A stretch of 64,000 bases of DNA from Alkalihalophilus pseudofirmus (GTDB lineage Bacteria > Bacillota > Bacilli > Bacillales > Bacillaceae_D). The first letter of the stretch is position 1. Each line of letters starts with the position of its first letter. Of the stretch, positions 1 through 64,000 are shown in pieces. The stretch is from positions 2,832,001-2,896,000 of the forward strand of contig NZ_CP117835.1 in NCBI RefSeq assembly GCF_029094545.1, read 5' to 3'. A model generated the notes under the pieces. The model had not been told where the DNA came from, did no database searches, and saw only the letters and a program-made list of their open reading frames with translations. Position numbers and translations under genes: made by a program.

Positions 1-188
1 TCTGCGACTAGAAGTTCTTTAATAGTACCCGTATAAGAAGACGGAACTTCAGCATTTACTTTATCTGTCATCACTTCTGCAAGTGGATCGTATTTATTTA
101 CCTTGTCGCCTGGTTGAACGAGCCATTTACTAATCGTACCTTCTGTTACACTCTCACCAAGCTGCGGCATTGTAATTTCAGTAGCCAT
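1..188 (-). CDS. bkdB: Branched-chain 2-oxoacid dehydrogenase E2 (lipoamide acyltransferase), N-terminal fragment
   Basis: The E2 core subunit carries the acyl group on a swinging lipoyl arm and passes it to CoA. Only about 62 N-terminal residues are in the window; the gene runs off the left edge. The visible part is a lipoyl domain beginning MATEITMPQLGESVTEGTI, with the lipoylated lysine in the EVMTDKVNAEVPS motif. The ATG at 188 has a GGAGGG ribosome binding site and lies 13 bases after the E1-beta gene, so it is the last visible gene of the bkd operon. The order E3, E1-alpha, E1-beta, E2 is that of the Bacillus bkd operon, which favours the branched-chain rather than the pyruvate complex. 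Confidence 0.9.
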   Translation of the reverse strand, partial: MATEITMPQLGESVTEGTISKWLVQPGDKVNKYDPLAEVMTDKVNAEVPSSYTGTIKELLVA

Positions 189-201
189 AGGATCCCTCCG
201 A

Positions 202-1185
202 TTAGAATTCTGCAAGCTCACGCATTGCTTTTTCAACTTTATCTGGGTTAATCATAAAGTATTTTTCCATTGTAGGTGCATAAGGCATTGCAGGTACATC
301 TGGTCCTGCTAGACGCTGCACAGGTGCATCAAGATCAAATAAGCAATGTTCAGCGATAATAGCAGCTACCTCACCCATAATGCTGCCTTCTTTATTATCC
401 TCTGTCACAAGTAGTACTTTACCTGTCTTACTAGCCGCTTCAATGATCGCTTCTTTATCAAGCGGATAGACTGTACGTAAATCAAGTACATGAGCTGAAA
501 TACCATCTTTCTCAAGACGTTCTGCCGCTTGAAGAGCAAAATGTACGGAAAGACCATATGTAATGACGGTAATGTCATCACCTTCACGTTTCACATCCGC
601 TTTACCAATCGGGAGTGTGTAGTCCTCTTCTGGAACTTCACCTTTAATCAAACGGTATGCGCGTTTATGTTCAAAGAATAGAACTGGATCTTCATCACGA
701 ATGGCCGCTTTTAATAAACCTTTCACATCATATGGAGTAGAAGGCATAACAATCTTTAAGCCAGGAACACTTGCAAAAATAGCCTCCACAGATTGTGAAT
801 GATAAAGTGCACCATGTACGCCGCCGCCATAAGGGGCACGAATGGTAATTGGACAATTCCAGTCATTATTGGAGCGATAACGAATTTTGGCTGCTTCTGA
901 AATGATTTGGTTGACTGCAGGCATAATAAAATCTGCAAACTGCATCTCAGCAACAGGTCTCATTCCATACATTGCCGCACCAATTCCTACACCAGCAATA
1001 GCTGACTCTGCAAGCGGTGTATCAATAACACGCTCTTCTCCAAACTTTTCATAAAGACCGTTCGTTGCTCGGAATACCCCGCCGCGAGCACCAACATCCT
1101 CACCAAGTACAAATACTTTTTCATCGCGCTCCATCTCTTCTTTAAGCGCTAATGTTACAGCTTCGATATATGAAATAACTGCCAT
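202..1185 (-). CDS. bkdAB: Branched-chain 2-oxoacid dehydrogenase E1 subunit beta
   Basis: The 327-residue beta chain forms the thiamine-diphosphate-dependent E1 heterotetramer with the product of the adjacent bkdAA. It oxidatively decarboxylates the 2-oxo acids of leucine, isoleucine and valine. The sequence is the transketolase pyrimidine-binding domain (start MAVISYIEAVTLALKEEMER, with FVLGEDVGARGGVFRAT) followed by the C-terminal transketolase domain (LDLRTVYPLDKEAI). The length is normal for the family. It starts 15 bases after bkdAA behind an AAGGGGGG ribosome binding site. Products feed branched-chain fatty acid synthesis. The assignment over pyruvate dehydrogenase rests mainly on the operon with leucine dehydrogenase and BkdR. 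Confidence 0.93.
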   Translation of the reverse strand: MAVISYIEAVTLALKEEMERDEKVFVLGEDVGARGGVFRATNGLYEKFGEERVIDTPLAESAIAGVGIGAAMYGMRPVAEMQFADFIMPAVNQIISEAAKIRYRSNNDWNCPITIRAPYGGGVHGALYHSQSVEAIFASVPGLKIVMPSTPYDVKGLLKAAIRDEDPVLFFEHKRAYRLIKGEVPEEDYTLPIGKADVKREGDDITVITYGLSVHFALQAAERLEKDGISAHVLDLRTVYPLDKEAIIEAASKTGKVLLVTEDNKEGSIMGEVAAIIAEHCLFDLDAPVQRLAGPDVPAMPYAPTMEKYFMINPDKVEKAMRELAEF

Positions 1186-1200
1186 GAGAAATCCCCCCTT

Positions 1201-2193
1201 CTATTCTGCGTACACGTGCTTCATTGCACTTTCTGGATCAGCATACGGTGCGTTCTCTGCATACTCTGTCGCATCATTAACAATCTTAGCTACGCGTTTT
1301 TCCATCTCTTCAAGTGATTGATCTGTTAGAAGACCCACTTCGCGTAAATATTCAGCAAAAGTAATAATCGAGTCAAGCTTCTTCGCTTCTTCTACCTCTT
1401 CACGAGAGCGGTAAGCACGATCGTCATCATCACTAGAGTGAGGAGTTAGACGATAAGATACTGTCTCGATTAAAGAAGGACCTTCCCCTCTGCGTCCGCG
1501 ATCTGCAGCTTCTTTAACAGCCGCATACACAGCTAGTGGATCATTTCCGTCTACTGTTACACCAGGCATACCATAACCAATAGCACGATCAGATACTTTT
1601 TCACATGCTAATTGCTTCTCGATTGGTACTGAGATGGCATATTTATTATTTTCACACATTAAAATAACCGGCAGTTTGTGTACCCCAGCGAAGTTTGCTC
1701 CTTCATGGAAATCTCCTTGGTTAGAAGACCCTTCACCAAACGTTGTAAAAGTAACAAAATCTTCCCCCTGCATTTTTCCTGCAAGTGCAATCCCAACAGC
1801 ATGAGGGACTTGTGTTGTAACAGGAGATGAACCTGTAACAATACGGTTTTTCTTTTGACCAAAGTGACCTGGCATTTGACGACCACCAGAGTTTGGATCT
1901 TCTGCTTTTGCAAAACCTGAAAGCATCAAGTCCGTAGCTGTCATTCCAAAGGTTAATACTACCCCCATATCGCGGTAGTATGGCAGAATATAATCTTTCT
2001 CACGATCAAGCGCAAATGCAGCCCCCACTTGTGCCGCCTCTTGTCCTTGACAAGAGATCACAAATGGAATTTTACCTGCTCGGTTTAATAACCACATACG
2101 CTCATCGATTTTACGTGCTAGAAGCATTGTTTCATACATTTCTAACACCTTTTCATCAGAAAGCCCTAATGATTGATGACGATTATCAGCCAT
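1201..2193 (-). CDS. bkdAA: Branched-chain 2-oxoacid dehydrogenase E1 subunit alpha
   Basis: The 330-residue thiamine-diphosphate-binding alpha chain of the E1 enzyme. It has the dehydrogenase E1 fold, with the cofactor-binding stretch GEGSSNQGDFHEGANFAGV followed by the NNKYAISVP segment that typically closes the ThDP/Mg motif. The regulated loop TPHSSDDDDRAYR is characteristic of branched-chain rather than pyruvate E1. The ATG at 2193 has an AAAAGGAGG ribosome binding site, and the gene sits 28 bases after lpdV. It works with the adjacent beta subunit, and no other E1 gene is present in the window. Confidence 0.94.
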   Translation of the reverse strand: MADNRHQSLGLSDEKVLEMYETMLLARKIDERMWLLNRAGKIPFVISCQGQEAAQVGAAFALDREKDYILPYYRDMGVVLTFGMTATDLMLSGFAKAEDPNSGGRQMPGHFGQKKNRIVTGSSPVTTQVPHAVGIALAGKMQGEDFVTFTTFGEGSSNQGDFHEGANFAGVHKLPVILMCENNKYAISVPIEKQLACEKVSDRAIGYGMPGVTVDGNDPLAVYAAVKEAADRGRRGEGPSLIETVSYRLTPHSSDDDDRAYRSREEVEEAKKLDSIITFAEYLREVGLLTDQSLEEMEKRVAKIVNDATEYAENAPYADPESAMKHVYAE

Positions 2194-2221
2194 TGTATTT
2201 CCTCCTTTTAAACGAAGTGAA

Positions 2222-3643
2222 TTAAGAGTGTATTGCTTTGCCTTCTACTGCTAACGCTGCCTCTCCGATAACTTCTGAGAGAGTCGGGTGTGGATGAATC
2301 GTATGAGCTACTTCAAAATGAGCAGCGTCAAGAACTTTAGCAAGTGCCGCTTCTGAAATCATATCTGTTACATGCGGTCCGATCATATGAACCCCAAGCA
2401 CATCATCATTATCAGCATCTGCAATAATTTTTACAAAGCCATCTGTTTCACCAAATACAAGTGCTTTACCAATAGCTTTAAACGGAAATTGTCCGATTTT
2501 CACATTATGGCCGCGTTTTTTCGCTTCTTCCTCAGTGATTCCGACACTTGCCATTTCTGGGTGGCTGTAAATACATTTTGATACCGTATCATAATCGATT
2601 GGGTCAGGATTTTTTCTTGCTATGTGATCCACTGCAATAATCCCTTCATGAGAAGCAACGTGAGCTAATTGCAAGCCGCCGATCACATCTCCAATCGCGT
2701 AAATATGAGATTCTTTTGTTTGATAGAACTCATTAACTAAGATCACACCGTTTTCTACTTGAATATCAGTGTTCTCAAGTCCGATATCTTTTACATTTGC
2801 CGTACGTCCTACAGAAACAAGAAGTTTTTCTGCAGTAAAGGTTTCTTCTTTTCCATTAACATCTGCCTTAATGGAAACGCTGTCACCTTTTTCAATCGTG
2901 TCCGCCATTACTTTAGCATTTGTAACGATTTTAATACCTTTTTTCTTTAAAATCTTCGCAGCTTCCTTTGAAATGTCTTTATCTTCAGTAGGGAGAATCT
3001 GCGGTCCATATTCAATCACGGTTACGTCTACGCCAAAATCATGCAGCATTGACGCCCATTCAATCCCAATAACTCCGCCACCTACAATCAGGATGGATGC
3101 AGGAAGAGTTTCAAGCTGCAGAGCCTCATCGGAAGTAAGCACATGGGTCCCATCTACTTCAAGCCCTGGCAATGTACGTGGAGATGACCCTGTAGCAACA
3201 ATGACGTTTTGAGGGATCAGCATCATATTTTCATCCCCATTTGCCATTTCAACTGAGATGGTTCCTGGTGTAGGAGAGAAAATAGAAGGACCTAAAATAC
3301 GGCCTGTTCCTTCGAAAACATCGATCTTCCCTTTTTTCATGAGATGTTGTACACCTCGGTGCAACTGATCTACAATACTTTCTTTACGCTTTTGGACTTT
3401 TGTGAAATCAAGAGATACTTCACCTGTCTGTACACCAAAATCATCAGCGCGTTTAGCTGTCTCAAATACCTCGGCACTTCTAAGCAGCGCCTTACTCGGG
3501 ATACATCCTTTATGTAAGCAAGTGCCTCCAAGCTTTTCTTTTTCTACCACTGCTACTTTTAAGCCATGCTGAGCAGCACGGATGGCGGCTACGTAACCGC
3601 CAGTCCCTGCACCTAGTATGACAAGATCATATTCTTCAGCCAT
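2222..3643 (-). CDS. lpdV: Dihydrolipoamide dehydrogenase (E3) of the branched-chain complex
   Basis: A flavoprotein disulfide reductase of 473 residues that reoxidises the dihydrolipoyl arm of BkdB with NAD. Visible features are the FAD-binding GAGTGGYVAAIRAAQ, the redox disulfide GGTCLHKGCIPSK, the NAD-binding GGGVIGIEWASM, the second FAD motif YAIGDVIGG and the C-terminal dimer motif HPHPTLSE with the catalytic His/Glu. I place the start at the ATG at 3643 because the AAAGGAG site is 8 bases away. An upstream in-frame GTG at 3652 is fused to that site and so is too close. The position between bcd and bkdAA marks it as the bkd-specific E3. Confidence 0.93.
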   Translation of the reverse strand: MAEEYDLVILGAGTGGYVAAIRAAQHGLKVAVVEKEKLGGTCLHKGCIPSKALLRSAEVFETAKRADDFGVQTGEVSLDFTKVQKRKESIVDQLHRGVQHLMKKGKIDVFEGTGRILGPSIFSPTPGTISVEMANGDENMMLIPQNVIVATGSSPRTLPGLEVDGTHVLTSDEALQLETLPASILIVGGGVIGIEWASMLHDFGVDVTVIEYGPQILPTEDKDISKEAAKILKKKGIKIVTNAKVMADTIEKGDSVSIKADVNGKEETFTAEKLLVSVGRTANVKDIGLENTDIQVENGVILVNEFYQTKESHIYAIGDVIGGLQLAHVASHEGIIAVDHIARKNPDPIDYDTVSKCIYSHPEMASVGITEEEAKKRGHNVKIGQFPFKAIGKALVFGETDGFVKIIADADNDDVLGVHMIGPHVTDMISEAALAKVLDAAHFEVAHTIHPHPTLSEVIGEAALAVEGKAIHS

Positions 3644-3705
3644 CCTATTCACTCCTTTATTTCAGGTAAATCTTTTTCATTTAAATCTTTTTCACGTAAA
3701 GAAGT

Positions 3706-4800
3706 TTATCTGCGAGAAATAATGCTGTGACCATTTTGCAGGAATTGACGGCGAGAGCGACGCATGCGTTCAATTCTTTCTTCTGCCATACGGTCAGCTG
3801 CTTTATAAGTTGGCAGATGATCACGTTTAGCAATCTCAAATACTTTTGCTACATTATCATAAATTCCTTCAACTTTTTTCATTGCACGATCACGGTTATA
3901 CCCATTTAATTCATCGGCAACATTAATTACACCGCCAGCATTAATCACATAATCAGGTGCATAAGCAATACCCATTTCATGAATTAAGTTCCCATGACGC
4001 TCTTCTTTCAATTGATTATTAGCAGCCCCAGCAATCACTTTTGCTTTTAACTGTGGAATCGTTTGATCATTGATGATCGCTCCTAGAGCACATGGAGCGA
4101 AAATATCACAATCTACCCCGTAAATATCATTTACATCTACTGCCTTAGCACCGAAATCATTTACAGCACGCTCTACAGATTCTTTATGGATATCGGTTAC
4201 AATCAGGTTCGCACCTTCTTCATGCAAGTGTCTGCATAGATTATAAGATACGTTTCCTACGCCTTGAACGGCTACCGTTTTCCCTGCTAAATCATCTGTA
4301 CCAAATGCTTCCTTAGCAGCTGCCTTCATCCCCACATATACTCCGTATGCAGTTACTGGTGATGGGTTTCCTGATGAACCAAAAGCAGGAGAAATACCTG
4401 TTACATAATCTGTCTCATCATGAATAATATCCATATCTTGTACAGTTGTTCCAACGTCTTCAGCTGTAATGTAGCGACCATTTAACCCTTGAATATATCG
4501 GCCAAACGCACGGAACATTTCTTCGTTCTTATCTTTACGAGGATCTCCGATAATAACTGTCTTACCGCCGCCTAAATTTAATCCTGCAGCTGCATTCTTA
4601 TATGTCATTCCACGAGCTAAGCGAAGTGCATCTTCAAAAGCATCTGCTTCCGTGTCATACATCCACATTCTTGTTCCACCCAAAGCTGGTCCAAGAGTCG
4701 TATCATGAATAGCGATAATGGCTTTTAGGCCTGATAATTTATCTTGACATACAACCACTTGTTCGTAGTCGTGAAATTCCATATCTTTAAAAAGTTCCAT
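3706..4800 (-). CDS. bcd: Leucine dehydrogenase
   Basis: Oxidative deamination of leucine, valine and isoleucine to 2-oxo acids with NAD, giving the substrates of the Bkd complex encoded downstream. The 364 residues have the Glu/Leu/Phe/Val dehydrogenase fold: the substrate-binding [12 protein letters not shown], the catalytic lysine region [21 protein letters not shown], and a Rossmann domain with [17 protein letters not shown]. Start is the ATG at 4800 behind GAGGAGG. It is the first gene after a sigma-54-type promoter at 4856-4871. In B. subtilis ptb precedes bcd and buk follows it; neither is present here. Confidence 0.94.
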
Positions 4801-4855
4801 CTTACATCCTCCTCAAATACAAATAAACTCATTTGTTCATGCTACTTACTAGTAT

Positions 4856-4871
4856 TGCAAAAACTGTGCCA
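4856..4871 (-). promoter_or_regulatory. Sigma-54 (-24/-12) promoter of the bkd operon
   Basis: Read on the minus strand the sequence is TGGCACAGTTTTTGCA, a complete match to the sigma-54 consensus TGGCACR-N4-TTGCW. The -24 element is at 4867-4871 and the -12 element at 4856-4860. Transcription would begin near 4845 and give a leader of about 45 bases before bcd. The adjacent bkdR encodes a sigma-54 activator, which supports the call. Confidence 0.88.
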
Positions 4872-4933
4872 ACCTAACACAGCCTTTTTTAAGTTGTTTT
4901 TTCTGTTATTCATTCCATTTCTAACAAACAACC

Positions 4934-4976
4934 ATGCAAATTTTATCACACCCTGCAAATAATTGCATGCAAATTT
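4934..4976 (-). promoter_or_regulatory. Candidate BkdR upstream activating sequence (TGCAAAT repeats)
   Basis: Three copies of TGCAAAT occur at 4935-4941, 4954-4960 and 4968-4974; the last forms a palindrome TTGCATGCAA at 4963-4972. They lie about 65-105 bases upstream of the sigma-54 promoter, the usual distance for an enhancer of this class, and the block runs into the bkdR stop codon. Binding by BkdR is inferred from position only. Confidence 0.5.
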
Positions 4977-7023
4977 AGTCAATATCCATTTTATCAAGCT
5001 TATAATAAAGTGAGCGAATCGAGATATTTAGTCGTTTGGCAGCAGCTGTTTTATTACCGGCACACTCCTCAATTGATTTCATAATCACACTGCGCTCATA
5101 TTCCTCCATCAGCTCTTGTAATGTTTTATGTTCATCTCTAAAAGCAGGTTGATTAGAAGAGATCTGCGGCGTTTCCTCTGTTAGAATAGGCAGATGCTGT
5201 TTCGTTATTTTTGTAGATCCCGCTTCCATATAGATCATCGCACGAGCCAGCACATTTTCTAATTCCCGGACATTCCCCGGCCAATGATACGTTTTTAAAT
5301 AATTGAGGGCATCTTCTGTCAGGCCATGGACGTAACGGCCATAGTCTTCGTTCAGCTTCGTTAGTAAGTGCTTGGCTAATTGAGATAAATCATTAATTCT
5401 TTCTCTTAGCGGCGGTATGTAAATAGGCATTTTATTGAGTCTGTAATATAAATCCTCACGAAATTCTTTTTCTACAATGGCACGTTCAAGGTGTACATTT
5501 GTAGCTGCAATTACCCTGACATCAATAGAGATGGCTTTTGTGCCGCCCACCCTCACAATCTCTTTTTCCTGCAGTACGCGAAGAAGCTTCGCTTGCATAT
5601 TGCTTGATAATTCACCAATTTCGTCTAAGAAAATACTTCCCTGCTCAGCCTCTTCAAACAATCCTTTTTTTCCGCCTCTGCGTGCCCCTGAAAATGCTCC
5701 TTCTTCATAGCCGAACAATTCACTTTCAAGCAACGTTTCAGAGAGAGCCGCACAATTTACTCGTATAAACGGATAATGCCTGCGATTGCTTTCATTATGT
5801 ATCGCATGTGCAAATAATTCTTTACCGGTACCTGATTCCCCTCTGAGGAGAATGGTAACTGGTGTAGAAGCCGCAATTTTTGCTTGCTCAATCGCCACTT
5901 GCATTTCTTGGGAGGAACCGACAATTTCATCAAACGAATATTTCGCTTTCAATGATTCTAACAGCCGCTTTGCTTGTTTTAATTCTTTATTTAGCGACTT
6001 GATTTCTGAGACGTCATGGAGCACTCCTACACTTCCTTTAATCTGTCCATCGACGATTACCGGAGCGACATTAACAATAACATCACGCTTACTCGGACCT
6101 ACTTTTAGGGGTACACCGCGCACTGCTTTACGTGTTTCCAATACTCTTAAATGCATGCTTTCGCCCTCTGAAATATCTGCCGTTGCGGGCTGATTAATGA
6201 CTTCTTCTTTTTTGAGACCGGTCAGCCTTGAATAGGCTGGATTAATCATGATCCCATTCCCATGCTCATCAACCACTGAGATCGCATCATCAGATGAATG
6301 AATAATCGCTTCAAGCATCGTTTGTATGCTCTTTAAATTTGTTACTTGTTCAGCCATCTCAACAATTTCTGTAACATCTTTAAAGATAGCTAATCCGCCA
6401 ATGCATTTATCCTCTTCAAACATTGGAACACGCGTGGTTAAAATTGTCGTCCCATTCTCAAAATGCTGCTTTTTATTATGTTCTTCCTTTTTCGTTTGTA
6501 TCACTCTAGGGAGCCCGCTGTTTGGAAGCACTTCTTGAATATGTACACCTATTGCATCCTCTGATTTAATTCCTGACATTTTTGATGCCGCTTTATTAAA
6601 AAACAACACTTGCGATTCAGCATTTACGGCAATCATCCCGTCATGGGTAGAGTTAAGAATCGTTTCTTGAATAGAAGAATGCTGATTAAGCTTCTGAATA
6701 AGAAAGTCCTTTTCTTCAATTAATGTAAAAAATAATCGAGCAATCCGAGAAGGCACAATTGTAGTCCCTTCTTTTATATGAGCTTGAAGCGACTCTAACA
6801 CATCCTTGCGTCCTGTCGCTTCGAACACAATGTCTATATCTTCTGTATAATACTCTTTCCAATTAGAGCTTGTTTTAATGTGCTGTCTTTCGGCGAGTTC
6901 TATTCCTTTTGCCTTAAGATCTACATCTATGACTGCTTGAACTTCTATATGTTCCATGTCTAAGAGCATTTGTAAAAGAGCTGTTCCCCCTATACCTGCC
7001 CCTATAAGAAGTACATTTTTCAT
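4975..7023 (-). CDS. bkdR: Sigma-54-dependent transcriptional activator of the bkd operon
   Basis: A 682-residue activator. Domains in order: an N-terminal Rossmann-like segment ([20 protein letters not shown], about 1-110), a PAS domain (about 112-215, [21 protein letters not shown]), a second PAS (about 235-345), the AAA+ sigma-54 interaction domain (about 365-595) with Walker A GESGTGKE, Walker B IFLDEIGE and a GAFSGA loop in place of the usual GAFTGA, then a Fis-type helix-turn-helix at the C terminus ([20 protein letters not shown]). The ATG at 7023 follows GGAGGGATTGT. It should drive the promoter at 4856-4871. The dinucleotide-like domain suggests a redox or metabolite input, which is inference. 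Confidence 0.9.
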
Positions 7024-7189
7024 ACAATCCCTCCAGTCTCAAAAAGGGTTCTCCCCTATTCCCCTTCAAATAAAACGCTTTCTCTACTATCCACTATTAC
7101 GTAAATTTAATGAACATGCAACCTTCATCATGTACAAGGTTCCGATTTTCCGTTACTATTAAGATGAATATGAGCGAACAGATCACTCG

Positions 7190-7217
7190 TTAACGTTTGA
7201 TATGTAAGTTCTATAAT
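7190..7217 (+). promoter_or_regulatory. Probable sigma-A promoter of yqzF
   Basis: A perfect TATAAT at 7212-7217 with TTAACG at 7190-7195, 16-base spacer, 43 bases before the yqzF start. Confidence 0.5.
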
Positions 7218-7259
7218 AATTGTAGAGATGATCATTGTAGAAATGAAAGAGGATTGATT

Positions 7260-7499
7260 ATGGGACGATTTATTGCACTAATGATTCTTGTGATACCAGC
7301 CGTTATTGCGGGCTATGGAATAAAACTGATGAGAGATACTATTTTTACGTTGCTTAACACTCCTTATCCCAATTTATCTGTTCAATTTATTGCAGGCTTT
7401 ATTTTATTCTTAGCAGGATTAGGATTCATTGGCGGATTTATCTTTCATCGCGATAAAAAGAACGGAAAGATTGCCCCGCGCTTTAAAAAACGAAAATAA
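7260..7499 (+). CDS. yqzF: Small membrane protein, DUF2627 family (YqzF)
   Basis: A 79-residue protein with two predicted membrane segments (IALMILVIPAVIAGYGI and a second at FIAGFILFLAGLGFIGGFIF), followed by a basic tail ending RFKKRK that should be cytoplasmic. I start it at the ATG at 7260, 8 bases after AGAGGA; a longer frame from 7197 adds an unlikely hydrophilic extension without a ribosome binding site. The family is of unknown function and is found beside bkdR in Bacillus, as here. It is transcribed divergently from bkdR. Confidence 0.8.
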   Translation: MGRFIALMILVIPAVIAGYGIKLMRDTIFTLLNTPYPNLSVQFIAGFILFLAGLGFIGGFIFHRDKKNGKIAPRFKKRK

Positions 7500-7518
7500 T
7501 AAACGAAACCAACAAAAA

Positions 7519-7550
7519 AGACGAGAAACCCTGATACGAGTTTCTCGTCT
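7519..7550. terminator. Bidirectional terminator between yqzF and the MraY-like gene
   Basis: A perfect 11-bp stem (AGACGAGAAAC / GTTTCTCGTCT) with a 10-base loop, followed by T-rich tracts on both strands. The right arm contains the stop codon of the minus-strand gene. Confidence 0.85.
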
Positions 7551-8355
7551 ATTTTTGTTGAAATGGAACGCCAATCCCATCAAGCCATTTTAAGATTCCT
7601 GAAGCATTGATTACTTTTGAAAAAGAGATACGCTCAGCAAGGAAAATTAAAAATCCTACCCCAAAAACAATCAACCATTGGATGTGCGTGGGTGTAAATT
7701 GAATAATAATGATCGCTAAGACTGCTCCTGCGGTCGTTGATCCGTTATCGCCAAGCAAAGCCTGCCTATGGCCTTCAAGTACAAACCACAAATAAAAGAT
7801 AGCCAGTCCGTATATTAAAAGAAAAAAGGCAGGAGCTGGGTAGCTTAGGAGGATTGGAATCAAAATAATTGTGGTGAATTTACATACTCTAAGCGGCCTG
7901 GTGTCAAACAAATTTGCTAGATGAGGCAGCCAGCTTAACAATAAAAAATAGCGTAATGCTTCATAGATAGACGTTGTGTGCAGGTGATACACAAAAAGCA
8001 TTGATAAAATAAAGGTCCCTATCAACTTAATAAGTCCTGTTGTCGGGATTTTTTTAGTCCATACAAAATATAAATGCCCGCGAAGTCCCTTTGGTTCCTT
8101 TGTTCCGTAACGATCATCTATAAAACCTAAAAACCAAATCCCCACAACATAAGCAAGAGCTTGGTAAGAAAATGCAATGGCATACGTTTCTTCAGGCACA
8201 ATCATGCAATAAGTGGCATAGCCATACAAAATGATTACCCCTAAGCTGTATGGAACGGCCTTTCCTTCATAATTGACCACAGTCCAACCAAGTGAGCGAA
8301 AAGCAATCATACTGATATATGCAATGATCGGAACAGTGATAAGTAATGCGATCAT
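7549..8355 (-). CDS. MraY/WecA-like polyprenyl-phosphate glycosyl-1-phosphate transferase homologue
   Basis: A 268-residue, very hydrophobic protein with about eight to nine membrane segments. It keeps family 4 transferase signatures: GFIDDRYG (the DDxxD-like cytoplasmic motif), NLFDTRPLR (the NxxN/D region) and LLGDNGSTT. It is short for this family (MraY and WecA are about 320-360 residues) and the NAxNLxDGxDG signature is altered, so it may use a different substrate or have diverged in function. It overlaps the upstream glycosyltransferase gene by 4 bases (ATGA), so the two are translationally coupled. I infer a role in an undecaprenyl-linked envelope glycan or lipid; the substrate is unknown. 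Confidence 0.7.
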   Translation of the reverse strand: MIALLITVPIIAYISMIAFRSLGWTVVNYEGKAVPYSLGVIILYGYATYCMIVPEETYAIAFSYQALAYVVGIWFLGFIDDRYGTKEPKGLRGHLYFVWTKKIPTTGLIKLIGTFILSMLFVYHLHTTSIYEALRYFLLLSWLPHLANLFDTRPLRVCKFTTIILIPILLSYPAPAFFLLIYGLAIFYLWFVLEGHRQALLGDNGSTTAGAVLAIIIIQFTPTHIQWLIVFGVGFLIFLAERISFSKVINASGILKWLDGIGVPFQQK

Positions 8356-9047
8356 TTCTCCACCACTCTCATTCGAACGGATCGCATTCTAATAACTCTC
8401 AGTTGACGTTCAATATCAATCCACTGCTTTAATCGATGCATAAAACCAGCAGGAGACTTCCCCATTTCTCTATGGGTCATGCGAGTCTCCACTTCCTTTA
8501 CCACTGCTCCAGCTAATAGGAAGTCAATCGTCATCTTTGTCTCCACACCAAACCCATTATATTCTTCGTTAAGTAACAGATCGAGCCATTTGCGATGAAA
8601 GATTCGTTGACCGGATAAAGGGGCCTCTATCATTGCTCCTGTATACTTTAAAATAATCGATTGCGCTCTTCTCTTCACGAAGCCAAAACCTGCTCTATCA
8701 CCAGCTTTCACCTTAGAGATCACTAAATCCGCCAGATTATCTTGTATTGGGACTATGAGATTTTTCAGTTCAATTGCAGACCTTCCAAGATCCGCATCTA
8801 CACATGCAATGAATTCCCCCCTTGCAGCTTGCCAGCCAATTTTCAATGCATGGCCCTTGCCTTTATTTTGAGAAAGGTCAATAACATGATCTGCGTATTG
8901 ATGAGCGATTGTACTCGTTTGGTCCGTACTTCCATCATTAATAATAATAATTTCAAGCAATCCAGGTATATGGCGCAGAGCGTCAATTGTCTCTTTAATG
9001 AATACTTCTTCGTTATAAGCAGGAATAATCACTGAGACATTACTCAT
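8352..9047 (-). CDS. Family 2 glycosyltransferase
   Basis: A 231-residue GT-A fold enzyme of the dolichyl-phosphate-sugar synthase type: SVIIPAYNEE at the N terminus, INDGSTDQT, NKGKGHAL and the metal-binding DADLG motif around residue 90-95. It has no C-terminal membrane helices, so it is probably a peripheral cytoplasmic enzyme that uses a nucleotide sugar. The start overlaps the end of steA and its stop overlaps the MraY-like gene, making a three-gene unit. It could glycosylate a polyprenyl phosphate or lipid made by its neighbour; donor and acceptor cannot be told from sequence. Confidence 0.8.
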   Translation of the reverse strand: MSNVSVIIPAYNEEVFIKETIDALRHIPGLLEIIIINDGSTDQTSTIAHQYADHVIDLSQNKGKGHALKIGWQAARGEFIACVDADLGRSAIELKNLIVPIQDNLADLVISKVKAGDRAGFGFVKRRAQSIILKYTGAMIEAPLSGQRIFHRKWLDLLLNEEYNGFGVETKMTIDFLLAGAVVKEVETRMTHREMGKSPAGFMHRLKQWIDIERQLRVIRMRSVRMRVVEK

Positions 9048-10161
9048 GATGAAATGCCCCTTTTTTTCGAATCCAATCCTTCTTATCAGCTGCTTTTTTT
9101 ACCCATTCACTCACAACAGCTTCTAACTGTTTCATCCGATTAACAATCGTGCCTAAGTGATTTTTCTCAAGCTTATGAATCCCTTTAAGGTCTGTTAAGC
9201 AATCACCGGCCTGTATTCTAGCTAATACACTTGATGCCATTCCTGGCCTACCCTTTTCAAGATAATCCCTCATTCCAAACCTGCAGCCAACTAAATAAAT
9301 ATGATCAGCATTAGACCAATAAGAAGCTTGAATAGCCATGTCTTCACTTGTTCCGACCAAAGAAAGGGTTTGATAAGACAGTCCTAAACTCGATAACCGC
9401 GTGCTGCCGGGAGAATATCCATCTTCATATGAATGACAAACAAGTGCCGCCCCTGACTGCAGCGATTCTTCACTGACTGAATCCATATCCCCAATAATAA
9501 AGTCAGGTTGGTAGCCTAATTTCCTAAGTCCGTCTGCTGCTCCGTCAACGGCAATCACGATTAAGTCCGCTTGATTTAACAGCTTTTTAGCATAGGCTAA
9601 ATCTTTTTCATACCCCCCGCCTCTAGCTACGATCAGTACTTTTTGTTTTTCTAGACGGTCAAACACTTCCGGTAGATGTTTCTTTAACATAAAGGTTGCT
9701 TTTTCTTTCTGAGCATAATCAAGCGTATTCGTAATGAAATCATCAAATCGATAACTATACGACGCTTTTGCCAGGCCTTTTAATTGATTAACCACTTGTG
9801 AATTATAGGAAGCAACGGCCGCAATTTCTTCATATCCATCAAAGGATTTCACATAAAGCTTATCTTGAATAATTAGCGCTTCTTCCCCGTCAAATATTTT
9901 CTGTTTTTCCATCATGCAGACTACATCAAACACATGTATTCCAGCCGATAGTAACATCTCGATATTTGAATGCTCATATCTCCCTGTCATCGATGTTGAA
10001 GCATTTACAATAGCCCTTACTCCCCGCTCAATCAGACCGCTTGCGGAGACAGAATCAATATCTTCATGCCATAGGAATGCGATTGACCCTTTTGGAATAT
10101 GATGAATTAACTTTTTCGTTTGCTTATTCTCATAGATCGGCCCCAAAATCACTTGACTCAT
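9040..10161 (-). CDS. steA: SteA-like protein with thiamin-pyrophosphokinase-type catalytic domain
   Basis: A 373-residue protein. The N-terminal half (HHIPKGSIAFLWHEDIDSVSA, then VRAIVNASTSMTGRY) and the central part IVIAVDGAADGLRKLGY...DFIIGDMDSVS match the family annotated as putative cytokinetic ring protein SteA, whose core resembles thiamin pyrophosphokinase. SteA is known from actinobacterial cell separation; the Firmicute homologue has no established function that I know of. I use the second of two adjacent ATG codons (10161), 7 bases from GAGAGGG. It leads an apparent operon with the glycosyltransferase and the MraY-like gene, suggesting an envelope-related role. Confidence 0.75.
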   Translation of the reverse strand: MSQVILGPIYENKQTKKLIHHIPKGSIAFLWHEDIDSVSASGLIERGVRAIVNASTSMTGRYEHSNIEMLLSAGIHVFDVVCMMEKQKIFDGEEALIIQDKLYVKSFDGYEEIAAVASYNSQVVNQLKGLAKASYSYRFDDFITNTLDYAQKEKATFMLKKHLPEVFDRLEKQKVLIVARGGGYEKDLAYAKKLLNQADLIVIAVDGAADGLRKLGYQPDFIIGDMDSVSEESLQSGAALVCHSYEDGYSPGSTRLSSLGLSYQTLSLVGTSEDMAIQASYWSNADHIYLVGCRFGMRDYLEKGRPGMASSVLARIQAGDCLTDLKGIHKLEKNHLGTIVNRMKQLEAVVSEWVKKAADKKDWIRKKGAFHHE

Positions 10162-10234
10162 CATCGAACCCTCTCTCATCCTGTTTGCCTTTAGTATGAA
10201 CAGATACAAAAAAATTACTATAAATGAGAATAAA

Positions 10235-10272
10235 AAGACCGGCTGCCTGCATTATGACAGGCAACCGGTCTT
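10235..10272 (-). terminator. Terminator of spo0A
   Basis: The inverted repeat AAGACCGGCTGCCTGC / GACAGGCAACCGGTCTT encloses a short loop and is followed on the minus strand by CTTTTTATT. It lies about 30 bases after the spo0A stop. Confidence 0.85.
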
Positions 10273-10300
10273 CTTAATTCGGCTCTTGATTCTTACCTTT

Positions 10301-11101
10301 TCAAGATACCTTATGTTCGATTCGAAGTTTATCCGCAACCATTGCGATAAATTCTGAGTTTGTTGGTTTTGCTTTCGTATGACTAACTGTATAACCGAAT
10401 AAACTTGAAATGGAATCGATATTTCCTCTGCTCCACGCCACTTCAATAGCATGCCTGATCGCACGTTCTACACGGCTTGATGTCGTATTAAATTTCTTTG
10501 CAATATCTGGATAGAGCACCTTCGTAATAGAACCTAATAATTCAATATCATTGTATACCATTGTAATTGCTTCACGTAGATACATGTATCCTTTTATATG
10601 TGCGGGTACTCCAATCTCATGAATGATATTGGTGATGCTTGCATCTAAATTAAAACTTCGATCATTAGAGTGATTTGATTGTGCAAAAGAAAGTGTAGAC
10701 GAAGACTTTTGTACAAATGAACGCTTTGTACCGCCAATTTCCCGGATGTTTGAGATCAACACTTCCATGTCAAAAGGTTTCAACACATAATAAGATGCAC
10801 CTAGATCTACTGCTTTTTTGGTCACATCTTCTTGACCAAAAGCTGTCAGCATAATAATATTAGGTTTCTTACGCAAACCCATTTGATGCATACGCTCTAG
10901 AACAGCTAATCCGTCTAAGTGAGGCATAATAATATCTAATACCAACACATCCGGCTGTTGCTCTTCCACAGTGTTTAAACATTCTTGCCCATTAAAAGCT
11001 ACACCTACAACTTCCATATCATCTTGTGAAGAAATGTATTCATTTAGTAGGTTTACTAATTCCCTATTATCATCAGCAATACTCACTTTTATTTTTTGCA
11101 C
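10301..11101 (-). CDS. spo0A: Sporulation master response regulator Spo0A
   Basis: A 266-residue phosphorelay response regulator that switches on sporulation and represses abrB. The receiver domain has the acidic pair D10/D11 in [13 protein letters not shown], the phosphoacceptor D56 in [13 protein letters not shown], and the conserved lysine in YYVLKPFD. The C-terminal effector domain contains the DNA-recognition helix [17 protein letters not shown] and the end [17 protein letters not shown]. The start is GTG at 11101, 7 bases from AGGAGG, as in B. subtilis. The upstream region carries 0A boxes and a candidate sigma-H promoter, so autoregulation is expected. It follows spoIVB with a 270-base gap, the standard order. 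Confidence 0.98.
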
Positions 11102-11143
11102 AATACAACCTCCTCGATTCCTGTTAATTTGTCATAGGATACG

Positions 11144-11172
11144 ATTTCGACAATCACCATGATATTCCTTTT
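11144..11172 (-). promoter_or_regulatory. Candidate sigma-H promoter of spo0A overlapping a 0A box
   Basis: On the minus strand AAAGGAATAT (-35, about 11162-11171) is followed after 12 bases by CGAAAT (-10, 11144-11149), close to the sigma-H pattern AGGAWWT-N12-HGAAT. A perfect 0A box TGTCGAA (minus strand, 11146-11152) overlaps the -10 element. The start of transcription would be near 11138. Confidence 0.45.
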
Positions 11173-11276
11173 TATTTTTCGAAAAATAATAGCTTTTTTC
11201 TGATTTACTTAGAATTTCTATTGTTTCCTCCTGTTTTCGACCATTTTCGATAATTAAAGGAGGAAATACTTGGATT

Positions 11277-11283
11277 TGTCGAA
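11277..11283 (+). promoter_or_regulatory. Spo0A binding site (0A box) upstream of spo0A
   Basis: TTTGTCGAAT contains a perfect TGTCGAA core on the plus strand. Weaker matches (GGTCGAA at 11235-11241 and TATCGAA at 11246-11252, both minus strand) lie between it and the box at 11146-11152. The region 11102-11374 otherwise contains no gene. Confidence 0.5.
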
Positions 11284-11356
11284 TAATCTTTGTTGTCTTT
11301 ATCAGCTTACCATACCTTATGTATAAAGTCCCCCTTATTTCCTAGAAAAAAGCAGA

Positions 11357-11394
11357 AAAAAGCCAAAACGGTTGTTAACTCGCTTTGGCTTTTT
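11357..11394 (-). terminator. Terminator of spoIVB
   Basis: Inverted repeat AAAAAGCCAAAACG / CGCTTTGGCTTTTT (13 of 14 paired) with the spoIVB stop codon inside the loop, followed by a T-rich tract on the minus strand. Confidence 0.75.
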
Positions 11395-12700
11395 CTTGAA
11401 TATGATTAATGACTCCTGCCTCTTCTAACATCCACCCGATATGACAACCGTATCCGCTCGTTGGGTCATTGACAAATACATGGGTTACTGCACCAATTAG
11501 TTTCCCATCCTGAATGATTGGGCTCCCGCTCATTCCTTGAACAATACCGCCTGTTTCTTCAAGGAGTCTAGGATCGGTTACTTTAATAACCATCCCTTTC
11601 GTAGCAGGCTGCTTTTGAGGAACTGAACTGACAATTTCGATATCAAATTCTTCTACATCTTCTCCGTTTACTACTGTTAAGATCTTGGCTGGTCCCTCTT
11701 TTACGTGTGATGATAGGGTGACAGGCATCTGTTCATCATGAATATTGTTTTTAAGTGATTCCTTTGCAAGTGTCCCAAAAATTCCAAAAGGACTGTTTTT
11801 CTCGATCGAACCAAGTATATCTCGCTGCTGTGAAAAATTAGCAAGTTTCTCGCCTGGATCACCGTTGCTTCCTTTTTCAATCGCCGTAACTGAGGAACGG
11901 ATAATCTGGCCGTCATGTACAACGATTGGCTTTTTTGTATCTACATCTGAGATCACATGACCAAGAGCTCCGTATTTTTTTGAGACCGGATCATAGAAAG
12001 TCATCGTCCCGACCCCTGCTGCAGAATCCCTTATATATAAACCCATACGATATGAGTGTTCCCCGTTAGACTTAAGGGGGGTCAATTCTTTTGTTAAATC
12101 CTGTTGATCTCTTTTTATAGTGATGCTTAACGGCCTTCCTTCTTCACCTGCTGCCTGAACATATTCGGCAACCTGGCTCATACGCTGAATGGGATGGCCG
12201 TCAATACTCGTGATCATATCACCGACTAATATTTCAGCGTCTTCCCCTGGTGATTGATCGCCCTCCTTAGTTTGAACTAGGTGATGACCAACGACAAGGA
12301 CTCCTTCAGTATTAAGTTTCACACCTATGGATTGCCCTCCGGGTATAACTTTAATATTTGGTAGCACATTAACATCAACTTGTTTAACTGGAAAACCTGA
12401 TACTTCCATATTTAGCTCTGTTTCCCCTGCCTTTGAAGCGGTGATCGTTGCCTCAGTACCAGCATTATTTTCTTTTAAAGAAAATGCAATATGCGGCTGA
12501 TCACTCATCACAGGAATCGAAGCTTCCATTAAGCCTTCATTTTCACGACTTGTTTGATAAAGGGTTGTTTCTTCTCCTTCAAAGACAGTAATGGATGTTG
12601 GAATTGCAATCCACTCCTTTAGAGCTGTTTGAAATCCTAAGCTAAGAAGAAAAAGAAGACATCCTATTCCTATAAATTTTCTAACTGCATCGCCTCTCAC
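11375..12700 (-). CDS. spoIVB: SpoIVB serine peptidase
   Basis: A forespore-secreted S55-family peptidase that cleaves SpoIVFA, so that SpoIVFB processes pro-sigma-K. In its 441 residues: an N-terminal membrane anchor ([19 protein letters not shown]), a PDZ domain (about 125-215, with [12 protein letters not shown]), and the peptidase domain with the catalytic histidine in LGHVISD and the serine in GMSGSPI near residue 391, then [20 protein letters not shown]. Start is the GTG at 12700; an in-frame TGA directly precedes it and GGAG lies 10 bases upstream. It stands between recN and spo0A as in other Bacillus. Confidence 0.95.
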
Positions 12701-12795
12701 TCACTTCACTCTCCTAGCTCTAGCCCACACCTCCATGATGGCTGTACTACTAATGTTGCCTTGATTGGAGTCATTTATAACCGTAAGCAAAAGAA

Positions 12796-12823
12796 AAAAG
12801 CTACCCTTAATTGGCTAGCTTTT
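12796..12823 (-). terminator. Terminator of recN
   Basis: Stem AAAAGCTACCC / GGCTAGCTTTT (one mismatch) with a short loop, followed on the minus strand by T-rich sequence, just after the recN stop. Confidence 0.75.
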
Positions 12824-12836
12824 CTTCTTATTAATT

Positions 12837-14561
12837 TTAATGTGGTTCTTTTAGCTGTTCTGCGAGATCTAATAACTCTCTGGCATGCTGTTTAGTTAGG
12901 TCTGTCACTTCCACCCCAGAGATCATTCTGGCTATTTCATCCACTTTCTCATCTAATTCAAGCGGTGTAACAGATGTATGAACACGATCTTCTTTTTCAT
13001 GTTTTGCAATATATAAATGCGTGTCTGCCATAGCTGCAACTTGTGGAAGGTGTGTAATACAAAGCACTTGCGACCCCATTGCAATCGCATGAATTCTCTC
13101 AGCAATTGCTTGTGCAACTCGTCCGCTGACACCTGTATCGACTTCATCAAAAATAACAGAGGTGATCTGCTGATGTGTTTGGAAGATCGATTTGAGCGCT
13201 AACATTATTCGAGAGATCTCTCCACCGGATGCGGTTTTAGAAAGTGGCTTCATCGGCTCTCCTGGATTTGTAGAAAGGTAAAATTCCACTTGATCCATCC
13301 CCTCAGGCCCAAATGCAACTTGTTTACCATCAATCGTTGGACTTGATTTAGTTGGAGGCTTTGGCTCAATGCGAATATCCATAACCGTCTTTTCCATGTA
13401 TAGAGCTTTTAACTGTTTGTGAATAGCTTTAGTTAAGTGCTTGGCAGCTTTTTTCCTTATGTCTGTAATTGCTTTGCCTTCTACGTATAAATCATGCCAG
13501 GCAGTGTCAAGCTCTTGCTGCAGCTGTAAGACTCGATCATCTTTGTGCAAAATGGTGTCAAGTTCCTCTTCTATCTTTGAGGCGTATTCTAAAATGTCTT
13601 CTACATTCTCCCCATATTTTCGCTTTAATCGTTGAATATCATTTAATCTGCTTTCAATAAAATCCAATCGATTAGGGTCAAATTCGACTCCATCAACCTG
13701 ATCTCTTATCGTAAATGTAGACTCCTCAATTAAATAATAACAATTACTGATTGATTCATGAAGAGGTGCCAGATTTTTGTCAACAGAAGCCGCTTCTTCA
13801 AGATGCATCATGGCATTCATTAAATAATCCAAGCCTTTTCCATCACCATATAGATTTCCGTAGCTGTCATTTAGCGATTGAAATAACTTTTCGCTGTTAG
13901 CTAGCTTAAACCGCTCTTCTGTTAATAAACGATCTTCTTCTGGCTCAAGCTTTGCCTCATTGATTTCTTTTAATTGATACGTTAATAAATCAATGCGTTG
14001 AGCCATTTCTTGTTCATTATGACTTAAATGCTTAACTTGCTTTTCAAGTGCAGAAGCCCTCTCAAATATACTTTTATACTCTGCTTTTGCTTGCGCTAAG
14101 TCTGACTTCGCATAACTATCGAGCATTCCTAAGTGATGTTCCGCTTGAAGAAGAGCTTGGTGCTCATGTTGTCCATGAATATCAACCAATCCTCCACCAA
14201 TCTCGCGCAAAATCCCTAGTGTTACCAGTTTTCCGTTTATTCGGCAAATACTTTTTCCTTGAGCCGTAATATCCCGACGCAAAACAAACATATCATCTTG
14301 GACATCTATCCCTAATTCTTGTGCTTTTCTAATGACTGGATGATGGTTTTCGATGCTGAAAAGCCCTTCAATTTCGGCCCGTTTTTCTCCATGACGAACA
14401 AATTCTGCCGATCCACGTCCTCCTAGTAAAAGGCCGATCGCATCAATAATAATGGACTTCCCTGCACCCGTTTCACCTGTAAGCACAGTTAGACCTTTTT
14501 CAAAAGGTATCGTTAATTCATCAATGATCGCAAAATGTTTGATTGATAATTCAACTAACAT
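12837..14561 (-). CDS. recN: DNA repair protein RecN
   Basis: An SMC-like ATPase recruited early to double-strand breaks. The 574 residues have the N-terminal ABC half with Walker A GETGAGKS at 29-36, a central coiled coil (about 155-370), and the C-terminal half with the signature TASGGEISRIMLALK and Walker B SVIFDEVDTGVSG, followed by CITHLPQVAAMADTH. The length is close to the family's 550-575. It starts directly after argR with a short gap, matching the ahrC-recN pairing of Bacillus, and has a terminator of its own. Confidence 0.97.
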   Translation of the reverse strand: MLVELSIKHFAIIDELTIPFEKGLTVLTGETGAGKSIIIDAIGLLLGGRGSAEFVRHGEKRAEIEGLFSIENHHPVIRKAQELGIDVQDDMFVLRRDITAQGKSICRINGKLVTLGILREIGGGLVDIHGQHEHQALLQAEHHLGMLDSYAKSDLAQAKAEYKSIFERASALEKQVKHLSHNEQEMAQRIDLLTYQLKEINEAKLEPEEDRLLTEERFKLANSEKLFQSLNDSYGNLYGDGKGLDYLMNAMMHLEEAASVDKNLAPLHESISNCYYLIEESTFTIRDQVDGVEFDPNRLDFIESRLNDIQRLKRKYGENVEDILEYASKIEEELDTILHKDDRVLQLQQELDTAWHDLYVEGKAITDIRKKAAKHLTKAIHKQLKALYMEKTVMDIRIEPKPPTKSSPTIDGKQVAFGPEGMDQVEFYLSTNPGEPMKPLSKTASGGEISRIMLALKSIFQTHQQITSVIFDEVDTGVSGRVAQAIAERIHAIAMGSQVLCITHLPQVAAMADTHLYIAKHEKEDRVHTSVTPLELDEKVDEIARMISGVEVTDLTKQHARELLDLAEQLKEPH

Positions 14562-14574
14562 TTTCTACTCACTC

Positions 14575-15024
14575 CTACAACATCTCTAAAAAGCGCTCGG
14601 TTACTTGAGGTGCATCTTCTTTATGTTTACAAATGATAAGGATCGTATCATCACCGCAAATGGTCCCCATAATCTCCGTCCAATCTAGATTATCAATGAG
14701 TGCCCCAATGGCATTTGCATTTCCGGGCAATGTTTTCATCACGATCATATGATCTGATCGATCAATACTGACAAAGCTGTCCATCAAAGCTCGCTTTAGC
14801 TTTTGCAACGGATTAAATCGCTGGTCTGCCGGCAAGCTGTATTTATATCGGCCGTCAAGCATTGGCACTTTTACTAAGTGCAGCTCTTTAATATCTCTTG
14901 ATACCGTAGCTTGCGTGATAGAATATCCTTCCGCGCGTAATTGTTCAACTAAATCATCTTGAGTTTCAATCTCATGATTTGCAATGATTTCGCGGATCTT
15001 AATATGACGTTGTCCTTTGTTCAT
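14575..15024 (-). CDS. argR: Arginine repressor/activator ArgR (AhrC)
   Basis: A hexameric arginine-responsive regulator, repressing biosynthesis and activating catabolism. The 149 residues have an N-terminal winged helix ([19 protein letters not shown], with [19 protein letters not shown]) and a C-terminal arginine-binding oligomerisation domain containing [12 protein letters not shown] and [15 protein letters not shown] use the ATG at 15024, which has AGGTGAT just upstream and gives the same N terminus as B. subtilis AhrC; an in-frame GTG at 15033 lies inside that ribosome binding site. It is encoded between tlyA and recN. Confidence 0.96.
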
Positions 15025-15127
15025 ATTTATCACCTATTTCTATTCCATTTTCTTCATTATCCACAACTTTGGATGATTATACAACCAATAGTCAATTTAC
15101 TTATCTAAACTCTGTATTTATTCAAAA

Positions 15128-15156
15128 GAAAAAGAAGGAATATCTCCTTCTTTTTC
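15128..15156 (-). terminator. Terminator of tlyA
   Basis: A perfect 12-bp stem (GAAAAAGAAGGA / TCCTTCTTTTTC) with a 5-base loop, followed by TTTT on the minus strand, 5 bases after the tlyA stop. Confidence 0.85.
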
Positions 15157-15160
15157 ATCT

Positions 15161-15973
15161 TTATTGTTCATGAGCCTGAGTCACAACCTCATCAATTCGC
15201 ATGACTAGATCCGCTATTGGATGTGATTCCTCTTTATCAAGGCTTAGGTGCATAAGAAATTCAATATTCCCTTCTCCGCCTTTTATCGGAGAATAGTCCA
15301 ATCCCTCAAGTGTATACCCTTCAGCTTGTACAAAGGCTGCCATTTTTTCTAATACTTCCTTATGTACAGAAGAATCTCTGATAATTCCTTTTTTTCCTAC
15401 CTGCTCCCTGCCTGCTTCAAATTGAGGCTTAACGAGCGCAACAACCTCACCGCCCCGCATAAGGATCGTTTTCAATACAGGAAGAATGATTTTCAAGGAA
15501 ATAAACGAAACATCGATGGTCGCAAAATGAGGAAGCCCCTCTGTCAGGTCTTCTGGTTTGACATACCTGAAATTCGTACGCTCCATGACAACCACTCGCG
15601 CGTCTTGACGGATCTTCCATGCAAGCTGATTATAACCAACATCAAGTGCATAAACTTTTTTCGCACCGTTTTGCAGCGAACAATCTGTAAATCCACCTGT
15701 GGAGGCTCCGATATCAAGCACTACTTTATCTGTCAAATCTAACTGAAATACATCAATAGCTTTCTCAAGCTTTAATCCCCCGCGGCTTACGTATGGAATT
15801 AACACACCCTTCACTTCAAGGGGAGCATCCGCATCAATTTTCAGACCTGCTTTATCTATTCGTTCTGTGCCGGTAAAAACAAGACCTGCCATAATTGAGC
15901 GCTTTGCTTTCTCTCTTGTTTCTAGCAAGCCTCGTTCTACAAGCAATACATCTACACGTTCTTTTTTAGCCAT
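15161..15973 (-). CDS. tlyA: TlyA-family rRNA methyltransferase (YqxC)
   Basis: A 270-residue protein with an N-terminal S4 RNA-binding domain (RVDVLLVERGLLETREKAKRSI) and an FtsJ/RrmJ-like methyltransferase domain with SAM motif I VVLDIGASTGGFTDCSLQNGAKKVYALDVG, then the KPQFEAGR region. In mycobacteria TlyA 2'-O-methylates 16S and 23S rRNA; the Bacillus homologue YqxC is less studied, so the exact target is inferred. It starts 3 bases after dxs and ends at a strong terminator, placing it at the end of the isoprenoid operon. Confidence 0.88.
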   Translation of the reverse strand: MAKKERVDVLLVERGLLETREKAKRSIMAGLVFTGTERIDKAGLKIDADAPLEVKGVLIPYVSRGGLKLEKAIDVFQLDLTDKVVLDIGASTGGFTDCSLQNGAKKVYALDVGYNQLAWKIRQDARVVVMERTNFRYVKPEDLTEGLPHFATIDVSFISLKIILPVLKTILMRGGEVVALVKPQFEAGREQVGKKGIIRDSSVHKEVLEKMAAFVQAEGYTLEGLDYSPIKGGEGNIEFLMHLSLDKEESHPIADLVMRIDEVVTQAHEQ

Positions 15974-15976
15974 TTC

Positions 15977-17866
15977 TTACGCCCTTTGTTGCTTTCTAGG
16001 GAGCATGGTTGACAGTTGTTCAACGACCCCTGCACTCGTTAAGCCAACTTCTTCAAGCAGCTGACCTACACTTCCATGCTCAATAAATTCATCTGGTATA
16101 CCCATTCGATTGACTTCTACGTTGTGATAATGGTGATCATGGAAAAATTCCAACACTGCACTGCCAAATCCGCCTTGTACACAAGCCTCTTCTAAGGTTA
16201 ATACCGGCATGTTTGCTTTAGCCAAATCATGAAGCAGCTCCTCATCTAAAGGCTTTGCTGAATTAGCATTAACAAGCTTCACAGAAATACCTTCTTTTGC
16301 GAGTTGTTCTACCGCTTCTTCTGCTACAGGAAGCATCGTACCGAAAGACAGTATACAGGCATCATTGCCATCTCTCACCGTTTCCCACTTGCCAATCGGA
16401 AGCACTTTTAGAGTTTCGTCCATTTTAATCCCGTAGCCATTCCCACGAGGATAACGAACCGCAATCGGCCCATCATTATACTGGGTAGCTGTATAAATCA
16501 TGTGCTGCAATTCGTTTTCATCTTTAGGCATCAAAATTTTCATGTTCGGCAAATGACGTAAATAGGCAATATCAAAGACTCCTTGATGAGTCTCACCATC
16601 AGCACCTACTAATCCAGCACGATCGATCGCAAACACAACATTTAAATTTTGACGGCATATATCGTGGACAATTTGATCATATCCGCGCTGCAGGAATGTT
16701 GAGTAGACGGCAAACACAGGCTTCATTCCCTGAGTAGCGAGCCCTCCTGCCATTGTTGTCGCATGCTGTTCAGCAATACCTACATCAATCATCCGATCTG
16801 GAAATTCCTTCGCAAACACATCGAGCTTTGTTCCACCAGGCATTGCAGCTGTAATTGCCACAATTCTTTTGTCCTCTTTAGCCACTTTTTTCAATGTCTC
16901 AGCAAACACACCGCTGTAGCTCGGAGGCCCTGGCTTTTTAACAACTTCACCGGATTCAATTTTGTATGGTCCTAAACCATGCCAAGTACCTTTTTCATCT
17001 TTTTCAGCCGGTTCATACCCTTTACCTTTCTTTGTTAGAACATGAATAAGAACTGGTCCTTTTGTCTTCTTTGCATAAGACAAATTCTCCTTTAAGTCAT
17101 CAAAGTCATGTCCATCAACAGGACCAAGATACGTAAAGCCCATTTCTTCAAAGAAGATCCCTGATACGAGCAAGTATTTTAAGCTGTCTTTGACACGTTC
17201 TGCCGTTGTGGCAAGCTTCCCGCCGAATGCTGGTATTTTTTTGATTAGCTGTTCTAACTCTTCTTTAGCTTTTTGGTATTTTCCAGCTGTTCGTAATCTA
17301 CCGAGAACACTGTGAAGCGCACCTACATTTGGAGCAATTGACATTTCATTATCATTAAGAACAACAATGAGATCTTTTTGCTCATGTCCAATATGATTCA
17401 GGGCTTCAAGAGCCATTCCACCAGTAAGGGCACCATCTCCAATAATCGCTACAACGTTTTCATCTGTCCCCTTCAGATCACGCGCAACAGCCATACCCAT
17501 AGCTGCAGAAAGAGAAGTAGAACTATGACCTGTTTCCCACACATCATGTTCGCTTTCATTACGTTTTGGGAACCCGCATAACCCTTTATACTGTCTAAGC
17601 TGATCAAATTGGCCAGCTCTTCCTGTTAAGATTTTGTGTACATAAGCTTGATGTCCCACATCCCAAATAAATTTATCTTTCGGGCTGTCAAATAACTGAT
17701 GAAGAGCAAGCGTTAATTCAACTACTCCAAGATTGGGTCCTAGGTGACCGCCTGTTACTGAAAGCTTCTCAATAAGAAAGCTCCTAATGTCTTCTGCTAA
17801 TTCAGCCATCTCATCTTTTGAATAATTTTTTAGTACGCTCGGGTTTTTAAACTCTTCTAGCTTCAT
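15977..17866 (-). CDS. dxs: 1-deoxy-D-xylulose-5-phosphate synthase
   Basis: First enzyme of the methylerythritol phosphate pathway: it condenses pyruvate and glyceraldehyde 3-phosphate with thiamine diphosphate. The 629-residue protein shows the ThDP-binding [18 protein letters not shown]...[16 protein letters not shown], the DXS-specific insertion [11 protein letters not shown], the transketolase central motif [18 protein letters not shown] and [11 protein letters not shown]. The length is typical. It follows oapA by 37 bases and the OLE RNA, with ispA upstream, so both ends of early isoprenoid synthesis frame the RNA gene. Confidence 0.97.
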
Positions 17867-17903
17867 GTAGAAACCCTCACTTTCATGTCGATTTGTCTTA
17901 GTA

Positions 17904-18500
17904 TCATTTTAACTTTTTCTTCGTTTTTACGTTGTTTTGAAATACTTTTATTTTTAATCTTACCTCTAAAAGGTACAATAATCTACCAACTTGGTAAATG
18001 ATCGGGGTTGCATAATGGATCGCCAAGGTTTTGCCAATCGCTTTTCCGCCAACAGTTAATGCGGCCACAACACTCGTAAACAGGACTGAAATCCAAAATT
18101 GCTGGATCGAGGTTTCGCCGTATCCTAGCTGGATAGAAAGTTGAAGTACAACATAAGCTGAGGCTGTACCACTGATAATACCTGATATATCCCCAATTAC
18201 ATCATTACAAAAATTGGCAAACTTGTCTGCATTGCGGGTAATTAACACCGCATGTTTTGCACCATTTAACCTCTCAGATGCCATTGCATGAAAGGGTTTT
18301 TCGTGTGCAGCTGTAGCCGCTACACCGATTGTATCAAAAAACACACCAAAAAAGACAATAATAAAAACGATGATCATGCCAACAGCCCATGTTACTCCAC
18401 TTAATACAAATGTGGAAATAACTGAAAAAATAGCCGCTAACACTAGTGTGATAACGGCAATTCCCAAACTCCAATGTATCGATTTCAATAGAGGTTTCAT
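17904..18500 (-). CDS. oapA: OLE-associated membrane protein OapA (DUF21 family)
   Basis: A 198-residue protein with four predicted membrane segments (about 8-30, 32-60, 105-125, 132-158) separated by a polar loop containing [22 protein letters not shown]. The family resembles the DUF21/CNNM membrane domain but has no CBS domains. In Bacillus halodurans the gene at this position, between OLE RNA and dxs, encodes OapA, which binds OLE RNA and carries it to the membrane. I start at the ATG at 18500, 12 bases after AAAGGTGAT; a longer frame to 18632 would read through the conserved 3' end of the RNA and begins at an unsupported TTG. The basic tail (KTKKKLK) could help RNA binding, which is inference. 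Confidence 0.85.
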
Positions 18501-18549
18501 ATTCGTATCTGTATCACCTTTATACTTAGTTATGTAACGTACATAAAAA

Positions 18550-19165
18550 TTAATGGAGTGGTCATCTAAAGAGTAAACTCTGTAGCTTAGGTCCAGTAGG
18601 TTTTCCCAATTCAGTCCCACGCGTCGCCGCAATGGTGGTTTCCCATTATACCAAATTTGACGCTGTCACCAAACGTCAGACTGGATTACCACTTAGTCTA
18701 CACTGTAATCCTCAATAGATGTCAACTGCAACTCAATTGAACAGTCTAGGAGATTTCCTCAACAGTCCCGAGCCATTCTTTTATCCTCTTTTGCAGAGCA
18801 GATTTCATATGGTAAGAACGTCTCATTGTTGGCCGACAATGAGGCGAACACATATCCATAATCCCCTCTAACTCCACTCAAGGCAGGCTACGCTGCAGAC
18901 AAACTCCCTAGTTTGCCTATGCAGGTTCATACCTTTTGCATAAAACGGCATCTAATACATACCGTTTCTGCAAAAGGCCTCCACAGTAGTAGGGTCATCG
19001 CCCACATGCCTTTGTGGATCGCCCTACTACCTTTTCTCCCAGTCAAGACCCAAGGCTGGGCGCCTCAAGCCAAGACAAGGAGCTTCATCGATGTGCCCTT
19101 TGGCGGATTTTTAGCCCCGCCTTCAAAAACGGAGGACTGACTAGAATACTGCACCACTCTTCGTA
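18550..19165 (-). ncRNA. ole: OLE RNA (ornate, large, extremophilic)
   Basis: About 615 bases without a credible ORF on the minus strand between ispA and oapA-dxs, the position and size known for OLE RNA in extremophilic Firmicutes. The 5' GAGTGGT (19153-19159) pairs with the 3' ACCACTC (18556-18562), closing the whole molecule. Internal helices I can see: CCCTACTAC at 19022-19030 with 18986-18994, a nested CCACA/TGTGG; CCTTTTGCA 18969-18977 with 18932-18940 extended by AAACGG/CCGTTT; CTCATTGT 18822-18829 with 18836-18843. A promoter ends at 19172. OLE RNA acts in membrane-associated ribonucleoprotein complexes linked to cold, ethanol and magnesium stress. Exact ends are inferred. Confidence 0.88.
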
Positions 19166-19171
19166 TACATA

Positions 19172-19201
19172 AGTATAACATGTTCTATACAAGAAGCTCA
19201 A
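19172..19201 (-). promoter_or_regulatory. Promoter of OLE RNA
   Basis: Minus-strand TTGAGC (19196-19201) and TATACT (19172-19177) with an 18-base spacer, placing transcription start near 19165, directly before the closing helix of OLE RNA. The RNA may also be made from upstream ispA transcripts; no terminator separates them. Confidence 0.6.
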
Positions 19202-19227
19202 TGGAAAAGAAGTCCGTACGACTCCAA

Positions 19228-20118
19228 TTAATGGTCGCGGCCTGCTACATAATCAGTTAAAGCTAAAAGCAACGTTCGGTCCATCTTCACTGCCTCAAGA
19301 TGTTCTTTTGCTTTCATTGTATGCACATCAAGCATTTTCTTTGCTCCATCTAGCCCAAGAAGACTAGGATATGTGCTCTTATTATTTCCATCATCGCTTC
19401 CAACCGGCTTACCTAGTTTATCTGAGTCTCCTTCAACATCAAGGATGTCATCTTTAATTTGAAAAAGCAGCCCGAGCTCAATAGCAAACATACGCAAATG
19501 TTCTAAGTCTTCCTCACTTGCATCAGCTAAAACAGCCCCTGCGATGATTGAATAAGCTAGAAGATCTCCTGTTTTATGGTGATGAATGTCTGCTAACTCC
19601 TTAACAGTCAGTGATCGATTTTCACCCTCAATATCAGCCACTTGACCCCCGACCATCCCACAAGGCCCGCTTGCTTTGGCTAATTCCCGCACTAATGTCA
19701 AAGCTTTTGCAGGCTCCTCACGTACAGCAGACATACTTGTAATTAATTCAAAACTATATGTAAGAAGAGCATCTCCTGCAAGTATTGCCATTGCCTCTCC
19801 ATATACTTTGTGGTTTGTCGGCTGGCCTCTTCTTGTATCATCATCATCCATGGCAGGCAAGTCATCATGAATAAGTGAATACGTATGAATCATTTCTATC
19901 GCACAAGCCAGATCAAGACCGTCTTCTATTGGTCGATTAAATCCGTCTAATGTAGCAAGCAAAAGGAGGGGGCGAACTCTTTTCCCTCCGGCTTTCAAGG
20001 AGTAGGTCATTGCTTGTTTTAACGTGTCTGGAGCTCTGAGGTCTTCGATATATGAAGGGAGTCTGGCATCGATTAATTTCCTATATTCGTTAAAGAAACC
20101 CTTTAATTGCTCGTTCAC
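19228..20118 (-). CDS. ispA: Farnesyl diphosphate synthase (geranyltranstransferase)
   Basis: A 296-residue prenyltransferase that adds isopentenyl diphosphate to form farnesyl diphosphate. It has the first aspartate-rich motif in [20 protein letters not shown], the KAGGKRVRP substrate-binding segment near residue 42, the PCGMVGGQ motif and the second aspartate-rich motif [13 protein letters not shown]. Length is the same as the B. subtilis enzyme. It overlaps xseB by 4 bases, and OLE RNA follows immediately. Products feed undecaprenyl phosphate, quinones and heme side chains. Confidence 0.96.
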
Positions 20119-20372
20119 TCTTCCTCCTCCTGAAAATCCGTCGCTTCAAGTTCACCGTCAGCATGAAGGATTTGATCCATCTTCTTTTCTACACTCGTTA
20201 ATTTCGAGTGACATTCTTTGGAGAGCTGCATTCCTTCTTGAAACATTGAGATAGCCTCTTCAAGAGGTACGTCGCCTTGCTCAAGCTTTTCTACAATCGT
20301 TTCTAATTGCTCCATGGCCTCTTCAAAGCTTATTTCGTTCGCTTTTGCCGTCGTATCTGCCGCTTTGGTCAT
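20115..20372 (-). CDS. xseB: Exonuclease VII small subunit
   Basis: An 85-residue helical protein with the family core [44 protein letters not shown]. It associates with XseA to degrade single-stranded DNA from both ends. Its stop overlaps the ispA start (ATGA), and it follows xseA by 27 bases. The acidic C-terminal tail is normal for Bacillus homologues. Confidence 0.95.
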
Positions 20373-20399
20373 CTTAATCCCTCCATCTCACTTTTTGCT

Positions 20400-21752
20400 T
20401 TATGAATGTTTTGATTGTTTATCTTCTACTTGGCAATAAATTACTCCGTCAGTTACTCTTACTTCAACCTTCTGTCCTGCATCAACTTGCTGGATTGACT
20501 TCACCAACTCTTCTTTGCCTTCAGTATAGGCCAAGCTATAGCCTCGCTCCATAATCCTTAATGGACTAAGCAGGTTCAACTCACTTACTACATGGTTAAA
20601 CCGTTGTTCATGTCTAGAAAGGTGCTGAGTCATTGACTTTTCAAGACGGAGCTTTTTATCTTTCAAACCTGATTGCGCGTCTTTGATCTGGCCTTTAGGA
20701 TGGAGCCGCTGCAGGGCTTTTTCGATAAGTTGAAATTGTTGTTGCTTATCAGACATATGACGCTTAGATGCCCTTTGCAATCTTTCAAGCTGAGTGTCTA
20801 GTTCTTGTTCCTTTTGCCTGATGAGCTGCAGAGGATATCTGAAGGCATAAGAACGCTTAAGACGCTTTAACTGCTCTTGATGTTCTTCTATTTTAAGCTT
20901 CATCTGTCTTTTAAGCCGGTTATGGAGAACTTGTCTCGAATGAAGCAATTCTGCTACATCAGGTACTGCAAGCTCCGCTGCACCTGTTGGGGTAGGTGCT
21001 CTAAGATCCGCTACAAAATCACTAATCGTAAAATCTGTTTCGTGCCCTACTGCGGATATTACAGGCACAGTAGAAGCAGCAATACAGCGAGCAACTCCCT
21101 CATCATTAAAGGCCCATAATTCTTCAATCGATCCACCGCCGCGGCCCACGATTAAAGTGTCAAATTGATTCGCTGCATTTGCCTGGTTTACAGCCCGCAC
21201 AATAGATGCAGGTGCCTCCTGCCCTTGAACGAGTACAGGAAGCAATGTAATTTGAGCAAGCGGGTAACGGCGCTTCAAAGTAGCAAGCATGTCTTTAATA
21301 GCAGCTCCGGTAGGCGACGTGACGATTGCAATCTTTTTTGGGAAACGAGGGATTGGTCTTTTTCTAGACTCATCAAACAAGCCTTCCTCTTGTAAGGTTT
21401 CTTTTAGCTTTTCATACGCTAAGAACAAACTCCCTACTCCATCAGGCTGCATCTCTTTTGCATAGAGCTGATATTGACCGTAAGGCTCATATACATTTAC
21501 TTCGCCACGAATTAAAACCTTCATCCCATTCTCTGGTTTAAAGGCTAAATAACGATTATGTCCAGCAAACATTACCGCTTGTATACGTGAATTCTGATCT
21601 TTAATCGTAAAGTACATATGACCACGACTATGTAGTTTAAAATTAGAGATTTCACCACGTATCCATACATCGGTCAAAATGTGGTCATGTTCCATTAAAC
21701 CTTTAATATACCTGGTCAATTGTGAAACGGATACAATGTCTCCTACGCTCAT
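20400..21752 (-). CDS. xseA: Exonuclease VII large subunit
   Basis: A 450-residue catalytic subunit: N-terminal OB fold (MSVGDIVSVSQLTRYIKGLM...DVWIRGEISNFK), the nuclease domain with VTSPTGAAIKDML, DTLIVGRGGGSIEELWAFNDE and ISAVGHETDFTISDFVADLRAPTPTGAAEL, then a long C-terminal coiled coil. I start at the ATG at 21752 behind AAGGAGAAC, which gives the family's usual length; the frame stays open further up into folD. Works with the xseB product and sits between folD and xseB. Confidence 0.95.
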   Translation of the reverse strand: MSVGDIVSVSQLTRYIKGLMEHDHILTDVWIRGEISNFKLHSRGHMYFTIKDQNSRIQAVMFAGHNRYLAFKPENGMKVLIRGEVNVYEPYGQYQLYAKEMQPDGVGSLFLAYEKLKETLQEEGLFDESRKRPIPRFPKKIAIVTSPTGAAIKDMLATLKRRYPLAQITLLPVLVQGQEAPASIVRAVNQANAANQFDTLIVGRGGGSIEELWAFNDEGVARCIAASTVPVISAVGHETDFTISDFVADLRAPTPTGAAELAVPDVAELLHSRQVLHNRLKRQMKLKIEEHQEQLKRLKRSYAFRYPLQLIRQKEQELDTQLERLQRASKRHMSDKQQQFQLIEKALQRLHPKGQIKDAQSGLKDKKLRLEKSMTQHLSRHEQRFNHVVSELNLLSPLRIMERGYSLAYTEGKEELVKSIQQVDAGQKVEVRVTDGVIYCQVEDKQSKHS

Positions 21753-21762
21753 AAAGTTCTCC

Positions 21763-22608
21763 TTATGCTCGTTCTTTTGCTGATTGAATCGTATTTTCAA
21801 GAAGCATCGTAATTGTCATCGGACCAACACCGCCAGGTACAGGCGTGATATGAGAAGCTACTTCACGCACTTCATCAAAATCAACATCTCCGCATAATTT
21901 ACCATCTTCTCGGTTCATACCAACATCAACAACTACCGCACCTTCTTTGACATCTGATGCTTTAATCATTTTTGCACGACCTACTGCTACAATAAGAATA
22001 TCCGCTTGCTTCGTAAAGTTTGCAATGTCATCTGTACGAGAGTGGCAGTATGTAACGGTTGCATCTTCATTTAGCAAGAGTTGTCCAACAGGCTTTCCGA
22101 CTATATTGCTTCGACCTACGACTACAACGTGCTTTCCTGCCATTTGTATGTCAGCCTCTTTTAACATTTCTACGATTCCAAATGGCGTGCATGGTAAGAA
22201 TGTCTTATCTTTTGTCATCATTCTTCCAATGTTAACGGGGTGAAAACCATCCACATCTTTTTCTGGAGCAATACGTTCAATCACTGCTCTCTCACTGATT
22301 TGTGAAGGCAAGGGCAGCTGGACGAGAATTCCGTCAATATCAGGGTCTTCATTCAGACGATCAATCTCTGCTAATAATACTTCTTCTGTCGTATCTTCAG
22401 GCATCGTCGTGAGGACAGAATGAATACCAATTTGTTCACACGCCTTTTGCTTAGATCTTACGTATGTTTTCGATGCTTGATTTTCACCCACTAAAATCAC
22501 CGCAAGACCTGGCTTAATACCAGCCTCTATAAGTTTTGAAACCTCTTTTTTCATTGTTTCTCTTTTTTTAGCAGCAAGCTCTTTCCCATTTAGTAACGCA
22601 GCACTCAT
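21763..22608 (-). CDS. folD: Methylenetetrahydrofolate dehydrogenase / cyclohydrolase
   Basis: A 281-residue bifunctional enzyme interconverting 5,10-methylene-, methenyl- and 10-formyl-tetrahydrofolate with NADP. Family motifs: [16 protein letters not shown] with the catalytic lysine, [27 protein letters not shown], the nucleotide loop [18 protein letters not shown] and [18 protein letters not shown]. Start at the ATG at 22608, 8 bases from GGGGAG; an in-frame GTG at 22617 is closer than a normal spacing. It lies between nusB and xseA, the usual Bacillus order. Confidence 0.96.
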
Positions 22609-22638
22609 GTTTCCCACTCCCCTTACTCATTCATTTAA

Positions 22639-23046
22639 TTATTTTTTTCGATCAAGATTAAGCGTTTCAATAGATTTCGAAAGGACTCCATTAACAAAAC
22701 GTCCTGCTTCTTCTCCGCCAAAAGCTTTTGCTAACTCAATTGCTTCATTAAATGTAACATTGACCGGAATATCTTCTACTTCCAACATTTCATACATAGC
22801 CATACGAATAATGGCGCGATCAACATGCCCCATTCTTGAAATCGTCCAGCCTTCTAAATTAGCTGAAATGGTTTCATCTATCTTTGTTTTTAGTTCAGTT
22901 GTTCCCTGAACTAATTGTGTGAAAAACTCACTCTGCTTCTCATTATCTTCCAATACACTTTCAATTGCACTTTCCATCTCTGAACCGGTTAAGTCCATTT
23001 GATATAATGCTTGGGCTGCTCGTAGTCGTGCCAGTCTTCGATTCAT
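22639..23046 (-). CDS. nusB: Transcription antitermination factor NusB
   Basis: A 135-residue all-helical protein that binds boxA RNA with NusE in rRNA antitermination. It begins MNRRLARLRAAQALYQMDLTG, with the conserved FTQLVQGTTELK, DRAIIRMAMYEML and NEAIELAKAFGGEEAGRFVNGVL. The ATG follows GGGGTAAGAACTGA. It precedes folD by 30 bases and follows a terminator after yqhY, so it probably heads the nusB-folD-xseA-xseB-ispA transcription unit. Confidence 0.95.
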   Translation of the reverse strand: MNRRLARLRAAQALYQMDLTGSEMESAIESVLEDNEKQSEFFTQLVQGTTELKTKIDETISANLEGWTISRMGHVDRAIIRMAMYEMLEVEDIPVNVTFNEAIELAKAFGGEEAGRFVNGVLSKSIETLNLDRKK

Positions 23047-23221
23047 TCAGTTCTTACCCCTTTACCTTATTAATAAAATAAGTCGTTAATATGTTGATAA
23101 TAGCATAACACTTTTTGTGAAAACAGAACAATATCGAATTTATTCCTCCCTATCCTTCGTTTTCACAATATTCTTTCCTTTATTTCACCTTTAAATCCAA
23201 TAGATCATTAAGAAATGAGCA

Positions 23222-23253
23222 AGAGCGGCCAAGATTTGACTCTTGGCCGCTCT
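23222..23253 (-). terminator. Terminator of yqhY
   Basis: A perfect 13-bp GC-rich stem (AGAGCGGCCAAGA / TCTTGGCCGCTCT) with a 6-base loop just after the yqhY stop. The T tract on the minus strand is weak, so efficiency is uncertain. Confidence 0.7.
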
Positions 23254-23260
23254 ATCCTTC

Positions 23261-23665
23261 TTACGATAATGCTTCTGTATCAATTACTTCTGTTGTTTCA
23301 AATTGAACACCTACTACATGGACGTTGACCGCTTGCAGATCAATCGCAGTCATTGTTTGCAGCGCTTGTTTAATATTGTGCTGGATAAGCTTTGCTACTT
23401 CAGGTACTTGAACACCGTATGAAATCACAACAGAGACATCCACAGTGATTCCTTCTTCATCAAGCTCGACCTTTACACCTTTACCGTGATTTTTGCGGCC
23501 AAGCTTTTCAGCTACTCCAGCAGCAAAATTACCACGCATTGTTGCAACACCTTCTACCTCAGATGCAGCAATACCCGCGATAACCTCAATCACTTCTGGC
23601 GAGATCTCTACTGTACCAAGCTCAGATTTTTGATCTTCTAATTCTAGAATGTGATTTTCATTCAT
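23261..23665 (-). CDS. yqhY: Asp23/Gls24 family protein YqhY
   Basis: A 134-residue cytoplasmic protein of the Asp23 (alkaline shock) family: GTVEISPEVIEVIAGIAASEVEGVATMRGNF at residues 15-45, then a conserved DVSVVISYGVQVPEVAKLIQ block. YqhY is genetically linked to acetyl-CoA carboxylase in B. subtilis, where its loss disturbs fatty acid synthesis control; here too it follows accC by 20 bases in the same operon. Two adjacent ATG codons (23668, 23665) follow GGAGG; I choose the second, 8 bases away. Confidence 0.88.
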   Translation of the reverse strand: MNENHILELEDQKSELGTVEISPEVIEVIAGIAASEVEGVATMRGNFAAGVAEKLGRKNHGKGVKVELDEEGITVDVSVVISYGVQVPEVAKLIQHNIKQALQTMTAIDLQAVNVHVVGVQFETTEVIDTEALS

Positions 23666-23685
23666 CATACATTCCTCCAAATCCT

Positions 23686-25053
23686 TTATTTTGTTACTGC
23701 TCTAACTCCCATAACATCATGTTCTTCTAGGAATTTCGTATTAAAGTCGCCCGATACGAAGGTTTCATGATTCAGAAGCTTCAAATGGAAAGGAATCGTT
23801 GTATCTACTCCTTCAATTTCAAACTCTGCTAATGCGCGCTTCATTCGGTCAATTGCTTCCTGACGTGTCGCACCATAAGTAATGACTTTAGCTACCATTG
23901 AATCATAAAACGGTGAAATAACATAACCAGGATATACAGCAGAATCGATACGCACACCTAAACCGCCTGGAGCCAGGTAGTTTGTAATTTTCCCTGGTGA
24001 AGGCATAAAGTTTTTAGACGGGTTCTCAGCATTAATACGGCACTCAATTGACCAGCCGTTAAATGTCACTTCTTCTTGAGTGAAAGATAATTTTTCTCCG
24101 CTTGCTACTTTAATTTGTTCTTTAATTAAGTCAACCCCTGTTACCATCTCAGTCACAGGATGCTCAACTTGGATACGTGTATTCATTTCCATGAAATAAA
24201 ATTCGCCCGTATTATGATCAAAGATAAACTCAACAGTTCCCGCACCTGAATAGTTTACTGCTTTTGCAGCTGCTACCGCTGCAGCTCCCATCTCAGCACG
24301 CTTTTCAGGAGTAATAGCTGGTGAAGGCGTTTCTTCTAACAGCTTTTGAAGACGGCGTTGAATACTGCAATCACGCTCACCTAAGTGAACGACGTTTCCA
24401 TGATTATCAGCAAGAACTTGAATTTCTACATGACGGAAATCTTCAATGTACTTTTCTATATATACTCCTGGGTTACCAAATGCTGTTGCAGCTTCTTGCT
24501 GAGTAATGTTCATCCCTTTCTTCAGTTCCTCAGGGGTGCGAGCTACACGAATACCTTTCCCGCCACCGCCAGCAGTTGCTTTAATAATAACAGGGAAACC
24601 AATTTCCTCAGCTACTTTCATGCCAGCTTCTGCATCTTCCACAATACCATCAGAACCAGGAACAATCGGCACTCCTGCTTGCGCCATCGTTTCACGCGCC
24701 ACATCTTTTGTTCCCATTTTGTTGATCGCTTGCGGACTTGGTCCAACAAATGTCACTTTACAAGCAGCACAAATTTCAGCGAAGTCTGCATTCTCTGCTA
24801 AGAATCCGTAACCAGGATGGATAGCATCCGTTTCTGTTAAGGTTGCAATACTCATGATGTTTGTGAAGTTTAAATAACTTTTGTTAGAAGGTGTCGGTCC
24901 AATGCAATATGCTTCATCTGCTAAACGCACATGCAGGGCGTCCTTATCAGCCTCAGAATAAATGGCAACGGTTTCAATACCCATTTCACGGGCAGCTCGA
25001 ATAATTCGAACTGCAATTTCTCCTCGGTTTGCAATTAACAGTTTTTTTATCAT
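23686..25053 (-). CDS. accC: Acetyl-CoA carboxylase, biotin carboxylase subunit
   Basis: A 455-residue ATP-grasp enzyme that carboxylates the biotin of AccB in the first step of fatty acid synthesis. Motifs: [18 protein letters not shown], the glycine-rich ATP loop [28 protein letters not shown], the metal-binding [19 protein letters not shown] and the IECRINAE segment. Length is standard. It follows accB by 20 bases. accA and accD are elsewhere, as usual in Bacillus. Confidence 0.97.
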
Positions 25054-25073
25054 GTTATCCCCACTCCTATAAT

Positions 25074-25577
25074 TTAGCTAGGTTCTACGACAAATAATGG
25101 TTGACCATATTCAACAAGTTCACCGTTTTGGGCAAGAACTTCAACAATCTTTCCTTTTACTTCAGCTTCAATTTCATTCATTAACTTCATCGCTTCAACA
25201 ATACATACAACAGATTCTTCTTCTACCGTGTCGCCTGATTTCACATAAGGGTCAGAGTCAGGTGATGGAGATGAATAAAATGTTCCTACCATTGGTGAAG
25301 TAATCGTATGTAAATTTGCATCTGCCGCTTCTGATTTTTCATCTTTTGATGGACTTTCAGCTTTTACAGTTTCAGCTTGTTCTACAGGTTTGGGAGCCTG
25401 TGCCTCTTGTTGTGGAGCTGCAGCTGCAACTGGTGCCGGAGCTGCTTGTACTGCTACTGCCTCTGCTGTTTGTTTCTTCAGAATGATTTTTGTTCCTTCT
25501 TGCTCGAACTTCATTTCATCAAGACTTGATTGGTCCATTGCACGAATTAATTCTTTAATTTCTTGTACCTTTAACAT
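25074..25577 (-). CDS. accB: Acetyl-CoA carboxylase biotin carboxyl carrier protein
   Basis: A 167-residue carrier. It has a helical N terminus ([22 protein letters not shown]), an Ala/Pro-rich flexible linker (about 38-85) and a biotinyl domain containing the acceptor lysine K131 in EAMKLMNE, preceded by the thumb region [14 protein letters not shown]. The ATG at 25577 follows AAAGGAGAG. It leads the accB-accC-yqhY operon; the 210-base upstream gap includes the terminator of the preceding gene. No FapR-type operator is evident. Confidence 0.95.
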
Positions 25578-25749
25578 ATATGTACTCTCCTTTTCTTACT
25601 TACACCCTCCTCTAGGGGGTGAAGCATGATCTTACTAATATAAAATGTATTATATCATAACTTTGAAGCAACTCTCTGTGAAATTCGACTTAAAGAAAGA
25701 ATTACGATTGAGATTTGTCTGAATACTATGATTCTAGATAACCAAAAAA

Positions 25750-25782
25750 AACTCCTTTATTCATAACAGAATAAAAGAGCTT
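25750..25782 (-). terminator. Terminator of the unknown gene upstream of accB
   Basis: AACTCCTTTATTC / GAATAAAAGAGCTT stem with a 6-base loop and, on the minus strand, a run of eight T, just after the stop of the 25789-26154 gene. Confidence 0.8.
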
Positions 25783-25788
25783 TTCAAC

Positions 25789-26154
25789 TTACTCAGCTGC
25801 ATCCTCTTGCGCTTGTGTTTCTTCATTTACTAATGCTTCTTTTTTGTATTGACGAAATACAGGGAACTCTGATAAATTCTCAGGAATCTTCCCGTCTTCA
25901 AGCAGAATAATTTTCACAATATCTTTATTTCTCGCCATGTGAAATTTATCGCCGTACTCATTCTCTTGAGTGTATTTTTTTAAATTCTGATAATCTTCTT
26001 CTTGAATTGAAACTGTATAGGAATGACCATCTTCATTCTCAACATGCTGCTCAAAGCCAATTTCAAATTCAACAATCTGGATATGATCGTTTTTAAGGTT
26101 ACGTGTTTGTTCAAGTACCGCCTTGGCACCTTCAGTTAGGTCTGTCCATTCCAT
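25789..26154 (-). CDS. Unknown acidic cytoplasmic protein
   Basis: I do not recognise this 121-residue protein. It begins MEWTDLTEGAKAVLEQTRNLK, has no signal peptide or membrane segment, and ends in an acidic tail (EETQAQEDAAE). The central part (GHSYTVSIQEEDYQNLKKYTQE) looks like a compact alpha/beta domain. The ATG at 26154 has GAGGAG about 10 bases upstream. It sits alone between terminators, separating spoIIIAH from accB, which are adjacent in B. subtilis. Codon use is like its neighbours, so the gene is probably real; function unknown. Confidence 0.65.
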   Translation of the reverse strand: MEWTDLTEGAKAVLEQTRNLKNDHIQIVEFEIGFEQHVENEDGHSYTVSIQEEDYQNLKKYTQENEYGDKFHMARNKDIVKIILLEDGKIPENLSEFPVFRQYKKEALVNEETQAQEDAAE

Positions 26155-26288
26155 GGATAAATCGCTCCTCGTATTCAAGTTACATTGTCGTATTATACCA
26201 TGTCACTCCCTCTAATGCACCTCTTTGTCTAACTCGATTCTTTTTTATCATGGCTTCCCTTTGGGATCACTGGCTTTCATATAAAAAA

Positions 26289-26317
26289 AGGCATCTGTCC
26301 TATATGGACAAACGCCT
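26289..26317 (-). terminator. Terminator of the spoIIIA operon
   Basis: Stem AGGCATCTGTCC / GGACAAACGCCT (one G-U pair on the minus strand) followed by seven T on the minus strand, just after the spoIIIAH stop. Confidence 0.85.
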
Positions 26318-26324
26318 GACTTTT

Positions 26325-26921
26325 TTATTCGTGACTTACTACTACACTTTTCCCGTTGCCTAATTGATCAGCAACCATATCCATAATCTCAACCGTTTGT
26401 GCCCCTGTTAACTCTTCAGCTTGAACAATGACTTTTACTTCCTGACCTTCTGTCATGACAAGGACATCGTTAAATCCTTTCGTTTTAATTAACGTTTCAA
26501 GCATTGATTCTTGCTGTGATAGTGCCAGAAGCTCCATGCTTTTTTCATGTGCTTCTACAACTTTTTCTGCTGCCACGTCACCTGCTGCTTGAATTTTTGT
26601 GTACTCTTCTGCCATTCGATCACGGCTTTCTTGCAGTTCTACTCGCATTGTAGCAAAAAGCTCACTTCCACTCATAGCATTAACTTCTGTATTCGCTACT
26701 TCTTCACCAGTCTCCGCATCAACAGCTTCAAATTCCTCTTCTACATTAACGACCATGTCCTCTGAATCTTCCATACCCTCTTCTGCTGCTTCCATTTCTT
26801 GATTCTCAACAAAAGCAATATCTTCTGATGCAGGACCTGGAGTCATTAAGTAATAAGCAGATAACACCACTATCAAGCTAAGCATTGTTAATAACCAAAC
26901 TGTTTGTTTTTTAAGGACCAT
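26325..26921 (-). CDS. spoIIIAH: Stage III sporulation protein AH
   Basis: A 198-residue mother-cell protein whose extracellular domain binds SpoIIQ across the engulfment space to form the feeding-tube channel. Features: one N-terminal membrane anchor (TVWLLTMLSLIVVLSAYYLM), an acidic linker rich in Glu/Asp (about 30-75), and a C-terminal ring-building domain (AEEYTKIQAAGDVAAEKVVEAHEKSM, ending VADQLGNGKSVVVSHE). Last gene of the spoIIIA operon, 2 bases after spoIIIAG, with a strong terminator. Expression is expected from sigma-E. Confidence 0.93.
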   Translation of the reverse strand: MVLKKQTVWLLTMLSLIVVLSAYYLMTPGPASEDIAFVENQEMEAAEEGMEDSEDMVVNVEEEFEAVDAETGEEVANTEVNAMSGSELFATMRVELQESRDRMAEEYTKIQAAGDVAAEKVVEAHEKSMELLALSQQESMLETLIKTKGFNDVLVMTEGQEVKVIVQAEELTGAQTVEIMDMVADQLGNGKSVVVSHE

Positions 26922-26923
26922 TT

Positions 26924-27592
26924 TTATTCCTCCTCCATTTTCTTAGGCATTACTGAAATACGATGTGACGGGACATCTAGAACTCTGCTGACAGCTTCAA
27001 TCACCCATAATTTCACTTGAGCATTTTCAACCCCCTCAGCAACGACCAGTACCCCGCGAATGCTAGGTTTTTCTTTTGAAACTAGAACCGGCTCTTCTCT
27101 ATCCCCGCTTCTGACAATAACGAGCTGTTCATCTCTAGTCGTATCATCTACTTTTCTAGTTCCTCCCTCACGATCCGTTTCATCCGTATGCTGCTCTCTT
27201 GCATTGATGTTTTTTTCGTAAACGTTCCTCTCAGATTCAGCGAGATTAATCATGACAGAAACATCACTTAACCCAACAATTTGCTCTAGCGTGTCACGTA
27301 ATTGATTCTCATAACGCATCTCGTAATCTTCCATCGAATAAGGTTCTGGCGATGCATTTCGTCCAAATACTTCAGCATCCTCCTCACTTTCCTTATCATT
27401 GAAGACAGGCAAGGATTGTTCTTCATTCATTGGTTGGTTAGTCAGAAGGTTTCCAGCAATCATCAGCGCAATCCCTAAGCATCCTATTAACGCAATATAG
27501 TGCAGCGGGAGTTTTCGTTTTTTCTGACTGCCGTCTGGCTTTTTCAATAAATGACTTAACCATTGGCGTCCCTTCTGTTCGTCTTGACTCAT
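26924..27592 (-). CDS. spoIIIAG: Stage III sporulation protein AG
   Basis: A 222-residue ring-forming channel protein. One membrane segment near residues 35-55 (YIALIGCLGIALMIAGNLL), then an extracellular domain with ELSEDAEVF-like linker and the RBM domain (YEMRYENQLRDTLEQIVGLSDVSVMINLAESERNVYEKN). I use the ATG at 27592, preceded by AAGGAGGGG at 10 bases; the open frame continues into spoIIIAF. Part of the eight-gene spoIIIA operon. The B. subtilis homologue makes a large SpoIIIAG ring. Confidence 0.92.
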   Translation of the reverse strand: MSQDEQKGRQWLSHLLKKPDGSQKKRKLPLHYIALIGCLGIALMIAGNLLTNQPMNEEQSLPVFNDKESEEDAEVFGRNASPEPYSMEDYEMRYENQLRDTLEQIVGLSDVSVMINLAESERNVYEKNINAREQHTDETDREGGTRKVDDTTRDEQLVIVRSGDREEPVLVSKEKPSIRGVLVVAEGVENAQVKLWVIEAVSRVLDVPSHRISVMPKKMEEE

Positions 27593-27597
27593 TCTAT

Positions 27598-28233
27598 TTA
27601 TTCCCCTCCTTCCCACGCTAGCGAAATCATTTCTTCTGGAACTTCCCAATTAGTAGAAAGAAGTCTCCGTACACTTGTGAGATCCCTTGTCTCTTGTTTC
27701 ATCTCTTGTGGAACTTGTTTTGACGTATCAATCTTTACAACACTAACCGGAGCTACTGCAGCATCACTCTCTGTCAGGCCTTCATGATTATCTTTAAGAT
27801 AAACAATGACGGCCTCAATATCCTCAGCAGTTGGTGTCTGATTGACCGACTCTCTTATTTTCACTTCCACTTGTGAAATGACCACTTCATACTGATCTCT
27901 CAACTCATCTTTGACTTCTTCTTCTAATTGGACAGCCATCTGTTCTGAAATATATGCACGAAGGCCGAGCTCTATATCACTTTTTTGTAAATTTATTTCT
28001 TGTTCTATGGAACTTTCCAGCTGATTAGATTGTTGAGTGATCGATACCAGCCACTGATCAACATCTTTTGTAATTAATGAAAGGATTGGCTGCAGGATCA
28101 TCACAAGTAAAAGAAGGCCGACTACCATCTTCACATATTTTTGCAGGACAGAATTTGGAATCATCAACTCAAGAATGGTAGCTAATAAAATGAGGAGGAT
28201 GATATTTGTGATCCAATCTGTTAGAAAACCCAC
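27598..28233 (-). CDS. spoIIIAF: Stage III sporulation protein AF
   Basis: A 211-residue protein with two N-terminal membrane segments (DWITNIILLILLATILELMIP and MVVGLLLLVMILQPILSLI) followed by a soluble domain related to the RBM fold of the channel proteins. It lies between spoIIIAE and spoIIIAG with 15- and 5-base gaps. Member of the mother-cell side of the SpoIIIA-SpoIIQ complex. Confidence 0.92.
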   Translation of the reverse strand: MGFLTDWITNIILLILLATILELMIPNSVLQKYVKMVVGLLLLVMILQPILSLITKDVDQWLVSITQQSNQLESSIEQEINLQKSDIELGLRAYISEQMAVQLEEEVKDELRDQYEVVISQVEVKIRESVNQTPTAEDIEAVIVYLKDNHEGLTESDAAVAPVSVVKIDTSKQVPQEMKQETRDLTSVRRLLSTNWEVPEEMISLAWEGGE

Positions 28234-28248
28234 TTTATCTCCCCCTTA

Positions 28249-29433
28249 CTACCTGACCATAAAGGATAAGTTCCCAGCAGCTACCATGATTGTAATAGCG
28301 AGAAAAAACATTAAACAAACAATCGCTAGTGCGGCAAAAACATAAATGACTGCTTTTCCAATAATCGATAAACATTCAATAATCGGTCCCCCGCCTAATG
28401 GCTGTAATATCGCAGCTGAAAGATTAAAAATGATGGCGATAGAAAGGATTTTAATTGCTGGAAAGGCACACAGCATCAATAATATAACAAGCCCCGCGAT
28501 CCCTACTGTGTTTTTTAATAGGAGTGAAGCACTCATCACTGTATCTGCTGCATCTGTAAACATCCTTCCGATAACCGGCACAAAATTACCGGCAATAAAC
28601 TTAGCTGTTCGTACCGTAATTCCATCAGCTACAGCCGTTGAAGCTCCTTGTACCGAAATGACTCCGAGAAAGACTGTTAGAAAAATTCCAAGTGCCCCAA
28701 CTGCAATGGTTCGCAAGAAATTTGCAAGCTTCGTTACTTTATAATGATCTGTAAGCGTACTGACGATAGCCAGGACGGCTGATAAAAATAATAATGGCAG
28801 CACGATATATTGAATTAAAAGTCCACTGGTATGGACAAGAAAGATAATCAGCGGGTGAAATAAGGCAGCTGATGTAATCGAACCGACAGCCGCCATAATG
28901 GCCAAGAGTAATGGGAGCAGGGCGATCATAAAATGGATCACATTGTTAATCGCATCTTGTGCATAAGAGATCGCCACATGGAAACTATTTAATGCAATGA
29001 TCATCAGCACCATATAAGTAATCGCATAGGCAACTTTTGAAATCGTATGCTGTTCAAATGCATTCTGAAGAGATTGCAAGATCATACAAAACACCGTAAG
29101 CAGAATCAGTGTGCCTAGCAGTTTTCCATTTACAATCAATTCATGCATCAAATACCTGACAAACCCGATTCCCCACTCTTTAAAAGAGAACTGCTTGTCT
29201 CCTTTAATAAACTCTAGAAAACTACCCTTTTGACTTTCTGGTAAAAATCCTCCGTATTCAGTTGAGATCTCCTCCCAATAAGCATGGATCTCATCGAGCT
29301 GTAAGTTCTCTAGCTGCCTTTCAACAAAGGTTTCTTCTTGGCCCGGTTCAATTACTCCGGATTCAGCACTGACAGGGGCAGTCAGTCCATATAAGAGGGT
29401 GAGAAAAAGGAAAATGATTATGACTCGCTTCAA
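28249..29433 (-). CDS. spoIIIAE: Stage III sporulation protein AE
   Basis: A 394-residue polytopic membrane protein with an N-terminal signal (MKRVIIIFLFLTLLYGLTAPVSA) and about seven further membrane segments from residue 100 onward, including the conserved IAGNFVPVIGRMFTDAADTVM block. It resembles a channel or transporter component; in B. subtilis it is needed with the other SpoIIIA proteins for forespore gene expression after engulfment. Length matches the family. Confidence 0.94.
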   Translation of the reverse strand: MKRVIIIFLFLTLLYGLTAPVSAESGVIEPGQEETFVERQLENLQLDEIHAYWEEISTEYGGFLPESQKGSFLEFIKGDKQFSFKEWGIGFVRYLMHELIVNGKLLGTLILLTVFCMILQSLQNAFEQHTISKVAYAITYMVLMIIALNSFHVAISYAQDAINNVIHFMIALLPLLLAIMAAVGSITSAALFHPLIIFLVHTSGLLIQYIVLPLLFLSAVLAIVSTLTDHYKVTKLANFLRTIAVGALGIFLTVFLGVISVQGASTAVADGITVRTAKFIAGNFVPVIGRMFTDAADTVMSASLLLKNTVGIAGLVILLMLCAFPAIKILSIAIIFNLSAAILQPLGGGPIIECLSIIGKAVIYVFAALAIVCLMFFLAITIMVAAGNLSFMVR

Positions 29434-29476
29434 TCCTCACCCCTCCCTTCATTATTTTTCATTTGTTATCCTGATT

Positions 29477-29869
29477 TTATGAGGTTGGCAGTAAAGCAAG
29501 CACCATTTCTATAACAGCGGTTAAAATAGGAATCGCCATCACTAAGATTAAAATCTTTCCAGCAAGTTCAATCTTTGTAGCAATTGCAGCTTGTCCGGCA
29601 TCCTTAGCAATTTGTGCTCCAAATTCAGCGATATAAGCAATGCCGATTATTTTTAAAATGGTCTGCAAATACACCATATTAATATTTGCATTTCGTGCTA
29701 TGGACTCTAGCATTTCAATAATTTTTGTAATCTCATCAACTAAAAAGATAAATATAATAACGCCTACAAATACCGTTAATAAGAAGGCAAACATCGGTTT
29801 TTGTTCTTTCACTACAAGGGCAAGGAAGGTTGCGATCAGTCCTAGACCCACTATTTGTATAATGTCAAT
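29477..29869 (-). CDS. spoIIIAD: Stage III sporulation protein AD (start codon non-canonical or damaged)
   Basis: About 130 residues with four membrane segments: IIQIVGLGLIATFLALVVKEQKP, FAFLLTVFVGVIIFIFLV, MVYLQTILKIIGIAYIAEFGAQ and LILVMAIPILTAVIEMVL. Homology to the family begins before the first usual start (GTG at 29851, no ribosome binding site). A strong AAGGGGGG lies at 29878-29885 and the next in-frame initiator-like codon is ATT at 29867-29869, giving IDIIQIVGLG, which aligns with the B. subtilis N terminus. Upstream in frame is a stop. Either ATT is used, or one base is missing (TTG-CG-ATT). Coordinates here assume ATT. Confidence 0.85.
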   Translation of the reverse strand: MDIIQIVGLGLIATFLALVVKEQKPMFAFLLTVFVGVIIFIFLVDEITKIIEMLESIARNANINMVYLQTILKIIGIAYIAEFGAQIAKDAGQAAIATKIELAGKILILVMAIPILTAVIEMVLALLPTS

Positions 29870-29884
29870 CGCAACGCACCCCCC

Positions 29885-30088
29885 TTAACCTTGAAACAAA
29901 AAAACAGTCCTGATTTTTTGAAATAAATCATCTACAATTGTCGCTACCATATATAAAACGACGACAAACCCTATTAATGTAACCCAGTGAGCCCAGTCCT
30001 CCTTTCCCATTTGTTTTAATACCGTATGAATCATAGCGACCACAATACCTATGCCAGCGATTTGAAAAATCGTGTTCACATCATACAC
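29885..30088 (-). CDS. spoIIIAC: Stage III sporulation protein AC
   Basis: A 67-residue protein with two membrane segments (FQIAGIGIVVAMIHTVLKQM and WVTLIGFVVVLYMVATIV), closely similar to B. subtilis SpoIIIAC (68 residues). GTG start at 30088 preceded by GGAGGAGGAG at 6 bases. The stop TAA overlaps the ribosome binding site of spoIIIAD. Component of the SpoIIIA complex. Confidence 0.93.
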   Translation of the reverse strand: MYDVNTIFQIAGIGIVVAMIHTVLKQMGKEDWAHWVTLIGFVVVLYMVATIVDDLFQKIRTVFLFQG

Positions 30089-30117
30089 GATGTTCTCCTC
30101 CTCCTATAACGCTACTT

Positions 30118-30630
30118 CTACATCAGTAAAATAACGATTAATAATCCAGTTAAAAATCCTAAGCTTTTCACCATCCGTTCATAACGATGTTGACGATCTC
30201 TTGCTTCGCCTTCCTCTCTTTCTAGGTGGGCGAGTGTCATTTTTATTTGTTTCTCCTGCTGGCTGCGGTCATGCTGGCCTAGCGTTTGACCAAATTGTTT
30301 CAATATCTCCTTCTCGCTTTCTAAAAGTGAGGTAAGGGACCACATTTCAGCTATACTCTCATCCCAAGCAGCATAAGCAGGCAGCTCTGTATGACGCAGC
30401 TTGTATGAAAAATACTCGAATAAATAAGAGATGGGCTTTGGTGTTTGTTTAGCTAAATTGTGTGAAGCCTCTGCAAGCGGTGTTAAACCGAATAAAATTT
30501 CTGCTTCTAATGCTTGAATAGCTACCTTTAACGTCCTGAGCTGTCTTGGCCGCTCATTTAATCTTCTAGCAAGCTCAAACCCAACCGCTGTTGTCACAAG
30601 AATAATAAGCAGCGCTCCAAATAATTTCAT
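30118..30630 (-). CDS. spoIIIAB: Stage III sporulation protein AB
   Basis: A 170-residue protein with an N-terminal membrane segment (LFGALLIILVTTAVGFELA), a helical domain resembling type II secretion GspF (LRTLKVAIQALEAEILFGLTPLAEA) and a C-terminal membrane segment (VKSLGFLTGLLIVILLM). Its start overlaps the spoIIIAA stop by 4 bases. Probably the membrane platform partner of the SpoIIIAA ATPase. Confidence 0.93.
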   Translation of the reverse strand: MKLFGALLIILVTTAVGFELARRLNERPRQLRTLKVAIQALEAEILFGLTPLAEASHNLAKQTPKPISYLFEYFSYKLRHTELPAYAAWDESIAEMWSLTSLLESEKEILKQFGQTLGQHDRSQQEKQIKMTLAHLEREEGEARDRQHRYERMVKSLGFLTGLLIVILLM

Positions 30631-31586
30631 TGCTCTCTCACCACAGTCGCCCTAGATGACGACATTTTTTCTCTTTTATTAAATGTATGGATCTTTTTAA
30701 CCACACCCGGCCTTGTCGTTCTCGTTAGTTCAATAGCTAAATCAAAGGCACCAAATTGCATTAATTCTTTTAATGCCGGCCTCTTTAGTACATCATCGAT
30801 TGTGTGACCGTGAGCTGTCGTTATCACCCCAACCCCTGCATGGACAGCCTCTTGAACAGCGAGCACATCTTCCACTCGTCCAATTTCATCAACAATCAAC
30901 ACATCAGGGCTCATAGAGCGGATCATCATCATCATCCCTTCCGCTTTAGGACATCCATCTAGTACATCGATGCGTGGTCCTAGTTGATGCTGCGGAACGC
31001 CTCGCATACTAGCACAAATTTCAGAACGTTCATCGATGATCCCGACTTTCAACGGGGCAATTCCTCTCTTTTCATCACCCTCACTAATCAGCCTGGCTAC
31101 ATCTCGCAATATAGTCGTTTTACCGGTTTGCGGAGGACCGATGAAAAGGGTGTTCAGCCATCTGTTTTCAAATAAATAATGTATGAGCCGATCGGCCATA
31201 CCAATGGACTGCCTGGCAATTCGGATGTTAAAGGAGCTTACATCCCGAATCGTTTTCACTTCTCCCCTCTCTAAGATGACTTTTCCTGCAAGCCCAACAC
31301 GATGTCCGCCATGAATCGTTATAAATCCTTTTTTCAACTCTTCTTCAAATGCATAAAGGGAGTGCTGGCTTAATTGACTTAATAAGAGCTGTCCTTCTTT
31401 TGGCTGGACAATATACATAGAACCATCATCATTTGTGGGATAAAAAGGTTTTCCGCGGGCGACCACTTCAAGAGGGCGGGCAATCCGGATGCGAATCTCT
31501 TCGACATCATTTATTATGGCTGCAGGTATTTGCCGAAGTACTACTCTTATCGACTCAGGTACTACAGCTAAAATGTCATCTAACAC
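30627..31586 (-). CDS. spoIIIAA: Stage III sporulation protein AA, secretion-type ATPase
   Basis: A 319-residue ATPase related to type II/IV secretion ATPases. Motifs: Walker A FIGPPQTGKTTILRDVARL near residue 150, IDERSEICASMRG, Walker B SPDVLIVDEIGRVEDV and the HGHT sensor in VITTAHGHTIDD. It is the first gene of the spoIIIA operon, 11 bases after yqhV. It supplies energy to the SpoIIIA-SpoIIQ channel between mother cell and forespore. Confidence 0.95.
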   Translation of the reverse strand: MLDDILAVVPESIRVVLRQIPAAIINDVEEIRIRIARPLEVVARGKPFYPTNDDGSMYIVQPKEGQLLLSQLSQHSLYAFEEELKKGFITIHGGHRVGLAGKVILERGEVKTIRDVSSFNIRIARQSIGMADRLIHYLFENRWLNTLFIGPPQTGKTTILRDVARLISEGDEKRGIAPLKVGIIDERSEICASMRGVPQHQLGPRIDVLDGCPKAEGMMMMIRSMSPDVLIVDEIGRVEDVLAVQEAVHAGVGVITTAHGHTIDDVLKRPALKELMQFGAFDLAIELTRTTRPGVVKKIHTFNKREKMSSSRATVVREQ

Positions 31587-31597
31587 AGCAATCCCTC

Positions 31598-31888
31598 CTA
31601 CCTTTTTATCCCGATTAAAATAAGGACAACACCTGCCCCGATGAATAGAAATTTACTTAGTGACAATCGATCTGACAACCCTGTTAAGCCGATTAAAATG
31701 GATGTAATAAAAATAGTTGGACCGACAATGGCTAACATGGCATTGACAGCGACCGCTTTTTCTACACTATTCAGCTTCAACATGAGACCAGCAGCACTTA
31801 TTTCAATTAATCCAGAAAGCAATCGCAAGCCTGCCATTGCAAGCAGGGCTGCTTCTATCGATAAGAACCATGTCTTCAACACCTTCAC
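31598..31888 (-). CDS. yqhV: Small membrane protein YqhV (DUF2619)
   Basis: A 96-residue protein with three predicted membrane segments (SIEAALLAMAGLRLLSGLIE, VAVNAMLAIVGPTIFITSILI, LFIGAGVVLILIGI). A gene of this family sits between efp and spoIIIAA in B. subtilis, the same place as here. Function unknown. It is 11 bases upstream of spoIIIAA and so may be cotranscribed with the sporulation operon. Confidence 0.85.
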   Translation of the reverse strand: MKVLKTWFLSIEAALLAMAGLRLLSGLIEISAAGLMLKLNSVEKAVAVNAMLAIVGPTIFITSILIGLTGLSDRLSLSKFLFIGAGVVLILIGIKR

Positions 31889-31948
31889 CTCTTGACTTTC
31901 ACACTTTGTACAACCTATGTCATTTTTTCTTGATTAAGAACAAAAAAA

Positions 31949-31980
31949 AGACGAGCACACTTATAAAAGTGTACTCGTCT
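31949..31980 (-). terminator. Terminator of efp
   Basis: Stem AGACGAGCACACTT / AAGTGTACTCGTCT (one G-U) with a 4-base loop, followed by eight T on the minus strand, 12 bases after the efp stop. Confidence 0.88.
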
Positions 31981-31992
31981 AAAGGGTTTGAT

Positions 31993-32550
31993 TTAGGCTC
32001 TTGAAACGTAAGCTGAGTTACGTGTATCAATAAGCAGCACATCACCTTGGTTAATAAAGAAAGGAACCTGAACAGTTAAGCCTGTTTCAAGCGTAGCTGG
32101 CTTTGTACCGCCAGAAGCTGTATCTCCTTTAATACCTGGTTCTGTTTCCGTTACTTCAAGCTCAACAGTATTTGGTACTTCCACACCAAGTGTTTCGCCT
32201 TGGTACGTCATAATTTGAACTTCCATATTTTCTTTTAAGAATTGTAATTCATGCTCAATTTGGTTTGTAGGCAGCTCAATCTGCTCAAACGACTGATTAT
32301 CCATGAAATTATGCATATCTCCACTTGCATATAAATATTGCATGCGACGATTTTCAATATGAGCTTTTGATACTTTTTCACCGGCACGGAATGTTTTTTC
32401 CTGAACAGCGCCAGTACGTAAATTTCGCAATTTAGAACGTACAAAAGCTGCACCCTTACCTGGCTTTACATGTTGGAAATCCATTACTTGCCAGATCCCA
32501 TTATCAACTTCAATAGTTAATCCTGTTTTAAAATCGTTTACTGAAATCAT
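31993..32550 (-). CDS. efp: Elongation factor P
   Basis: A 185-residue tRNA-like factor that rescues ribosomes stalled at polyproline. It has the KOW-like N-terminal domain with the modified lysine loop [12 protein letters not shown] (K32), and two OB domains ending [20 protein letters not shown] start at the ATG at 32550, 8 bases from GGAGG, giving [18 protein letters not shown]; the frame is open further but those residues are not in the family. Confidence 0.96.
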
Positions 32551-32639
32551 TTTATCTTCCTCCATCTTTCCACCTTTTGGCTGGTGGTCAATCACAATAT
32601 TTACTATACCATAGGCTGTGTAAAGTTTCCCGAGAATTT

Positions 32640-33713
32640 TTACTCGCCAACAATCAAGAGATCTTTCGTAGATTTAGTAAATGACTTGTTTCCATCTTCT
32701 GTAATTAACGTGTCATCTTCTATTCTTGTCCCGCCGACACCCGCTACATAAATTCCAGGTTCAACTGTCACAATCATACCTGGTTCTAGAACGGTTTCCG
32801 ATTTTACAGACAGCGAAGGTCCTTCATGAACTTCTAACCCTAAACCGTGACCGGTAGAGTGGCCAAAATATTCACCATACCCTTTTTCAGTGATGTAGTC
32901 TCGTGTCAGTGCATCGGCTTGTTTTCCCGTTATACCAGGCTTAATCCCTTCCATCCCGCGTAACTGGGCCTCCAAAACGGTATGATAGATCGCCTTTAGC
33001 TCATCACTGACTTCACCTACAGCTACCGTTCTTGTGATATCTGAGCAGTACCCTTTGTAGTAAGCCCCAAAATCAAGCGTCACTAGTTCGCCTTTTTCAA
33101 TCATCTTCTCACTCGCTACACCATGCGGAAGTGCAGAGCGGAAACCTGAAGCGACGATAATATCAAATGATGAACTAGCAGCTCCTTGTTTCCTCATAAA
33201 AAATTCAAGCTCATTCGATACGTCTAACTCACTGATCCCCGGTCTAATAAAACCAGTAATGTGGCTGAATGCTGCATCGGCAATTTCTGCTGCATCATTA
33301 ATTAACTTAATTTCATCTGAATCTTTAAACATCCGCAGTTTCTCAATCAAACCAGACACCGGAACAAGTTTAGCTGATTCAATAAACTTCGTGTACAATT
33401 GGTGTGCTTCATATGTAAGATGGGATTGCTCAAACCCTAATGTTTTAATAGATAATGCCTCTACTTGCTTTGCTACCTCTTCAAAAATAGGTCCAGTGTG
33501 CTGAACGATCTCATATCCGGCAGCCTGCTCCCTAGCTTGCTCCATATACCTGAAGTCAGTAATAAACAAAGCCTTGTCTAATGTAATTAAAGCAACACCT
33601 GAGGAGCCGGTAAACGTTGTCATATATTGACGGTTATGACCACTTGTTACTAATAATCCCTCTACATCAGCTGACCTAAGTTGTTCTCTTAACGCTTCAA
33701 TTCGTTGTTTCAT
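32640..33713 (-). CDS. yqhT: Xaa-Pro dipeptidase/aminopeptidase (YqhT)
   Basis: A 357-residue M24 metallopeptidase cleaving peptides with proline in the second position. N-terminal creatinase domain (about 1-130) and pita-bread catalytic domain with the metal ligands in [23 protein letters not shown] (two Asp), [14 protein letters not shown] (His), VTVEPGIYV (Glu) and GGTRIEDD (Glu). It precedes efp, and together with it forms the proline-linked yqhT-efp pair of Bacillus. Starts at 33713 behind AGGAGAGG. Confidence 0.93.
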
Positions 33714-33715
33714 GA

Positions 33716-34150
33716 TTAATCCTCTCCTTTTACGAGCGCAGTTAATGCCATAACATAGCCATACAAACCTAGTCCTACAATCTGCCCTTTTGTTACAGGA
33801 GCTATAACAGAGTGGTGTCTAAATTCCTCACGTGTATGGACGTTTGAGATATGTACTTCTATGACTGGCAAATCAACACTAGCGATCGCATCACGAATAG
33901 CATAGCTATAGTGGGTAAAGGCTCCTGGATTAATAATAATCCCACTATATTGATCAGCGGCTTCGTGGATAGCATCAATCAATCGGCCTTCATGATTTGA
34001 TTGAACACAGGTGATTCCTACACCTAACTCTCTGGCTGCCTCTAGCAGCTTCACCTCTAGATCTTCTAGTGTTTTGTGCCCGTATACTGCTGGTTCTCTT
34101 TTTCCTAACCGATTTAAGTTAGGACCGTTAATCACCATAAATTGTTTCAT
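33716..34150 (-). CDS. aroQ: Type II 3-dehydroquinate dehydratase
   Basis: A 144-residue dodecameric enzyme of the shikimate pathway. Start MKQFMVINGPNLNRLGKREPAVYG includes the catalytic Arg/Tyr lid, followed by SNHEGRLIDAIHEA, GIIINPGAFTHYSYAIRDAI with the catalytic histidine and EVHISNVHTREEFRHHS. The ATG at 34150 is close (4 bases) to GGGGGG; an in-frame codon at 34168 is less like the family. It ends 3 bases before yqhT. aroK of the same pathway is at 52665-53165. Confidence 0.95.
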   Translation of the reverse strand: MKQFMVINGPNLNRLGKREPAVYGHKTLEDLEVKLLEAARELGVGITCVQSNHEGRLIDAIHEAADQYSGIIINPGAFTHYSYAIRDAIASVDLPVIEVHISNVHTREEFRHHSVIAPVTKGQIVGLGLYGYVMALTALVKGED

Positions 34151-34263
34151 CGTTACCCCCCGCTTCAATGATACGATCTGACCGCGTTCTACTTATTTCA
34201 TCATAAGTGTAACATTTAGCGATATCATATAGGAAGAAGTTAGCAACGTTTGTTACAAAATAT

Positions 34264-34788
34264 TTAGTCTTTTTCACCATTTTCTTCGTTTTGATTGTTT
34301 GATAATTCATGATGTTGTTCAGCATATTCATAGGAAACCGAATATCCGATAAACACTCCATATAGAATATATAAACAAAGAGAGGTGACTATTGTGTTTG
34401 AGTCTAAACTTTGTACCGTTTTTAAGCCTGGGAAAAAAGGGTTAAAAACATAAAATACAAGGCCCCATAAAATAGCTCCAAATCCTACACCAGCCCACAC
34501 GCTAAGGACCTTTTGCAAAATAACTTTATATAAAAAAGCAACCCCTATCGAAATTACAGCTATAACAACTACTCCAGTCCATTGTCCAATATAGGTATTT
34601 TTCCAGTCACCAAGAGCCCATGGCATTAAAACTAGAGCAGGTCCTACTCTTATAAAATTAAAATAAAAGGCAAAGTACCCTACTAATGACCAAATAAGCC
34701 CCCCGAAAAAGCCAATTATTACAACCTTAACTGGAAAAGACATTTGCTGTTCTTTTTCATTTTGTTCTAACTGTTCGTTCTGTTCCAA
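34264..34788 (-). CDS. yqhR: Membrane protein YqhR
   Basis: About 174 residues: a polar, Glu/Gln-rich N terminus, then four predicted membrane segments (VKVVIIGFFGGLIWSLVGYFAFY, WTGVVVIAVISIGVAFLY, VWAGVGFGAILWGLVFYVF, TSLCLYILYGVFIGYSV). I start at the TTG at 34788, 8 bases from GGAGG; other starts upstream lack a site. The family is conserved upstream of aroQ in Bacillus, function unknown. In B. subtilis yqhQ follows in the next position but is absent here. Confidence 0.8.
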   Translation of the reverse strand: MEQNEQLEQNEKEQQMSFPVKVVIIGFFGGLIWSLVGYFAFYFNFIRVGPALVLMPWALGDWKNTYIGQWTGVVVIAVISIGVAFLYKVILQKVLSVWAGVGFGAILWGLVFYVFNPFFPGLKTVQSLDSNTIVTSLCLYILYGVFIGYSVSYEYAEQHHELSNNQNEENGEKD

Positions 34789-35203
34789 CTTAACCACCTC
34801 CACTCCTAGTATGTCCAGCCTTTTAAATGGTTCATGCAAAAATGTTAGAATAAGTCCATTCATGATTTCATCTATATTCTTTTTTGTAATTCCATAAAAA
34901 CCTGTTAAATCATTGAATGGGTTGGGCTGCTTTTGTGTAGAATGTAGAGGGATATGAATAAGAAGGATTTGAATTAGATAGAGGATTTAAAAGAATTGGT
35001 GTAGAATAACAATTATAATGAATGCTTGGTCTTAATTGTTTGAGCTTAATTGTTTGATTTCACTTTAATTAGGGAAAAGAATAGAAATACAGTCAACTCT
35101 ACATGATCATTGACACAGTAAATAATACATTCTTTAAAGTATAAGGCACACAACTTATTCTCTTAGAGCAAACAATATATACTTATCACGGAGGTGAGCT
35201 CGT
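34789..35203. other. AT-rich intergenic region between divergent yqhR and yqhP
   Basis: No ORF with a ribosome binding site is visible. A possible plus-strand promoter for yqhP is TTGACA at 35110-35115 with a weak TTTAAA at 35133-35138 (17-base spacer). The repeated phrase TTGTTTGA occurs at 35037 and 35051. The site corresponds to the position of yqhQ in B. subtilis. Confidence 0.4.
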
Positions 35204-35620
35204 ATGCAGCGTACTATGCAAATGGTTGTTTTAGCAGTCGTTGCCTTAGCTGTTATCGGACTTGGCTATCAAATGATTTATAATCCAATAGGGTTATTGA
35301 CGCGAGTACTATTTATCGCAGGTTTTGTGGCGGTCATATTTTTCTTGTATCGTCTCTATCTTGCCAAGCGATTCGGCACCCCCATTATGCCAAAGCGACA
35401 AGGACCTAGCCGCTCACAACTTAAAAAAGCAAAACGTACGAGTACAGTCACAAAAGCCACACCTTCAAGAGGTCCAAATTTCTTCAAAGCGACAAATGGA
35501 ACATCGGCTGTCAAAAAGAAAGCTCCTTATCCAAAATCCGCTATAAAAAAACGTGCAGACCATAATTTCACAGTCATTGAGGGTAAAAAGAATAAAAAGA
35601 AGAACCGCGCTTTATTTTAA
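35204..35620 (+). CDS. yqhP: YqhP / SA1362 family membrane protein
   Basis: A 138-residue protein: two close membrane segments (MQMVVLAVVALAVIGLGYQMIY and LLTRVLFIAGFVAVIFFLYRLYLA) and a strongly basic, Lys/Arg-rich cytoplasmic tail ending NFTVIEGKKNKKKNRALF. That VIEGKKxKxK ending is typical of the family. Start at 35204 after GGAGGTGAGCTCGT. Conserved near yqhR and yqhO in Bacillus. Function unknown; the basic tail may interact with RNA or phospholipid. Confidence 0.8.
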   Translation: MQRTMQMVVLAVVALAVIGLGYQMIYNPIGLLTRVLFIAGFVAVIFFLYRLYLAKRFGTPIMPKRQGPSRSQLKKAKRTSTVTKATPSRGPNFFKATNGTSAVKKKAPYPKSAIKKRADHNFTVIEGKKNKKKNRALF

Positions 35621-35631
35621 AAGCACGGTTC
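35601..35631. terminator. Bidirectional terminator between yqhP and yqhO
   Basis: AGAACCG-GCTTT pairs with AAAGC-CGGTTCT (one internal mismatch), followed by TTTTT on the plus strand. The hairpin contains the yqhP stop codon. Confidence 0.65.
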
Positions 35632-35634
35632 TTT

Positions 35635-36531
35635 TTAGTAGCGCCACCCTTTTAAGAACATCTCCGTCTGTCCTTTTCCTAGGGCTACAAGTTTATCTTT
35701 TTCTTGGTCCGACATTTCAAAATCAGTCGCACTCACATCAACCACAGGTATAAATACAATATTTTTTGCATGATCTGCAGCAATATATTTTGAGTCATGT
35801 GCTTTTGTCATTGTGTTAAAGAGGGCTCTATATAGAGAGATGGCATTCTTAATATCATTGGGCGGCATTTGCTCAGTTGAAGGTGATAATTGAAATCCGA
35901 TGACAGGCCGCTTCCATTTCTTAGTTCTACCGTCCATGAACAGCCACATAGGAAAATTACTTAAGATGCCCCCATCTACTACATACGACCTTGCCCCATT
36001 TTTAGTCCGGTCGTAGATTTTAACCGGTTCAAAGAAAAAAGGTATACTGCAGCTCATTCTAACCGCCCGGGCTACGGAAAATTTTTCAGGAAGCTGCCCG
36101 TAGAGAGGCAGGTCATCTGGCAGGACCATCAGTCTGTTTTGTGAGAGATCTGATGCGATAATTCTCAGAGAATCTTTTGGAAGGTCTGCAAAGGTTCGAA
36201 TGCCTTTTTTCTTCAACACACAGCTAAGCCATTCCTCAAGAGCATCCCCTTTATAGATCCCTAACTTAAAATAAAGGTGCACCCATTTTGCTGCTTGAAA
36301 GGGCAGCCATGACATCCTCTCATCCTTAAAAGCCTCAATATCTAATTCATTTAATAACGATAATAATTCCTTACTCGTGTAGCCTGCTTTAATCAAGGCT
36401 GCTACAATAGACCCTGCGCTTGTTCCAGCAATGCGGGTAAATTCGTATCCTCGCTCCTCCATCACTTCTAGCGCCCCAACAAATGCATAAGCTTTAACAC
36501 CGCCGCCTGCAAACACGCCATCTACTTTCAT
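35635..36531 (-). CDS. yqhO: Patatin-like phospholipase (YqhO)
   Basis: A 298-residue lipid acyl hydrolase of the patatin fold. It has the oxyanion loop GVFAGGGVKAYAFVGAL, the nucleophile elbow GTSAGS near residue 40, and the catalytic aspartate in VVDGGILSNFPMWLF. There is no signal peptide, so it is probably cytoplasmic or membrane-associated. It stands between yqhP and mntR as in B. subtilis. The substrate is not known. Confidence 0.9.
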   Translation of the reverse strand: MKVDGVFAGGGVKAYAFVGALEVMEERGYEFTRIAGTSAGSIVAALIKAGYTSKELLSLLNELDIEAFKDERMSWLPFQAAKWVHLYFKLGIYKGDALEEWLSCVLKKKGIRTFADLPKDSLRIIASDLSQNRLMVLPDDLPLYGQLPEKFSVARAVRMSCSIPFFFEPVKIYDRTKNGARSYVVDGGILSNFPMWLFMDGRTKKWKRPVIGFQLSPSTEQMPPNDIKNAISLYRALFNTMTKAHDSKYIAADHAKNIVFIPVVDVSATDFEMSDQEKDKLVALGKGQTEMFLKGWRY

Positions 36532-36612
36532 TCACATCCCCCCACTACGTTACCATATGTAGAGATGGGCTTGGATGTTTCCTAAAAAGTTTAATTCTAG
36601 TTAGAAAACAAA

Positions 36613-36637
36613 ATAACCATAGAGGCTCTATGGTTAT
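36613..36637 (-). terminator. Terminator of mntR
   Basis: ATAACCATAGAG and CTCTATGGTTAT form a nearly gap-free inverted repeat; about ten pairs with a small loop are likely. On the minus strand TTTTGTTTT follows. Lies 25 bases after the mntR stop. Confidence 0.7.
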
Positions 36638-36662
36638 CGTTCTTTTTCACTAATCATATTCG

Positions 36663-37085
36663 CTAGTCTTCTTCATTCTTTTTTTGGACTTGTTTTAATT
36701 CTTCAATCCGTTTTTTATCTTCTTGGAAGAATTGCACTAAATCCCCAATACGATCAATCGCATCCCAGCTGAGATGATGTTCAATTCCTTCAACATCTTG
36801 ATAAATATGTTGTTCTTCCACACCGATTAACCTCATGAAGTCTTCGAGCAGTTCGTGGCGATAGACAAGCCGCTTTCCTACTTTTTTTCCTTTAGCAGTT
36901 AAAACCAATCCTCTGTACCTTTCATAAATAAGATACTCGCTTTTATCAAGTTTTTGAACCATTTTAGTCACAGAAGAAGGGTGTACCTCAAGTGCCTCAG
37001 CAATATCTGAAACGCGAGCGTACCCTTTGTCTTCAATTAAGATATAAATTCGTTCTAAATAATCTTCCATACTAGGTGTCGGCAT
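36663..37085 (-). CDS. mntR: Manganese transport regulator MntR
   Basis: A 140-residue DtxR-family repressor of Mn(II) uptake. It has an N-terminal winged helix ([23 protein letters not shown]) and a C-terminal dimerisation domain. The metal ligands are visible: D8 and E11 in [11 protein letters not shown], then the His/Glu ligands in YRHELLEDF and [10 protein letters not shown]. Length and start agree with B. subtilis MntR (142). It is preceded by GGAGGGGACCCT. Located between yqhO and splB. Confidence 0.95.
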
Positions 37086-37225
37086 AGGGTCCCCTCCATT
37101 TATTCAACAAACACGCAAGAGACGCGTTTGCCCACCATTAATCGATCCATGCAGTCATCATTTCTATATTACTACAGAAGGGGAACCAGAGACAATGTTA
37201 TTTCCTATTTATGTGTGGATGTTCA

Positions 37226-38251
37226 TCACGTAAAATACTCGATTTTTGCTTCCGGGAAGAAGCGTTCGATATAGGATTGAATCGTCTCTCTCAAGGTAGT
37301 AGCTTCATCATCCTTATATACGTATTTACCTCTTCCGTATTTACCCCACTTATATTTTCGTTCTTCTTCATTCATTTCTAATTTCGATTTAGGGTAACGT
37401 TTTTGAATAACTCTTTTGGCTGTCTTCGTAAAACGGTGCTGAATCATTTCAAACGTTAGATCCTTTTTAGCATAGTGCGGCAAGGTCGCTTCAAGACGTT
37501 CAAATAAATCAAGGTATCCCGCCTCCCAATCCTCATGCAAAATTAAAGGGGCTACAATAAAACCTAACGGATAATCAGCCTTAGCCACCTTGCCTGCTGC
37601 CTCAATACGCTCAAGAAAGGAGGAAGTTCCTGGTTCAAAGCTCTTTATGACATGGTCTGAATTGACACTAAAACGAAACCTCGTATTTCCATTATGTTTT
37701 GCATCAAGTAAATGATCGACATGATTGTACTTCGTTACAAATCGAAGGCGGCCATTTTCTGTCTTGCCAATATGTTCAATCGTTTTCTTAAGTGAATGAG
37801 TGAGATGATCAATTCCAACAATATCTGATGTACAGGCCGCCTCAAAACGGGTAATTTCATCTCCTCTTTCTTTTATATACTTATCCGCACTTTCAAAAAT
37901 CTCATCTAAATTAACATACGTTCTAATGTATGGCTTATCACCAAGAGTGGTTTGCAGGTAACAGTAATGACAATGCCCCATACACCCTGTGGCAAGAGGA
38001 ATAGCATATTCTGCAGAAGGTTTTGAAGTATCAAACTTCAGCGTTTTTCTAACACCTACAACCAATGTTGATTTAGCATTTCGATATTTTTGCAGGTCAT
38101 TGTCTCCTGGAATGTTGCGTACTTGGTTATGTGAAGTCGTTTCTCTAATTTCAACATCCATTTTCTCAAACTTTTCTTTTAATGCTTTGCCGAGGGGATA
38201 TTCAAGAGCTCCCGGCTCAAAATAGACGAGCTGTGGTGAGAATGGTTTCAT
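37226..38251 (-). CDS. splB: Spore photoproduct lyase
   Basis: A 341-residue radical SAM enzyme that reverses the UV-induced spore photoproduct in DNA during germination. The [4Fe-4S] cysteines are C90, C94 and C97 in ATGCMGHCHYCYLQ, and the conserved C140 needed for hydrogen transfer is in FEAACTSDIVG. No splA is seen next to it; in B. subtilis splA-splB form an operon. Starts at 38251 with GAGGAGAGAACATG. It follows nrdJ on the same strand but behind a strong terminator, so it needs its own promoter. Confidence 0.95.
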   Translation of the reverse strand: MKPFSPQLVYFEPGALEYPLGKALKEKFEKMDVEIRETTSHNQVRNIPGDNDLQKYRNAKSTLVVGVRKTLKFDTSKPSAEYAIPLATGCMGHCHYCYLQTTLGDKPYIRTYVNLDEIFESADKYIKERGDEITRFEAACTSDIVGIDHLTHSLKKTIEHIGKTENGRLRFVTKYNHVDHLLDAKHNGNTRFRFSVNSDHVIKSFEPGTSSFLERIEAAGKVAKADYPLGFIVAPLILHEDWEAGYLDLFERLEATLPHYAKKDLTFEMIQHRFTKTAKRVIQKRYPKSKLEMNEEERKYKWGKYGRGKYVYKDDEATTLRETIQSYIERFFPEAKIEYFT

Positions 38252-38324
38252 GTTCTCTCCTCCTTTTCTTTTAGAATGTGCAAAAAAACAGCATTCATCA
38301 TGCCAGTATTTAGAACAAAAAAAA

Positions 38325-38351
38325 GAAGATGAGCCTTGTTAGCTCATCTTC
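38325..38351 (-). terminator. Terminator of nrdJ
   Basis: A perfect 10-bp stem GAAGATGAGC / GCTCATCTTC with a 7-base loop and eight T on the minus strand, just after the nrdJ stop. Confidence 0.9.
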
Positions 38352-38358
38352 ATCTTCA

Positions 38359-40932
38359 TTATAATCCACATTTCAACTGTGCACCGCAGCTTGTACATGT
38401 ATTACAGCCGCCAATATCTTCAACTGTACCCTCTCGGCAAACGGGACACGTATTCCCTACTTCTGAACCAAACGTCACATTTGTTGATCGAACTTCTGTA
38501 ATTGTATTAACGAGAACGACCTTTTTCTTTTCACCCTCAGCTTCCTCAGTTGTTTGTTCGAAAAGTTCTTTTTGTTCGAAATTATTTTCTTCGGCTTTGA
38601 GTGAAAGCACTTGAGCATCCCGGCTGCCATCGACATAAACGGTTCCGCCTTTAGCACCGCCGCGATATAGGCGCTCATAAACCGCTTGAACCTGCTCAAC
38701 TGTGTAGCCTTTAGGAGCATTAACGGTTTTAGATAATGAACTATCAACCCAACGCTGGATAATACACTGAACATCTGCATGAGCTTCTGGTGATAATTCC
38801 ATTGTAGAAATGAACCACTCTGGTAATTCGTCCGCAGAAGCCTCTGGGTGGCTGTTTAAGTACTCTTCCACAATTCCTGCTTTCACTTCGATAAATTTAC
38901 CAAGGCGTCCGCTTCGGAAATAAGAGAATGAGAAGTATGGCTCAAGACCTGTAGATACCCCCACCATCGTTCCTGTGCTGCCTGTTGGGGCAACCGTTAG
39001 TAAATGAGAATTGCGAATTCCATACGCCAGCACGCCTTCACGGATATCCTCAGGCATTTTTTTCATGTAGCCTGTATTAATGAATGCTTCTCGTAATGCT
39101 TTCGTCTCTTCTTCATTTTGACCAATTAAGTATGGGAAACTGCCTTTCTCTTTTGCTAACTCAATGCTTGTGCGATAAGCCGTCGTTGCAATCGTTTCGA
39201 ATACTTGATCAACTAATTGATTGCCTTTCTCTGATCCATAGACCGTCTCAGCGTAGATAAGCAGATCATGTAAACCCATTACTCCAAGTCCGACACGACG
39301 CTCTCCTTTTGCTTGCTTCGTATTATCCTCTAAGAAATACGGTGTAGCATCAATGACATTATCTTGCATACGTACGCCGACTTCAACCGTCCGTTTTAAT
39401 TTATCAAAGTTAACTGTTTTTGTTTCCTTATCAGCCATCTCTGCTAAGTTTATTGCAGCGAGATTACAAACAGAATACGGAGCAAGCGGCTGCTCTCCAC
39501 AAGGGTTAGTCGCGACTACTTTTTGTCCGTATGCCTTAGCGTTCGTCATGTCATTAGCATTGTCGATGAAGAAAATACCTGGTTCTGCACTATACGTGGC
39601 GCAAATATTAATCAGGTTCCATAGTTCTTTAGCTCGAATTAGGCGATAGGTTCGAACACCGTATCCCATCTCGCGCCATTCACGCACATCTCCGATTTCA
39701 TGCCATGTTTCATTGTAAGACTCCATTTCCTCCGCCGTATAATTTTCTACATCAGGGAAGCGAAGTGCGTACTCCTCATCGTTTTCAACAGCCTCCATAA
39801 ACTCTTTCGTTAACGTAATGGAGATATTAGCGCCTGTTAAAAACTCTGGGTTGTTGACCTTGTATGTTCCGCCTGTCATTAATTTATCTTCCGCTTCTTG
39901 AATGACTTTTGTATCAAAGCCTCCCTGCCCTTCAACATTCCTGAAGTTCACGATCCCTTGATACATTGCTTCTTCAACTGGAGAAAGCGGGGTGAAACTT
40001 AGTTTTTCTTTTACTAGGCGACGAATTTGTTCATCATTTGTCTGTTCTAATAAGAAACGCAAAATACGCGGATTCTGCATTTTAGATATGATGAATTCTA
40101 AAATATCAGGATGCCAATCAGCCAACATAATCATCTGCGCTCCGCGTCTTGACCCTCCCTGCTCAACTAAATGAGTAAGCTTGGCGATATCATCAAGCCA
40201 TGAAACTGAACCAGAAGATTTCCCATTCACGCCCCTTGCAAGCGTATTGCGCGGTCTTAGAGTTGATCCATTTGTTCCGACTCCGCCGCCTCGGCTCATG
40301 ATCTCCATCACTTGTTTACGATGCTCAGAAATCCCTTCACGTGAATCTTTAACAAAAGGCATTACATAACAATTGAAATATGTAACGTCTGTTTTAGCAC
40401 CTGCTCCGTAAAGAACTCGCCCTGCAGGAATGAAGTTCATATTGACTAACTCGCTGTAAAACTGTTCAAAAGACTCTTGGCGACGCGCTGCATCTTCTTC
40501 GACTGATGCCAAACCGGTTGCATTACGCTTAGCAATTTGCTCATAGAACAACTCTAACGGCTTTTCAATTGTATCTAGTGAACGTGTTACGAGGCCGCTT
40601 TCTGCCTCTTCCCCTTCTAATACCCCGCGGAACTCTTCATCTACAAGAACTTTCGCTTTGTTATCTTCGCGGTTTAATTCAACCACAAAACCAAATCCTC
40701 TTGCTGGGAACTTAGGGTCTGCTTTAACAGTTAATACAACAAAATCTCCTACAGCTAATGTTTTCTTCTCCGTATCCTTAAACGTATAACGGTCAAGCAT
40801 AACAAGTCTAGACACACCCTTTTTCGTTATGTGCATGTCTTCCGTTATTGGATGAACTTGTGAAAATTGTGCAATGTCTTTATTTAATTTCTCCACATTG
40901 ACACGCATCACGTTCGCCATCGTCATCGCCAT
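38359..40932 (-). CDS. nrdJ: Vitamin B12-dependent ribonucleoside-diphosphate reductase (class II)
   Basis: An 857-residue adenosylcobalamin-dependent reductase that makes deoxyribonucleotides with or without oxygen. Motifs: GAGAKTDVTYFNCYVMPF, MEIMSRGGGVGTNGSTLRPRN, the active-site loop EPGIFFIDNANDMTN...NPCGEQPLAPYSVCNLAAIN, LGVMGLHDLLIYAETVYGSEKG, and the VAPTGSTGTMVGVS signature. The C terminus carries a cysteine cluster (CPVCREGTVEDIGGCNTCTSCG) that can shuttle reducing equivalents. Starts at 40932 behind AAAGGAGGAGACGTGA. Paired NrdR boxes upstream indicate control by NrdR. No NrdAB or NrdEF is present in the window. Confidence 0.95.
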   Translation of the reverse strand: MAMTMANVMRVNVEKLNKDIAQFSQVHPITEDMHITKKGVSRLVMLDRYTFKDTEKKTLAVGDFVVLTVKADPKFPARGFGFVVELNREDNKAKVLVDEEFRGVLEGEEAESGLVTRSLDTIEKPLELFYEQIAKRNATGLASVEEDAARRQESFEQFYSELVNMNFIPAGRVLYGAGAKTDVTYFNCYVMPFVKDSREGISEHRKQVMEIMSRGGGVGTNGSTLRPRNTLARGVNGKSSGSVSWLDDIAKLTHLVEQGGSRRGAQMIMLADWHPDILEFIISKMQNPRILRFLLEQTNDEQIRRLVKEKLSFTPLSPVEEAMYQGIVNFRNVEGQGGFDTKVIQEAEDKLMTGGTYKVNNPEFLTGANISITLTKEFMEAVENDEEYALRFPDVENYTAEEMESYNETWHEIGDVREWREMGYGVRTYRLIRAKELWNLINICATYSAEPGIFFIDNANDMTNAKAYGQKVVATNPCGEQPLAPYSVCNLAAINLAEMADKETKTVNFDKLKRTVEVGVRMQDNVIDATPYFLEDNTKQAKGERRVGLGVMGLHDLLIYAETVYGSEKGNQLVDQVFETIATTAYRTSIELAKEKGSFPYLIGQNEEETKALREAFINTGYMKKMPEDIREGVLAYGIRNSHLLTVAPTGSTGTMVGVSTGLEPYFSFSYFRSGRLGKFIEVKAGIVEEYLNSHPEASADELPEWFISTMELSPEAHADVQCIIQRWVDSSLSKTVNAPKGYTVEQVQAVYERLYRGGAKGGTVYVDGSRDAQVLSLKAEENNFEQKELFEQTTEEAEGEKKKVVLVNTITEVRSTNVTFGSEVGNTCPVCREGTVEDIGGCNTCTSCGAQLKCGL

Positions 40933-41089
40933 TCACGTCTCCTCCTTTAATTAAACCACTAAAACATTTATTAAAAACTAAATTGAAATAAACTCAATCA
41001 AAATAAACTCAACAATAATGGAATTGCCAGGTGCATGTCCTTGTCTAAGTTTTTATTCTTGGGTAAGTCTACCACAGTTCTATACCCTG

Positions 41090-41138
41090 ATTCAATATAT
41101 AGTATTCCTTTTTCGGAAATAAACACTATATATTGTGT
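41090..41138 (-). promoter_or_regulatory. Paired NrdR boxes upstream of nrdJ
   Basis: Two palindromes of the NrdR type, core CWATATATWG: CAATATATAG at 41093-41102 and ACACTATATATTGTGT at 41123-41138. Their centres are 33 bp apart, about three helical turns, which is the usual arrangement for NrdR. They lie about 160-205 bases upstream of the nrdJ start and 260-310 upstream of dat. The rest of the 40933-41399 gap contains no ORF. Confidence 0.8.
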
Positions 41139-41340
41139 TAAATTAAATTTTATCCTAATTTGTCAAACTTGAAACAGCTAAAAAAGACAAGCATATATGA
41201 GTTTAACAGATATTTAATTTGATTTTCCCGTTAATTTGAACCAATTTCTCTCTTGCCAAAGATAGGACAAAAGTCAAACCCTTATCTGCTCTCAATTCGA
41301 CAAAGCGAGAGAAAATGATTGACAAAATTTTTTTTGGATG

Positions 41341-41367
41341 TTCAGATAATGAGGATAACTATCTGAA
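41341..41367 (+). promoter_or_regulatory. Inverted repeat in the dat leader
   Basis: TTCAGATA and TATCTGAA (perfect 8-bp arms, 11-base spacer) lie 33 bases before the dat start, close to a TTGACA at 41319. It could be an operator or a leader hairpin. No regulator can be named. Confidence 0.4.
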
Positions 41368-41399
41368 AATCTGAATTACTAGAGCTGGAGGTTTTACTT

Positions 41400-42233
41400 A
41401 TGAAATATGTTCTCATTGACCAAGATATTGTACCTAAAGAAAAAGCCGGCATAGACTTTGATGATCGCGGCTATCATTTTGGTGACGGAATTTATGAAGT
41501 TATTCGTATATATAACGGCAAACCATTTACGATAAATCAACATCTAGATCGTCTTTATGAGAGCGCAAAAAAACTTGATATCCCTCTCTCAACAACGAGA
41601 GAGACGTTTACTGAGCTTATAAATGAATTGATTATAAAAAATACCATTGAAACAGGAATTGTCTATATTCAATTAACACGCGGCTTACAGCCAAGGAACC
41701 ATTTATACCAACGTGAAATCTCACCCGTTCTAACTGGTTTTGCTGAAAACCTAGAGCGTAAAGAAGAGCTATTAACTAACGGAGTCGACTTATGGCTCAC
41801 AAAAGATATCCGTTGGCTGCGCTGTGACATTAAAACGATAAACTTACTTGGTAACATAATGGCAAAGCGAGAAGCAGCTGATCACAATTGCCATGAAGCC
41901 ATCATGCACAGAGATGGTACAGTGACTGAGGGCTCGTCATCAAACCTGTTCCTAATAAAAGATTCCACCCTCTATACTCATCCTGCCACAAACTTAATTT
42001 TAAACGGCATCACTAGACAAGTTGTAATCAAGCTTGCTAAAGAAGCTGGGCTGCATGTAGTAGAAGAAGCCTTCCCAGTCGATGTACTAGCGATTGCAGA
42101 TGAAGCTTTTATAACTAGCACAACGATGGAAGTAACCCCTGTTCGGTCGATTACAGGTGATGTCTCAGCAACGCTTGAGATTGGTCCTATCACAAGACAG
42201 CTGCAAGAAGCCTTCAAGCAGCTGCTGCCATAA
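41400..42233 (+). CDS. dat: D-amino-acid (D-alanine) aminotransferase
   Basis: A 277-residue PLP enzyme of fold type IV that makes D-glutamate from D-alanine and 2-oxoglutarate for peptidoglycan or poly-gamma-glutamate. Features: MKYVLIDQDIVPKEKAGIDF, RGYHFGDGIYEVIR, the catalytic K145 in RCDIKTINLLGN, and the PLP-phosphate contacts TEGSSSNLFLI and GITRQVVIKLA. The pattern fits D-AAT better than branched-chain aminotransferase. Start at 41400 after GGAGG. It is not in this region in B. subtilis, where the homologue (yheM) lies elsewhere. Confidence 0.92.
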   Translation: MKYVLIDQDIVPKEKAGIDFDDRGYHFGDGIYEVIRIYNGKPFTINQHLDRLYESAKKLDIPLSTTRETFTELINELIIKNTIETGIVYIQLTRGLQPRNHLYQREISPVLTGFAENLERKEELLTNGVDLWLTKDIRWLRCDIKTINLLGNIMAKREAADHNCHEAIMHRDGTVTEGSSSNLFLIKDSTLYTHPATNLILNGITRQVVIKLAKEAGLHVVEEAFPVDVLAIADEAFITSTTMEVTPVRSITGDVSATLEIGPITRQLQEAFKQLLP

Positions 42234-42245
42234 CAAAATAAATAG

Positions 42246-42274
42246 AAAAGGCCCTGGCAGATTCCAGGCCTTTT
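42246..42274. terminator. Bidirectional terminator between dat and lipM
   Basis: AAAAGGCCCTGG / CCAGGCCTTTT with one bulged base and a 6-base loop; T-rich on both strands. Confidence 0.8.
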
Positions 42275-42277
42275 CTA

Positions 42278-43117
42278 TTATTTACGGTAGTTCCAGCTAT
42301 CTTGTTCATACCTTTCCCGAGCAATTTTCCATACTTCTGCTTCCTCATCCATAGTTAATGAATAAGGTTCAAGAGTAATGCCTAACCCTTTTTCAAAACC
42401 ATAATGAAAGGCCTCTTTTGCCTCCTCCATTGTAAGAGGGGTTTTGCGAAGAGCATTTATTGCCACTGCTTTATTTTTAAAGTTTTTCTGCATTCTTTCA
42501 CGTACACGTTCACTTGGATAATTAAACAGGTCAAATAGCTTATCCTCATCAATATCTAAGATAATTGAGCCGTGCTGCAAAATAACTCCTTTTTGCCTCG
42601 TTTGAGCACTCCCTGCCACTTTTCTGCCTTCTACAACCAGTTCATACCAAGAAGGCGCATCAAAACAAACAGCTGAGCGAGGGTTTTTCAACGCATTTTT
42701 TTCTTCATCTGTACGAGGTACCGCAAAATAAGCATCAAGTCCTACTTTTTTAAACCCTTCTAGAATACCTTCTGAGATCACACGATACGCCTCAGTAACA
42801 GTCGCTGGCATTTCAGGATGGTCTTCTGAAACAATCACACTATATGTAAGTTCTTGATCATGCAGAACTCCACGTCCTCCGGTAGGCCTTCTGACAAATC
42901 CTAACCCATAATCCTTAACTGCCTGCATATTAACTTCTTTTTCTACTTTTTGAAAGTAACCAATGGAGAGAGTTGCAGGGTTCCACCCGTAAAATCTGAT
43001 GGTCGGTGGTATCTTCCCTTTACTATGCCAGTCTAGCAACGCTTCATCTAAAGCCATATTATAAGCAGGTGAACAATTACCCGAATCAATAAAACGCCAT
43101 GTTTCATTCATATTCAT
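42278..43117 (-). CDS. lipM: Octanoyltransferase LipM (octanoyl-ACP:GcvH transferase)
   Basis: A 279-residue member of the lipoate ligase/biotinyl transferase fold that moves octanoate from ACP to GcvH, the first step of lipoate synthesis in Bacillus. It has [19 protein letters not shown], the nucleophilic cysteine in [15 protein letters not shown] (about residue 150) and [22 protein letters not shown]. Two possible starts (43117 and 43111) lie near a weak AAGAAG site. It is next to yqhL and the gcv operon, whose H protein it serves, and supports the lipoylated Bkd complex. Confidence 0.93.
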
Positions 43118-43309
43118 CGCTTCTTTCTGTATGCTATCATCTAAAGTTCCAACCTAGTGTAACAAAATCACTAAAGAGAGCCAAGTAGGTTGCTTTGATA
43201 TTCTGTGACTAATTAACATCGATTCACATATAGCAATTGCTAATTCCTGTCTAGATAGATATAATTTAATGAGAAATGATGTATTTGTAGAAGGAGTGTA
43301 CGTAGATTT

Positions 43310-43687
43310 ATGATGATTTACTTATGGCTGATTCTTTTAGCACTAGTGGTGTATGCAGTATTTAAACGTTTCTATACGCCTAAATACTTAACTACATTAA
43401 CACAGGAAGATTTCATTAAAGGGTATCGAAAGGCGCAATTAATCGATGTACGTGAACCACGTGAATATGAGGGCGGGCATATTCTAGGCTCAAGAAACAT
43501 TCCTATGTCCCAGTTACGTCAGCGCGCCAATGAAGTCCGTACCGACCAGCCTGTATATCTTTATTGCCAATCAGGAGCTAGAAGCAGACAAGCTGCTCAA
43601 TTCCTTAAAAAGAAACGCGGTGTGGAAGATCTCTATCACCTTCAAGGCGGCTTCAAAAAATGGACAGGCAAAATCAAGAAAAAATAA
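43310..43687 (+). CDS. yqhL: Rhodanese-like membrane-anchored protein YqhL
   Basis: A 125-residue protein: one N-terminal membrane segment (MMIYLWLILLALVVYAVFKRF) and a single rhodanese domain with the active-site loop YLYCQSGARSRQAAQFL, in which the cysteine is intact, followed by YHLQGGFKKWTGKI. It could be a sulfur carrier or a sulfur transferase; the substrate is not known. Transcribed divergently from lipM and toward gcvPB, with a shared terminator. The same neighbours occur in B. subtilis. Confidence 0.88.
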   Translation: MMIYLWLILLALVVYAVFKRFYTPKYLTTLTQEDFIKGYRKAQLIDVREPREYEGGHILGSRNIPMSQLRQRANEVRTDQPVYLYCQSGARSRQAAQFLKKKRGVEDLYHLQGGFKKWTGKIKKK

Positions 43688-43695
43688 GCATAAAG

Positions 43696-43721
43696 AAAGA
43701 GGCTGATATATCAGCCTCTTT
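43696..43721. terminator. Bidirectional terminator between yqhL and gcvPB
   Basis: AAAGAGGCTGA-TATA-TCAGCCTCTTT, an 11-bp perfect stem with T-rich flanks on both strands, just before the gcvPB stop. Confidence 0.88.
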
Positions 43722-43724
43722 TAT

Positions 43725-45185
43725 TTATGCTTTTTGATACCTAAGGATTGGCTTTCTCGCAGCAGTCGTCTCATCTAAGCGGCTGATAACCGTATGATGA
43801 GGAGCTTCTTGGACTACTTCTGGACTTTCTTCTGCTTCTCTTGCTATTTGAATCATCGCATCCACAAATTCATCAAGCGTTTCTTTTGACTCTGTTTCAG
43901 TCGGCTCAAACATCATGCACTCCTCTACATTGAGCGGGAAGTAGATGGTCGGAGGATGATAGCCAAAGTCTAGAAGGCGTTTGGCCATATCGAGCGTTCT
44001 TACACCGAGCTTCTTTTGTCTGCGTCCTGATATAACAAATTCATGTTTACAATGCTGTGTATACGGCAGATCGAAATGCGGCTCTAGTCTGCGCATCATG
44101 TAATTAGCATTTAACACGGCATATTCAGAGACCTTTCTCAACCCTTCTGGTCCCATTGTACGGATATACGTATACGCCCGTACATTGATCCCGTAATTTC
44201 CATAATACGGCTTCACTCGTCCAATCGACTTCGGACGATCATATTCAAAGCGGTACGTATCCTGTTCTTTCACTAAAACAGGTTTAGGTAGAAATGGAAT
44301 CAATTCTTTTTTCACTCCGACAGGACCAGATCCAGGGCCGCCGCCTCCGTGAGGACCAGTAAACGTCTTATGCAGGTTTAAATGGACCACATCAAAGCCC
44401 ATATCACCCGGCCTTGCTATTCCTAGAATCGCATTTGAATTGGCTCCGTCGTAATAAAGTTTACCGCCGGCGTCATGAATAATGGCAGCCATTTCTTCGA
44501 TATAGGTTTCAAAAAGACCTAATGTGTTAGGGTTTGTCAGCATTAATGCCGCCGTATCAGGTCCTACCACTTCTCTTAAGTGATCAAGATCTACGAGTCC
44601 CTCTCCATTGGTTCGAACCGTAATCGACTCAAAACCTGCTACAGTCGCTGAAGCCGGGTTTGTCCCATGCGCTGAGTCGGGCACAATAACTTTTGTACGC
44701 TCGGTGTCGCCATTCGCTTCATGAAAGGCACGGATCATCATTAATCCAGTCCATTCCCCATGAGCCCCAGCAGCTGGCTGAAGCGTCACTTCATCCATCC
44801 CTGTAATCTCAGCAAGAGAAGTTTGCAGGTCATATAGTAATTCAAGGGACCCTTGAACCTGATCTTCCGCCTGATATGGGTGAACATAAGCTAGCCCCTC
44901 ATAACGAGCGACATTTTCATTAATTTTAGGATTGTACTTCATCGTACATGACCCTAATGGGTAAAAACCTGAATCTACACCATGATTACGAGTAGACAGG
45001 GCAGTATAATGACGCATAATCTGAAGCTCTGACACCTCTGGCAGTTCAGCTGCCTGCTCTCGAATAAATTCCTCAGGCAATAACGCCTCCAGTGACTCAC
45101 AAGGAATATCAAGGTCAGGCAAGCTATGCCCGACTCTGCCTTCTTTACTTAATTCAAAAATGAGCGGCTGGTCTTGACTGTTCAT
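43725..45185 (-). CDS. gcvPB: Glycine dehydrogenase (decarboxylating) subunit 2
   Basis: The 486-residue PLP-containing half of the split P protein, which decarboxylates glycine and passes the methylamine to lipoyl-GcvH. Motifs: [53 protein letters not shown] and the PLP lysine in [20 protein letters not shown]. It overlaps gcvPA by 4 bases. The split into PA and PB is normal for Bacillus. Confidence 0.96.
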
Positions 45186-46525
45186 ACTAACGCCCCCAAT
45201 TCTTTTGCAAATTGATCGATTTCTTCTTTCGTACGCACTTCAGTTACACATACAAGCATGTGATCTTGATATTCACGATAATAGAACCCTAAATCATAAC
45301 CCCCAATAAAGCCTTTATCTAATAAACCCTGATTTATTTCTTCTATCGGCTTCCCGAGCTTAATGATAAATTCATTGTACGACGGAGCTCCTTCGAGAAC
45401 CTCTACACCATTTTCTTTCAATTGCTTTTTCGCGTAGGCAGCCTTCTGCAGATTCTGATAGGCTGCTTCTTTCATTCCAGCCTTTCCAAGCGCAGTCATA
45501 GCAACAGAAGCAGCCAGAGCATTAAGTGCCTGATTGGAACAAATATTAGACGTCGCCTTTTCCCGGCGGATATGCTGCTCACGTGCCTGCAATGTCAAGA
45601 CAAATCCACGCTGTCCATTTTCATCAGTTGTCTGTCCGACAAGACGGCCAGGCACTTTTCTCATTAACTTTTTCGTCGTAGCAAAGTATCCGCAATGAGG
45701 TCCCCCGTATTGGGGTGCAATACCAAATGGCTGAGCGTCCCCAACAACAATATCTGCCCCGTATTCACCTGGTGATTTTAGGAGACCTAGCGCCATTGGG
45801 TTGCTTGATACGACAAACATTGCTTTATCAGAGTGTGTAATTTCCTCAATCTTATCAAGTGATTCTAAGTTTCCGAAGAAATTTGGGTACTGTACAATCA
45901 CACACGCAGTATCTTCACTGTATGCTTTTTTCAGTGCATCAAGATCAGTCACACCATCAGCCACATCAACCTCAACTACATTTAATCGCTGCCCGTAAGC
46001 ATTTGTCTTCAGTACTTCTCTTGCTTCTGGATGGACGGCTTTTGAAACGAGTATTGTTTTCTTTTTTGTTTGACCAGCACTCATCATTGCCGCTTCCGCT
46101 AGTGCAGTTGGGCCATCATACATAGATGAGTTAGCGAGGTCCATTCCTGTTAGTTCACTAATCATCGTCTGAAATTCAAAAATAGCCTGCAGTTCTCCTT
46201 GGGAAATTTCCGGTTGATAAGGAGTATACGCAGTGTAAAATTCAGAGCGGGATATTACATGATCAACGATTGAAGGAATATAATGCTCATATACTCCAGC
46301 ACCTAAGAAAGACGTTTTTTGTTTAAGGGAAACATTCTTTGCTGCCAAACCTTGAAAATATTTCACAAGTTGAGGCTCTTTTAATGCTTTAGGGATCGTT
46401 AATTCCCCTTTAAATCGTATCGCTTCTGGAATATCTGAAAATAATTCTTCAATGCTGTCGACCCCAATAGTATGAAGCATATCTTTTTGATCTTGTTCGG
46501 TCATAGGTAAATAGCGATTCGTCAT
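45182..46525 (-). CDS. gcvPA: Glycine dehydrogenase (decarboxylating) subunit 1
   Basis: The 447-residue N-terminal half of the split P protein, which pairs with GcvPB but lacks the PLP lysine. Motifs: [48 protein letters not shown], the [22 protein letters not shown] segment and [15 protein letters not shown]. Starts at 46525 with GGAGGAG upstream and lies 58 bases after gcvT. Transcription depends on the glycine riboswitch before gcvT. Confidence 0.96.
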
Positions 46526-46583
46526 GTTGCTAGCTCCTCCTCATCCTTATAGACACTTCTTGTGCACACATTCTCTTACTCAC

Positions 46584-47681
46584 TTATGAACGTTTATAAA
46601 ATGGTGTTTTTACAACAATTGCCTTTAGCGTTTTTTTACGCACTTGAACGTACACTTCTGTCCCTGCTTCCTTATACTCACTGTCTATAACAGCTAGTCC
46701 TACATTTTTTTTAAGTGTAGGGGACTGTGTTCCTGTTGTGACAAAGCCAATCTGTTTATCATTTGCTAATACTTCATACCCTGTCCGCGGGATTCCCTTA
46801 TCAACCATTTCAAGACCAACGAGTTTTCTTTTAAGCCCTTCTTCTTTTTGCTTTTTCAATGCGTCCTTGCCAATAAAGTGTTCTTCCTTGCCTACCTTAA
46901 CTGCAAATCCTATACCAGCTTCAAGAGGGGAGATCTCACTTGTTAATTCTTGGCCATAAAGAGGCAGCTTCGCTTCAAATCTCAACGTATCACGCGCTCC
47001 TAACCCGCATGGCACTAACCCTTTACTGCTTCCTGTCTCAAGCAGCCTGCTCCATAATTCAGCTGCCTGCTCCGCCTGCAAATAAATTTCAAACCCATCC
47101 TCGCCCGTATAGCCAGTTCTAGACACTAACGCCTTTATACCAGATAGATCGACATCATGTTGAAAGCGAAAAAAGGGTATGTCACTTAAGTCTTGATCTG
47201 TAAGTGTCTGCAAGATCTCTTCTGCAATTGGTCCCTGTATCGCTAATTGAGCAATATCGTCTGAAATATTATTCACTTCAACACCAGCGATTTTATGTTG
47301 ATTGAGCCAATCCATATCCTTATCAATATTAGAAGCATTAATGACGAGCAAGTAATCGTCTTCCGATTTTCTATAGATAAGGAGATCATCAACAGTCCCC
47401 CCATTCGGATAGCACATAGCGGTGTATTGTGCTTGATTATCCACCAGTTTGCTAACATCATTTGTCATCATCTTTTGTAAGTAGGCTAACGCATTTTCTC
47501 CTTTAACCTCGACTTCGCCCATATGAGATACGTCAAATAATCCTGCTTTTGTTCTGACTGCTTCATGTTCTTCTTTAATGCTTGAAAATTGAACAGGCAG
47601 ATCCCATCCGCCGAAATCAATCGTTTTAGCTCCTGCTTTTTGATATTCTTCAAATAAAGGGGTGCGCTTTAACGTTGTCAT
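46584..47681 (-). CDS. gcvT: Aminomethyltransferase (glycine cleavage T protein)
   Basis: A 365-residue tetrahydrofolate-dependent enzyme that releases ammonia from the GcvH-bound methylamine. Motifs: [46 protein letters not shown] with the catalytic aspartate region, [16 protein letters not shown] and [22 protein letters not shown]. Two adjacent ATG codons follow AAAGGAGG; I take the second (47681), 6 bases away. First gene of the gcvT-gcvPA-gcvPB operon. Confidence 0.96.
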
Positions 47682-47756
47682 CATTGTCCTCCTTTGTGTT
47701 AAAACAAACACTATTCAGAAATTTGATTATGAAGATAGGCTGGGTAAACAAAAAAA

Positions 47757-47793
47757 GGACAGGGCTATACACATACGATGTATAACCCTGTCC
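47757..47793 (-). terminator. Regulated terminator of the glycine riboswitch
   Basis: A 15-bp stem (GGACAGGGCTATACA / TGTATAACCCTGTCC, one wobble on the minus strand) with a 7-base loop, followed by seven T on the minus strand. Its GGACAGGG arm is shared with the closing helix of aptamer II. Confidence 0.92.
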
Positions 47794-47957
47794 TTTAACC
47801 AGAAAGTTTCGTTCTATTAAGAACTGTCTTCGTAGGTGGCTCAACATTTGAGCACTCTCCAGAGCTGCGTCCTGTAAGAGTCTTCTTTGCCTGAGAGATT
47901 CACAAATTTTGCTTGCTCCTTCGGCGCTGCGCAGCTAATACGCAGTCTCTCCCCCTA
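47757..47957 (-). ncRNA. Tandem glycine riboswitch (gcvT element)
   Basis: The minus-strand leader of gcvT. Aptamer I has the conserved GGGGGAGAGAC (47945-47955), GCGCCGAAGGAGCAA and AATCTCTCAGGCAAA blocks. Aptamer II has CTCTGGAGAGTG, CACCTACGAAGACA and ACTTTCTGGTTAAAGGACAG; its core departs from the usual CACCRAAGG and CTTTCAGG. The downstream intrinsic terminator overlaps the 3' side of aptamer II, so glycine should favour read-through into gcvT, as in B. subtilis. Confidence 0.95.
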
Positions 47958-47980
47958 CTTTCATCCGCAAAAGCTTCACT

Positions 47981-48008
47981 TTTATAGGATCATTTTTCAT
48001 GTTTTCAC
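47981..48008 (-). promoter_or_regulatory. Probable promoter of the gcv operon
   Basis: Minus strand GTGAAA (48003-48008) and TATAAA (47981-47986), 16-base spacer, about 25 bases before aptamer I. The remaining gap up to 48182, which must also contain the promoter for yqhH, shows nothing clear. Confidence 0.4.
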
Positions 48009-48182
48009 TTGAATTGGTACATACTAGAAAAGAAAAACTAATTTATTCTACTATCCATCAATACACTCTATGATTGAATCTACTTTTACAGAATTTGACG
48101 AATTGTCTGTTTCCTTCTACTCATATCCTACCAAGACGATTCAAATGGCGCAATAGTTTCTTTTAGGAAAGGAAAGATAACC

Positions 48183-49865
48183 ATGAAAATAAACATACAT
48201 TTTGATCACAGTTGGCAGGATCAATTCCTTGAGCGCTTGGATCAAGACGGTCCTTTTGCAAGTTATGAATTAGCACGTCTTGCTTATGAGGCTGAAGAGC
48301 ATCAATCGATCCCAGCATTTCAAGGCTTAATTGCTCCAAATCACCTCCCGCAGCTTGATCCATTTCCTCATCAAATTGAAGTGGCGAATACCGTGATAGA
48401 GCAGATGAACGGCAAAGCTATTTTAGCTGACGAGGTGGGGCTTGGCAAAACCATTGAAGCAGGTCTCATATTGAAAGAATACATGATTCGCGGTCTTGTA
48501 AAAAAAGCATTAATACTCGTCCCTGCCTCCCTTGTGTCACAGTGGGCGATCGAATTAAATACTAAATTTCATATCCCTGCAACTCCGCAGCGTAAAACCT
48601 ATGTGTGGGAACAATGTGACGTTGTTGTCGCATCGATTGATACAGCAAAAAGACAGCCGCACCGTGACATTGTCATGAATCAATCCTATGATTTAATAAT
48701 TATTGATGAAGCACATAAGTTAAAAAATCCAAAAACGAAAAATTACGAATTTATCCGAAACCTTAAAAAGAAGTTTTGTTTATTGTTAACGGCTACTCCT
48801 GTTCAAAACAAACTAGAAGAAATCTTTAACTTAGTCTCTCTATTAAAACCAGGCCATCTAGGAGACATATCAAGTTTTGAAAAAGAATTCAGATCAAATA
48901 AACGGTCACCAAAAAATGATGAGAAATTAAGAGAGCTTGTCAGTAAGGTCATGGTCAGAAATAGAAGAGAAGAAACAGGCATTCAATGGACAAAGCGGGT
49001 GGTTGAAACGGTGCCGATCACTTTCAGTCCAAAAGAGCGAGAATTCTATGATGCTCTTCAAACGCTTAAAGGGGATTCAAGTCATTTCTCTCTCATTACT
49101 TTGCAGCGTGAAATCTGTTCAAGCCGTGAAGCAGCTTTTATGACGTTAAAAAACATGATTGAAAAAGCACAAAAAGACGGACGCACCCTCCCACAAGCTG
49201 AAAAACTGCTTCACATGATCGGCGGTATTGATGGTCACGCCAAAGCAGAAAAAGCATTAGAGCTTGTAAAGAAAATCAATGATAAAGTGATTATATTTAC
49301 TGAATACAGAGCAACGCAGCTCTATCTTCAATGGTATTTAAAACAAAACGGCATCTCTTCTGTCCCTTTTCGAGGCGGCTTTAAGCGCGGAAAGAAGGAT
49401 TGGATGAGACAGCTGTTTGAGTCCCATGCTCAAGTTCTTATCGCCACAGAAGCAGGAGGAGAAGGAATTAACCTGCAATTCTGCAGCCATATTATTAACT
49501 TCGACCTCCCATGGAATCCAATGCGCATTGAACAGCGAATCGGACGTATTCATCGCTTAGGGCAAAAAAATGATGTTCATATTTATAATTTCGCGGTGGA
49601 GGATACGGTAGAGCAGCATATTCTTAAGTTACTCTATGAAAAGATTCATCTATTTGAATCAGTTATTGGTGAACTTGATGAAATCTTAACCAAAATAGAC
49701 CTCACTTCAATAGAGGAACATGTTAAAGACATTATTGTTCAATCTGAATCAGATGGTGAAGTGAAAATTAAACTTGACCATCTTGCAGCCATTATGAATG
49801 AAGCACAATCTATGAGAACAAACGAAGAGGAAGGTGAATTAGGTGCAACAGCAACAAATTCATAA
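48183..49865 (+). CDS. yqhH: SNF2-family DEAD/DEAH helicase YqhH
   Basis: A 560-residue Swi2/Snf2 ATPase. Motif I ILADEVGLGKTIEAGLIL near residue 78, motif II LIIIDEAHKLKN, motif III LLLTATPVQN, and C-terminal motifs GEGINLQFCSHIINFDLPWNP and QRIGRIHRLGQ. The enzyme probably remodels protein-DNA or protein-RNA complexes rather than unwinding long duplexes; its target is unknown. It overlaps yqhG by 23 bases and is divergent from the gcv operon, the same arrangement as in B. subtilis. Confidence 0.92.
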   Translation: MKINIHFDHSWQDQFLERLDQDGPFASYELARLAYEAEEHQSIPAFQGLIAPNHLPQLDPFPHQIEVANTVIEQMNGKAILADEVGLGKTIEAGLILKEYMIRGLVKKALILVPASLVSQWAIELNTKFHIPATPQRKTYVWEQCDVVVASIDTAKRQPHRDIVMNQSYDLIIIDEAHKLKNPKTKNYEFIRNLKKKFCLLLTATPVQNKLEEIFNLVSLLKPGHLGDISSFEKEFRSNKRSPKNDEKLRELVSKVMVRNRREETGIQWTKRVVETVPITFSPKEREFYDALQTLKGDSSHFSLITLQREICSSREAAFMTLKNMIEKAQKDGRTLPQAEKLLHMIGGIDGHAKAEKALELVKKINDKVIIFTEYRATQLYLQWYLKQNGISSVPFRGGFKRGKKDWMRQLFESHAQVLIATEAGGEGINLQFCSHIINFDLPWNPMRIEQRIGRIHRLGQKNDVHIYNFAVEDTVEQHILKLLYEKIHLFESVIGELDEILTKIDLTSIEEHVKDIIVQSESDGEVKIKLDHLAAIMNEAQSMRTNEEEGELGATATNS

Positions 49866-50640
49866 TTTCTTAGAGCGCTATTTCGAAGCAAATGATAGTC
49901 CTGTTCTTGAGAATACACCTGCCTATCTAACGGTTCAATTATCGATTGAGCTTGATAAACTATTAATGAACAGGCCCTTTTATTGGCACTACCTTGAGAA
50001 GACTGGCGGTACGCCTAACCCAATGAAAATCACCTTTATTACGGATAAAGCTAATGCACCGGATGACTTGCGAGGACAGCCCATCCATTATGGCTCCCCA
50101 CGCCTGCATCAGCTATTTAAGTCAACAAGGACGCTTGGCGGATTTATTAGATTATATGAACAAGTTGCCACAAATGGTCATGCTTCCACTCCCCTGCAGC
50201 CTTGGTTGTGTTTAAATGTAAAAGTGTCTTTTCAATGCGATCGTAAAAAAGACGTTATCTTATCGCTTGGGTTGAATTTAATTCACGGTCAGATTGTGCC
50301 GGGGTTTTTTGATTCAATCGAAGGCAAAATATTAAAATCTTCCATTCCCGATTTCTGTTTCACGTTATCTCCTTTGATTACGCCTAAAAGCGGAATCGTG
50401 AGACTACAGAAAATGGTGCAGACCTATGCCGAAAACGAAGATTCTACCTGGGCTCGCGAAGCAATAAAAAGATGGGAAAACGACTTAGCTCTCCTAGAGC
50501 ATTTTTATGAGGAATATGAAGACAAGCCAGAGAGTTATGAGTTAGAAAAGCAAGCCCTTGCCGAACAATATGAACCTAAAATCCATGTAGATGTGATAAA
50601 TGGCGGCATCTTTTATTTACAGCAGCAGGTTTTCCACTAA
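49843..50640 (+). CDS. yqhG: YqhG family protein
   Basis: A 265-residue cytoplasmic protein with no catalytic motif that I recognise. It begins MQQQQIHNFLERYFEANDSPVL and contains MNRPFYWHYLEKTGGTPNPMKI. The GTG start at 49843 lies inside yqhH, with AGGAAGG upstream, so the two are translationally coupled and probably work together. B. subtilis has the same yqhH-yqhG pair. Function unknown. Confidence 0.82.
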   Translation: MQQQQIHNFLERYFEANDSPVLENTPAYLTVQLSIELDKLLMNRPFYWHYLEKTGGTPNPMKITFITDKANAPDDLRGQPIHYGSPRLHQLFKSTRTLGGFIRLYEQVATNGHASTPLQPWLCLNVKVSFQCDRKKDVILSLGLNLIHGQIVPGFFDSIEGKILKSSIPDFCFTLSPLITPKSGIVRLQKMVQTYAENEDSTWAREAIKRWENDLALLEHFYEEYEDKPESYELEKQALAEQYEPKIHVDVINGGIFYLQQQVFH

Positions 50641-50655
50641 ACTATACTTCAACAA

Positions 50656-50684
50656 AAAACTCCCTTGCTATGCAAGGGAGTTTT
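50656..50684. terminator. Bidirectional terminator between yqhG and the DUF2759 gene
   Basis: A perfect 13-bp stem AAAACTCCCTTGC / GCAAGGGAGTTTT with a 3-base loop; its arms end in T on each strand. Confidence 0.88.
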
Positions 50685-50697
50685 ACATTTAGGCGTA

Positions 50698-50877
50698 TTA
50701 AGCTGTTGCACCGCCGCCAGCGATGATTGAAATAATAGTCATGACTGAGAACCAGCCAAAAACAGCAAGCGACAATGCCGCAAACCCAACTGCGAAGAAA
50801 TTTTTTCTACGCATTTCACGAACGATGCCAACTGCAGATAAAATCGCTACTAATAGAAATGTAATTGCTAGAAACAT
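50698..50877 (-). CDS. Small membrane protein, DUF2759-like (YqgW-like)
   Basis: A 59-residue ORF that starts MFLAITFLLVAILSAVGIV and has two membrane segments joined by a basic turn (REMRRKNFF), ending SIIAGGGATA. AAGGAGGGTGA lies 10 bases before the ATG at 50877, and the gene ends just before a terminator, so it looks real. It resembles the small DUF2759 proteins encoded beside yqgX in Bacillus. Function unknown. The 50878-51246 gap upstream has the palindrome and short repeats listed below. Confidence 0.75.
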   Translation of the reverse strand: MFLAITFLLVAILSAVGIVREMRRKNFFAVGFAALSLAVFGWFSVMTIISIIAGGGATA

Positions 50878-51040
50878 TAGGTCTCACCCTCCTTATGTAT
50901 GTATCTCAGTACCCAGTTTGTACATCTTATTATAAACAAATCCAACTCTCTAAACAAGAGGATATTGGGTCCTGTTCATTTTATCAACCTGTACAAATAC
51001 GTTAAACAAGCCAGCCTACTTATAAAATTCACTTATTTGC

Positions 51041-51056
51041 CTTAAGTATACTTAAG
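51041..51056. promoter_or_regulatory. Perfect palindrome CTTAAGTATACTTAAG
   Basis: A 16-bp perfect palindrome in the intergenic region between the DUF2759 gene and yqgX, followed by the promoter-like TACAAT at 51058-51063. It may be an operator; no regulator can be assigned. Confidence 0.4.
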
Positions 51057-51143
51057 ATACAATATAAATGGTAAACAAAACGTTACATAGCTGTGAACTT
51101 TTTATCTAACCATATGCACATACATTCCTTTGAAAGATAATCT

Positions 51144-51188
51144 GTAAGATAATAAGATTGGTGTAAGAAAAGTGTAAGATGGTAAGAT
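51144..51188 (+). repeat. Short direct repeats of TAAGAT upstream of yqgX
   Basis: TAAGAT or close variants recur at 51145, 51153, 51163 (TAAGAA), 51175 and 51183, with 8-12 base spacing, about 60-100 bases before yqgX. Could be a regulator binding array or simple AT-rich repetition. Confidence 0.35.
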
Positions 51189-51246
51189 ATGAGTATGGTA
51201 TTACATTTCAAATACATATTATGTAGAAAATACTGGAGGAGATCAT

Positions 51247-51882
51247 ATGAACTGGACTCAAATTCCGTTAGGGCCTTTGCAGACAAATGCCTATGTATTA
51301 ATGAACGAAAAAAAGGAAGCTGTGATTTTTGATCCCGGCGGCAATGGACCGGAATTCATTAAATGGCTAAACGATCAACAGATTAGTCCGATTGCTATTT
51401 TATTAACTCACGCCCACTTTGACCATATTGGTGCCGTAGATGAAGTAAGAGAGGCTTTTAATTGCCCTGTATATATTCATGAAGCTGAAAAGGATTGGCT
51501 CTCTGATGCAGCTAAAAATGGATCAGGCCGTTTTTTAGGAAATGCTTCAATTACAGCCCGTGCAGCTGATGAGATCATTCAAGAAGAAAAAACCATTCAG
51601 CTCGGCTCTTTTTCATTCGATATTCTCTATACACCAGGCCATTCACCAGGAAGTGTTTCTTATTATTCAGCAACCGAAGGGGTAGTATTCTCTGGAGATG
51701 CTCTCTTTAAGCAAAGCATTGGACGCACAGATCTTCCAGGAGGAGATCATAACCTTTTGCTAAAAAGCATTCATTCGAAGCTGTTAGAACTTCCTGAGGA
51801 AACCATTGTAGCATCAGGCCATGGACCTGTAACGACAATTGGCGAAGAAATGGATGGAAATCCTTTCTTATCAGGGTTTTAA
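51247..51882 (+). CDS. yqgX: MBL-fold metallohydrolase YqgX (glyoxalase II-like)
   Basis: A 211-residue metallo-beta-lactamase-fold hydrolase. Zinc ligands: H55, H57, D59 and H60 in LTHAHFDHIG, a histidine in TPGHSPGS, the bridging aspartate in FSGDALF and the last histidine in ASGHGP. It lacks the C-terminal glutathione-binding domain of true glyoxalase II, so it is a small thioester or bacillithiol-type hydrolase candidate. Starts at 51247, 7 bases after GGAGG. Confidence 0.9.
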   Translation: MNWTQIPLGPLQTNAYVLMNEKKEAVIFDPGGNGPEFIKWLNDQQISPIAILLTHAHFDHIGAVDEVREAFNCPVYIHEAEKDWLSDAAKNGSGRFLGNASITARAADEIIQEEKTIQLGSFSFDILYTPGHSPGSVSYYSATEGVVFSGDALFKQSIGRTDLPGGDHNLLLKSIHSKLLELPEETIVASGHGPVTTIGEEMDGNPFLSGF

Positions 51883-51917
51883 TAAATTCTTAAAATGATA
51901 AATTTAAAGGAAAAAGA

Positions 51918-51952
51918 AAAAAACGTTGCTCACTAAAGGGGCAACGTTTTTT
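51918..51952. terminator. Bidirectional terminator between yqgX and yqgY
   Basis: AAAAAACGTTGC / GCAACGTTTTTT, 12-bp stem with an 11-base loop; T runs on both strands. Confidence 0.85.
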
Positions 51953-51972
51953 GTGCGCATATGTACCTGGTC

Positions 51973-52218
51973 TTAGTGACCTCCAAAACTTGGTACTAAT
52001 AAGAAAGTGGAATAGTACGTGAAACCAACGAAGAAAATCGTTAAGTACGCACCGAAAATGTAGATATACACACGTTCTGATAAGTTTAAATAGCTTAGTG
52101 CTAACAATGCACCTGTTTGGGCAAAGAATAGCAAAGCCATGTTAAGCATATCACCAACGAAGAACAAGACTGAGAAGATCCCTGTCCAGAAAGCTAAAAC
52201 ACGAAACATGCGCTCCAT
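51973..52218 (-). CDS. yqgY: Membrane protein YqgY (DUF2626)
   Basis: An 81-residue protein with three hydrophobic segments (VLAFWTGIFSVLFFVGDML, MALLFFAQTGALLALSYL, YIYIFGAYLTIFFVGFTYY). I start at the ATG at 52218 (MERMFRVLAFW), 10 bases after GGAGG. The family is conserved next to yqgX in Bacillus. Function unknown. Confidence 0.8.
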   Translation of the reverse strand: MERMFRVLAFWTGIFSVLFFVGDMLNMALLFFAQTGALLALSYLNLSERVYIYIFGAYLTIFFVGFTYYSTFLLVPSFGGH

Positions 52219-52425
52219 TTGCTTACTCCCTCCTTCTTTTTGCAATCACTATCCGTCAATAGGAAGTCATAGTGCTAGTTATCAAATTATAGAGTACAAA
52301 CTTATTATATACGAGATAAACTTTGATTGTAAATGCTTGATCGGTGGCAAATCTGTGTCACCTCTATTTATTTCGACAACTACCAGCTATAATGCCTCTA
52401 AAATCAGGAACATTTCCCCTAAACT

Positions 52426-52617
52426 TTACAGCTGCTTTTTCGATTTCCTTTTAAATAACAGACTGATTGCAAAAGGAATAATCCCGAAAGTGCGATACGC
52501 AAACGGCGGGCGTTCTGCTTTTCTTGCTTCACGCTCCTGTTTTCTCACTTCCTTTGGTTGATCAAGCCTTAACACAAGCTGCTGTGTGATAAATTTAATG
52601 TACTCATTTAATGACAT
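52426..52617 (-). CDS. yqzE: YqzE family protein
   Basis: A 63-residue protein beginning MSLNEYIKFITQQLVLRLDQ, with a highly charged helix (EVRKQEREARKAERPP) and a C-terminal hydrophobic stretch (FGIIPFAISLLFKRK). It matches the pattern of B. subtilis YqzE, encoded just after comGG. Start at the ATG at 52617, 8 bases after GAGG. Here aroK lies between it and comGG. Function unknown. Confidence 0.8.
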   Translation of the reverse strand: MSLNEYIKFITQQLVLRLDQPKEVRKQEREARKAERPPFAYRTFGIIPFAISLLFKRKSKKQL

Positions 52618-52664
52618 GGCCATCACCTCAACGATTATTCGTTTTAGTATAGCCGATTTTCACC

Positions 52665-53165
52665 TTATTTAAGCATAGCTGACTTCAACTCAGCAACGAT
52701 TTCAAGAATGGACCTCCCTGTAGTGTCTAAGTGGATATCTGCTTCTTTATATAACGGCAAGCGGTCTTCGTACATGGATTGAATATCACCTTTAGATTTC
52801 TCTTTAAGCAACGGCCTAGAATCATCATTAGACGTCCGGCGAATAACTTCTTCGATGGCACAGTCTAGAAATATCACTGTTCCAGACCCTTTCATAATTT
52901 GTCGATTTTCCTCTTTTAGAATGATCCCGCCGCCGGTTGTAATTACAGCTTTTTTTTGAGTCAACTCTCTTAATGCTGCCGTTTCAAGACTCCTAAAAAG
53001 CTTTTCTCCCCCTTCATTAAAAATTTCTTTGATTTTCTTTTGTTGATCTTCTTCAATCCATTGATCCGTATCGATAACCTGATATCCTAACGCTTTGCCT
53101 AAAGCTTGGCCTACCGTTGTTTTACCAGAACCCATAAACCCAGTAAGATAAATTCGATCATTCAT
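52665..53165 (-). CDS. aroK: Shikimate kinase
   Basis: A 166-residue P-loop kinase phosphorylating shikimate at O3. It has Walker A LTGFMGSGKTTVGQAL, the shikimate-binding DTDQWIEE and GGGIIL, and the lid R-rich region SNDDSRPLLKE. The ATG at 53165 overlaps the end of comGG by 8 bases; a GTG codon just upstream is 9 bases from GGAGG and could be used instead. Its position at the end of the comG unit means competence transcripts could run through it. Confidence 0.92.
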   Translation of the reverse strand: MNDRIYLTGFMGSGKTTVGQALGKALGYQVIDTDQWIEEDQQKKIKEIFNEGGEKLFRSLETAALRELTQKKAVITTGGGIILKEENRQIMKGSGTVIFLDCAIEEVIRRTSNDDSRPLLKEKSKGDIQSMYEDRLPLYKEADIHLDTTGRSILEIVAELKSAMLK

Positions 53166-53547
53166 CACGTTTGGAAACCTCCCAATATTCTTTAATGCTT
53201 TGATGGTAGGGGTCGTAATAAAACTGCGCTCTACGTACATGGGTTGAACCCAATAGTTCTGCAGTTGCAGCGACCTGCCATTCCGTCTCACTTTTACTCA
53301 TTGTAATAAGTGTAACGGTACCATCCTCGTATGAAAAGAATAAAGTTGAGTTTTCTGTACTTGGTGCGTGAACGATAAAGTCTACGAGACCTCTTTGAAT
53401 CAATGTATCACCCTTTAATATGAATTGCTGCTCAACAGCAAACCTCTTCTCCTGGAGATATACATTCGTTTGTACCGTCAAACCAAACAACAGGAATGTG
53501 CATATAATTAATACAATAGGGTAAACAAAGCCTCTATCATTCCTCAT
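53158..53547 (-). CDS. comGG: Competence protein ComGG
   Basis: A 129-residue minor pseudopilin of the DNA uptake machinery. N terminus MRNDRGFVYPIVLIICTFLLFGLTVQTNVYLQEK has one hydrophobic helix but no glycine-F-T-L prepilin cleavage motif, as is usual for ComGG. The ATG follows AAGGAG at 7 bases. Assignment rests mainly on position as the last gene of the comGC-GG block. Confidence 0.8.
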   Translation of the reverse strand: MRNDRGFVYPIVLIICTFLLFGLTVQTNVYLQEKRFAVEQQFILKGDTLIQRGLVDFIVHAPSTENSTLFFSYEDGTVTLITMSKSETEWQVAATAELLGSTHVRRAQFYYDPYHQSIKEYWEVSKRDE

Positions 53548-53558
53548 TTATAAACTCC

Positions 53559-53990
53559 TTAATACACACCATACATCGGCATCATCGATCTGCTCATGGC
53601 CTCTCCATTTATAAGAGTCACCGTACATCGATATTTCTTCTGCTCCCGCTCACAATAAAAAGATTGAACATTATACAACATTGGTACATATCCGCTGTTG
53701 TTTGAGAATCGTCTAATTTGGCCGGTGTCAAGTTGTCTATAACTTACTTCCGTGTCATCCCCTTTAATTAAAACCACCTCTCTCCCCTCGATTCTAATTG
53801 TTCTGGATTCCTTCACTTCATCCGTTAATTGATTAAAAAACACCATCAATTCTAGCTTTTCATGAGTCTCGTGATTTTTTGTATGTTGTATGACTCCCAT
53901 GATGGTAGGAAAGACAAACACAAGAACGCCTAAAATGCTTAAGACAAGCAAAATCTCGAGTAACGTAAAACCTTGTTCATTTTTTCGCAT
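53559..53990 (-). CDS. comGF: Competence protein ComGF
   Basis: A 143-residue minor pseudopilin. N-terminal motif MRKNEQGFTLLEILLVLSILGVLVFVFP is a class III prepilin signal (cleavage G|F, with E at +5), followed by a soluble domain with YCEREQKKYRCTVTL, which has two cysteines. Starts at 53990 after AGGTG; comGE overlaps it by 14 bases. Position and signal support ComGF. Confidence 0.88.
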   Translation of the reverse strand: MRKNEQGFTLLEILLVLSILGVLVFVFPTIMGVIQHTKNHETHEKLELMVFFNQLTDEVKESRTIRIEGREVVLIKGDDTEVSYRQLDTGQIRRFSNNSGYVPMLYNVQSFYCEREQKKYRCTVTLINGEAMSRSMMPMYGVY

Positions 53991-54294
53991 AGAGACACCT
54001 ATGATATCGCCTTTTATTAGCACCCGTATAGGCAACACATACTTCATACTCTCCTGAAGTTGATCGCGTCTCCTCAACAGTCATCCACAAAGGCGCTGTT
54101 GGAGTCTCTACACCTGTTAAATAATTTTGTATCGACTCTCTAAGTTGTTCACCTGCCAAGTTTTCCTGTTGCAAAGTTAAACGTTCATTATAAACAACAA
54201 GAGAGGCGGGCAGGATTGCTAAGGTGCAAACAGAGAGAAGTGAGAGAGCGAGAATAACTTCCATCAAAGTAAAACCACTAGAGTTTTCGATAAT
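53977..54294 (-). CDS. comGE: Competence protein ComGE (start codon non-canonical)
   Basis: About 105 residues: prepilin-type SSGFTLMEVILALSLLSVCTLAILP, then a short soluble domain ending YHRCLYAKK. A strong AAGGGAGG (54298-54305) lies just upstream, but the only in-frame candidates at normal distance are ATT (54292-54294) and ATC (54289-54291). Canonical in-frame starts are a TTG at 54312 and an ATG at 54330, both upstream of the ribosome binding site and without one of their own. I give the ATT coordinate with low certainty about the start. It overlaps comGD and comGF. Confidence 0.8.
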   Translation of the reverse strand: MIENSSGFTLMEVILALSLLSVCTLAILPASLVVYNERLTLQQENLAGEQLRESIQNYLTGVETPTAPLWMTVEETRSTSGEYEVCVAYTGANKRRYHRCLYAKK

Positions 54295-54736
54295 GCACCC
54301 TCCCTTTTCCAAGAAGGATTGTGTAAGCATAGGTTTCTTTTTGAATGTTGAGATGCATTGTGCCTGAAAAACGCGGATTGCCATTATCCAAAAACTGAAT
54401 TTCAATTCTAGGTAGGCTGTGAGAAGAAAAAGACATGTTCTCCACAGTGAAAGGCCTAATAAAATAAACCTTTCCTCCTAAATTCATGATTTGATATTGG
54501 TTTTGATTTGCCATTATTCTAATAATAATTGTCTCACCACGAGACATAGCTATATGCTGGGCTAAAAGGATATCTTCCTTAAATTGATCGGCAATTTCTT
54601 TTGTTTTATAGGTGTTCATGGAAGCGGGAAGGTAAATAATGGGAAGAAGAACTAACATGGAGAGAATAGAGAGAGTAATTAAGAGCTCGGTTAAGGTGTA
54701 TCCAGCTTGAGAGTATGTTGACTTATCCTTCAACAA
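54278..54736 (-). CDS. comGD: Competence protein ComGD
   Basis: A minor pseudopilin of about 152 residues. The prepilin signal is SQAGYTLTELLITLSILSMLVLLPIIYLP, followed by the soluble domain with FKEDILLAQHIAMSRGETIIIRI. The start is uncertain: in-frame TTG codons lie at 54751, 54736 and 54733, all inside the comGC end, with weak sites. It overlaps comGC by 14 bases and comGE by 17 bases in my coordinates, the tight coupling typical of the comG operon. Confidence 0.87.
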   Translation of the reverse strand: MLKDKSTYSQAGYTLTELLITLSILSMLVLLPIIYLPASMNTYKTKEIADQFKEDILLAQHIAMSRGETIIIRIMANQNQYQIMNLGGKVYFIRPFTVENMSFSSHSLPRIEIQFLDNGNPRFSGTMHLNIQKETYAYTILLGKGRVHYRKL

Positions 54737-55028
54737 CTTTACCGTTTTCAATCTTTAGCGGAGCACCGTTTGGACATACCGTTGTCTCAATATATTCGGC
54801 AGTTTCAAGCACATCGAGGCTTGCTGGCTTTTCTTTTGTTTCAATTTCATAGGCGTGTACCTGTGTCTGCAGGAGTTTAATCGTTGCATCACAACCTTTT
54901 GAGCCTGCAACTTCGTTATTTTTCACCATATTCGGGATAGCAATTAAGAGGAGGATCGAGATGATCATTAACACGACAAGCATTTCAACAAGGGTAAAAC
55001 CACGTTCGTTGGATAGAAGCATTTTCAT
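54723..55028 (-). CDS. comGC: Competence major pseudopilin ComGC
   Basis: A 101-residue major pseudopilin of the DNA transport pilus. The signal ERGFTLVEMLVVLMIISILLLIAIPN has the cleavage G|F and the +5 glutamate. The mature domain contains the two cysteines that form a disulfide (GSKGCDATIK and ETTVCPNG). ATG at 55028, 9 bases from GAGG. It is the first gene of this block; in other Bacillus comGB would directly precede it, but here a tRNA array and yidD lie between. I find no clear promoter or ComK box upstream. Confidence 0.93.
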   Translation of the reverse strand: MKMLLSNERGFTLVEMLVVLMIISILLLIAIPNMVKNNEVAGSKGCDATIKLLQTQVHAYEIETKEKPASLDVLETAEYIETTVCPNGAPLKIENGKVVEG

Positions 55029-55201
55029 TTTTCATCACCTCAAAGATAGGATATAATACGAGGAGCTGTACAGGGGGGATCTTAAACACTTGCCTCCTTT
55101 CATGAGTCATTATTTGCTATTATTAGACATAGATCATCCAAAATCCTTCTAAAAGATAAAAAAACTTTCTGAGATATCGAATCAATTAAAGTGAGGTTAG
55201 T

Positions 55202-55444
55202 ATGCAAAAAATTTTAGTCCTCTTTATTCGTGGTTATCAAAAATTCATTTCCCCTTTGAAGCCCCCTACATGCCGATTCTACCCTACCTGCTCTCATTAT
55301 GGTATTGAATCCATAAAACGCTTTGGGGCCTTTAAGGGAAGTTGGTTAACAATTAAACGCCTAAGTAAATGTCATCCTTTTCACCCTGGCGGAATTGATT
55401 TAGTGCCTGAAAAAGAAAACGAAAAAGAGACGAGAAACAGCTAG
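55202..55444 (+). CDS. yidD: Membrane protein insertion efficiency factor YidD
   Basis: An 80-residue peripheral membrane protein. Family motifs are [31 protein letters not shown] and [14 protein letters not shown], with its three conserved cysteines. It probably assists YidC in inserting membrane proteins. It starts at 55202 on the plus strand, divergent from comGC, and has its own terminator. Its location inside the split comG locus is unusual. Confidence 0.93.
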
Positions 55445-55473
55445 CTATACCCATCAGGGAATAGCTAGCTGTT
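55436..55473 (+). terminator. Terminator of yidD
   Basis: AACAGCTAGCTAT / ATAGCTAGCTGTT, 13-bp stem with the yidD stop codon inside, followed by TTATTTT. Confidence 0.85.
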
Positions 55474-55587
55474 TTATTTTCATTTCATGTTGGCTTATCT
55501 ATTTACTCTATACTTGCTGTTAAGCGCCCATCTGACCTATAGGCATAAATGGTATATCCTGAGGATGCACCACTCGAACATCTAAAC

Positions 55588-55617
55588 AAGAAGCTGCCCT
55601 ATAATGGACAGCTTCTT
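55588..55617 (-). terminator. Probable terminator of the tRNA operon
   Basis: AAGAAGCTGCCC / GGACAGCTTCTT with a 6-base loop, just after the last tRNA on the minus strand. The T tract (TTGTTTAG) is modest. Confidence 0.65.
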
Positions 55618-55625
55618 CTATGTAG

Positions 55626-55707
55626 TGCGGGTGAAGGGAGTCGAACCCCCACGTCATAAGACACTAGATCCTAAGTCTAGCGCGTCTGCCAATTCCGCCA
55701 CACCCGC
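55626..55707 (-). tRNA. tRNA-Leu(UAG)
   Basis: 82 bases with a long variable arm; anticodon TAG in CTAGA-CTTAGGA-TCTAG. CCA is not encoded (ACTACA follows). Last tRNA of the array. Confidence 0.96.
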
Positions 55708-55716
55708 GTATGAAAA

Positions 55717-55792
55717 TGGTGAGCCATGAAGGACTCGAACCTTCGACCCTCTGATTAAAAGTCAGATGCTCTACCAACTGAGCTAATGGCTC
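55717..55792 (-). tRNA. tRNA-Lys(UUU)
   Basis: Complete cloverleaf with encoded CCA; anticodon TTT in the loop CTTTTAA. Confidence 0.97.
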
Positions 55793-55800
55793 AAACTAAA

Positions 55801-55875
55801 TGGTGACCCGTACGGGATTCGAACCCGTGTTACCGCCGTGAAAGGGCGGTGTCTTAACCGCTTGACCAACGGGCC
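55801..55875 (-). tRNA. tRNA-Glu(UUC)
   Basis: Complete cloverleaf with encoded CCA; anticodon TTC in CCGCC-CTTTCAC-GGCGG. Confidence 0.97.
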
Positions 55876-55886
55876 ATTCATAAAAG

Positions 55887-55977
55887 TGGCGGAGAAGGAG
55901 GGATTTGAACCCTCGCGCCGCTTGCGCGACCTACACCCTTAGCAGGGGCGCCCCTTCAGCCACTTGGGTACTTCTCC
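55887..55977 (-). tRNA. tRNA-Ser(GCU)
   Basis: 91 bases with long variable arm and encoded CCA; anticodon GCT in the loop CTGCTAA. Confidence 0.97.
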
Positions 55978-55978
55978 A

Positions 55979-56053
55979 TGGCTCCACAGGTAGGACTCGA
56001 ACCTACGACCGATCGGTTAACAGCCGATTGCTCTACCACTGAGCTACTGTGGA
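55979..56053 (-). tRNA. tRNA-Asn(GUU)
   Basis: Complete cloverleaf with encoded CCA; anticodon GTT in ATCGG-CTGTTAA-CCGAT. Confidence 0.97.
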
Positions 56054-56054
56054 A

Positions 56055-56131
<77 letters not shown>

Positions 56132-56146
56132 ATGGAAAAATGGAAA

Positions 56147-56217
56147 AGCGGGTGATGAGAATCGAACTCACATCATCAGCTTGGAAGGCTGAGGTTTTAC
56201 CACTAAACTACACCCGC
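56147..56217 (-). tRNA. tRNA-Gly(UCC)
   Basis: 71 bases; anticodon TCC in CAGC-CTTCCAA-GCTG. CCA not encoded (TTTT follows the discriminator). Its 5' half is duplicated at 56341-56371. Confidence 0.95.
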
Positions 56218-56221
56218 ATAT
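56187..56221. repeat. 35-bp direct repeat, copy 1 (inside tRNA-Gly(UCC))
   Basis: Identical over 35 bases to 56341-56375, 154 bp away. It covers the 5' half of tRNA-Gly from just before the anticodon through four bases of 5' flank. Confidence 0.95.
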
Positions 56222-56340
56222 TAAAATAATCGTTGCTTTATTCAGCTCTCGCCAAATACTATGTCTCTTCCTCTTCTAGCAACTCAAGAAGTTAAATGTG
56301 TCGAGACAACTCGCAGATAATACATAGTAGTATTGCTCGT
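56222..56340. other. 119-bp spacer between tRNA-Gly and its half copy
   Basis: No ORF or tRNA is present. On the minus strand a small hairpin CGAG-TTGT-CTCG and the related phrases ATACTACTATGT and ACATAGTATT are seen. By position it is either what remains of an element inserted at the tRNA or non-tRNA sequence carried along in a duplication. Confidence 0.6.
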
Positions 56341-56371
56341 GGCTGAGGTTTTACCACTAAACTACACCCGC
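56341..56371 (-). pseudogene. Isolated 5' half of tRNA-Gly(UCC)
   Basis: On the minus strand: acceptor 5' strand GCGGGTG, the full D arm and the 5' strand of the anticodon stem, ending CCTCAGCC. The anticodon, T arm and 3' acceptor are missing; instead 119 bases of unrelated sequence run to the intact tRNA-Gly. With four flanking bases it makes the second copy of the 35-bp repeat (56341-56375). Confidence 0.9.
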
Positions 56372-56387
56372 ATATAAAGTAAATAAA

Positions 56388-56464
56388 TGGTGCGCCCTGA
56401 GAGATTCGAACTCCCGACCTTTTGATTCGTAGTCAAACACTCTATCCAGCTGAGCTAAGGGCGC
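56388..56464 (-). tRNA. tRNA-Arg(ACG)
   Basis: 77 bases with encoded CCA; anticodon ACG in TTTGA-CTACGAA-TCAAA. Confidence 0.97.
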
Positions 56465-56473
56465 AAATATAAA

Positions 56474-56545
56474 AGCGGAAGACGAGATTCGAACTCGCGA
56501 CCCCCACCTTGGCAAGGTGGTGTTCTACCACTGAACTACTTCCGC
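56474..56545 (-). tRNA. tRNA-Gly(GCC)
   Basis: 72 bases; anticodon GCC in CACCT-TGCCA-AGGTG context. CCA not encoded (TTTT follows). Confidence 0.96.
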
Positions 56546-56550
56546 AAAAA

Positions 56551-56625
56551 TGGCTGGGCTAGCAGGATTCGAACCTACGCATGACGGAATCAAAATCCGT
56601 TGCCTTACCGCTTGGCGATAGCCCA
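56551..56625 (-). tRNA. tRNA-Gln(UUG)
   Basis: 75 bases with encoded CCA; anticodon TTG in ACGGA-TTTTGAT-TCCGT. A second tRNA-Gln(UUG) lies at 59635-59706. Confidence 0.97.
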
Positions 56626-56635
56626 AAACTAAAAA

Positions 56636-56712
56636 TGGGGCGACTGATGGGAATCGAACCCACGAATGCCGGAATCACAATCCGGTGCGTTAACCACTTC
56701 GCCACAATCGCC
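56636..56712 (-). tRNA. tRNA-His(GUG)
   Basis: Encoded CCA; anticodon GTG in CGGAT-TGTGA-TTCCG context. The extra 5' G (-1) opposite C73, diagnostic of tRNA-His, is present. Confidence 0.97.
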
Positions 56713-56726
56713 ACCTTAGTAATAAA

Positions 56727-56811
56727 TGGTGGAGGGGGACGGATTCGAACCGCCGAACCCTGAGGGAGCGGATTTACAGTCCGCCGCGTTTAGCCACTTC
56801 GCTACCCCTCC
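56727..56811 (-). tRNA. tRNA-Tyr(GUA)
   Basis: 85 bases with long variable arm and encoded CCA; anticodon GTA in GCGGA-CTGTAAA-TCCGC. Confidence 0.97.
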
Positions 56812-56828
56812 ACTATACTGTTTTTAAA

Positions 56829-56905
56829 TGGCGGTCCGGACGGGACTCGAACCCGCGACCTCCTGCGTGACAGGCAGGCATTCTAACCAACTGAACTACC
56901 GGACC
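56829..56905 (-). tRNA. tRNA-Asp(GUC)
   Basis: 77 bases with encoded CCA; anticodon GTC in CCTGC-CTGTCAC-GCAGG. Confidence 0.97.
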
Positions 56906-56909
56906 ATTT

Positions 56910-56986
<77 letters not shown>

Positions 56987-57021
56987 TCGTTTTAAAGTAG
57001 TATTTACTATTTAAGAAAATA

Positions 57022-57114
57022 TGGCGGAGGAAGAGGGATTCGAACCCCCGCGCGGTTTAACCCGCCTGTCGGTTTTCAAGACCGATCCCTTCAGCCGGAC
57101 TTGGGTATTCCTCC
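57022..57114 (-). tRNA. tRNA-Ser(UGA)
   Basis: 93 bases with long variable arm and encoded CCA; anticodon TGA in CGGTC-TTGAAAA-CCG context. Confidence 0.97.
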
Positions 57115-57122
57115 GCGATATA

Positions 57123-57198
57123 TGGTGGAGCCTAGCGGGATCGAACCGCTGACCTCCTGCGTGCAAGGCAGGCGCTCTCCCAGCTGAGCTAAGGCCCC
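57123..57198 (-). tRNA. tRNA-Ala(UGC)
   Basis: 76 bases with encoded CCA; anticodon TGC in CCTGC-CTTGCAC-GCAGG. First tRNA of the array. Confidence 0.97.
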
Positions 57199-57266
57199 AT
57201 ATGTAATGCGATAAAAAGAGATTACCTTTTCTATCGTTGTTTTTTCGCTCACCAGCGACGTTTAAT

Positions 57267-57296
57267 AATGTACCATGAATCGCAATAAAAATACAA
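57267..57296 (-). promoter_or_regulatory. Promoter of the tRNA array
   Basis: Minus strand TTGTAT (57291-57296) and TACATT (57267-57272), 18-base spacer, about 70 bases before tRNA-Ala. The -35 lies in the last arm of the comGB terminator. Confidence 0.55.
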
Positions 57297-57339
57297 GCCT
57301 TTTTTGAAAAAAAGTTATATTTTTTTAAAAAGGCTTGTA
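57292..57339 (-). terminator. Terminator of comGA-comGB
   Basis: TACAAGCCTTTTT / AAAAAGGCTTGTA, 13-bp stem with a 22-base AT-rich loop, then TTTTTATT on the minus strand, 17 bases after the comGB stop. Confidence 0.85.
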
Positions 57340-57355
57340 ACTTAAGGTATTCGCC

Positions 57356-58420
57356 CTATTGCAGAGAGCCAATCATTTGAAACATAGGAAGCATAATAGC
57401 AAGGAATAAAATAAAAATAAAAGCTCCAATTAAAATAAAAATAAAAGGTTGTAAGTAATCCATCACTTTGGTTAACTTCTCTTCTAATTCTGAGTAAATC
57501 AATGTACTGAAATTTTCTAGATCTTCTCCTAAGTAGCCCGTCCTCTCTCCATTCTCGATGACAAAACTTAATTCTTTTATAAAATAATCTTTTTCTTTTA
57601 CTAAAAGATAAAATGGTGTGCCAAGTTGCAGTTCAGACTTGATTTTAATCACTTCTTGCTGGAAAAATGGCAGATGATTTTGTTTTTCGAACAGAGATAA
57701 TGCTTGTTGAAGGGAGGTTCCTGAGAGAAGAAGACGTCCTATTTGAAGGGAGAAAAAATAGGTGCTTAATTGTTTTACGATCTGATTGACAAAGGGAGTG
57801 TTTAATAAAAACTTCATTCTTCTACTTGGCGGCCATCTTTTCTTAAACAGAAATATATAGAACAAAGAAAACACTGTTAAAAGGATTGTTGCTGCTCCTA
57901 TGTACGGGATAGCTGTTAGAGAATGCAGAACAATAGTAGTTAACAGCGGAGGGTCCCCCTGCATTGTTTCAAATAAAGAATTGAAATGAGGAACAACAAA
58001 CAAATGGAGTACAATTAGAACGACGAAACAAATCCAGACAAGCATTACTGGGTACCTCAACAGCTTATACATTTGATGTTTCGTAACCTGCCGCTTTTCT
58101 AATAATGTTCCAGCTTGTATAAATCCATCACTTATCTGTCCATGATATTGATAAAAATAAAGAAATGAAATCACATCTCTTGGGACCGGCAATTGAGAGA
58201 AAGACTGATGAATTTCTTGACCATTCTTAAGAGATGCCTGCACTTGTGTGAGGGGGACCGAAACTTCTTTTGGAAGATGTATAAGCATAAATGATAAGGC
58301 GTGGTCCATAGAATATCCTTGCTTTAACAACTTCCCTAAAAGTTTAAATGATCTTGCATACACCATTTGCTGATTACCGTTAAAAATAGATGTTTGCTTA
58401 TAAGTAACCCGATCATTCAC
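57356..58420 (-). CDS. comGB: Competence pilus platform protein ComGB
   Basis: A 354-residue GspF/PilC-type membrane platform for pseudopilus assembly. Two homologous helical domains precede membrane segments at about 122-145 (LRYPVMLVWICFVVLIVLHLFVV), 170-192 and 325-350 (LQPFIFILIGAFIFILFLAIMLPMFQMI). The conserved ENGERTGYLGEDLENF is present. GTG start overlaps the comGA stop. The protein is full length, so the split of the operon did not damage it. comGC does not follow; a terminator and a tRNA array do. Confidence 0.93.
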   Translation of the reverse strand: MNDRVTYKQTSIFNGNQQMVYARSFKLLGKLLKQGYSMDHALSFMLIHLPKEVSVPLTQVQASLKNGQEIHQSFSQLPVPRDVISFLYFYQYHGQISDGFIQAGTLLEKRQVTKHQMYKLLRYPVMLVWICFVVLIVLHLFVVPHFNSLFETMQGDPPLLTTIVLHSLTAIPYIGAATILLTVFSLFYIFLFKKRWPPSRRMKFLLNTPFVNQIVKQLSTYFFSLQIGRLLLSGTSLQQALSLFEKQNHLPFFQQEVIKIKSELQLGTPFYLLVKEKDYFIKELSFVIENGERTGYLGEDLENFSTLIYSELEEKLTKVMDYLQPFIFILIGAFIFILFLAIMLPMFQMIGSLQ

Positions 58421-59451
58421 CCCTCCCCACCCCTTTCACACTCGTTTGTATAACCCAGAGCCCAAGCCTTTCTTAGTTGGTTTTCTAAAGTATTTGTCTC
58501 TCTTGTTAAACCCTTGTTCACCATCTTTCTAATTTGCTCGTTATGATCAAACGTATAGAGGGAACCACGATTATAGATAGGCATGTGATTAAAAGACTCT
58601 GCTTCCATTCTTACCTTGCTTTGACGATTAACTAAACACTGACAGATGACTGCCTGTAATCCTTCACATACATCTTGTTTAGACACACCAAATTCCAACA
58701 TCCTTAATACGGCTGAGTAATTATTATTTGCATGCACAGTCGCAAAAACAAGATGTCCTGTCAAAGCTGCTCGAATGGCTAATTTAGCCGTTTTTTCATC
58801 TCGGATTTCTCCAATCATAATGACATCTGGATCATGTCTTAAAGCTGCCTTCAACCCAATATCAAAGGTAATACCTGCCTTATCATTTGTTTCAATTTGT
58901 ATAAGATAATCAAGAGTTCTTTCAACGGGATCTTCGATGGTAATAATTTTTTTGGAAGAGGTATAGAGGATTTCTTCTAAACATGCGTATAAAGTGGTTG
59001 TTTTACCAGAGCCAGTTGGTCCTGAAATTAAACACAGTCCTTGCCGGAGAGTAGTGATATATTGGAGTTGTTGAACATTCGATGAAAGGATCGGGAGATG
59101 TATTAATTCTTTTTTTCGCTTTTGAGGTAATAGCCGCACAGCTAAACTTTCTTTAGAACGTGTAGGGAGGGTTGATAGTCTGAGATCAATTTTTTCTTTT
59201 TTTACAACAATTGTCATCGCATTACTTTGAGGAAACCGCCTTTCTCCTATATCCATGCCACAATGATACTTTAAGTGCCCAAGCACTCTCTCACCTAACA
59301 TAAGAGGAATCGATTTATAATCGTACAAGGTACCATTCATTCTAAACTGAATGAGCCATTCACGTTCTAGAGGGACTAAATGGATGTCGGTGGCATGTAC
59401 ACTTACTGCTTCTTCAAACATGGCCATACTTATTTTTTCTACATCATACAA
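58417..59451 (-). CDS. comGA: Competence pilus ATPase ComGA
   Basis: A 344-residue type II secretion ATPase powering pseudopilus assembly. N-terminal domain ends in DIGERRFPQSNAM; Walker A ISGPTGSGKTTTLYACLEE near residue 145, Asp box ITIEDPVE, Walker B DPDVIMIGEIRDEKTAKLAIRAALTGHLV and the His box. It has no CxxC zinc motif near the C terminus. The TTG start at 59451 is 8 bases after GAGGAG and gives MYDVEKISMAMFEEA, matching the B. subtilis N terminus. A TATAAT lies upstream at 59496-59501. Confidence 0.94.
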   Translation of the reverse strand: MYDVEKISMAMFEEAVSVHATDIHLVPLEREWLIQFRMNGTLYDYKSIPLMLGERVLGHLKYHCGMDIGERRFPQSNAMTIVVKKEKIDLRLSTLPTRSKESLAVRLLPQKRKKELIHLPILSSNVQQLQYITTLRQGLCLISGPTGSGKTTTLYACLEEILYTSSKKIITIEDPVERTLDYLIQIETNDKAGITFDIGLKAALRHDPDVIMIGEIRDEKTAKLAIRAALTGHLVFATVHANNNYSAVLRMLEFGVSKQDVCEGLQAVICQCLVNRQSKVRMEAESFNHMPIYNRGSLYTFDHNEQIRKMVNKGLTRETNTLENQLRKAWALGYTNECERGGEG

Positions 59452-59495
59452 ATCTCTCTCTCCTCTCGATTTAAAAGATCAATGTAAAAAGAATA

Positions 59496-59501
59496 ATTAT
59501 A
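59496..59501 (-). promoter_or_regulatory. -10 element of the comGA-comGB promoter
   Basis: Perfect TATAAT on the minus strand, 45 bases before comGA, without a good -35 element, as expected for a ComK-dependent promoter. I could not find a clear pair of AAAA-N5-TTTT ComK boxes. Confidence 0.45.
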
Positions 59502-59634
59502 AGGAACGTCATTCAAAGGTGATTCAATATGATTATTCTTTCGATAAGAACGGTTATTCGATATTTTTTCAAAAAATCCTGCAATAAAAATGAATAAACG
59601 AACAAAATCAGGTTACTCTATAAGTACAGAGCGA

Positions 59635-59706
59635 TGGGCTATAGCCAAGTGGTAAGGCACCGGACTTTGACTCCGTTATTCGCTGGTTCGAATCCAGCTA
59701 GCCCAG
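59635..59706 (+). tRNA. tRNA-Gln(UUG), isolated copy
   Basis: 72 bases, anticodon TTG in CCGGA-CTTTGAC-TCCGT, with a C-U mismatch at the foot of the anticodon stem; CCA not encoded. It has its own terminator. It differs from the copy at 56551-56625 in the anticodon and T arms. Confidence 0.93.
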
Positions 59707-59716
59707 TATATCTAAG

Positions 59717-59745
59717 AAGTGGACATGAAGCATTCATGTCCACTT
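59717..59745 (+). terminator. Terminator of the isolated tRNA-Gln
   Basis: AAGTGGACATGAA / TTCATGTCCACTT, 12-13-bp stem with a tiny loop and TTTTTT. Confidence 0.88.
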
Positions 59746-59813
59746 TTTTATCATTTGTTCATGACTTATGCATAGGTTTGTATAGAACAACCTTATAATT
59801 GCAGGTGGTGACA

Positions 59814-60350
59814 ATGAATATTTTACATGAATTTAAAGAATTTGCTGTTCGTGGAAATGTGATTGATATGAGTGTTGGGGTCATTATCGGCACGACATTT
59901 GCAAAAATTGTAGAATCTTTTGTTGAAGATGTGATCATGCCTCCCTTTAGTGTGCTGTTCGGACAAGTTGATTTTTCTAATCTATACCTTAATTTATCGG
60001 ACCGTCGCTTTAATTCATTCGCCGAGGCTGAAGCTGCCGGAATTCCCATGCTTAAATATGGTATGTTCTTAAATCACATTGTTCACTTTGCCATCGTAGC
60101 TTTCATCTTATTTTTATTTGTCAGGCAGATGAACAGAATCAGAAGGCCGGATGAAGATCCGTTAATCGATATGAAAACAAAATTATGTTCTTATTGTTTC
60201 AAATCCATTGCCTATAAAGCACGCAGGTGCCCACACTGCACATCAAATTTAATTCAACGTTCAAACAGGGAAAATGCCGAAAACTTAAATATTTCTAATC
60301 CAACACATACTCTCCCATTAAAAACAGTTATTAAAAAGCGTTCAAAATAA
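59814..60350 (+). CDS. mscL: Large-conductance mechanosensitive channel MscL with C-terminal zinc ribbon
   Basis: A 178-residue protein. Residues 1-110 are MscL: the N-terminal amphipathic helix and first membrane segment (NILHEFKEFAVRGNVIDMSVGVIIGTTFAKIV), the periplasmic loop with FNSFAEAEAAGIPML, and the second membrane segment (FAIVAFILFLFVRQM). Then a zinc ribbon of two CxxC pairs, CSYC near 125 and CPHC near 141, and a disordered basic tail. MscL proteins without such an extension are about 130 residues. Start at the ATG at 59814 after AGGTGG. It releases solutes on osmotic downshift. Confidence 0.9.
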   Translation: MNILHEFKEFAVRGNVIDMSVGVIIGTTFAKIVESFVEDVIMPPFSVLFGQVDFSNLYLNLSDRRFNSFAEAEAAGIPMLKYGMFLNHIVHFAIVAFILFLFVRQMNRIRRPDEDPLIDMKTKLCSYCFKSIAYKARRCPHCTSNLIQRSNRENAENLNISNPTHTLPLKTVIKKRSK

Positions 60351-60351
60351 T

Positions 60352-60384
60352 AAGCGTTCAAAATCTTGATGATTTTGAACGCTT
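60352..60384. terminator. Inverted repeat between mscL and the HNH gene
   Basis: AAGCGTTCAAAATC / GATTTTGAACGCTT, a perfect 14-bp stem with a 5-base loop, containing the HNH stop codon. The T tracts are moderate on both strands. Confidence 0.7.
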
Positions 60385-60669
60385 CCCTTTTGATTTTTTT
60401 GTTTTAATTAACGTTTGTGAAGGCTGCTTCCGTATCCATTTGATGTATTTTTTTATTTGCTCATCATCTTTTAAACGTGGGATTGTATCAAGCCGAATAG
60501 CAAGTTCTACATTTGTATAGAGTGCATGTATTTGTTTATGACAAGGGATGCACAGCAATGCCTTTTCTAAATGTGCTCCCCCCTCCTCCCTTGGAGTCAG
60601 GTGATGAACCGTAAGCTGCACGTTGTCTCTCTCACACAGTTCACATGTACCTACTCTTTGTTTTTTCAA
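60358..60669 (-). CDS. HNH endonuclease-family protein
   Basis: A 103-residue protein with an HNH fold: CELCERDNVQLTVHHLTPREEGG (His-His and the first CxxC) and LLCIPCHKQIHALYTN (second CxxC and the final HxxxH-like end), followed by a basic tail (KKSKGKRSKSSRF). It resembles small YisB-type HNH proteins of Bacillus. There is no neighbouring phage gene, so a mobile role is not supported. Substrate unknown. Confidence 0.85.
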   Translation of the reverse strand: MKKQRVGTCELCERDNVQLTVHHLTPREEGGAHLEKALLCIPCHKQIHALYTNVELAIRLDTIPRLKDDEQIKKYIKWIRKQPSQTLIKTKKSKGKRSKSSRF

Positions 60670-60763
60670 AAGTTCATTCTCCTTTTTTATATAATCTACT
60701 CAATTTAACCTACTCAATTTAATCTACTCAATCAGTGTAGTATTCTATTCCCAGCTTAATACT

Positions 60764-60946
60764 CTATAAACCGCCGTCTTCTTTCATTTGTCTATATTGG
60801 ATATATGCGATAAAGATAAAATTCAGCCCAACAAGAGAAGCGATAAACGCACCAAACAAAAACTCCTGATTCAAAAGCCAATGATACCCAAACAATAAAA
60901 TAGATAACAAGGTGACAATTACTCCTGCTGAAAAGAATGCAATCAT
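60764..60946 (-). CDS. Small unknown membrane protein
   Basis: A 60-residue ORF with two membrane segments (MIAFFSAGVIVTLLSILLFGY and FLFGAFIASLVGLNFIFIAYI) and a short polar C terminus (QYRQMKEDGGL). AAGGAGG lies 8 bases before the ATG. I do not recognise a family. It is convergent with nothing and lies alone between the HNH gene and the helicase. Confidence 0.6.
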   Translation of the reverse strand: MIAFFSAGVIVTLLSILLFGYHWLLNQEFLFGAFIASLVGLNFIFIAYIQYRQMKEDGGL

Positions 60947-61113
60947 TTAAATTCCTCCTTTTAATAACTTATTTTCCTTTATGAAAAAAAGTCCAACTCT
61001 CCTCTTAAATCTGCTAGGATAGAAAAGTGGTTTACAACGTGAAACAAAATGTAACGACAGTATAAATAAATCAACATGATTGAATTTGGTTAATGAAGTA
61101 AGGAGGCTTTGAT

Positions 61114-63471
61114 GTGAAAACAGCCTTATATAAACAAAAAGTCATTCAGCTGTCTTCAATCGAACGCAGCCAATGGCAACAAATGTATAATGCTAGTATT
61201 CGACAAGAACTAACTTGTATGCATTGCGGGGAGCCTTTGCGCATCAACATCGGCATTCATGAGGCACCCTTTTTTATTCACCCGCCTACTTCTCTTGATT
61301 GTCTTAAAGAAGTAGCAGCCTATGAGCGAGAGGCTCAAAAAAAACAAAGCGATCGTACAGAAACAGCTTCTCTCAACGGTTTTAAAATGCCTGTCAGAAG
61401 AGAGATCTCTTCTTCTGGCAATGAATCATCTGCAACAGACCAGTGGAAACCGCCAGAACCAATAAAAGCCATTCCTACTTTCACTGCTCACCATAAGAGC
61501 GGCTATGAAGAATACACAGGTTACAGAGCGATCCTTAAAGAACAAGGTATTTTATTAGATGATCAGCAATGGAATGCTGCTACTACAACGGAAGGACCGC
61601 TGCTTATTTTAGCCGGAGCAGGAAGCGGTAAAACCAGAGTACTAACAACTAGAGCTGCCTATATGCTTACAGAGAAAAATTATTCACCAAAACAAATGAT
61701 ATTAGTCACTTTTACAGCAAAAGCAGCAAAAGAAATGAAAGAAAGAATGACAATTTATCCTGGGGTCACAAAAGGTGCCCTTCAACAGTTAGTAGTTGGA
61801 ACCTTTCATAGCATCTTTTACAGAATGCTCATGCATTATGACTTTGAAAAATGGAACAGCCAGCATTTATTAAAATGGGATTGGCAAAAAGACCAGATGT
61901 TAAAAGAGGCTGGCCGAGAGATCGACTTAGATGAAAAGGAATTTGCATATGACCAGGCACTAACTCAGATAAGCTGGTGGAAAAATCATATGCAAAACCC
62001 CAACGAAATTAAGCCTAAAGATATATGGGAAGAGCGCGCGGCTTACTTATATAAGCGTTATGAACAAATGCGGACCAGTAAACGTTTGTTTGATTTTGAT
62101 GATATGCTGTTAGGCTGCTATGATCTCTTAACAACAAATCAAGCATTGCTTGAACGCTACCAAGAACGCTTTGCCTATGTCTCTATTGATGAGTTCCAAG
62201 ACATTAATAAGGTGCAGGTTGAATTAATTACTTTACTTACAGAAACTAAGCGGAACCTTTGTGTGGTAGGAGATGATGATCAATCAATCTATGCCTTTCG
62301 CGGGAGCAATCCTGATTATATTCTCAATTTCAAAAGCGATTACCCTGAAGCAAAAGTATGTGTTCTCGATCAAAATTACCGTTCTACCCATCCCATTGTT
62401 GAATCAGCTAATAATGTCATTACAACTAATAAAACTCGCTTTAATAAACAGCTCCATGCCCAGCACACCGATGAAAATGCACCTGTTCTCTTTTTCCCTT
62501 ATGACGAGGAAGAGGAAGCAACAATGATCGTGAATGATATTAAAAGCAGAATAAAAAATGGCGCCGAGCCAAGTGATTTTGCTGTGTTGTTTCGAACAAA
62601 TGTGACGTCACGCGCTTTATTTGAACGAATGGTAACTTCAAGCCTGCCATTTTCTATCGAAAGTGACGGGGATTCATTTTACCGTAGAAAAGCAGTTCGT
62701 AAAGTTCTCGCCTACTTGCAGTTGTGCATCAATCCTGATAACGGACAGGCTATACAAGACCTAATTGGAGCTCTATTTTTAAAGCAGCAAGTCATTCAAG
62801 ATTTGAAAGCTCTCACAATTACGGAAGATTGTACGTTTGTAGAGGCACTTACTCACTTAAGCGGTCTGCCTAACTTTCAACAAAAGAAGCTGCAAAAACT
62901 TCCTGAACAATTTAAACAAATCAAAAAGAAGACACCCGTTGAGGCCATTGCCTTTATAGAACAAGAAATGGGCTTGAAGGATTATCTCAAAAAGCAAGGA
63001 AATGAAGGAAATAAACTCGATCGCGGGTCAGATGATGTACGTGATTTAAAAGTGGCGGCTAGACAACATGAAACGATAGAAGCTTTTATTCAACATGTTG
63101 ATCATATGATTGCCAAACAAGAGGAAGCTAGAAAGATGCCAGCCGAAAAAACGGCTGTTCAATTATTAACGATTCACCGTGCGAAAGGACTGGAATATAA
63201 ACATGTTTATATCCTAGGTGCAAATGAAGGTTCGCTTCCCCATGATTACGCATTAGATGCTTGGCGTGAAGGTGATGACAAACCTCTCGAAGAAGAACGG
63301 CGTTTAATGTATGTAGCTATGACGAGAGCTAAAAATACTCTAGCCATATCTGTACCGACTATGAGACGCGGTAAAAGAGCTCATCCATCAAGGTTTGTAA
63401 GAGAAGTGAAGAAGATGGCTCGTACCCAATCGAAACATAAGATTCCTTCTTTAATTGGAGGTAAGAGATGA
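61114..63471 (+). CDS. UvrD/Rep-family ATP-dependent DNA helicase (YjcD-like)
   Basis: A 785-residue SF1A helicase. An N-terminal segment of about 150 residues with CMHCGEPLRI and a histidine-rich stretch may bind zinc. The motor begins with the Q motif (LDDQQWNA), Walker A LILAGAGSGKTRVLTTRA, motif Ia LVTFTAKAAKEMKERM, Walker B VSIDEFQDINKVQ, motif III VVGDDDQSIYAFRGS, motif IV LDQNYRST, motif V LTIHRAKGLEYKHVYILG and motif VI LMYVAMTRAKN. GTG start at 61114, 7 bases after AAGGAGG. It overlaps the HD gene by 4 bases. The extended N terminus resembles B. subtilis YjcD more than PcrA. Confidence 0.9.
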   Translation: MKTALYKQKVIQLSSIERSQWQQMYNASIRQELTCMHCGEPLRINIGIHEAPFFIHPPTSLDCLKEVAAYEREAQKKQSDRTETASLNGFKMPVRREISSSGNESSATDQWKPPEPIKAIPTFTAHHKSGYEEYTGYRAILKEQGILLDDQQWNAATTTEGPLLILAGAGSGKTRVLTTRAAYMLTEKNYSPKQMILVTFTAKAAKEMKERMTIYPGVTKGALQQLVVGTFHSIFYRMLMHYDFEKWNSQHLLKWDWQKDQMLKEAGREIDLDEKEFAYDQALTQISWWKNHMQNPNEIKPKDIWEERAAYLYKRYEQMRTSKRLFDFDDMLLGCYDLLTTNQALLERYQERFAYVSIDEFQDINKVQVELITLLTETKRNLCVVGDDDQSIYAFRGSNPDYILNFKSDYPEAKVCVLDQNYRSTHPIVESANNVITTNKTRFNKQLHAQHTDENAPVLFFPYDEEEEATMIVNDIKSRIKNGAEPSDFAVLFRTNVTSRALFERMVTSSLPFSIESDGDSFYRRKAVRKVLAYLQLCINPDNGQAIQDLIGALFLKQQVIQDLKALTITEDCTFVEALTHLSGLPNFQQKKLQKLPEQFKQIKKKTPVEAIAFIEQEMGLKDYLKKQGNEGNKLDRGSDDVRDLKVAARQHETIEAFIQHVDHMIAKQEEARKMPAEKTAVQLLTIHRAKGLEYKHVYILGANEGSLPHDYALDAWREGDDKPLEEERRLMYVAMTRAKNTLAISVPTMRRGKRAHPSRFVREVKKMARTQSKHKIPSLIGGKR

Positions 63472-64000
63472 ATAAAGGGATTATAGAAAAAACGGAAAAA
63501 TGGGTAAAAGCTCAATTGATTAACGAAGAATCAGGCCATGATTGGTATCACATTTTACGTGTGACAAGAACTGCTCAGCAAATTGCTAAAGAAGAACACG
63601 CTAACGATGAGATCGTCACTCTGGCTGCATTGGTACATGATTTAGCTGATGATAAAGTTGCTCAAAACGAAAAAGAGGCTTTAAAGAACATAGACGAGTG
63701 GTTTAAAGAGAATGGTTTAGGTGATGAGGCGATCGCACAAATTATCTCTATCATAACCACGATATCCTTTAAAGGAGGCAATGGGCAGCCAGTCTCCACT
63801 TTAGAAGGAAAAATCGTGCAGGATGCAGACCGTTTAGATGCACTAGGTGCGATTGGTATTGCTCGCACGTTTGTGTATTCAGGACATAAAGGACAGCCTA
63901 TGTATGACCCTGAATTACCTGTTAGAAATGAAATGTCTATAGAGGAATATCGACACGGGAAATCATCGGCTGTACACCATTTTTATGAGAAACTTCTAAA
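63468..64000 (+). CDS. HD-domain phosphohydrolase (YpgQ-like), 5' part
   Basis: The first 177 codons of an HD-superfamily hydrolase; the end lies outside the window. Metal-binding motifs are GHDWYHILRV (H), ALVHDLADDK (HD) and, later, VQDADRLDALGAIGIART (D), the pattern of YpgQ/YedJ-type nucleotide pyrophosphohydrolases. ATG at 63468 overlaps the helicase stop (ATGA) with GGAGGTAAGAG upstream, so translation is coupled to the helicase. Substrate not determined from sequence. Confidence 0.9.
   Translation, partial: MNKGIIEKTEKWVKAQLINEESGHDWYHILRVTRTAQQIAKEEHANDEIVTLAALVHDLADDKVAQNEKEALKNIDEWFKENGLGDEAIAQIISIITTISFKGGNGQPVSTLEGKIVQDADRLDALGAIGIARTFVYSGHKGQPMYDPELPVRNEMSIEEYRHGKSSAVHHFYEKLL

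Follow-up and report, generated by a model that had tools for sequence, protein, structure and literature searches.

The window analysed here is a 64-kb stretch of the genome of Alkalihalophilus pseudofirmus. On its minus strand, an OLE RNA and the gene for its partner protein OapA are located between two genes of isoprenoid metabolism. The features of the locus, in the order of transcription, are:

19228-20118, minus strand: ispA, polyprenyl synthetase family, upstream neighbour (PF00348, E 7.2e-61)
19172-19201, minus strand: predicted promoter TTGAGC-18-TATACT with TG before the -10 element, in a position conserved in relatives
18542-19173, minus strand: OLE RNA, full-length Rfam match; the span includes the unpaired flanks of the model
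19153-19159, minus strand: 5′ strand of the terminal helix, GAGUGGU (covariation, 88 sequences)
18556-18562, minus strand: 3′ strand of the terminal helix, ACCACUC (covariation, 88 sequences)
17904-18500, minus strand: oapA, OLE-associated protein A, 198 aa (match to OapA encoded beside OLE)
15977-17866, minus strand: dxs, 1-deoxy-D-xylulose-5-phosphate synthase, downstream neighbour (PF13292, E 1.4e-121)
14575-15033, minus strand: ArgR/AhrC-like repressor, read by eye from the translation

The Rfam model for OLE RNA (RF01071, cut-off 50 bits) matches the window at 18542-19173 on the minus strand with 519.3 bits (E 1.1e-150), untruncated and over model positions 1-616. The sequence-only reading had proposed OLE RNA for this region and had suggested a covariance-model scan as a check; the full-length hit obtained with that scan bears the identification out. 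The score falls inside the range of intact OLE RNAs in the family (504.5-538.6 bits), the positions written in capital letters in the Rfam consensus are largely retained, and a covariance-model search of the genome identified this copy as the single one. The match is 632 bases long and about 616 bases lie between the predicted ends, which is near the ~600 nt of the family; the 5′ start of the transcript, as predicted from the promoter, likely lies near 19165. The GGCC of the P9 loop, a reported dimer contact (PMC12286853), is present as GUCGGCCAAC. Three ORFs of at least 50 aa are located entirely within the RNA, every one of them antisense and the longest 75 aa long, in line with the earlier statement that the region has no credible ORF, and the locus was therefore dismissed as coding. 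The OLE RNA of the window is an already known, ordinary member of its family.

The oapA gene is located directly downstream of OLE, with 55 bases between the terminal helix and its start codon. Its product is 100% identical to the proteins of A. pseudofirmus OF4 and A. marmarensis, 83-94% identical to proteins from records with Halalkalibacter in their titles and 75% identical (residues 1-189) to the protein of H. halodurans DSM 497; with identities of up to 100% to OapA of relatives, its designation as the partner gene is confirmed. The start used in relatives corresponds to ATG 18500, which is preceded by a AAAGGTGAT-like ribosome site. One ORF of 242 aa in the oapA frame extends into OLE from TTG 18632; this TTG was rejected as the true start because the relatives align from ATG 18500. 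The protein had also been labelled DUF21-type, which needs correction: the match to PF01595 (CNNM/DUF21) stays under the Pfam cut-off (17.6 vs 28.4 bits, E 0.0032) and hints weakly at a distant likeness, although the literature links OapA to the same CNNM/DUF21 domain (PMC11332333). Position 66 of OapA (window 18303-18305), within an otherwise nearly constant motif, is H, whereas the ten other relatives in the alignment carry D or N.

To describe the gene order we used the named loci, which are the best 80 of 111 OapA relatives in named genomes. In 79 of these 80 loci ole-oapA lies between ispA on its upstream side and dxs on its downstream side, all on one strand, which agrees with the isoprenoid-gene setting read earlier for the window. 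The remaining locus, L148, is truncated: its contig begins only 26 bases ahead of oapA, and the locus also fell outside the position filter used. As for the ArgR/AhrC-like repressor gene further downstream, ArgR is a reported interactor of OLE RNA in H. halodurans (PMC10898510).

Promoter and terminal helix

The promoter pattern alone is not above chance, since a 6-kb scan contained 6 promoter-like sites vs 12.4 expected; its weight therefore lies in position and conservation. TTGAG together with TATAAT or TATACT precedes OLE in 21 of 21 loci of the window's family, as judged by eye and including one locus with a broken OLE. When at least 9 of 12 promoter positions are required to match, 60/79 loci from named relatives have such a promoter in the 47 bases before OLE. 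The same threshold is reached in 3/474 control windows taken 150-650 bases further upstream and in 90/1580 mononucleotide shuffles of the spacer; the control windows are mostly ispA coding sequence and differ in composition from the spacer, so that the shuffles are the fairer control. The predicted promoter, already proposed for the RNA from the window alone, is thus conserved in its place. For H. halodurans, an own promoter of ole and a processed RNA of ~630 nt have been reported (PMC9723947).

No promoter with at least nine matches precedes OLE in the other 19 of the 79 loci (L150, L152, L158-L165, L168, L169, L171-L174, L180, L185 and L186), which include 14 of the 15 Fictibacillus loci. 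These loci may have another type of promoter or may rely on read-through.

The two ends of the RNA are joined by a 7-bp helix, in which GAGUGGU (19159-19153) pairs with ACCACUC (18562-18556), exactly at the coordinates given in the sequence-only reading. The helix was analysed in an alignment of 88 of the 91 OLE loci, 19 from the window's family and 69 from the phylum. Standard pairs are present in 98.2% of the 616 cells, all seven pairs are intact in 78/88 sequences, and two-sided changes occur at 7/7 pairs (124 cells). Sliding one side of the helix by 1-3 bases reduced the paired cells to 31.5-70.0% and the two-sided cells to 4-23, and 500 shuffles averaged 83.7% paired, with none above 85.6%. 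Within the window's own family (19 rows) no two-sided change was found, and the support from covariation therefore comes from the 69 distant rows. The phylum loci were drawn from the high-scoring part of the list (290/398 genomes matched), so that divergent OLE RNAs are under-represented in this alignment. The 7-bp end helix is real. In the Rfam structure line both ends of OLE are unpaired and the helix is omitted; a published description assigns P1, P2 and P10-P15 to one domain close to both RNA ends (PMC12265935). P1 is probably the same helix as the one seen here, and we therefore do not claim it as new.

OLE-associated proteins and their distribution in the family

The genome that contains the window also encodes OapB and OapC, and the reading frames of OapA, OapB and OapC are all intact. 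OapB (111 aa) matches the solved OLE-associated protein B with an E-value of 2.1e-36, and its gene is located between ORFs that we read by eye as map and infA. OapC is an L7Ae protein of the YbxF type, with 140.6 bits vs the NCBIfam cut-off of 113 bits for the L7Ae-like family and with YbxF among its best solved-structure matches. Both oapB and oapC are reported to be usual, not obligatory, in genomes with OLE (PMC11332333). The Pfam KOW model was tried as a finder of OapB and was rejected for lack of sensitivity: its score in the window's own genome, 20.2 bits, stays below the cut-off (22.3), and OapB went undetected in G026, the genome that we take as H. halodurans DSM 497. OapB was therefore searched for in the family with the OapB protein of the window's genome. 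The OapB of G026 agrees with the solved OapB chain.

OLE was matched in 21 of 41 genomes of the family and OapA in the same 21. Twenty genomes contain OLE and OapA, both intact by score and length, together with OapB. No match to OLE, OapA or OapB was found in 20 others, in searches that used stricter filters for OLE than for the two proteins. The exception is G027, a congener of H. halodurans, in which OLE and OapA are broken and no OapB was found. Its OLE (L021:1501-1985) gives a match of 301 bases and 123.9 bits; approximately the first 250 bases are kept, and gaps occur at otherwise constant places. The oapA gene has shrunk to an ORF of 73 aa; of its neighbours, ispA is complete and dxs has an open frame through the part of the locus that was read. 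Between map and infA (L214:2349-2619), OapB was not found in the remaining 271 bases. Two L7Ae-family hits are present in G027, as in six other genomes tested, with and without OLE. Since three lesions are found at two places, an assembly error is unlikely. Earlier work has mentioned defective OLE genes in organisms that lack OapA (PMC11332333), and this kind of event is therefore already known. OLE, OapA and OapB might form one unit that is retained or lost in its entirety in the window's family, with G027 as a natural triple mutant, a proposal that we put forward tentatively and with more doubt than conviction. The natural loss in G027 is the most useful by-product of the analysis of this locus.

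Probable function of the gene pair and comparison with known systems

We interpret the locus as a functional ole-oapA gene pair that forms the OLE ribonucleoprotein together with OapB and OapC, with a probability of roughly 0.96. This is based on the full-length match, the single copy, the 100% identity of OapA, the presence of the OapB and OapC genes, the gene order, the co-occurrence in the family and the GGCC in P9. Counted against it are the OapA score below the CNNM cut-off and the two complete CNNM-CBS-CorC proteins encoded in the genome.

OLE would be transcribed from its own sigma-A-type promoter within the isoprenoid gene cluster, and probably by read-through from the upstream genes as well. 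Its ends would pair through the 7-bp helix, and the RNA would fold, dimerise and bind OapA in the membrane along with OapB and OapC, which are encoded elsewhere in the genome. The resulting ribonucleoprotein may have the same role as in H. halodurans, that is, protection against alcohol, cold, excess Mg2+ and poor carbon sources. We infer transcription, processing, dimerisation, membrane binding and the stress role from work on H. halodurans and clostridia. In H. halodurans, OLE RNA arises both from a promoter of its own and as part of a longer transcript, and the RNA is presumably processed (PMC9723947); it binds OapA in the membrane and supports growth under stress together with OapB and OapC (PMC9723947, PMC12265935). 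A clostridial OLE was reported to dimerise by cryo-EM (PMC12286853). The most likely principle would be that OapA constitutes a CNNM-like membrane domain for which the RNA supplies the regulatory part instead of CBS and CorC/HlyC; that the RNA and OapA stand in for a CNNM-CBS-CorC transporter is a published idea (PMC11332333).

The region could instead serve chiefly as an extended 5′ leader, regulating oapA and dxs in cis, with no separate RNA being made. The distance of only 55 bases from the end helix to the start codon of oapA, and a scan that detected no terminator between OLE and oapA, are compatible with such a leader. We nevertheless regard it as quite improbable, because an RNA of ~630 nt has been detected in H. 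halodurans, where it is among the most abundant transcripts (PMC9723947), and because OLE RNA is reported to bind several proteins (PMC12286853, PMC12265935). The state of G027, with OLE and oapA broken, OapB gone, ispA complete and dxs open as read, likewise fits a separate device. The decayed OLE of that relative (G027, L021) shows at the same time that decay occurs in the family, and the window might accordingly hold a relic, an OLE-like sequence that no longer works in this strain. A full-length match with a score within the intact range, consensus capitals that are largely kept, a conserved promoter and intact frames for OapA, OapB and OapC make this even less probable than the leader. 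The antisense ORFs of up to 75 aa might finally be taken to indicate a missed coding gene, or the region a structured RNA unrelated to OLE; given the RF01071 match with an E-value of 1.1e-150 and the covarying end pairs, we consider either to be practically impossible.

The two complete CNNM-CBS-CorC proteins of the window's genome (L209:435-1715 and 8081-9325) share ~54% identity. In G026 the CNNM model gives nothing above the cut-off, with OapA as the one match below it. G027 encodes three complete CNNM-CBS-CorC proteins, which are 27-32% identical to the pair of the window's genome, and a fragment of 142 aa that is its only CNNM of the type found in that pair. Carriers of OLE are reported to have mostly one MpfA or none, OLE and MpfA being inversely related (PMC11332333). 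The contrast between G026 and G027 fits this relation, whereas the window's genome, with OLE and two CNNM-CBS-CorC proteins, sits awkwardly with it. A hand count of CNNM matches over the Pfam cut-off, made in related genomes with MpfA and its paralogues pooled and with fragments in G036, G016 and G027, gave 40 for the 20 OLE-intact genomes, 74 for the 20 without an OLE match and four for G027; seven of the OLE-intact genomes have three or four such matches. By these pooled counts, the inverse relation between OLE and CNNM proteins in the window's family is loose. If the CNNM proteins of G027 took over, the idea of an RNA-regulated metal-ion transporter would be directly testable between two congeners.

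Among known OLE RNAs, that of H. halodurans (G026/L002/L147, taken as DSM 497) shares with the window the full-length match, the order ispA-OLE-oapA-dxs, the place of the promoter and the OapB gene; its score of 538.6 bits vs 519.3 bits reflects ordinary sequence divergence. The OLE of G009, taken as A. pseudofirmus OF4 and a separate assembly, has the same score and match length as that of the window and its OapA is 100% identical; no difference was noticed in the parts compared. The OLE RNAs termed variant 1 and variant 2, from the TANB77 and RF39 clades, have a short P7-P9 or are without P7/P8 (PMC11332333), whereas the window's OLE matches the whole model. A search of the open literature for 'OLE RNA' and 'pseudofirmus' in one paper found none, which does not imply absence from print.

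For OLE RNA, an Rfam model, genetic work and cryo-EM structures already exist, and a scan of GTDB R214 gave 2,822 hits in the Bacillota (PMC11332333); one more sequence therefore adds little. Since few structured bacterial RNAs are larger than OLE and its biochemical role is unsettled, clean comparative data are useful. The locus contributes modestly to these, with a covarying end helix that Rfam omits, a promoter place kept in 60/79 loci and the loss in G027.

At the Rfam gathering scores, the 64-kb window contains 19 matches in total, namely OLE, 17 tRNAs and one glycine riboswitch aptamer. The aptamer (RF00504) is located at 47868-47964 with 66.6 bits and is the only aptamer over the cut-off. 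Sixteen of the tRNA genes are packed at 55626-57198 on the minus strand, and one more is found at 59635-59706 on the plus strand.
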